Of a stretch of DNA of 23,285 bases, positions 1-23,285 are shown piece after piece; position 1 is the stretch's first letter; every line of letters starts with the position of its first letter. The stretch covers positions 1 through 23,285 of the IMG/VR virus record IMGVR_UViG_3300020034_000182; one strand, given 5' to 3'. Under the pieces are notes generated by a model that worked only from the letters and a program-made list of their open reading frames with translations, ran no database searches and was not told where the DNA came from. The stretch comes from a virus. A program made the position numbers and the translations under genes.

Positions 1-1
1 T

Positions 2-256
2 CGTGACCCGAACTTCCCCAACTGTTTTTCCGTGGAGGTAGCGTTCGTGTCGGCTCCCGGCGTCTTCGCGGTGGACGTGCAGGTAGCGGACACGGACGTG
101 GAGAAGTACTACACCACGAAGACGGCCGGAGTGATCAACGCGGTCAATGCCGGGTTCGTGGGACGCGTGGAACTCGTGGACGTCGTGGCCAAGTTCGTCC
201 GGCTGAAGATGACGGCGCGCGCCAACTCCGTGGCCTGCACGGCGAAGATTGTCTAG
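2..256 (+). CDS. Probable virion protein, C-terminal part (5' end outside window)
   Basis: The frame is open from the left edge (RDPNFPNCFSVEVAF...) to the TAG at 254-256, so this is the 3' end of a longer gene; the GTG at 32 is an internal codon rather than a convincing start. The visible 84 residues alternate hydrophobic and polar positions (VFAVDVQVADTD, VGRVELVDVVAKFVRLKM), which suggests an all-beta fold. Such small beta proteins are common among phage decoration, tail and baseplate components, and the downstream genes carry late-type motifs. No catalytic motif is visible. The virion role is inferred from fold type and context, not from a recognised family. Confidence 0.6.
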   Translation, partial: RDPNFPNCFSVEVAFVSAPGVFAVDVQVADTDVEKYYTTKTAGVINAVNAGFVGRVELVDVVAKFVRLKMTARANSVACTAKIV

Positions 257-261
257 GCCCC

Positions 262-828
262 GTGTCTGCACTCAATTGCACCTACGTGCGCATCCTGAAG
301 GGTGGACCGGGCTCGGGCCGGTACCCCAAGGGGAGTGGAGGGATCACCGGCTCGCCGGAGGCGGTCAAAGCTGTCTCCGCCCAGCTGGCGGGCGTACCCC
401 GCATTGTCTGGAACGAGCTGGGGAAGAAGCCCACCATTGACGTGGCGTCCTCGAAGGCGGCGGCAGCGGCGAAGATTGAAGCCTATCTCCTGAAGCACTA
501 CGGCATCACCGAGGTGCCCCCGATGAAGGGACTGGCGGATCTGGACCGCAGTCACATCCTGACGTTTGCGGTGCCGGTGAAGCCATCCAGTGATGACACC
601 GGGGAGAACGATGCGCTCGCGCAGCTGTCGCACCTGTTCCCGCATCGGTATGAGGGAGACGAGTGGAAGGCGACGTCACGCGGCACCCATGAATCCTTCA
701 CCGCGTCGTTTCTGCAAGTCTTCGGCACCCATCAGATGGACGAAGTACTGAGCATGACCAACCCGATCACGGCGGTGCTCGAACGGGGGCCGGTGGTGGA
801 TCTGTTCCGGAAGTGGGGCTGGCTATGA
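262..828 (+). CDS. Motif-bearing putative virion cargo protein (GGPGSGRYPKGSG N-terminus)
   Basis: 188 residues from GTG 262, five bases after the preceding stop; no clear Shine-Dalgarno is seen, and GTG 286 (in frame) is an alternative start. Residues 14-27 read GGPGSGRYPKGSGG, almost identical at protein and DNA level to residues 36-48 of the gene at 1753. The rest (Ala-rich helix around residues 65-75, then a region ending HESFTASFLQVFG) has no recognised enzyme motif. The segment HESFTASFLQVFG loosely resembles the third-ligand helix of the zincin encoded next door, but there is no HExxH. The first codons contain one copy of the 14-bp dispersed repeat. I do not recognise the function; cargo or head-associated protein is an inference from the shared motif. 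Confidence 0.7.
   Translation: MSALNCTYVRILKGGPGSGRYPKGSGGITGSPEAVKAVSAQLAGVPRIVWNELGKKPTIDVASSKAAAAAKIEAYLLKHYGITEVPPMKGLADLDRSHILTFAVPVKPSSDDTGENDALAQLSHLFPHRYEGDEWKATSRGTHESFTASFLQVFGTHQMDEVLSMTNPITAVLERGPVVDLFRKWGWL
267..280 (+). repeat. Dispersed 14-bp near-palindrome, copy 1
   Basis: TGCACTCAATTGCA, the C variant of TGCAMTCAATTGCA. It lies in the first codons of the gene at 262, starting at a third codon position. Next base C, as in the other C-variant copy at 11448. Confidence 0.8.
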
Positions 829-1760
829 GATTGGTCGGTACCCTGATGGACGGGACGCTCTGGTACCCGGACCCCAACGTGCGCATCCTGAAGTTCAACC
901 CGTATCACGGGAAGGGTGGCTTATTCGCCACCAAGGATGGCGGAAACACCATCACGGCGTCCGAGGGAGTGGATACCGATATTGCTCCCGTCACGGTGCC
1001 CCACACGCGGGCGTCGCTCGCGGATCATGCGACGGGGCTGGCCAACGCGGCGAAGGCTCGTACCGAGGTGCTGGCGGCGGGATTTCGTTTCGGCACTGCG
1101 CTCGACATGCCGAAGGAGATGCTGACGCAGATGCAGATCAAGCTCTCCGATACCGGCGCGGGGGCGACGCAGTACCACGTGGTGCAGGCGCAAGGCGTCA
1201 CAGCGGCGCTGAAGGACTTGATCACCAGCCCGCGCGCGAACCTCCGAGAGCTGCATCGCGGCATGCTGGCGTCCGTGCAAGTCATTCTGGCTGGATCGGA
1301 ACCTGACGGGGTGGTGATGACGGCGATCACGGGCGGTGGGACGGTGCAGCTGGTGATCAACACGAATCACCATGCGGAAGACTACGTGGGCCAGCCGTCG
1401 ATTGCCTATGCGGGGTTGGTCGGGGAGCAGGTGATCAAAGCCGGGGGATCGAAGGATCAAGCCCTCGCCGCCTCCGCGCGCGTCGCCGCCCTCCATGAAT
1501 TCGGGCATTTCTTCGACCGGCAGATGTCCAACTCCGGGGATGCGTCCAACTCGCTGTTGCTGGAGCTGAGCGAGAAGCTCAATGATAACGGTGAGGATGT
1601 CCCCAAGGTGCGGGCATGGCTCCAAACCAACATCAGCAAGTACGCGGGCTCGACTCCCGCCGATGCCTTCGCCGAAGTGTTCAGCATGGCGGTGTCCGGC
1701 CATCCCCTACCATCCGAGCTGACGGACTGGTGGGATGCGATACAAGGACCAGATGCCTAA
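825..1760 (+). CDS. Zincin-type metallopeptidase (HEFGH) with NPYH-type N-terminal motif
   Basis: 311 residues. ATG 825 is chosen because it forms an ATGA overlap with the previous stop; GTG 813 in the same frame is less likely. Residues 24-40 (FNPYHGKGGLFATKDGG) are the phage motif that recurs in this window. The C-terminal third is a zinc metallopeptidase: HEFGH at 224-228 supplies two His ligands and the catalytic Glu, and Glu284 in ADAFAEVF is the likely third ligand, as in gluzincins of the lethal-factor type. Such peptidases occur in phage head-associated polyvalent proteins. Possible roles are cleavage of virion proteins or, if packaged, of a host target. The catalytic motif is directly visible; the substrate is unknown. 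Confidence 0.8.
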   Translation: MRLVGTLMDGTLWYPDPNVRILKFNPYHGKGGLFATKDGGNTITASEGVDTDIAPVTVPHTRASLADHATGLANAAKARTEVLAAGFRFGTALDMPKEMLTQMQIKLSDTGAGATQYHVVQAQGVTAALKDLITSPRANLRELHRGMLASVQVILAGSEPDGVVMTAITGGGTVQLVINTNHHAEDYVGQPSIAYAGLVGEQVIKAGGSKDQALAASARVAALHEFGHFFDRQMSNSGDASNSLLLELSEKLNDNGEDVPKVRAWLQTNISKYAGSTPADAFAEVFSMAVSGHPLPSELTDWWDAIQGPDA

Positions 1761-2202
1761 GACAAGCTGGCTTGATGCCAAACCCAACGACTGGTTCAAC
1801 CTGCCCGGACCCTGTGGGCTGGACCGAGTGAAGCCGTCCTTCGCCACGGTGCTGAAGGGTGGCCCCGGCTCGGGCCGCTATCCCAAGGGGAGTGGCCGGG
1901 ATGCCGAGGGAGAAGTCACCCGGATCACCGGGCTCCTGAACGACGCCAAGACGGCCCACACCGCGTATGAGAAGAGTACCGGGGTGCCGGACAAGGCGTG
2001 GGCCAGCTGGTACGCAGGCCACATGGCCAAGGGGATGGGCATCTCACAGGCCCAGCTGACGCCGGTCATTGAAGATGCGGCCGGGAAGTTCCCCGGAGCC
2101 GACTGGCCCGAGCGGTATGCGGAGCACATCGTGGCCACCTTCGGGACGCGACGCACGCTGAAGCGAGACTTCGGGCACATGCTACGACTTGACAAACCGT
2201 AG
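1753..2202 (+). CDS. Small motif-bearing protein (GGPGSGRYPKGSG), putative cargo
   Basis: 149 residues from ATG 1753, preferred over ATG 1735 because AAGGA lies six bases upstream; it overlaps the previous gene by eight bases (ATGCCTAA). Residues 36-48 (GGPGSGRYPKGSG) repeat the motif of the gene at 262. The following ~100 residues look alpha-helical and end with WPERYAEHIVATFG, which resembles the Glu-bearing helix of the zincin at 825, but no HExxH is present. The function is not recognised. The last codons (RLDKP) also hold the -35 box of promoter P1. Third of three consecutive genes with an N-terminal linker-type motif. Confidence 0.72.
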   Translation: MPKTSWLDAKPNDWFNLPGPCGLDRVKPSFATVLKGGPGSGRYPKGSGRDAEGEVTRITGLLNDAKTAHTAYEKSTGVPDKAWASWYAGHMAKGMGISQAQLTPVIEDAAGKFPGADWPERYAEHIVATFGTRRTLKRDFGHMLRLDKP

Positions 2203-2217
2203 AGCGTGTGTTATCCT
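2189..2217 (+). promoter_or_regulatory. Sigma-70 promoter P1
   Basis: TTGACA at 2189-2194, 17-bp spacer, TATCCT at 2212-2217. The -35 lies inside the 3' end of the gene at 1753. It stands in tandem with P2 about 74 bp downstream, so the gene at 2329 has two promoters. Confidence 0.8.
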
Positions 2218-2262
2218 ACGAGGATGAGCCACTTCCAGCGGGTGAGCTGTTCAACAGAGGGC

Positions 2263-2290
2263 TTGACAAACGCTGGGACTGTGGTAGACT
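2263..2290 (+). promoter_or_regulatory. Sigma-70 promoter P2
   Basis: TTGACA at 2263-2268 (followed by AA as in its siblings), 16-bp spacer, TAGACT at 2285-2290. The leader box follows at 2311, so this is probably the main promoter of the gene at 2329. Confidence 0.8.
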
Positions 2291-2310
2291 ACTAGCACGT
2301 TCAGCGAATC

Positions 2311-2322
2311 TCAATGGAGTGA
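2311..2322 (+). promoter_or_regulatory. Conserved leader box and RBS (TCAATGGAGTGA)
   Basis: TCAATGGAGTGA sits 20 bp after the P2 -10 box and 6 bp before ATG 2329. It contains the Shine-Dalgarno GGAG and the string AUGGA, which fits the ANGGA core bound by CsrA proteins. The box recurs, exactly or nearly so, behind five other promoters here. Confidence 0.75.
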
Positions 2323-2328
2323 GGTTAC

Positions 2329-4326
2329 ATGACATTCTTTCCTTTCGGACTCGGCGACACGGTGGACGCCACGCATCCAGCGGTCTCAGCCAATGTGCTC
2401 GGGGGCAAGGGGGCAGGGTTGGTGTGGATGGCGTCGCAGGGTGTGCCGGTCCCTCCGGGGTTCGTCATCCCGGTCTCCGTGTGGGCCGACTACGACAAGG
2501 CTCCGAAGACCACGATGAAGGCCATCGCGAAGCTCTTGCCGGAGTATCTGGCGAAGCTCGACGCGCACTTCGGCTACCTCCCCCTCTTGTCGGTGCGGTC
2601 AGGATCACGCGTGAGCTGCCCCGGCATGATGGACACGATTCTCAACGTCGGGCTCGATGCGACCACGCAGGATAGCTGGTGTGGACGGCTGGGCACGGAG
2701 TGCTACGCCAACAGTCTCCATCGACTGGTGGTCATGTATGGCTCGGTGGTGAAGGGGATTCGGCGACAGGAGCTGGACTCGAATCTCATGTCCGCCATGG
2801 CTGCGTATACACGGGAGACCGGGGAAGCGGAGTTCCCCTCGGCGCTCGTGCAATTGCTCGGAGCCATCGAAGCGGTGTTCAAGTCGTGGGATAACGACCG
2901 GGCGAAGGTCTACCGCAAGCTGCACAGCATCCCGCGCGAGTGGGGCACGGCAGTGACGGTGCAGGCGATGGTCTTCGGCAACCTGAATGATCAGAGCGGC
3001 ACGGGGGTGCTGTTCACGCGCAACCCGGATACGGGCGGGGCGCTGGTGACGGGCGAGTTTCTCATCAACGCGCAAGGCGAAGATGTGGTGGCCGGGACGC
3101 GGACCCCGGTCCCGCTCGAAGAGATGAAGGCGTGGAACCCGGCCGTCTACGACGAGCTGTTGAACCACGTGATTGGGCTGGAGAACCTCAAAAAGGACGT
3201 GCAAGACGTCGAATTCACGGTGCAGGATGGCAAGCTGTATCTGCTTCAGACCCGCACGGCGAAGCGGAGTGCCACGGCGGCGATGAAGATCGCGCTCGAC
3301 ATGCACACGCAGGGGCTGATTGACGCCAAGACGGCGGTCAGTCGGGTGACCATTCGCCAGTTCGATCAGGCGCAAATGGCGCATCTGGACCCGAAGTTCA
3401 CGAAGCCTGCCGCGTTCACGGGTATCGGAGCGAGTGGCGGCATGGTGTCGGGCACCCCGGTGTTCACGAAGGAAGATGCAATCAATTGCAAAGAGCCTTG
3501 CATCCTCATCACGGCAGAGACCACGCCGGATGACATCGAAGGCATGCACGCCGCCGCTGGGGTCATCACGATGGTGGGTGGGCTCACGAGTCACGCAGCG
3601 GTGGTGGCGCGGGGTTTCGACCGGGCCTGCATCGTCGGGGTGGGGCAGTCGGTGGACGCGTTCAAGGACGTCGAGACGGTGAGTATGGACGGCACCACGG
3701 GGCGCATCTGGACCGAAGCGGTGCCCATCGTCGGCGGACAGACCAACGGGCTCATCTCGGCGTTCAGTGCGCTGGTGTTCGAGGCTCTCGGGGCGGTGCC
3801 TGTCATCACGGCGGCTCCGGAGGGACCGTTGCCGGAAGCGTTGCTCTACCTCGGGGCGCAGGTGCTGAATCCGGAAGCAGCGGTGCAGGTGATTGCCGAC
3901 ACGCTGAAGAAGGTGGACCGCCTGTATCTGGATCTGACGCCTGCCACCGGGAGTGTGGAAGCGGAGTATCTGGAGATTGTCGCGGCGCACAACCCGGCCC
4001 AGTATGTGCTGGATTTGCTGGCCATGTGGGTCAACAAAGCGGCGCTGGGGAAGCTGGTGCTCATCGAAACGAATAAGACGGGGCTGAAGACGGACTTGCC
4101 GGTCGTGCGGACGGCGACGAATTTGCGCGATGTCGTGCTGGCGCAGACCGAAGTGATTGCGAACGAGGTCGGCATGGCTGACCCCGCGATGGCCAAAGTG
4201 CTGGCGTGGAAGAAAGCCGAGGGGGTCTCGGTCGTGTCGGTCGGGGCCTACACCGCAGGCAGCAAGTCGGTCGTCTCGGTCTCACAGGCTCTGCAAGTGT
4301 TGGCGGAGGCGGAGGGAGGCCAGTAA
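2329..4326 (+). CDS. Pyruvate phosphate dikinase-like protein lacking the C-terminal barrel
   Basis: 665 residues; PPDK is usually about 870-900. Residues 1-320 match the ATP-grasp nucleotide-binding part of PPDK: GGKGAGL near 26, VPPGFVIP near 41, SVRSGSRVSCPGMMDTILN near 87, then VLFTRNPDTGG and LYLLQTRTAKRSA. Residues 340-455 are the swivelling phosphohistidine domain, with GGLTSHAAVVARG carrying the probable phospho-acceptor His422. The PEP/pyruvate TIM barrel is absent; about 195 unrelated residues replace it. In PPDK the first two domains use ATP and Pi to phosphorylate the histidine. Here ordinary PEP formation should not be possible, so a different acceptor or a host PPDK/PEP-synthase interaction is likely (inference). 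Start ATG 2329 has GGAG nine bases upstream; P1/P2 drive it. Confidence 0.87.
   Translation: MTFFPFGLGDTVDATHPAVSANVLGGKGAGLVWMASQGVPVPPGFVIPVSVWADYDKAPKTTMKAIAKLLPEYLAKLDAHFGYLPLLSVRSGSRVSCPGMMDTILNVGLDATTQDSWCGRLGTECYANSLHRLVVMYGSVVKGIRRQELDSNLMSAMAAYTRETGEAEFPSALVQLLGAIEAVFKSWDNDRAKVYRKLHSIPREWGTAVTVQAMVFGNLNDQSGTGVLFTRNPDTGGALVTGEFLINAQGEDVVAGTRTPVPLEEMKAWNPAVYDELLNHVIGLENLKKDVQDVEFTVQDGKLYLLQTRTAKRSATAAMKIALDMHTQGLIDAKTAVSRVTIRQFDQAQMAHLDPKFTKPAAFTGIGASGGMVSGTPVFTKEDAINCKEPCILITAETTPDDIEGMHAAAGVITMVGGLTSHAAVVARGFDRACIVGVGQSVDAFKDVETVSMDGTTGRIWTEAVPIVGGQTNGLISAFSALVFEALGAVPVITAAPEGPLPEALLYLGAQVLNPEAAVQVIADTLKKVDRLYLDLTPATGSVEAEYLEIVAAHNPAQYVLDLLAMWVNKAALGKLVLIETNKTGLKTDLPVVRTATNLRDVVLAQTEVIANEVGMADPAMAKVLAWKKAEGVSVVSVGAYTAGSKSVVSVSQALQVLAEAEGGQ
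3477..3490 (+). repeat. Dispersed 14-bp near-palindrome, copy 2
   Basis: TGCAATCAATTGCA, exact consensus, inside the PPDK-like gene, starting at a third codon position. 3210 bp after copy 1. Confidence 0.85.
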
Positions 4327-4632
4327 ATGGCGTTGTCCATCGGGGTGTCGGTTGGGAGTAAGATTGATGTGGGGGGCCATCTCTTGCAAGTCAAGGAGAT
4401 AGCCCCTCACAATCTGATCGTCATCTCCATCGACAAGGGGGAGGATATGGTGATCAGCGAGCTATCGCGCACCGAGATTCTCCCCACCGTGTTTGTGTTC
4501 GTTGGTGTCGGACAATCGGGGGGTGGGAACCGGCTGGCCTTCGAGGCTCCGAAGACGATTCGGATCAATCGTGTCGAAGACACCCGAGGGACACCGCAAG
4601 GGAGGCCAAAAAGCCATGAAAATAAGCAGTGA
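4327..4632 (+). CDS. CsrA-like RNA-binding protein with an internal insertion
   Basis: 101 residues, starting directly after the TAA of the PPDK-like gene with GGAGGGAGG upstream. Residues 3-25 (VGSKIDVGGHLLQVKEI) match the first half of CsrA (RxVGExIxIGxxVxVxVLGV), and residues 56-85 (FVFVGVGQ...RLAFEAPKTIRINRVE) match the second half (RLGIxAPKEVxVHREE). Arg82 sits at the position of the RNA-contacting Arg44 of E. coli CsrA. About 30 residues are inserted between the halves. CsrA dimers bind GGA in mRNA leaders, often over the Shine-Dalgarno, and block or stabilise translation. The phage's own leader boxes contain AUGGA and are plausible targets. The family call rests on pattern similarity, and the insertion is unusual. 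Confidence 0.6.
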   Translation: MALSIGVSVGSKIDVGGHLLQVKEIAPHNLIVISIDKGEDMVISELSRTEILPTVFVFVGVGQSGGGNRLAFEAPKTIRINRVEDTRGTPQGRPKSHENKQ

Positions 4633-4942
4633 GAAGGTGCTGCGCATTCTGACGGCGGAAGGCATCTCGGTCGAAGAGCTGGCCTACATGGTGGAGCACG
4701 CCGCCATCACGAGTATTGACGGGTGCAATCGCCGGTATCACCAGTGGGCGTTTCGGGTGGAGGGAGCGGTGCTGTTGGACATGCGGTACGCCCAGCTGAT
4801 GTCGGTCGGTCGGGGTCACGCGTGGCAGACCGAAGAGCATGAGCCCTGTCTCGGCGACGGGTGCCGGGAGTGCGGGTGGGTCGGGGAAGTCCTGCGCGGG
4901 ATTGAAGACACGACGCAGACCGCCATAGACTTGACAAATTAG
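4616..4942 (+). CDS. Small conserved phage protein with Cys-rich HExC...GCxxCGW motif
   Basis: 108 residues from ATG 4616, which overlaps the preceding gene by 17 bases and has GGAGG ten bases upstream; the longer frame from 4493 is mostly a shadow of the CsrA-like gene. The N-terminus (SSEKVLRILTAEGISVEELAYMVEH) is a likely helix pair. The C-terminal HEPCLGDGCRECGWVG has Cys78, Cys83 and Cys86 plus a nearby His, a likely zinc site of a type I recall from small phage proteins annotated only as hypothetical. No function is assigned. Its final codons (DLTN-stop) contain the -35 box of promoter P3. Confidence 0.75.
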   Translation: MKISSEKVLRILTAEGISVEELAYMVEHAAITSIDGCNRRYHQWAFRVEGAVLLDMRYAQLMSVGRGHAWQTEEHEPCLGDGCRECGWVGEVLRGIEDTTQTAIDLTN

Positions 4943-4960
4943 GCCAATGCGTGATACCCT
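4931..4960 (+). promoter_or_regulatory. Sigma-70 promoter P3
   Basis: TTGACA at 4931-4936, 18-bp spacer, TACCCT at 4955-4960 (GATACC at 4953 is the alternative). The -10 is the weakest of the set. The -35 overlaps the last codons of the preceding gene. Confidence 0.7.
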
Positions 4961-4976
4961 TCAGGTCTCAGCATAT

Positions 4977-4987
4977 TCAAGGAGTGA
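4977..4987 (+). promoter_or_regulatory. Leader box variant (TCAAGGAGTGA)
   Basis: The same leader box as at 2311 but one T shorter, which changes AUGGA to AAGGA; this still fits the ANGGA pattern. It supplies the Shine-Dalgarno for ATG 4988/4991. Confidence 0.65.
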
Positions 4988-4990
4988 ATG

Positions 4991-5557
4991 ATGGCGAAGG
5001 GAACCCTTCAGATACCGTTGACGGGACGTCAGCACTTTGTCGTGACCGGTGGCCCGTTTCGCGAGTGCCCGGACACGATGTGGGGCGTCAAAATGGCGGC
5101 GGAAATCGAGAAGCCCTGCGCGGTCGATATCCCGACGCGAGACTTTCACGTGCCGGATCGGCTCCTCCTGTATCGCGGGCTCGAAAAGGCCGTCGATCTG
5201 GTGCTGGCCGGTGATCCGATCTACGTCGGCTGCATGGGGGGCATCGGCCGCACGGGGCTGTTCCTCGCTATCCTCGCCAAGGCGTTTGGAGTGAAGCAGC
5301 CGGTCAAATTCGTGCGGGCGGGCTACTATGCTCACGCGGTGGAGACCCCCGAGCAGCAGACGTATGTGAAGGCGTTCAAGGTCAACCCGCGTGTCCGGGC
5401 GAAGATCAAGCAGGCGCGGCGACAGGCTAGGTGGTATTTCTGGACCCCGGTGTTCTGGAAGTCGAACCTCACGCGGCTGCCGGAGGAGAAGGTCATCACC
5501 CGCGAGAACCACGACGATCCGATTGACGGGGTGATTGAGCAGCTCGAACGGTCGTAG
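4991..5557 (+). CDS. Protein tyrosine/dual-specificity phosphatase-like protein 1
   Basis: 188 residues. Two ATGs lie side by side (4988, 4991); 4991 has better spacing from GGAG. YVGCMGGIGRTG gives the Cys-x5-Arg phosphatase loop with nucleophile Cys81 and Arg87, followed by the usual helix. An upstream Asp (in AVDIPTRDFHVPD) may act as general acid. The enzyme class removes phosphate from Tyr, Ser/Thr or small molecules through a phosphocysteine intermediate. The C-terminal 70 residues are basic (KIKQARRQARWYF) and could bind nucleic acid or membrane. A second, divergent copy lies at 6700, and both sit near the phosphohistidine protein at 2329. Driven by P3. The substrate is unknown. Confidence 0.82.
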   Translation: MAKGTLQIPLTGRQHFVVTGGPFRECPDTMWGVKMAAEIEKPCAVDIPTRDFHVPDRLLLYRGLEKAVDLVLAGDPIYVGCMGGIGRTGLFLAILAKAFGVKQPVKFVRAGYYAHAVETPEQQTYVKAFKVNPRVRAKIKQARRQARWYFWTPVFWKSNLTRLPEEKVITRENHDDPIDGVIEQLERS

Positions 5558-5560
5558 GAG

Positions 5561-5589
5561 TTGACAAACCGACCGAGGTGAGCTATACT
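5561..5589 (+). promoter_or_regulatory. Sigma-70 promoter P4
   Basis: TTGACA at 5561-5566, 17-bp spacer, TATACT at 5584-5589. Close to consensus; it begins three bases after the TAG of the preceding gene. Confidence 0.85.
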
Positions 5590-5605
5590 CATCGCACGTG
5601 CTACC

Positions 5606-5617
5606 TCAATGGAGTGA
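5606..5617 (+). promoter_or_regulatory. Conserved leader box and RBS (TCAATGGAGTGA)
   Basis: Exact copy of the leader box, six bases before ATG 5624, with GGAG as Shine-Dalgarno. Confidence 0.75.
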
Positions 5618-5623
5618 GAACAC

Positions 5624-6700
5624 ATGAAGTATCTTCCGTCCAACACGCTTGCGCACTTCAACGCGGCTCCACAGGTCCAGCGGCTGGATGTGTCCCTGTT
5701 GCCGACGTCCGTCTTCAGTGCCGCAACCGTGAAGTATCGGGAGTCGTGCGGGCAGACGTTGCCCAATGATGACGCCATCACGTTCTATGCGCTGAACCAT
5801 GTCGCGTCGCTGGTGCGGAAGTCCTTCACGTCGAATGAGCCCTTGCCCGACTGGGCACAGCACATTATGGCGGAATACACGACCGCCACGATGGCGCAGG
5901 GGAAGCGGATGCTCCACTACATTCTGAGCATCACGACTCGCGAGATGCGCCACCTTCGCGCGCCCCACACGTCGGTGACGGCGTGGAAGGCGATTGAGAA
6001 GGCCGGTGGGCAGGCGATGGTGGACTTCATCAAGGACGTGGCCAGTAACGGCGACGAAGAGACGGCGGTCGGCAAATACATGCACTATCCGCCACAGGTG
6101 GGGGTCGGGGCCTTCACGGCGGGCTTGGCTGCCGCGTTTCGGAAGGGCAGCTTTGCGGGCAGCTTTGGGGGCATCCCGTGGGCGGAGGTCGCGGAGGCGC
6201 TCTCCAGCATGGTGCATGGCACGACGTCGATGGAGATGCTGGTGGATACTGGGTATACGCTGGCCCATAACAACGGCCCCATCTTCAACAAGGGGATGAT
6301 GTATCTGCATCACACCCCGCTGTTGCTCATGATTCTGGATGTGCAGCGGTCGGGTCAGATGCCTGACTTGCTGTTGGACCCGGCGACGCCGCCCAACATC
6401 AACAAGGTGGGCGCGGCCATTAACGGCATCCACCTGATTCAAAATGTCCGGCCCGGTGAGTTCAAGGGCTGGGTGGACTGGCATCTCGTGGATGCGATGC
6501 GTCCGGAGGCCGAGAAGAAGCTGGACCCGTCGAAGTATGCGCAGCAGATGGCCGCACAGCTCAAGGCGCATCCGACGCTGACTCCGGCCGTGCTGAAGAA
6601 GGTCACGAAGTTCATCGGAGGCAAGAAGGTCAAGGTCACTGGGACGTGGGAAGTGTTCCCCGGCCAATCCGTCGAGACATACGAAAGGATCGGTGCGTGA
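5624..6700 (+). CDS. Conserved phage protein of unknown function, 358 residues
   Basis: Starts at ATG 5624 behind promoter P4 and a perfect leader box; it ends in a TGATG overlap with the phosphatase at 6700, so the two are co-translated. The protein looks mostly helical, with a Gly/Ala-rich patch around residues 160-190 and the string HNNGPIFNKGMMYLHHTPLLLMILDVQRSGQ around 220-245, which I recall only from uncharacterised phage proteins. There is no signal peptide, no clear transmembrane span and no nucleotide-binding motif. The clustered His residues (HNNG, LHHT) could bind metal, but this is speculative. Coupling to the phosphatase suggests a functional link. Confidence 0.8.
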   Translation: MKYLPSNTLAHFNAAPQVQRLDVSLLPTSVFSAATVKYRESCGQTLPNDDAITFYALNHVASLVRKSFTSNEPLPDWAQHIMAEYTTATMAQGKRMLHYILSITTREMRHLRAPHTSVTAWKAIEKAGGQAMVDFIKDVASNGDEETAVGKYMHYPPQVGVGAFTAGLAAAFRKGSFAGSFGGIPWAEVAEALSSMVHGTTSMEMLVDTGYTLAHNNGPIFNKGMMYLHHTPLLLMILDVQRSGQMPDLLLDPATPPNINKVGAAINGIHLIQNVRPGEFKGWVDWHLVDAMRPEAEKKLDPSKYAQQMAAQLKAHPTLTPAVLKKVTKFIGGKKVKVTGTWEVFPGQSVETYERIGA

Positions 6701-7455
6701 TGGGAACATGGGATCACAAGTTTCCGAGTAAGGGGGGTGGGTCGGCCAAGCCTGCGAAGGATCTGTTCGAGGGCACCACGATGGCGCTGCCCCGGTGCTA
6801 CGAATCGCATCCGGTGCTGAAGTTCGGGAAGGGGACACTCATTGGCGGGAGTGCCTCCTACCCGAAGTATCGGGCGGACGTCTACGTGAGCCTCCAGTCG
6901 GGGAGCACGAGCGGGCGACAGTCCGACCCGTGGGAAGCGGATCAGAAGGTGCGTGAAGTCTTCTTCGCCATCAGCGATATGGCGGCACCGAAGGACGCCG
7001 AGCGATTCAAGAAGCTGATCGACTACGTGTGCAATCAATTGCACGAGGGCAAGACCGTCCACGTCGGCTGTATCGGAGGCCACGGCCGGACGGGGGTGGT
7101 GCTCTCGGCGGTGGTGGCACAGCTGAAGAAGGAAAAGAATGCCATCCAGTGGGTGCGGAAGCACTACTGTGAGAAGGCGGTGGAGTCCCGCGAGCAAGTG
7201 AAGTTCCTGATGGACCACTACGGGGTCTCCAAGGTGGAGGGCCACAAAGAGGGGGCGCTCGGGAGTGGTACCCTGTTCGGGTCGAAAGGGCTCGGGGGTG
7301 GGATCGTGTCCAAGGCGCTGGCCTACGGGGCGAAGCTGACGCACGCCGAGGAGTTGGTCACGACCATCATTCGGCCCGCGAAGGCGACCGATGCGACGAA
7401 GACGTTCAAGCCGATGGCGTCGGCTCGGAGTCTGTGGAAACCGCCAACGCCTTGA
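6700..7455 (+). CDS. Protein tyrosine/dual-specificity phosphatase-like protein 2
   Basis: 251 residues from ATG 6700, which shares its A with the preceding TGA and has AAAGGA upstream; in-frame codons back to 6646 belong to the previous gene in another frame. VHVGCIGGHGRTG is a complete Cys-x5-Arg loop with Cys124 and Arg130. A preceding segment (ADVYVSLQSG, SDPWEA) may carry the general acid. The C-terminal 60 residues are Gly-rich and low in complexity. It is a paralogue or functional partner of the phosphatase at 4991, sharing the rare GCxGGxGRTG form of the loop. The stop TGA is embedded in the TTGACA of promoter P5. The substrate is unknown. Confidence 0.82.
   Translation: MGTWDHKFPSKGGGSAKPAKDLFEGTTMALPRCYESHPVLKFGKGTLIGGSASYPKYRADVYVSLQSGSTSGRQSDPWEADQKVREVFFAISDMAAPKDAERFKKLIDYVCNQLHEGKTVHVGCIGGHGRTGVVLSAVVAQLKKEKNAIQWVRKHYCEKAVESREQVKFLMDHYGVSKVEGHKEGALGSGTLFGSKGLGGGIVSKALAYGAKLTHAEELVTTIIRPAKATDATKTFKPMASARSLWKPPTP
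7030..7043 (+). repeat. Dispersed 14-bp near-palindrome, copy 3
   Basis: TGCAATCAATTGCA, exact consensus, inside the second phosphatase gene, starting at a first codon position (so it encodes CNQLH rather than the peptides at copies 1 and 2). Confidence 0.85.
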
Positions 7456-7480
7456 CAAATGGGTGAGGTAGTGATATGCT
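7452..7480 (+). promoter_or_regulatory. Sigma-70 promoter P5
   Basis: TTGACA at 7452-7457, 17-bp spacer, TATGCT at 7475-7480. The TGA stop of the upstream gene (7453-7455) lies within the -35 hexamer. Confidence 0.85.
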
Positions 7481-7500
7481 GTCTCCAGTCATTCGGAGTT

Positions 7501-7512
7501 CCAATGGAGTGG
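7501..7512 (+). promoter_or_regulatory. Leader box variant (CCAATGGAGTGG)
   Basis: Ten of twelve bases of the leader box, keeping AATGGAGTG; six bases before ATG 7519. Confidence 0.7.
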
Positions 7513-7518
7513 ATGTAA

Positions 7519-8613
7519 ATGGCGTTCAAAGTGAATCCTGAAGCACAGGCCGTCTTCTTCGAGAAGGTCTTCGGGGTCAGTCACCCGATTACCAACAAGG
7601 TGAAGTCCCTTGTGGCGGTGGGGCTCACCTTCGAGACGCAGCTCTACGCCTGCATCGCGAAGGACAAGACCGGCGACACGCATACCACCCACACGACCAT
7701 TGGCACCACGGCGCTGATCAAGGGCACGGCGAATCCGCTCATGCTGGTGGCCAACAAGGCGACCATTGCGGAGTGGGTGAACGGGCTGTATCAGAAGTTC
7801 GGCTTTGCGGTGCCGGGATCGGAGACGAAGCCGCCTTTTCCGCCCACGGTGAAGAATATTTACGAGCCGAAGACGGGGCAGCCGAAGTCGCATTTCATCG
7901 CGCAGCCGACGTCGGTGCTGAACGCACCCGGCACCACGCTCGATGCGGTGGTGGCGGTGAAGGTGGTGACCATCAGTGGCAACTTGCTGCTCGCCATCAA
8001 GGCGGTGCGGGAAATCACGAGCTGGGGCCTGAAGGATGCGAAGACGTTCGTGGATGCCGTGAAGTTGGGGAGTCCGAAGTATCTCCCGCACATGTCGGCG
8101 ACGGAAGCGATTGAAGCGGTCGCCAAGCTGGCCAGCGTGGGGGTGACGGCGCAAACCGAAGTGCCGAATGAACTCCCCAATGAACTCACGCAGACCACGG
8201 CCCCGTGGATCAATGCGCCAAAGGTGGCCATTCCGGGGCTGAAGAAGCCGCTCGCTAAGGTGGTGCCGCTCCGTGAGGCACAGGCGCTCGGCCAGAAGGT
8301 GAACGGCACGAGCACGGGCTCGGTCTACTACTGCGTGGCCATCAGTGAGTATGTGAAGCTGGCCGCACGCATTCTCAAAGGGGGTTCCATCTCCATCCGA
8401 GCGGAGTGGATCGACAAGACTCCGGCCGCGCAGGCGGAATTGGTGGCGCTGGCGGAGTCCGGGCTCCAGATCAAGGGCACCTACGGCTCTCTGCACCTGA
8501 ACGCGCAGGGGGTTCCGGCCGCACGGGTCATCGGGGCCTTCGTGCTCGGGACGGGGATTAAGTGGTCTGAGATTGTCACCAGCGGGGCGGACTTGAAAGT
8601 AGAGGGGGCCTAA
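7519..8613 (+). CDS. Phage protein with a ribosomal protein L7/L12 C-terminal-like domain
   Basis: 364 residues behind P5 and a leader box. Residues about 138-215 read like the C-terminal domain of ribosomal stalk protein bL12: LLLAIKAVREITSWGLKDAKTFVD aligns with the bL12 pattern (V-I-K-x-VR-x-x-T-G-LGLKEAKxLVE), followed by an acidic/Ala helix (SATEAIEAVAKLASVGVTAQTE). Ile160, Lys161, Arg164 and the Lys of LKDAK match residues that contact translation GTPases in bL12. The N-terminal 130 residues and C-terminal 145 residues are unrelated to bL12. By family knowledge this domain recruits EF-Tu, EF-G and IF2; the phage protein could recruit or sequester such factors (inference). The 8613 stop overlaps the next start (TAATG). 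Confidence 0.75.
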   Translation: MAFKVNPEAQAVFFEKVFGVSHPITNKVKSLVAVGLTFETQLYACIAKDKTGDTHTTHTTIGTTALIKGTANPLMLVANKATIAEWVNGLYQKFGFAVPGSETKPPFPPTVKNIYEPKTGQPKSHFIAQPTSVLNAPGTTLDAVVAVKVVTISGNLLLAIKAVREITSWGLKDAKTFVDAVKLGSPKYLPHMSATEAIEAVAKLASVGVTAQTEVPNELPNELTQTTAPWINAPKVAIPGLKKPLAKVVPLREAQALGQKVNGTSTGSVYYCVAISEYVKLAARILKGGSISIRAEWIDKTPAAQAELVALAESGLQIKGTYGSLHLNAQGVPAARVIGAFVLGTGIKWSEIVTSGADLKVEGA

Positions 8614-8876
8614 TGGTCCACGATGATTCGATACGGATGGACGCACCCGCCGCACAAGAGGAGTTGAAACGCCTCCTCGCGGCGGTGGTGGGGGAGAAAC
8701 GGAAAGGGCCGCTCTTCCCCGCCCTCCCGATGCCGGTGGAGTGGGTGCTGGTGGCGATTGAAGGGAAGCGACGCTGGACGTTCGAGGCGCGGTTCGCGGG
8801 GGAGTTGATTCTGCGCACGCAGATCACGGCGGACTCGATGGCGTTGACGGTGGATATTCTGAAGGAGGCATCATGA
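8613..8876 (+). CDS. Small hypothetical phage protein, 87 residues
   Basis: ATG 8613 overlaps the previous TAA by one base and its TGA overlaps the next ATG (ATGA), so translation is probably coupled. Residues 4-25 (SIRMDAPAAQEELKRLL) loosely echo a stretch in the C-terminal part of the preceding protein (SIRAEW...TPAAQAELVAL), perhaps from a partial duplication. The rest has alternating hydrophobic positions (VEWVLVAIEGKRRWTFEARF) that suggest a beta sheet. No known motif. Confidence 0.7.
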   Translation: MVHDDSIRMDAPAAQEELKRLLAAVVGEKRKGPLFPALPMPVEWVLVAIEGKRRWTFEARFAGELILRTQITADSMALTVDILKEAS

Positions 8877-9280
8877 GTAGCTCGTTGCCGTTCTTTGCGG
8901 CCGACATGCTCGGCCTGACGCTCTTCGCCATCGAAGACACGCTCGAAGCCGCCGAGATTCGGAACCTGAAGGTGGGGCCATGGCGGGTGCCGGTGCAGAT
9001 GGATGCCCGGAAGGACATCGCGACTAATAAGGAGCTGACCTTCTGGGTGCAGATTGCGGGCTTGCGGCTTTACGCCATCGTGCGGGAGACCGAGCAGTTC
9101 CTGATTGTGCTGGACGCGGCGGTGGTGAAGACCTGTGAGAAGGAGACGGGCTTCAAGGCCACGAAACTGAACGCCCGGATTGCAGAAATCCAGCCTGCGA
9201 TGCGCACGGTGTTCAAGTGGGAACAGACTGGTGGACACTGGAAACAAGTGCAGTATGATGGGGGGCCAGAAGGAGTCTAG
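8873..9280 (+). CDS. Hypothetical phage protein, 135 residues
   Basis: ATG 8873 overlaps the preceding TGA and has AAGGAGG upstream (8864-8870). A beta-rich, cytoplasmic-looking protein (KELTFWVQIAGLRLYAIVRETEQFLIVLD) with no Cys pair or catalytic motif. It is the last gene before the polymerase, which starts four bases after its stop. Its operon position suggests, but does not show, a link to the L7/L12-like protein or to replication. Confidence 0.7.
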   Translation: MSSSLPFFAADMLGLTLFAIEDTLEAAEIRNLKVGPWRVPVQMDARKDIATNKELTFWVQIAGLRLYAIVRETEQFLIVLDAAVVKTCEKETGFKATKLNARIAEIQPAMRTVFKWEQTGGHWKQVQYDGGPEGV

Positions 9281-9283
9281 CCT

Positions 9284-11653
9284 GTGATTGCGATTTGGAC
9301 CACGTGTGCCCCGAAGAAAGCCCTGTTCAATCTCTCGCCAGTCTTACGTTCGGTGCCGGATTTGCCCATCGCGGTGGTGAATGACTACTCGGTGCCAGAG
9401 GGCACGACCACCATCCTCGCGTTGGGGGCGCATGCGCTCCGGAGGTTACAAGATGAGAAACTCATAGCCAAGAACCGCACGACCACCAGTTACCGGACCC
9501 TTCCGCTGAATCGGGCGGGGGTGCCGGTGCTGGTGAGTTACAGCCCCGAGATTGGGGAAATCGATCACAGCTACTACGTCGATCTGCTGACCGACGTGAG
9601 CCTCGCGGTACGGCATGCGCTGACGGGGAAGTGGGTGCCGAAGTACGGGACATACCATTACCGGCCGCACTTTGCGGGCCTGATTGCGTCCATTAAGGCC
9701 CAACACGCGGAGACCGGGCAACCGGTCGATGTCTCCGCCGACACTGAGACGCTCGGGCTCGACCCCTACGCCCAGCCGATGCACTTCCCCCCGTTCCCCG
9801 GTGCCTACCTCGTCACCATCCAAGCGACGCATCTCAACGGCACCGCCGACGTCGTGCGGTTCCACGACCGGATGCACGAGCAGCAGTGGTTGAGCGATCC
9901 GGAGTACCGGGCACAGCTGGAATTCCTCCTAACCTGTCCCTACATCAAACTGCGGGGGGCGGACTTCAAGTACGACCAGCATTGGCTGTGGGTGCGGGCG
10001 AAGCTGCGGTGTACCAACTTCGCGCTCGACACCACCATCGTGGGCTCGCTGCTCGATGAGAACCGCAGCAACTCGATGGACGTCCACACCAAAATCTATG
10101 TGCCGGGGATGGCGGGCTACAGCGACCGGTTCGATGCGGAGGTGAACAAGAGTCGCATGGATCAAGTCCCGCCCGAGCAGCTGTTGCCCTACGCCGGGGG
10201 TGACGTCGATGCGAATCTGCAAGTCGCGGCGGTGATGAAGAAGGAGCTGGTGGCGGACTCCCGGCTCGCCGGACTCTACGTCCACATCCTCCGCCCTGCC
10301 AGTCAGGCGTTCGCCGAGCTGGAGCAAGGCGGCATGGTGGTGGATAAGGGGGCGTATGAGGAGCTGAAGGCCGACCTGATGACCGAGCACGTGCGGCTCG
10401 TGAAGGACGCCTGCAAAATCATGGGCGGGCGCATCGTCGCGAAGCACGGCAACCTCCAGCGGCCGGGGGGCATGAACCTGACGAAGGCGTCCATGCTCTG
10501 TGACTTCATGTTCAGTCCGATGGGGCTCAATCTGAAGCCGAAGATGTTCACCGAGAAGCCGGACAAGGACGGCATCAAGCGGCCAAGCACGGCGCAAGAG
10601 CATTTGGAGATGTTCTCGGACGTGCCGGAAGCGAAAGCCTTCATCGCCATCATCAAGGAAGACGGCTCCGTGATGAAGACGTACAACACCTACGTCGTGG
10701 GCTTCCTCGAACATCTGCGCTCGGACGGGCGCTTCCATCCCACGTACTTCCTCTTTGTCGGCAATCAAGCCCATGGCGACGGTGGCGCGCGCACCGGCCG
10801 ACTCTCGTGTAAGGCTCCGGCGTTCCAGACCATCCCGAAGCATACGAAGTGGGCGAAGCGCATTCGGCGCTGCTTCCCTGCTCCTCCCGGCTACGTGCTG
10901 GTGGAGCGAGACTACAGCCAAGGGGAGCTGCGGGTGATCGCCTGCATCGCCAACGAGACCAACATGATCGCCGCCTACAAGGCGGGGCTCGACCTCCACA
11001 TCAAGACGGCGGCACGGTTCTCCGGACACACCTACGAGAGCCTGAAGGCACTGGAGCTGACCGACGAGTACACGTTCAGCGAGACTCGGCAGCTGGGGAA
11101 GGCGGGGAACTTCGGGCTCGTCTTCGGCATGATGGAAGACGGGTTCATCGTCTACGCGAAGCAGAACTACGGGGTGGACCTGACGTGGGATGAGGCCCAC
11201 ACCTTCCGCGAAGGCTACTTTCAAGACTATCCGATGCTGCCGGTTTACCACGTCCAGTACAAGCAGTTCGCACGGGAGCATGGGCATGTCAGGACGCCGC
11301 TGGGGCGCATCCGCCATCTCCCCCTCATCCGGAGTCCCAACAAGGCGTTCGTCTCACAGGCGGAGCGGCAGGCCATCAACAGCCCGGTGCAGGGCACCCT
11401 GACGGACCTGACGCTGTGGACCATCGCGCTGGAGCATCAGGCGGGATTGCACTCAATTGCACCGTGCTTCGGAGCCTGCCATGATTCCGCCTACAACTAT
11501 TGCCCTGAAGATAAGGTAGACGTTTTAGTGCCGCAAATGCTGGATATCATGCAAAATTTGCCGTTTGAAAAAGTCAATTGGCAGCCTCAATTGCAATTTG
11601 TGGCTGACGCCAAAGTCGGCCCTAATATGGCCGATCTTAAAGCGTTCAAATGA
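9284..11653 (+). CDS. DNA polymerase, family A, with 3'-5' proofreading exonuclease
   Basis: 789 residues from GTG 9284, with AGGAG eight bases upstream. Residues 1-125 form an extra N-terminal region with a uracil-DNA-glycosylase-fold look (TTILALGAHALRRL, VPVLVSYSPE). The exonuclease domain has Asp153/Glu155 (SADTET), FKYDQHWLW and Tyr303/Asp307 (YAGGD). The polymerase domain has motif A (ERDYSQGELR, Asp543), motif B (RQLGKAGNFGLVFG; Arg602, Lys606, Phe610, Phe614) and motif C CHDSAY (His733-Asp734-Ser735). Motif B keeps Phe at the position of E. coli Phe762 but has Phe in place of Tyr766. No 5' nuclease domain. The last ~55 codons are markedly AT-richer than the rest (about 44% GC by hand count against about 67% near motif A), joining smoothly to the HNH gene. 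It replicates the phage genome. Confidence 0.95.
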   Translation: MIAIWTTCAPKKALFNLSPVLRSVPDLPIAVVNDYSVPEGTTTILALGAHALRRLQDEKLIAKNRTTTSYRTLPLNRAGVPVLVSYSPEIGEIDHSYYVDLLTDVSLAVRHALTGKWVPKYGTYHYRPHFAGLIASIKAQHAETGQPVDVSADTETLGLDPYAQPMHFPPFPGAYLVTIQATHLNGTADVVRFHDRMHEQQWLSDPEYRAQLEFLLTCPYIKLRGADFKYDQHWLWVRAKLRCTNFALDTTIVGSLLDENRSNSMDVHTKIYVPGMAGYSDRFDAEVNKSRMDQVPPEQLLPYAGGDVDANLQVAAVMKKELVADSRLAGLYVHILRPASQAFAELEQGGMVVDKGAYEELKADLMTEHVRLVKDACKIMGGRIVAKHGNLQRPGGMNLTKASMLCDFMFSPMGLNLKPKMFTEKPDKDGIKRPSTAQEHLEMFSDVPEAKAFIAIIKEDGSVMKTYNTYVVGFLEHLRSDGRFHPTYFLFVGNQAHGDGGARTGRLSCKAPAFQTIPKHTKWAKRIRRCFPAPPGYVLVERDYSQGELRVIACIANETNMIAAYKAGLDLHIKTAARFSGHTYESLKALELTDEYTFSETRQLGKAGNFGLVFGMMEDGFIVYAKQNYGVDLTWDEAHTFREGYFQDYPMLPVYHVQYKQFAREHGHVRTPLGRIRHLPLIRSPNKAFVSQAERQAINSPVQGTLTDLTLWTIALEHQAGLHSIAPCFGACHDSAYNYCPEDKVDVLVPQMLDIMQNLPFEKVNWQPQLQFVADAKVGPNMADLKAFK
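11448..11461 (+). repeat. Dispersed 14-bp near-palindrome, copy 4
   Basis: TGCACTCAATTGCA (C variant, identical to copy 1 through the following CC), inside the polymerase gene just before motif C, starting at a second codon position. A weaker 10/14 match lies at 11582-11595. Confidence 0.8.
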
Positions 11654-11945
11654 CTGGTAAACGCCACGGCCATTGGGGGACTCGAACTTATTGGGCTTGG
11701 GCCAACATGATCCAGAGAGCAACGAATCCAAATATACCCCAAGCAAAAGACTATTCAACACGGGGCATAACCGTGTGTGGGCGTTGGCGGCAGTTTCAAA
11801 ATTTCTTGGTAGATATGGGGGAGTGCCCAGAGGGATTGACGCTTGAACGATTGAATAATGACGGTAGTTACGAGCCCTCTAATTGTAAGTGGGCTACTCG
11901 AAGAGAACAATCTGCAAACAGACGTGTCAGTAATTGGGAGGGGAT
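11485..11945 (+). mobile_element. AT-rich homing-endonuclease insert with polymerase 3' end
   Basis: GC content falls from about 67% (10741-10800) to about 44% (11521-11640) and 48% (11641-11940) by hand count, then returns to the phage norm after about 11950. The low-GC segment begins just after polymerase motif C and ends with the HNH gene. This is the pattern expected when a free-standing homing endonuclease is acquired together with a co-converted piece of the neighbouring target gene. The boundaries are approximate and no terminal repeats are expected or seen. Confidence 0.6.
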
Positions 11946-11949
11946 ATGA
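11650..11949 (+). CDS. Free-standing HNH-type homing endonuclease-like protein
   Basis: 99 residues; ATG 11650 overlaps the polymerase TGA. The layout HGHWGTRTYWAWANMIQR, YSTRGITVCGRW, NFLVDMGECPEGLTLERLNN and SYEPSNCKWATRREQSANRR is that of small phage HNH (His-Me finger) endonucleases, whose core is the RGI.VC.RW...F..DMG.P.G..L.R.....Y.P.NC.W pattern. These enzymes nick or cut a conserved site, often in polymerase or terminase genes, and spread by repair. Codons are AT-rich (TTA, AGA, AAA), unlike the flanks, which supports recent arrival. No group I intron or intein was seen around it, and the polymerase frame is intact. Confidence 0.85.
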   Translation: MTGKRHGHWGTRTYWAWANMIQRATNPNIPQAKDYSTRGITVCGRWRQFQNFLVDMGECPEGLTLERLNNDGSYEPSNCKWATRREQSANRRVSNWEGI

Positions 11950-12209
11950 ATGGTGAAGAGCGGGAACGGTATCGGAAAGCCGCGTGCCGGAAGAGTGGCG
12001 GCACCACGGATATGACCTCGACGGTCCATCCGACGCTCGATGATGAAGCCGCCTTCGTGCAGGTGTCCATCTACGTGACGCAGGCGGAGGCCGACGCGGA
12101 GCTGACCTTCCAGCCGGAGGATCGCACGCCACAATCCCAGCGCGAAGGAGACCATCTGTCGGGGGTCGGTATCCAGACGGCAGCGGACGCGTTTCCAAAA
12201 CGCCCTTGA
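11946..12209 (+). CDS. Small acidic hypothetical protein, 87 residues
   Basis: ATG 11946 forms an ATGA overlap with the HNH stop and has GGAGG four bases upstream. The N-terminus is basic (ERERYRKAACRKSG) and the remainder acidic, with an alternating hydrophobic stretch (AAFVQVSIYVTQAEADAELTF) that suggests a beta-rich core. No known motif. Base composition returns to the phage norm within it. Its TGA (12207-12209) lies inside the TTGACA of promoter P6. Confidence 0.65.
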   Translation: MNGEERERYRKAACRKSGGTTDMTSTVHPTLDDEAAFVQVSIYVTQAEADAELTFQPEDRTPQSQREGDHLSGVGIQTAADAFPKRP

Positions 12210-12234
12210 CAAACTCTTAGAGCTAGACTATACT
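12206..12234 (+). promoter_or_regulatory. Sigma-70 promoter P6
   Basis: TTGACA at 12206-12211, 17-bp spacer, TATACT at 12229-12234; near consensus. It overlaps the upstream stop codon as P5 does and drives the long small-gene operon to 16417. Confidence 0.87.
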
Positions 12235-12252
12235 CACCGCAGTCGTCTCTCT

Positions 12253-12264
12253 TCAATGGAGTGA
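12253..12264 (+). promoter_or_regulatory. Conserved leader box and RBS (TCAATGGAGTGA)
   Basis: Exact leader box, three bases before ATG 12268; GGAG is the Shine-Dalgarno. Confidence 0.75.
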
Positions 12265-12267
12265 AGC

Positions 12268-12474
12268 ATGGACCCAATGGTTTTCAAGCTCTTGCCAATG
12301 ACGCCCGCTGCGTTGTGGCAGCAAGCCTTTCTGACCGCGCTCGCTAAGACGGGGTGTGGCACGGGCGGAGCTGCGTTTGCGGCGGATGAAGCCGTGAAGG
12401 AATATCTCGCGCGCTACACGCTTCGAGATGGTCCGAGCGGACCCCTCGATGACCGTGAGAAGGCGTCCCGATGA
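12268..12474 (+). CDS. Small hypothetical protein, first gene of the P6 operon
   Basis: 68 residues from ATG 12268 behind a perfect leader box. Ala-rich helical protein (TPAALWQQAFLTALAKTG, FAADEAVKEYLARYTL) without a membrane span or catalytic motif. The TGA overlaps the next ATG (ATGA). The function is not recognised. Confidence 0.75.
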   Translation: MDPMVFKLLPMTPAALWQQAFLTALAKTGCGTGGAAFAADEAVKEYLARYTLRDGPSGPLDDREKASR

Positions 12475-12635
12475 CCCGGTGGACCAAGGCTGATGCCGGT
12501 CGTCTGACAGAGATTCAGACCTTGCTGGAGAAAGCGGGTCAGAATCGCTCTGATGAAGTGCGGGCCGCGCTGCTCTCGACGGCACACGAGAAGTTGGCAC
12601 ATCTTGTTACCTCGTTGTGGACACGGGAGTTCTAA
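12471..12635 (+). CDS. Small helical hypothetical protein, 54 residues
   Basis: ATG 12471 overlaps the preceding TGA, and its TAA shares an A with the next ATG (TAATG). The product (MTRWTKADAGRLTEIQ...SLWTREF) is predicted mostly helical with heptad-like hydrophobics. No motif. Reality is supported by position between two coupled genes and by codon use like its neighbours. Confidence 0.68.
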   Translation: MTRWTKADAGRLTEIQTLLEKAGQNRSDEVRAALLSTAHEKLAHLVTSLWTREF

Positions 12636-12868
12636 TGATCAGTCATAACACCGAGGAGAAGTTGCTGACCGCTGCGCAGGTAGGGTTGGCGATCCTGCCC
12701 ATCGTGTTCTTCGTGGTGATGGGCGTCAAAGCTGCGCGTCTAGACGCAGACTGTCTGAGAGCCGGATATCCTAACTCGAAGATGACGTGGAACCTCGAAG
12801 GCTACTGCGTGAAGCGCGTGGATCAGACCGACACGGTGGTGCCGATTGACACGGTGAGGGGACGATGA
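12635..12868 (+). CDS. Small single-span membrane protein, 77 residues
   Basis: ATG 12635 at a TAATG junction is preferred over TTG 12617 in the same frame. Residues 12-35 (LTAAQVGLAILPIVFFVVMGVKAA) form one transmembrane helix; the C-terminal ~40 residues hold two Cys (ADCLRAGYPN, GYCVKR) that could form a disulfide if periplasmic. Topology N-in/C-out would place them outside. I recall similar C..GYP...YC small phage membrane proteins without a known role. Host-envelope action or superinfection exclusion are possibilities only. Confidence 0.72.
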   Translation: MISHNTEEKLLTAAQVGLAILPIVFFVVMGVKAARLDADCLRAGYPNSKMTWNLEGYCVKRVDQTDTVVPIDTVRGR

Positions 12869-14658
12869 ATCTCAACGAACACATCGAAACGCCAGAAGGT
12901 CCGCTCGCCGTCGTCTTCGCGCTGGTTGCTCCGATGCTGGAGCTGGGCATCATCACCCAAGAGACTCCCGAGGGAGTGTATCGCGCGACGTCCAAGGCCG
13001 TGGTCGAAGACTGGATCAAGGCCCATGGTATGTGCGACTTCTGCACGGACACCAATCCCATCGCCACCATCCCGGTGCCGGACTTCGACATGCCGGTGGG
13101 CCGGAGCACGGGTGGCTGGGCGGTCTGTGAAGTCTGCTACGACTTGGTGAAGGGGTATCGGCGCGCGGACTTGCTGAAGCGGTCACAAGAGTTGCTGTTG
13201 GGCGGACGCTTTTCACAGGCGGCGGTGCGGACGCTGCACCAGAAGTTCTGGACCGCCTTCGAGAACATGTCCAAGGCGGCAGGCTCCGCGTCGGCGCTGA
13301 AGGACTTCATCAACGACGAATTGCCCGACATCCCGGCCGGGAAACTCATTGGTGACAAGGCGAAGCGGCGCGAAACCATTCGGCGCATGATCGGCCTGTC
13401 ACTCGATGAAATCGAGCAGATGGAGAAGGGGGATATCGCCTACAAGGATGTGGCGAAGAAGCTCACCGAGTGGAAGAAGAAGTTCGGCGTCAATGACGAG
13501 AACAACGTCCGGCTGATGACCGAGCTGTTGGCGGGCGAGCCCGTCATGCAGCCGGGGCACATCCCACACTGGCAGCGGGCTATCGACCTGAAGCTCGATG
13601 CCATGAAGGAAGTGCAGACAGCCCTGAAGCAGGGGCAGTCGGTCTGGGCGTTTGAAGATTCGACGGACGTGACCGATATGGAAGCCCTCCGGGCACGGTC
13701 TAAGCGTGTGGAGACTCTGAGCCGCCTGCGGGCCATGGGCTTCAACATGGACATGGCCCAGCTGAAGCGCGCAGAGGTGTTCTCCTTCAACGCGGAGACC
13801 ATGCACGCGATCCGGACGGCGGCGGCGCACATCCCGCACGAGTCCCCCTTGTCGTCGGTGGAAGTGCCGAAGGTGGCGGGGGGCTGGTATTACTTTGCGG
13901 AGCCCTTCCCCGTCGCGTCGAGTCCAGCCTCCTCCGATACTACGGCGGCGATGATGTGGGGCTGGGTGACGGATGATACGCAGAATGCCAAGGCCCACGA
14001 GGGGGAGACCACGACGGTCCCCCGGACCATTAGTGGGGAGCCGGTGCTCCGCCTGACCGCATGGGTGGTGGGGGATAAAGACGAGAGTCAGTATCGCAAT
14101 CGGTGTCTGCCGTCCACGAAATGGTACTGGCCGGTGTCGATGTCGTTCCACGAGATGATCGCGTTCAACGTCGCGAGCTATCGGGAGCAGTATGGGCCGG
14201 GAGGGGCGGGTGAGCACGAGGTGGGCTTAATCAACGAAGAGCACACCATCCGGGCCATCTCGGAGCTGAGTCTGTTTTTCCTGATGTCGTGCGTGTGGTT
14301 CAAGCAGAAGGTGATTGTGGAGGCGGCGGGTCACATCGAGCGGCACGCGCGCAAGCGGATTCAAAAAGAGCACAAGCTGGCGGACTTCCCGACGATTCGT
14401 GTGATCGCCCTCCGGAAAGCGGTGCGACCGGCCGTGGATCTGCCGGAAGGGGTGCCGAGGGAGAAGCGCGAAGGTCACAAGCTCACGGTGCAGTTCATCG
14501 TCGGCGCAGAGAAGGGGGGCTTCCCCCGGCTGCAAGTCTGTGGACCGGGACGTGTGGATCGGAAGTTGATCTGGGTCTACCCGTTCCCGAAGGGACCGAA
14601 GGGGGCTCCATGGAAGACCACGAAGGAGACGACGACCGTCTACGCGGTGGTGCGATGA
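12865..14658 (+). CDS. Large conserved phage protein with CxxC-CxxC finger and AcrVA2-like C-terminal region
   Basis: 597 residues, ATG 12865 overlapping the previous TGA. Cys57, Cys60, Cys88 and Cys91 (MCDFC...CEVCYD) make a zinc-finger-like site after a short N-terminal domain. A long helical middle (residues 100-290) is followed by an alpha/beta region. The C-terminal part (residues 490-597: RKRIQKEHKLADFPTIRV, then KLIWVYPFPKGPKGAPW) resembles a module common in phage proteins (W-I-x-PY-x-KGP-x-x-x-P) that, from memory, is annotated AcrVA2-like in some databases. AcrVA2 lowers Cas12a levels by attacking its mRNA. The resemblance is only a lead and was not checked by alignment. Centre of the P6 operon. 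Confidence 0.8.
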   Translation: MNLNEHIETPEGPLAVVFALVAPMLELGIITQETPEGVYRATSKAVVEDWIKAHGMCDFCTDTNPIATIPVPDFDMPVGRSTGGWAVCEVCYDLVKGYRRADLLKRSQELLLGGRFSQAAVRTLHQKFWTAFENMSKAAGSASALKDFINDELPDIPAGKLIGDKAKRRETIRRMIGLSLDEIEQMEKGDIAYKDVAKKLTEWKKKFGVNDENNVRLMTELLAGEPVMQPGHIPHWQRAIDLKLDAMKEVQTALKQGQSVWAFEDSTDVTDMEALRARSKRVETLSRLRAMGFNMDMAQLKRAEVFSFNAETMHAIRTAAAHIPHESPLSSVEVPKVAGGWYYFAEPFPVASSPASSDTTAAMMWGWVTDDTQNAKAHEGETTTVPRTISGEPVLRLTAWVVGDKDESQYRNRCLPSTKWYWPVSMSFHEMIAFNVASYREQYGPGGAGEHEVGLINEEHTIRAISELSLFFLMSCVWFKQKVIVEAAGHIERHARKRIQKEHKLADFPTIRVIALRKAVRPAVDLPEGVPREKREGHKLTVQFIVGAEKGGFPRLQVCGPGRVDRKLIWVYPFPKGPKGAPWKTTKETTTVYAVVR

Positions 14659-14837
14659 CGCCCCTCATTCCGGTGGTGCGGACGCTGACCATTGGCGGGC
14701 GTCCGTTCGTGGTCATGAGTCTGTCGGGCGGGCTCGAAATGGCACTGGGGGGTGGGGCGACGGAGGCCGAGGCCAAGCAGTATGCGTTGCTGTTTGCGGA
14801 GCGGCTCACCCTTGCGATCAAGGCGCTCAGGCCGTGA
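14655..14837 (+). CDS. Small hypothetical protein, 60 residues
   Basis: ATG 14655 overlaps the TGA of the large preceding gene; the TGA ends in a TGATG junction with the next. Beta strands (IPVVRTLTIGGRPFVVMSL) precede one helix (TEAEAKQYALLFAERLTLAI). No motif known. Possibly a small subunit acting with the preceding 597-residue protein, judged only from coupling. Confidence 0.68.
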   Translation: MTPLIPVVRTLTIGGRPFVVMSLSGGLEMALGGGATEAEAKQYALLFAERLTLAIKALRP

Positions 14838-15022
14838 TGGGTATCGAATACCGCATCTCGCGATTAGTTCCTGTCGTGCGGTGGCAGGAATGTGACCGCT
14901 TTATCGGGGAGCAGGCATTGGAGCGGGCCGTGTGTGCTTTCACCATTTATCAGAAAGGCCCCGGCGTTTACCGGCTGGAGCTGCACACCATGCTGGTGAT
15001 CGCGGGAGGAGACCGCACATGA
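14837..15022 (+). CDS. Small hypothetical protein, 61 residues
   Basis: ATG 14837 shares its A with the previous TGA; GTG 14834 directly upstream is an alternative. MGIEYRISRLVPVVRWQECDRF suggests a compact alpha/beta fold. No membrane span or catalytic motif. It ends in an ATGA overlap. Confidence 0.62.
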   Translation: MGIEYRISRLVPVVRWQECDRFIGEQALERAVCAFTIYQKGPGVYRLELHTMLVIAGGDRT

Positions 15023-15129
15023 CCGAATCCGAGTGGGCACAGTGGCGCGAAGGCTGGGTGGCGGGGTTCTGTTGGGGGCTTGGACTGATGGCGTGTATCT
15101 GGGCACTGCTGGATTGGTGGTGGTCATGA
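15019..15129 (+). CDS. Trp-rich membrane peptide, 36 residues
   Basis: ATG 15019 with GGAGGAG eight bases upstream; overlaps genes on both sides by four bases (ATGA). Residues 13-32 (WVAGFCWGLGLMACIWALLD) form one transmembrane helix, flanked by an acidic N-terminus and a WWWS end. Eight Trp in 36 residues is striking. Too short for most gene finders, but the ribosome site and couplings support it. Confidence 0.68.
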   Translation: MTESEWAQWREGWVAGFCWGLGLMACIWALLDWWWS

Positions 15130-15227
15130 CGGAACGTGGACGGCTCTGGTGGTTCACGATTTGGGCGCTGGGGATGATTGCATTCTGCCTCTATATGGGG
15201 TGGCAATGGAGAACCGGTGAACTGTGA
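15126..15227 (+). CDS. Membrane peptide, 33 residues
   Basis: ATG 15126 overlaps the previous TGA. MTERGRLWWFTIWALGMIAFCLYMGWQW is a single transmembrane helix with a basic N-terminus, suggesting N-in topology. Adjacent to another Trp-rich membrane peptide of opposite N-terminal charge, so the two may pair in the membrane (inference). Confidence 0.62.
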   Translation: MTERGRLWWFTIWALGMIAFCLYMGWQWRTGEL

Positions 15228-15414
15228 GCCGCACTGCCGCTGCCCCGGTTGCGGGGTGTGTGAGGCGTGCATCGAGCGGCCGAAGCTCTTGAAGCAGATC
15301 GCCGAGCTGGAGTCTCGGCTGGCGGTGTTCGAGCCGGAGCCGGAGGTGTCGGTGGTGTTCCCAGCGGAGCCGGTGCGACGTGGGTGGATGTGGAGGGGGC
15401 GGACACGATCATGA
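15217..15414 (+). CDS. Cys-rich zinc-binding protein with coiled coil, 65 residues
   Basis: GTG 15217 is chosen because GGAG lies six bases upstream; it overlaps the preceding gene by 11 bases. The N-terminus CEPHCRCPGCGVCEAC carries six Cys and one His in 16 residues, enough for one or two zinc sites. It is followed by a short coiled coil (ERPKLLKQIAELESRLAVFE) and a Pro/acidic then basic tail. It could dimerise and bind nucleic acid or protein. Ends in an ATGA overlap. Confidence 0.62.
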   Translation: MNCEPHCRCPGCGVCEACIERPKLLKQIAELESRLAVFEPEPEVSVVFPAEPVRRGWMWRGRTRS

Positions 15415-15734
15415 GAACCAAAGCAGAACTGGCGGCGCTCAAAGATGACTTGGCCAAGCTGAATGGCAAGCCGCCCTACAACTCGCCCGCCAATTTCTGT
15501 TGGAATGACAACTACTTTGCCCGCCACATCGTGTCGAAGTACGGCGCGTCGCTGAACGAGCTGGAGAAGGAGTTGGTGCAATCAATTGCAACGAATCCGT
15601 CACTGTGCCCGAGGTGCCAGCGACGGCCTCCGTCCATCCCGTTTCGGATCGGGAACGCGAAGGGCACCATCTGTCGGCAGTGCGCGGCCGAGATTCTGAC
15701 GGAGCTACCACGCAGAAAGCGGAAGAAGCGATGA
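15411..15734 (+). CDS. Zinc-ribbon protein, 107 residues
   Basis: ATG 15411 overlaps the previous TGA. An N-terminal helix (KAELAALKDDLAKL) precedes the core; CPRC near residue 65 and CRQC near 90 form a zinc-ribbon pair, and the protein ends in a very basic tail (RRKRKKR). The layout suggests DNA or RNA binding. One 14-bp repeat copy lies in the gene. The basic tail is encoded next to the following 23-residue membrane ORF, which overlaps by four bases. Confidence 0.72.
   Translation: MRTKAELAALKDDLAKLNGKPPYNSPANFCWNDNYFARHIVSKYGASLNELEKELVQSIATNPSLCPRCQRRPPSIPFRIGNAKGTICRQCAAEILTELPRRKRKKR
15577..15590 (+). repeat. Dispersed 14-bp near-palindrome, copy 5
   Basis: TGCAATCAATTGCA, exact consensus, in the zinc-ribbon gene, starting at a second codon position (encodes QSIA). 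Last copy in forward orientation. Confidence 0.85.
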
Positions 15735-15802
15735 TCATCGAGATGGTCGGATTGTTTCTGATTTTCCTTGCGATCACATCGTCACTAAGGAGGAAGCGAT
15801 GA
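15731..15802 (+). CDS. Membrane mini-peptide, 23 residues
   Basis: ATG 15731 overlaps the previous TGA and its TGA overlaps the next ATG. The product MIIEMVGLFLIFLAITSSL plus RRKR is one transmembrane helix with a positive C-terminus. Its last codons (CTAAGGAGGAAGCG) also supply the Shine-Dalgarno for the gene at 15799, so the ORF might exist partly to couple translation. It resembles small phage or toxin-like membrane peptides in form only. Confidence 0.5.
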   Translation: MIIEMVGLFLIFLAITSSLRRKR

Positions 15803-16002
15803 TCTTGCTGGGTAAGAAAGACCTACGGAACAAAGCGAAGCTGCTGGAACGTCGTGCCTATCTGGAGACGCTGTTGGCCGAGCCTCGTGAGTACGCAAGT
15901 CCCTCCAGCCAAGAATGGGTGAGTGAGGAGCGGTATCAAGGGGTTCGAGACGGACTGCGGGCCGAGGTGGCGGAAATAGACCTTGCGCTGAAACGGCGAT
16001 GA
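15799..16002 (+). CDS. Small coiled-coil protein, 67 residues
   Basis: ATG 15799 with AGGAGG seven bases upstream. Two charged helices (KKDLRNKAKLLERRAYLETLL and VRDGLRAEVAEIDLALKRR) separated by a short loop suggest an antiparallel hairpin or dimer. No catalytic motif. Overlaps both neighbours by four bases. Confidence 0.7.
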   Translation: MILLGKKDLRNKAKLLERRAYLETLLAEPREYASPSSQEWVSEERYQGVRDGLRAEVAEIDLALKRR

Positions 16003-16250
16003 CGGGACAGGGACAGCTGCCTCCCGCGAAGTGGCGGGGAGTGGTCAAGATTCAACAACAACTCGGTGTGCCCGGACGGCAGGCGACGTTCTTGGTGTAC
16101 AACGAAGACGGGTCGATTCGGCACGTGTTCCCGCCCTCAAAGGATCTGCGGAAGCTCTTGAACAGCCGAGCGAAAGCCTACTTTCAGGTGGTATTGTTGG
16201 GAGACGGCAAACTCAACATCCTCAAGGAAGTTTCAGAAAGGGATTGGTGA
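15999..16250 (+). CDS. Small hypothetical beta-rich protein, 83 residues
   Basis: ATG 15999 at an ATGA overlap. Strand-like segments (KWRGVVKIQQQL, ATFLVYNEDGSIRHVF, AYFQVVLLGDGKLNIL) suggest a small beta sandwich or SH3-like fold; basic overall. No recognised family. It ends in a TGATG junction. Confidence 0.68.
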   Translation: MTGQGQLPPAKWRGVVKIQQQLGVPGRQATFLVYNEDGSIRHVFPPSKDLRKLLNSRAKAYFQVVLLGDGKLNILKEVSERDW

Positions 16251-16417
16251 TGTGGCGCATCAAGGGCACGCACGAGAAGGACATCATCTCGAAGGTTCAG
16301 TTGTACTGGTCCAACGACGTCGGCTGGACCTACCCTGACTTTGCCGAAACCTACACCGATGACGAGCGGGAGCGGCTGGATCTACCCATTGGCGGGGAGT
16401 GGGAAGAAATTCTTTGA
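16250..16417 (+). CDS. Small acidic protein, 55 residues; last gene of the P6 operon
   Basis: ATG 16250 shares its A with the preceding TGA. The product (MWRIKGTHEKDIISKV...GGEWEEIL) is acidic at its C-terminus. No motif. No terminator hairpin is seen between its stop and promoter P7, so transcription from P6 probably runs on. Confidence 0.62.
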   Translation: MWRIKGTHEKDIISKVQLYWSNDVGWTYPDFAETYTDDERERLDLPIGGEWEEIL

Positions 16418-16433
16418 ATTACAAAATAGGTAG

Positions 16434-16462
16434 TTGACAAACTAAAGCCTCAGTGATATCTT
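16434..16462 (+). promoter_or_regulatory. Sigma-70 promoter P7
   Basis: TTGACA at 16434-16439, 17-bp spacer, TATCTT at 16457-16462. It drives the exported-protein operon and is followed by a 5' hairpin and a leader ORF. Confidence 0.83.
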
Positions 16463-16467
16463 ACGCT

Positions 16468-16483
16468 TGAGTTGAGTAACTCA
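16468..16483 (+). promoter_or_regulatory. 5'-terminal hairpin in the P7 transcript
   Basis: TGAGTT-GAGT-AACTCA: perfect 6-bp stem with a 4-nt loop, beginning about six bases after the -10 box, so it should form at or near the 5' end of the mRNA. Such hairpins usually slow RNA decay; as DNA it could also be an operator. Only this promoter of the seven has it. Confidence 0.5.
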
Positions 16484-16486
16484 GCT

Positions 16487-16498
16487 TCAATGGAGTGA
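16487..16498 (+). promoter_or_regulatory. Conserved leader box and RBS (TCAATGGAGTGA)
   Basis: Exact leader box. Here it serves ATG 16501, which opens a 7-codon ORF rather than a full gene. Confidence 0.72.
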
Positions 16499-16500
16499 GA

Positions 16501-16524
16501 ATGCCCCCTAACGCCACGCCGTAA
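16501..16524 (+). CDS. Putative 7-codon leader peptide (MPPNATP)
   Basis: ATG 16501 follows the conserved Shine-Dalgarno at the usual distance but meets TAA at 16522-16524. The peptide has three Pro, two of them consecutive, which could slow ribosomes. The next gene has its own site (AGGAAAGGG) and starts 30 bases later. It may be a regulatory leader or the remnant of a gene that once followed this leader. Only position supports it. Confidence 0.4.
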   Translation: MPPNATP

Positions 16525-16554
16525 ACCCCCACGACATCACAGGAAAGGGTATCA

Positions 16555-17055
16555 ATGACAATTGTGTTACAGGCGTTGTTCGCAGTGATGCTGCTTGCTC
16601 AGATGCCAGTCGGGGCTGAGTGGGCGCAGATCGATGGGAAGAAGAACCCCGAGATGGTGCCGCAGTGGCATACGTGGGATTACGTCTTTCGGGCCATTGC
16701 GAATGGCCCCGAAGGAAAGCTGCCCACCATCATTCACGAGGAGGCGACACCGGAGGATATTGTCGCCCTGTTCAAGGAAGCCCGTGCGCAGGAGAAACGC
16801 CGTAAGGAGGTGGAAGCCAAGGTCACGGCGCTCGCGACCCGACTGGACAAAGAGAAGCGAGAAGTGCTCATCGCCGAGAACGACGCGCTGGTCGCCGAAT
16901 TTCGTGCCGAGATTATCGCGGCGCGGGATCGGGTGCTTGGCGTGCTCTCACCCGCTGCCCGCATCGCGGCGGTGCAGTACGCTGAATCGACCAAGACGTC
17001 GGTGCATATCTCTGTCCCGAAGGCGCAGCTCAACGCGTTCCGTCAACCCGAGTAA
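16555..17055 (+). CDS. Exported coiled-coil protein, 166 residues
   Basis: ATG 16555 with AGGAAAGGG upstream. Residues 1-21 (MTIVLQALFAVMLLAQMPVGA) look like a Sec signal peptide or N-terminal anchor, although the N-region lacks a basic residue. Residues 60-130 form a long charged helix (EARAQEKRRKEVEAKVTALA, then TRLDKEKREVLIAENDALV) typical of a coiled coil. It is probably periplasmic or inner-membrane-attached. The first structural gene of the P7 operon, followed 26 bases later by another exported protein; both may act on the host envelope during infection. No enzyme motif. Confidence 0.78.
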   Translation: MTIVLQALFAVMLLAQMPVGAEWAQIDGKKNPEMVPQWHTWDYVFRAIANGPEGKLPTIIHEEATPEDIVALFKEARAQEKRRKEVEAKVTALATRLDKEKREVLIAENDALVAEFRAEIIAARDRVLGVLSPAARIAAVQYAESTKTSVHISVPKAQLNAFRQPE

Positions 17056-17081
17056 GTTCAACGTAGTCCAGAGGAGTGGAA

Positions 17082-18089
17082 ATGAAGAAATGCTTGCTTG
17101 CCCTTGTTCTGTTGTGTTTTGCGGCAGCGCCCGCAGCGGCCATCACGTGGCCGACCGACTGTGGTGCAGTGACGGGTCGGAACGATAGCGTCCAGTACGG
17201 CGACCGATCTTCGCCGTGGCTCCAGTACACCGTGGAGACCTCACGCGGGCTGAACTTCCTGTGTCTCAGCACCGTGCGGGTGGACGGGTGGGTCGTCAAC
17301 GCGGGTGGGAGTGCGGACTCGGTGTCCGATGCCTACACCGCATCGTTGCGCAAGCCGGTGGCGCTGAATGGTTACGGGTGGCACACGACCAACTCGAACC
17401 ACTTCTGGAAGTTCCTGACGATCATCGCGAGCAACGTGGGGAACATGAGCAGCTCCGTCGAAGTCAAGCGACCGCCCGTCTCCGCCGGGGGTCCGATTGA
17501 CTGTTCCGATCCCCGCTGGTGGTTGGACAAGGGGTATGGGGCTCCGGAAGAGTGCGCCACGTCGCCGTTGCTCATCGACACGGCGGGCAATGGGTACAAG
17601 CTCTCCGGGCTCAAGGGGGGCGTGCGCTTCGACATCGACGGCGACGGCAAAGCCGAGCAAGTCGCATGGACCCGTGAAGACACGGACAATGCGTGGCTCG
17701 CGCTGGACCGCAATGGGAACGGTGTGATTGACGATGGCTCTGAGCTGTTCGGCAACAACACGCCGGTGCCCGGACTGCCGGGGGTCAAGGCGCTGAACGG
17801 CTTCGCCGCGTTGAAGTTCTACGATGACCAGCACGATGGGGTCATCGACAAGCGCGATCAGGTCTTTGCACAGCTGTTGCTGTGGACGGACGTCAACCAC
17901 AACGGGTTCTCGGAACCCACGGAGTTGCAGCCGGTCTGCGAATCCGATCTGTTGCAGATTTACACCGACTACAAGGAGGCGAAGAAGCGCGACAAGTTCG
18001 GCAACGAATTCCGGCAGCGCGCGCGTGGGGTCTTCACGAACGGCAATGCGCCCATCTTTGATGTGTGGCTCGTGACGGGCGGGGAATAG
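17082..18089 (+). CDS. Secreted protein with EF-hand-like calcium-binding loops
   Basis: 335 residues from ATG 17082 (GAGGAG six bases upstream; GTG 17076 is rejected). MKKCLLALVLLCFAAAPAAA is a classical Sec signal peptide with cleavage expected after residue 20. The C-terminal half has four calcium-loop-like segments: FDIDGDGKAE (~183), LDRNGNGVIDDGSELFGN (~208), YDDQHDGVID (~247) and TDVNHNGFSEPTEL (~269). The DxNGNGxIDxGSELFG pattern is typical of bacterial extracellular and RTX-associated proteins and unusual for a phage. The N-terminal half has several Cys (TDCGAV, FLCLS, IDCSDP, EECATS), probably in disulfides. It is likely an accessory exported factor. A strong terminator follows. Confidence 0.82.
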   Translation: MKKCLLALVLLCFAAAPAAAITWPTDCGAVTGRNDSVQYGDRSSPWLQYTVETSRGLNFLCLSTVRVDGWVVNAGGSADSVSDAYTASLRKPVALNGYGWHTTNSNHFWKFLTIIASNVGNMSSSVEVKRPPVSAGGPIDCSDPRWWLDKGYGAPEECATSPLLIDTAGNGYKLSGLKGGVRFDIDGDGKAEQVAWTREDTDNAWLALDRNGNGVIDDGSELFGNNTPVPGLPGVKALNGFAALKFYDDQHDGVIDKRDQVFAQLLLWTDVNHNGFSEPTELQPVCESDLLQIYTDYKEAKKRDKFGNEFRQRARGVFTNGNAPIFDVWLVTGGE

Positions 18090-18117
18090 CCTGACGTTTG
18101 CCAAGAGCGTTTTTGAT

Positions 18118-18147
18118 GGCCGGGGTTCTATTCCCCGGCCTTTTTTT
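18118..18147 (+). terminator. Strong intrinsic terminator
   Basis: GGCCGGGG - TTCTATT - CCCCGGCC, an 8-bp GC-rich stem with a 7-nt loop, followed by seven T (18141-18147). It lies 28 bases after the stop of the EF-hand gene and separates the P7 operon from the portal module. Confidence 0.93.
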
Positions 18148-18250
18148 GTCTGAACGTAAGGGCACTTCACGATTGCAATTGATTGCATAACCCGTGTAAG
18201 CTGAAAGGAGTTTACGACAACCGCCATATTTGCCAATCTCATAGGTGCCC
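18148..18250 (+). promoter_or_regulatory. Late-module control region upstream of portal
   Basis: This 103-bp gap holds one inverted 14-bp repeat (18174-18187) and an AAAGGAG at about 18203-18209 that is too far from the portal start to serve it. There is no TTGACAAA-type promoter or TCAATGGAGTGA box, unlike all upstream operons. A weak candidate promoter (TTGCAA 18173-18178, 16 bp, TGTAAG 18195-18200) overlaps the repeat. The repeat may act here as an operator or activator site, which is inference. Confidence 0.35.
18174..18187 (-). repeat. Dispersed 14-bp near-palindrome, copy 6 (inverted)
   Basis: TGCAATTGATTGCA, the exact reverse complement of the consensus. The only copy outside a gene and the first in inverted orientation. 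Confidence 0.85.
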
Positions 18251-20131
18251 ATGCTGACATTGAAGGGGGATACCCCGACGCTGCCCATTAAAGTGGTCAA
18301 GGGGGAAGTCGTCAAGGCGGAGCCGAAGATTACCTTCATCCAGAAGGTGATTAAATCGGAGACGTTTTTGGTGATGGCGCACTCCGCCGTGGAGTTGGAA
18401 GACGAGTTCTCCAATCTCTATTACACAGCGGCGAATCAATCCAACCTTTTTCTCCAGCCCCCGTTCGAGCCTAACGTCCTGATGAACATGGTCCAGACGA
18501 ACAACGTCTTGAACCAGTGCGTCGAAGCGATGGAGGTGAACATCGACGGCACCGGCCATGAGTTCGTGCCTGCGGAAGAGGGGAAGACCATCGACAAGAC
18601 GGAGGAGAAGGCGGCGCTGGCGTTCTTCAAGGAGCCCTATCCCAATGTGTCGATGACCGCCATCCGCCGCAAGCTGCGTCGGCAGATGGAGTCGGTCGGC
18701 TACGCGTGGATCGAAGTGCTCCGCAATATGGCGGACGAAGTGGTGGGCATCCGCAACGTGGAGACTGCGCACATCCGGATGGTGAAGCTCGATGCGCCCA
18801 TTCAGGTGAAGAAGAAGATCATGCGGGGGGACACCGAAGTCGAGCTGACGCTGTGGGAACGAGAGCGTCGCTACGCGCAGCGGGTCGCCCTGAAGCAGCT
18901 GGTGTACTACCGGGAGTTCGGCACCACGCGGCAGGTGAATCGCGACACCGGGGAGTGGGAGACGCCGGAGAAGGCGGTGCCCGCTGAATCCAGAGGGACG
19001 GAACTGCTCTGTCTCGGCATCCATCCGGACACCGCCACCCCGTACTACCTCCCCCGGTGGATCAACCAGCTTCCCAGCGTCGTTGGATCGCGCAACGCGG
19101 AAGAGCAGAACCTCCAATTTCTCGATGCCGGGGGACTCCCACCCGCCATTGTGTTCATTCAGGGAGGCACGCTGGTGAAGGACACGTCCGACCAGCTGCG
19201 GATGTACCTGTCGGGGTTGAACAAGAACAAGAACCGGGCGGTGGTGGTTGAGGTTCAGTCGTCGTCCGGTTCGCTGGATTCGGCCGGGAAGGTGGATGTG
19301 AAGGTGGAGCGGTTCGGCTCCGCGCAATCACAGGACGCCATGTACATGAAGTACGACGTCTCCACCGAGGAGCATGTGCGGGTGGGCTTCCGGCTGCCCC
19401 CGCTCTTCTTGGGCAAGGCGCAGGACTACAACTTTGCGACGGCGCAGACCGCCTACATGGTGGCGGAAGCGCAGGTGTTCTTGCCCGAGCGCACCGAGTT
19501 CGATGAGATGCTCAACAAGACCATCATCAAGGAGCTGGGCTTCAAGACGCTGTTGTTCAAGTCGAAGCCCATCACCCTGAAGGACGTTGCTACACAGCTG
19601 AAGGGACTGGAGCTGTCGAAGGACGTCGTGACGCGCGAGAGCTACCTGAAGGAGCTGAACACGGTAGCCGGGATGGTGCTGGAGATTGCGGAACTGCCCG
19701 CACCCAACGTCGCCCCCGGAGGCGTCAAGCCCACGACGCAGAGTGTCGATGAGATTCCGGGTCACAAGCTGCCCGCGTCCATGAAGCCGCCAGCATTCAC
19801 CGCGCCACAGGATGATCCTGAGCCCGCACCGCCTGATTCGCATGTCATCCTGAAGCCGGGAGACAAGCTGGTGAAGAAGCCCCAGCTGAAGCTCGTGCCG
19901 AAGGAGCGGAAGTCTGCCATCGAGCTGATCGAGTTGGCGCAAGACTACGCCGCGAGTCAGGGGTTGATTCAGAAGCGGGACGTCTCCCCCGAGCGGCAGG
20001 TGATCACGGAGGAAGCGGTGCGTGGGCTGGATGAAGCCGAGCTACACGCGTTCAATCGGCTGATTGCCACGTACGCCTTCGGGGATGACGACCCCGACCT
20101 CGTGACGCTCGTGGCCAACACCCGTGGGTGA
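18251..20131 (+). CDS. Phage portal protein (PBSX-type family)
   Basis: 626 residues from ATG 18251 (weak AGGTG upstream); GTG 18245 in frame is the alternative. The string TPYYLPRWINQLPSVVGSRN followed by AEEQNLQFLDAGGLPPAI is the signature region of the PBSX/SPP1-like portal family (Phage_portal). ALDF-type N-terminal lead-in, stem and clip regions fit the usual 400-480 residue core. About 150 C-terminal residues are an extra, Pro- and Lys-rich extension (residues ~480-626) with a helical end (SAIELIELAQDYAASQG). The dodecameric portal is the DNA channel at one capsid vertex and docks the terminase. The stop overlaps the GTG of the giant downstream protein by eight bases, so the two are co-translated. 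Confidence 0.93.
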   Translation: MLTLKGDTPTLPIKVVKGEVVKAEPKITFIQKVIKSETFLVMAHSAVELEDEFSNLYYTAANQSNLFLQPPFEPNVLMNMVQTNNVLNQCVEAMEVNIDGTGHEFVPAEEGKTIDKTEEKAALAFFKEPYPNVSMTAIRRKLRRQMESVGYAWIEVLRNMADEVVGIRNVETAHIRMVKLDAPIQVKKKIMRGDTEVELTLWERERRYAQRVALKQLVYYREFGTTRQVNRDTGEWETPEKAVPAESRGTELLCLGIHPDTATPYYLPRWINQLPSVVGSRNAEEQNLQFLDAGGLPPAIVFIQGGTLVKDTSDQLRMYLSGLNKNKNRAVVVEVQSSSGSLDSAGKVDVKVERFGSAQSQDAMYMKYDVSTEEHVRVGFRLPPLFLGKAQDYNFATAQTAYMVAEAQVFLPERTEFDEMLNKTIIKELGFKTLLFKSKPITLKDVATQLKGLELSKDVVTRESYLKELNTVAGMVLEIAELPAPNVAPGGVKPTTQSVDEIPGHKLPASMKPPAFTAPQDDPEPAPPDSHVILKPGDKLVKKPQLKLVPKERKSAIELIELAQDYAASQGLIQKRDVSPERQVITEEAVRGLDEAELHAFNRLIATYAFGDDDPDLVTLVANTRG

Positions 20132-23100
20132 GACGCTCGACTTTCGGACGTATCTTACACTGGAGCAGGCGCTCAGTCGGAAATTGGTCCGACACTGGCG
20201 AAAGCTCTCGGCGGGGACGTATGCCGCCATCGCGGAGGCGTGCGCCAAAGGACAATGGAATGTGGCTCGTGATCGGGTTGCTGATCTGGACATGGCTGAA
20301 GTCGGTACAGAGAACCGGGAGTGGATTAAGTATCTGCTCCTCTCGACGGCGACCTATGGGGCGGGCATGGTGGCGCGAGATCGACCGTCTTTTGTCGGAG
20401 TAGGGACGTTCGATACGCTGTTGAACCAAGTCACCAGCAATCTCTTGCAGTATTTGGAGTTCGACGGCACCCGGCAGGTGCAAGCCGAAGCGTTGCAATT
20501 GATTGCCGAGGATGAGGCGAAGACCAAAGCGGCCCAACTCGTGCAGAAGAAGGAGCACGCGTTCGGGAACACCCAGATCGCCATTGACCCGAAAAGCAGC
20601 GCAGCCGCCACGATACTGGCATCACGCGAGCGGATCGCGGAAGACGACCTTGCGGGCGACGGCATCGAAGAGGACATGCACGTCACCGTTCGGTACGGAT
20701 TGACGGATGACGACCATGATCGGCTCCGGGTGTTCATCGCGAGTTTGCAACCATTCGAGGCCCGCGTGGGGGAGTTGGAAATCTTCCCCGCGAGTGAGCA
20801 CAGCGACGGCGCGTGCCCCATCGTGGCGCGCATCATCAGTCAGGAATTGCGGGCCATCGAGCAGGCCATCGGTGACTACGCCGCGTTCAAGGAGAAGTCG
20901 TTTCCGGACTACAAGCCGCATTGTACGTTGGCATACGTGAAGGTGGCGGCGGCGCAGAAGTACGCCGACCTTTACGTGGACGGCTCCTTCATCGTGCGGA
21001 GCATCACGATTAGTCACCAGTCCGGCGTGATGGAGACCATCCCGTTCGGCATGGTGAAGAAGTTCGATGAGGCACAGCACCCACGGGATGCGACTGGGAA
21101 GTTCACCGCGTCCGGGGGTGTGACGGGTCTGCGCTCGGTGTTGAACGACCTCTTGAAGCCAGACGGCGGCTTCACTTATTCGCTGACCACGCGCACGTCG
21201 CCGACTGATGGTTTCTCCCTGTCGCTCCACAAAGACCGGGAGAAGGTGCTGGACGTGAAGACGCTCACGCTGATGGATCTGGACGCCTTCGCCAAGGCCA
21301 ACTCGGATCTGTTGCGGCAGTCTGGCAACTACTTTGGGGCATGGCACAACCCGGAGGACGGCAAGGTCTATCTCGACATCTCCACCGTGGTGCCGGAGGC
21401 GGCGGAAGCCCAGCGACTTGGCAAGCTCCACGACCAGATTGCGTATTTCGATCTTGCCCATTTCACGTCGGTGCCGGTGCAGAAGCAGGAGTCTTATGGA
21501 GAAGAAGAAACCGACGCTCCACTTAGTGGGGTCGAAGGAGGGGGAACCCTCCGTGGACGATTTAATCGCTTTATACAAAGCATTGACTGGACGCGATCCT
21601 TCACCGGAGGAAATCGCGGAGGTGTGGAAGAGACGCTCGCGCAAAAGTTAGAAGGCGGCGGCAATCCTTACCACGACAAGCTCGGGCTGTTCACCAGTAA
21701 AGATGGCAGCTCCGGCGTGGGTCTGGTTCGCGTCGGCACCGCATGGCAGCGCACGGACGGCACCTCGCTCTCGGCTGCCGACAAGGCGCGCGTCGCGGCG
21801 CTCAAAATCCCTCCCGCGTGGACGTCGGTGCGGCTGAACCCCAACCCCGATGAACCCATGCAGGCGTTCGGGAAGGATGCGAAGGGACGCACGCAGTACC
21901 GCTATTCCGACACGTCAAAATCTCAGAACGCCGCCAAGAAGTTTGTGCGGCTCAAAGCCTTCACTGCCTCTCTCCCTGCGATTCGTGCGGGCATTGCGGA
22001 CGGCATCAGCCGGGGCATCGACGCCGCATATGTGCTCCGGCTGATCGACAAGAGTGCCTTTCGGATCGGAGGGACGGAGGATACCGGCGCAGAGAAGCAA
22101 GCCTACGGCGCGAGCACGCTCCTGAACAAGCATGTGAAGGTGGCGGGCGATATCGTGACGTTGACGTTCTCCTTCACCGGGAAGAAGGGCGTCCATATCC
22201 GGAAGACCATCAAGGATGCGGAGCTGGCCGACTACATCCGGACGCGGCAGGAGACGTTGAAGCCGAGTGATCGGATCTTCACCTCGAACGTGGAGCAGGT
22301 GCGGAGCTTCCTCCATGACCACGGGGGGCCGGGGCTCCACCCGAAGGACTTCCGCACGCACCACGGCACCGCTATCGCGCTCGATGAAATCGCGAAGTCG
22401 CCTGTGCCGAAGACCGCGAAGGCCGCGAAGGCGCTTCGTCTGAAGATTGCCACGAAGGTGGCCGCGTATCTCGTCAACACCCCGGCCGTCGCCCTGAGTG
22501 CCTACATCAGCCCGGAAGTCTTCAAGACGTGGGGCGCGTTGCAGGTGGCGCAGAAGCACGACGACCAGTTGGATCTGTTCGACGTGTTGATCAAAGAGTT
22601 TCTAGAGACCCACTCCTATGTCGATGAGGATGTGGACTGGCACGAGGACGATGATGAACCCGCTAAAAAATTCAACCAATACCACGACACCCACACCGGA
22701 CAATTCACCAGCCGAGACGCTTCACCCGCGCAAGCCGGTGATCTTAACGGAGGAGGACGAATTGCTGTATCGGAGGCCCCCGAAGGGGCACACCCCACAG
22801 GGCAGCCCTTCGTCACCGACACCAAAGGACGACCCGCCGCCAACCTAACGATTCAGGTGGAGGCCAACGCGTATAACGCGACGCACGGGCTCCCTTCGGT
22901 GGACCATTCGCAGTACATTGCGGTGGATCAGACGCGAGCGGGGCGCATCGCGGATGCGTATGACGCGCTTCCGATGGATGACAGTGCGAACCCCGAGGTA
23001 CGCCGATCCTACGAAGCGTTAGCGCGTGAGGTGAACGACCAGTGGGATGCCGCCGTGGCGCACGGGATGGTGTTCGAGCCGGAGACGTCCAGCACGGATG

Positions 23101-23285
23101 CGGCGGACAAAGGCCCGTATCAATCCTCCTTCGATGTGACGGCGGACATTCGGGATCACCGGCACCTGTTCTTTTATACAGGGGGTGATCCGAATCAATT
23201 CATGGCGCAGATTGATGCTAAGACCGGGATCAGCATCAATGACAAGTTCCGCGCCATCCATGATTACTACGGACATGCCGCTGGG
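20124..23285 (+). CDS. Giant polyvalent head-associated protein: 2H phosphoesterase, conserved domains, topoisomerase IB (3' end outside window)
   Basis: One frame stays open from GTG 20124 (eight-base overlap with the portal stop) to the right edge, 1054 codons. Order: 1-175 helical, MuF-like head-associated region; ~184-310 2H phosphoesterase with HVT (His186) and HCT (His266); 314-332 motif FDEAQHPRDATGKFTASGG; 333-456 conserved phage domain (YLDIS...HDQIAYFDL); linker; 511-530 motif GNPYHDKLGLFTSKDG; ~531-820 topoisomerase IB with Arg647, Lys687, Arg744, Asn785 and Tyr794 (NTPAVALSAYI), spaced as in bacterial TopIB; 850-868 motif FNQYHDTHTGQFTSRD; ~905-1054 a domain with VDHSQYIAVD and NDKFRAIHDYYGHA, seen in many phages. 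The 2H class cleaves cyclic or 2'-5' nucleotides; TopIB relaxes supercoils through a 3'-phosphotyrosine. Co-injection with DNA is inferred. Confidence 0.88.
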   Translation, partial: MGETLDFRTYLTLEQALSRKLVRHWRKLSAGTYAAIAEACAKGQWNVARDRVADLDMAEVGTENREWIKYLLLSTATYGAGMVARDRPSFVGVGTFDTLLNQVTSNLLQYLEFDGTRQVQAEALQLIAEDEAKTKAAQLVQKKEHAFGNTQIAIDPKSSAAATILASRERIAEDDLAGDGIEEDMHVTVRYGLTDDDHDRLRVFIASLQPFEARVGELEIFPASEHSDGACPIVARIISQELRAIEQAIGDYAAFKEKSFPDYKPHCTLAYVKVAAAQKYADLYVDGSFIVRSITISHQSGVMETIPFGMVKKFDEAQHPRDATGKFTASGGVTGLRSVLNDLLKPDGGFTYSLTTRTSPTDGFSLSLHKDREKVLDVKTLTLMDLDAFAKANSDLLRQSGNYFGAWHNPEDGKVYLDISTVVPEAAEAQRLGKLHDQIAYFDLAHFTSVPVQKQESYGEEETDAPLSGVEGGGTLRGRFNRFIQSIDWTRSFTGGNRGGVEETLAQKLEGGGNPYHDKLGLFTSKDGSSGVGLVRVGTAWQRTDGTSLSAADKARVAALKIPPAWTSVRLNPNPDEPMQAFGKDAKGRTQYRYSDTSKSQNAAKKFVRLKAFTASLPAIRAGIADGISRGIDAAYVLRLIDKSAFRIGGTEDTGAEKQAYGASTLLNKHVKVAGDIVTLTFSFTGKKGVHIRKTIKDAELADYIRTRQETLKPSDRIFTSNVEQVRSFLHDHGGPGLHPKDFRTHHGTAIALDEIAKSPVPKTAKAAKALRLKIATKVAAYLVNTPAVALSAYISPEVFKTWGALQVAQKHDDQLDLFDVLIKEFLETHSYVDEDVDWHEDDDEPAKKFNQYHDTHTGQFTSRDASPAQAGDLNGGGRIAVSEAPEGAHPTGQPFVTDTKGRPAANLTIQVEANAYNATHGLPSVDHSQYIAVDQTRAGRIADAYDALPMDDSANPEVRRSYEALAREVNDQWDAAVAHGMVFEPETSSTDAADKGPYQSSFDVTADIRDHRHLFFYTGGDPNQFMAQIDAKTGISINDKFRAIHDYYGHAAG
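20494..20507 (-). repeat. Dispersed 14-bp near-palindrome, copy 7 (inverted, one mismatch)
   Basis: TGCAATTGATTGCC, reverse-complement orientation, 13 of 14 bases, inside the giant gene, starting at a second codon position (encodes LQLIA). 2320 bp after copy 6. Confidence 0.75.
21496..21651 (+). CDS. Overprinted small ORF, 51 residues, nested in the giant gene
   Basis: ATG 21496 has AGGAG five bases upstream and runs to TAG 21649-21651 in a different frame from the giant protein. The product (MEKKKPTLHLVGSKEG, then VDDLIALYKALTGRDPSPEE and IAEVWKRR) looks like a normal small helical protein. The giant protein's frame is Gly/Arg-rich linker here, with codons such as GGA and CGA that are rare elsewhere, so this frame may be the better-selected one. 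Either a real overlapping gene or the relic of separate genes that became fused. Confidence 0.5.
   Translation: MEKKKPTLHLVGSKEGEPSVDDLIALYKALTGRDPSPEEIAEVWKRRSRKS
22651..22848 (+). CDS. Overprinted small ORF, 65 residues, nested in the giant gene
   Basis: Two ATGs (22651, 22654) preceded by GAGGA; ends at TAA 22846-22848, in the same alternative frame as the ORF at 21496. The product is Thr/Pro-rich with a central ordered-looking stretch (RKPVILTEEDELLYRRPPKG). It again coincides with the linker and motif between two domains of the giant protein. The Pro-rich composition may simply mirror the linker in the other frame, so support is weaker than for 21496. Confidence 0.35.
   Translation: MMNPLKNSTNTTTPTPDNSPAETLHPRKPVILTEEDELLYRRPPKGHTPQGSPSSPTPKDDPPPT

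Follow-up and report, generated by a model that had tools for sequence, protein, structure and literature searches.

Does a phage head operon equip the virus particle with a topoisomerase of its own? This question is raised by a giant ORF located directly behind the portal gene in the window, which is the entire 23,285-base IMG/VR record IMGVR_UViG_3300020034_000182, from an uncultured phage. The portal gene (18245..20131) encodes 628 amino acid residues and matched phrog_12 portal at 4.5e-18. The giant ORF (20124-23285) has a GTG start inside the last codons of the portal gene, with an overlap of 8 nt, and according to the ORF listing it runs for 1054 codons without a stop and continues past the contig end. 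Like all features described below, both lie on the plus strand. The GTG start is supported by a relative, L057, which begins at the same residue; it is homologous from residue 1, with 66% identity over window residues 1-333. Another relative, L020, has a portal 64% identical to that of the window. The original prediction of a single frame of at least 1054 codons directly behind the portal, probably longer beyond the window, was borne out, and the last domain is cut by the contig end. Sequencing errors hiding stops or frameshifts that split the frame had been named as a risk. The sequence of 20124-23285 shows neither a stop nor a break, and a +1 codon signal was seen in two linkers.

The domain at residues 541-807 (21744..22544) is, by sequence and fold, a topoisomerase IB (TopIB) of bacterial type with an intact active site, and relaxation activity is predicted for it. 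It matched the TopIB core PF01028 at 3.3e-21 (76.2 bits, cut-off 23.7), the N-terminal domain PF21338 (Top1B_N_bact) at 4.9e-10 (39.4 bits, cut-off 27) and the TopIB of D. radiodurans (2F4Q) at 1.1e-32. Its AlphaFold model had a pLDDT of 84.5, and Foldseek matched this model to 2f4q (7e-15), 3m4a (1e-14) and variola TopIB (TM 0.77). All five predicted catalytic positions are present (R647, K687, R744, N785 and Y794). Identity as a tyrosine recombinase or telomere resolvase was rejected, since the protein has the N-terminal domain specific to TopIBs and Foldseek placed TopIBs far above integrases.

From the N-terminus, the giant protein consists of a head region, a 2H domain, linker 1, a phage domain, linker 2, TopIB, linker 3 and a polyvalent-protein domain. 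The head region (residues 1-145, 20124..20558) has homologues in 22 viral loci, in all of which a window-type portal is nearby, and in Stenotrophomonas phages (e.g. Summit and DLP_5) a homologue of it starts the gene behind the portal. Its AlphaFold model is a plain helical bundle (pLDDT 75.7), which gave no significant PDB match. It has no Pfam match, and a search up to E 10 found no PF04233 in the whole protein or in its N-terminal part. A MuF-type N-terminal region, as originally proposed, is thus not supported, and the head region is MuF-like in position alone. The portal-adjacent position itself was confirmed by the overlap with the portal gene and by the same arrangement in relatives.

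The 2H phosphoesterase domain (residues 181-283, 20664..20972), which is also found in L057, matched PF13563 with 31.6 bits against a cut-off of 27 (E 2e-7) and has both HxT/S motifs, HVT at 186 and HCT at 266, in agreement with the two-HxT enzyme that had been predicted. Assignment to Acb1 anti-CBASS proteins was not supported (PF23474 25.3 bits, below the cut-off of 27). The likely role of the module is either to clear alarm signals made of 2'-5' or cyclic nucleotides, or to act at the ends of RNA. Both of the proposed conserved phage domains were recovered. One (residues 333-456, 21120..21491) is shared with gp34 of Synechococcus phage P60, an annotated internal virion protein, the match covering residues 344-451; this points toward a cargo role. 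The other (residues 909-1054, 22848..23285), which ends at the contig end, matched phrog_3170 at 2e-9 over residues 909-1053 and also matched cyanophage large polyvalent proteins, including the 'large polyvalent protein' of Planktothrix phage Pag-Yong1. The predicted modularity of polyvalent type is therefore seen in one frame, with at least two unrelated effector-type domains (2H and TopIB, together with the two phage domains), given the +1-frame caveat below. The gene overlaps that of the portal and is, as in relatives, encoded with portal/terminase packaging genes.

Codon log-odds favoured the main frame over nearly the whole giant ORF, with two inter-domain exceptions. At about residues 458-509 and 844-908 the +1 frame scored better, and small ORFs are found there in that frame. 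One is nested in a linker region (21496..21651, 51 residues) and the other lies over linker 3 (22654..22848, 64 residues). The 51-residue product (MEKKKPTL...) was rejected as a known gene, as no homologue was found. Strong frame switches were rare among the 60 ORFs compared, and the window ORF ranked third. In-frame GTG codons occur at 21624 and 22632, just before linkers 2 and 3. The two stretches may be nested small genes or compensating frameshifts (paired indels), and the +1 signal leaves room for separate products.

Single-protein searches with the whole ORF or with its TopIB gave no matches, and profiles were needed. A first profile, built on the window TopIB and those of bacterial plasmids, gave 35 viral loci, and a second, made from phage members, gave at least 129 IMG/VR contigs encoding the same TopIB, 80 of which were kept. 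In multiple alignment, the catalytic R, K and R were identical in all 89 alignable domains, N was conserved in 87 (one has H) and Y in 88. In 78 of 91 distinct ORFs, no more than 25 residues follow the TopIB domain before the C-terminus. A quick likelihood tree separated the phage TopIBs from 13 bacterial TopIBs by a starred branch, a modest claim for a phage clade because few bacterial sequences were sampled and the profile used for searching came from phages. Among the isolates in INPHARED (50,697 records) none had this type of TopIB; the matches were distant enzymes, mostly from jumbo phages. A Gammaproteobacteria MAG from a bog (L144) hints at a possible host group.

Domains were assigned by Pfam in 55 long ORFs, namely the window and 54 relatives. 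Phage_portal_3 was found in 19, Portal_Mu in 2, a lambda-type portal in 2 and the PF04860 portal in 1, so that TopIB is fused to portals of four Pfam families in up to 24 of the 54 long relatives. Fusion to Phage_Mu_F (PF04233) was found in 4 of the 54, and further long ORFs carry Acb1/2H, InPase, NUDIX, GNAT, ART-PolyVal or DUF2213. Short TopIB ORFs have portal, terminase and head morphogenesis genes among their upstream neighbours. When the portal_3 label was placed on the TopIB tree it changed 10 times, at least 8 of them on starred branches, which indicates that portal fusions arose or were lost repeatedly. The fusion of TopIB to four portal families is a more surprising result than the window protein itself, and the recurrent linkage to portals, MuF and portal-adjacent proteins strengthens the polyvalent, portal-coupled reading. 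L057 has head region, 2H, linker and TopIB in one frame; L020 shares the head region and TopIB, and a ParB-type module stands where the window has 2H. Among the 13 distinct head-domain ORFs counted, each complete or carrying TopIB, 4 have the enzyme. By this count it is facultative in the head-domain lineage, as expected of accessory cargo.

The modules are separated by an 18-20-residue linker with the motif [FW]xE[SA]xHPRDxxG[KQR]F[TAG]xGG. Linker 1 (FDEAQHPRDATGKFTASGG, residues 314-332, 21063..21119) is canonical by motif statistics. Linker 2 (NPYHDKLGLFTSKDGSS, residues 514-530, 21663..21713) is degenerate and of the class found before TopIB in relatives L063 and L089, and linker 3 (FNQYHDTHTGQFTSRD, residues 850-865, 22671..22718) is a degenerate form recognized by motif. 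In the fetched loci, 129 of 130 linker matches were on the coding strand. F or W occupied -5 in 79 of 82, and 76 of 82 had E at -3, both positions lying outside the search pattern. In 71 of 91 ORFs TopIB is preceded by the linker, canonical or degenerate, compared with a mean of 3.2 in residue shuffles, a descriptive figure as the linker classes were defined after viewing the same sequences. In short TopIB ORFs, many of which are separate genes, it is found about 20-60 residues from the N-terminus, and in several giant ORFs it is repeated between modules. The homology between the window and L057 ends at residue 333, just past linker 1, and returns at 553 in TopIB. This break, together with the replacement of 2H by the ParB-type module in L020, marks the linker as a seam of module exchange.

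The linker was also sought independently of TopIB by a DNA-pattern scan, which gave at least 119 stretches; 61 ORFs were taken for Pfam counts. Among these 61 listed ORFs, the head domains were Phage_portal_3 (14), other portal families (6), MuF (3) and DUF2213 (4). The cargo included ADP-ribosyltransferase exoenzyme (8), NUDIX (8), TopIB (6) and zeta toxin (4), and more rarely InPase (2), RelA/SpoT (1) and PBECR1 (1). Linker-like stretches also occur in portal or portal-adjacent genes of the isolates Faecalibacterium phage Brigit, Pseudomonas phage Orimi01, Gordonia phage Forza and Rhizobium phage RHph_N28_2, with BLAST matches that are weak alone (E 0.5-9). The linker was not identified with Pfam DUF7211, which matched one relative at another motif. 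Perhaps it acts as a signal for capsid loading or for release by a protease.

Like the polyvalent proteins described by Iyer et al. 2017 (PMC5512222), among which fusions of 2H with MuF or portal domains were reported, the window protein is multidomain, carries various enzymes and is encoded with portal-terminase genes, and its C-terminal domain is shared with an annotated large polyvalent protein. The main text of that paper does not describe a TopIB module, its portal fusions or the HPRD linker, and 'topoisomerase' occurs there once, in the reference list. From its sequence we regard the window protein as a variant of the polyvalent virion proteins with a predicted virion role. It resembles the MuF-linked head proteins (Mu gp30, SPP1 gp7) in the position of its gene behind the portal and in the C-terminal fusion of enzymes, and four TopIB relatives carry PF04233, whereas the window protein lacks a MuF match and has another helical domain at its N-terminus. 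Its TopIB shares fold, Top1B_N_bact and the R-K-R-N-Y set with bacterial TopIB (D. radiodurans, 2F4Q/3M4A), but is 31-36% identical to it, falls in the phage clade and is part of a head-operon polyprotein. Jumbo phages such as Motura and Lu11 are known to encode a tyrosine topoisomerase I as well (PMC7824862); unlike the window TopIB, theirs is a separate gene of 540-670 residues, 24-28% identical in the domain and not beside the portal in the Motura and Lu11 loci. Vaccinia TopIB is reported to be encapsidated and to act mainly in early transcription (PMC12188299 and its references 72-73). It is a separate small enzyme of a eukaryotic virus without portal fusion, and it serves, by functional analogy only, as a precedent for a particle-carried TopIB. 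In our literature search we found no paper linking TopIB with portal or ejection, or describing this TopIB.

On balance we think it somewhat more likely than not that the giant ORF encodes a virion-packaged polyvalent protein which would deliver TopIB with the DNA and set the topology of the incoming genome. Starting from the architecture, active sites, portal and MuF linkage and linker seam read in the sequences, we infer the packaging, cleavage or release, delivery and DNA target as follows. The helical head region would anchor the protein at the portal or inner head, an assignment made from gene position because the region has no known fold match, with the enzyme modules strung behind it and a linker between them. 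TopIB would enter the cell with the DNA as a nicking-closing swivel and take the torsion out of a genome that is arriving or has just circularised, which would allow early transcription or replication to begin. Where TopIB is fused to the portal, cleavage would be required before it could be injected.

Alternatively, a TopIB tethered at the lumenal side of the portal or of a portal-adjacent protein could relax twist during packaging or exit. Portal C-termini face the capsid lumen, and direct C-terminal fusions to four portal families, recurring across the TopIB tree, keep this explanation alive. Most relatives of the window protein that are complete, however, lack TopIB, and the TopIB slot also holds modules of the ART, NUDIX, zeta toxin and RelA/SpoT kinds, for which no packaging role is obvious. 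We consider a tethered swivel unlikely. In a fuller form, a TopIB ring built into the portal vertex would swivel the genome in packaging, ejection or both, and the particle would control the topology of the delivered DNA; our expectation of this is likewise low. The facultative presence of TopIB and a slot shared with injected-type effectors favour an accessory function after ejection over an obligatory packaging swivel.

The same linker-tethered slot, holding ADP-ribosyltransferases and other effector enzymes, would also suit a delivered TopIB that acts on the host chromosome by supercoil loss or nicking and shuts off host transcription, much as other polyvalent effectors target machinery of the host. 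This seems improbable to us, since TopIB leaves no breaks when it relaxes supercoils and phage DNA would be a target as well, and the residues for religation chemistry are intact in all alignable copies. More doubtful still is that TopIB is an ordinary intracellular enzyme of replication or transcription, with the long frame a gene fusion or chance read-through of adjacent genes through internal starts or frameshifts. The +1-frame coding signal in two linkers, the in-frame GTG codons before linkers 2 and 3, the many relatives in which TopIB is an ORF of its own with a linker on its N-terminal side, and the intracellular TopIB of jumbo phages (PMC7824862) are in its favour. It is opposed by the 1054 codons without a stop, by L057 and L020, which are continuous fusions from head region to TopIB, and by the direct portal-TopIB fusions in many other phages, which read-through does not explain.

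Packaging of the enzyme and its delivery with the genome remain our preferred explanation. The gene arrangements, with this TopIB attached to portals or portal-adjacent proteins in about a hundred related phage contigs, suggest that the particles of some phages come with a DNA swivel of their own. Two long-standing questions are whether phage DNA becomes twisted through packaging and ejection, and how the linear genome that enters a cell gains the right topology for early transcription. A TopIB repeatedly fused to portals would make both directly testable through one catalytic tyrosine, and the linker offers a sequence handle for finding injected phage proteins and for asking how capsids load their cargo.

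The modules of the giant open reading frame (20124-23285, plus strand), which overlaps the portal gene, are separated by linkers carrying a conserved short motif, [FW]xE[SA]xHPRDxxG[KQ]F[TAG]xGG, or degenerate forms of it, with the canonical copy located at 21063-21119. This motif marks module boundaries in portal-adjacent proteins, both in the window and among the compared loci L017-L143 and L170-L249. In stand-alone proteins from the same loci it lies close to the N-terminus. No matching family for the motif was found in Pfam.

Small +1-frame ORFs are nested within two of the linkers, at 21496-21651 and 22654-22848, and codon usage favours the +1 frame at both positions. The ORF at 21496-21651 also has a good Shine-Dalgarno-like sequence, AGCAGGAG, located 5' of it.

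Two differing topoisomerase IB (TopIB) ORFs, one of the head-operon type and one resembling the jumbo-phage enzymes, are encoded on a single 281-kb contig, L080 (11299-12777 and 5827-6786).

Upstream of the portal gene, the window encodes a 597-aa protein of unknown function (12865-14658, phrog_15934). Its counterpart in L020, a relative with the same head region and TopIB, is 41% identical and likewise precedes the portal gene. Among the ORFs scanned, none was recognised as a terminase. Two related genes (4988-5557 and 6646-7455) both match phrog_17568, labelled thymidylate synthase, but their Pfam match, a weak one, is to tyrosine/dual-specificity phosphatase domains (PTP-SAK). A 665-aa protein (2329-4326; phrog_18609, kinase) contains two domains of pyruvate phosphate dikinase / PEP synthase, the ATP-binding domain and the PEP-utiliser mobile domain. 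A 364-aa phage protein (7519-8613) carries the C-terminal domain of ribosomal protein L7/L12 (PF00542, 7e-7).

The HPRD linker motif is a candidate tag for capsid loading or processing of injected phage proteins. The TopIB relative L101 has a further short motif at about aa 415-430, YGVIGMKWGVHK, corresponding to Pfam DUF7211, which perhaps represents a sister class of tag on head proteins.
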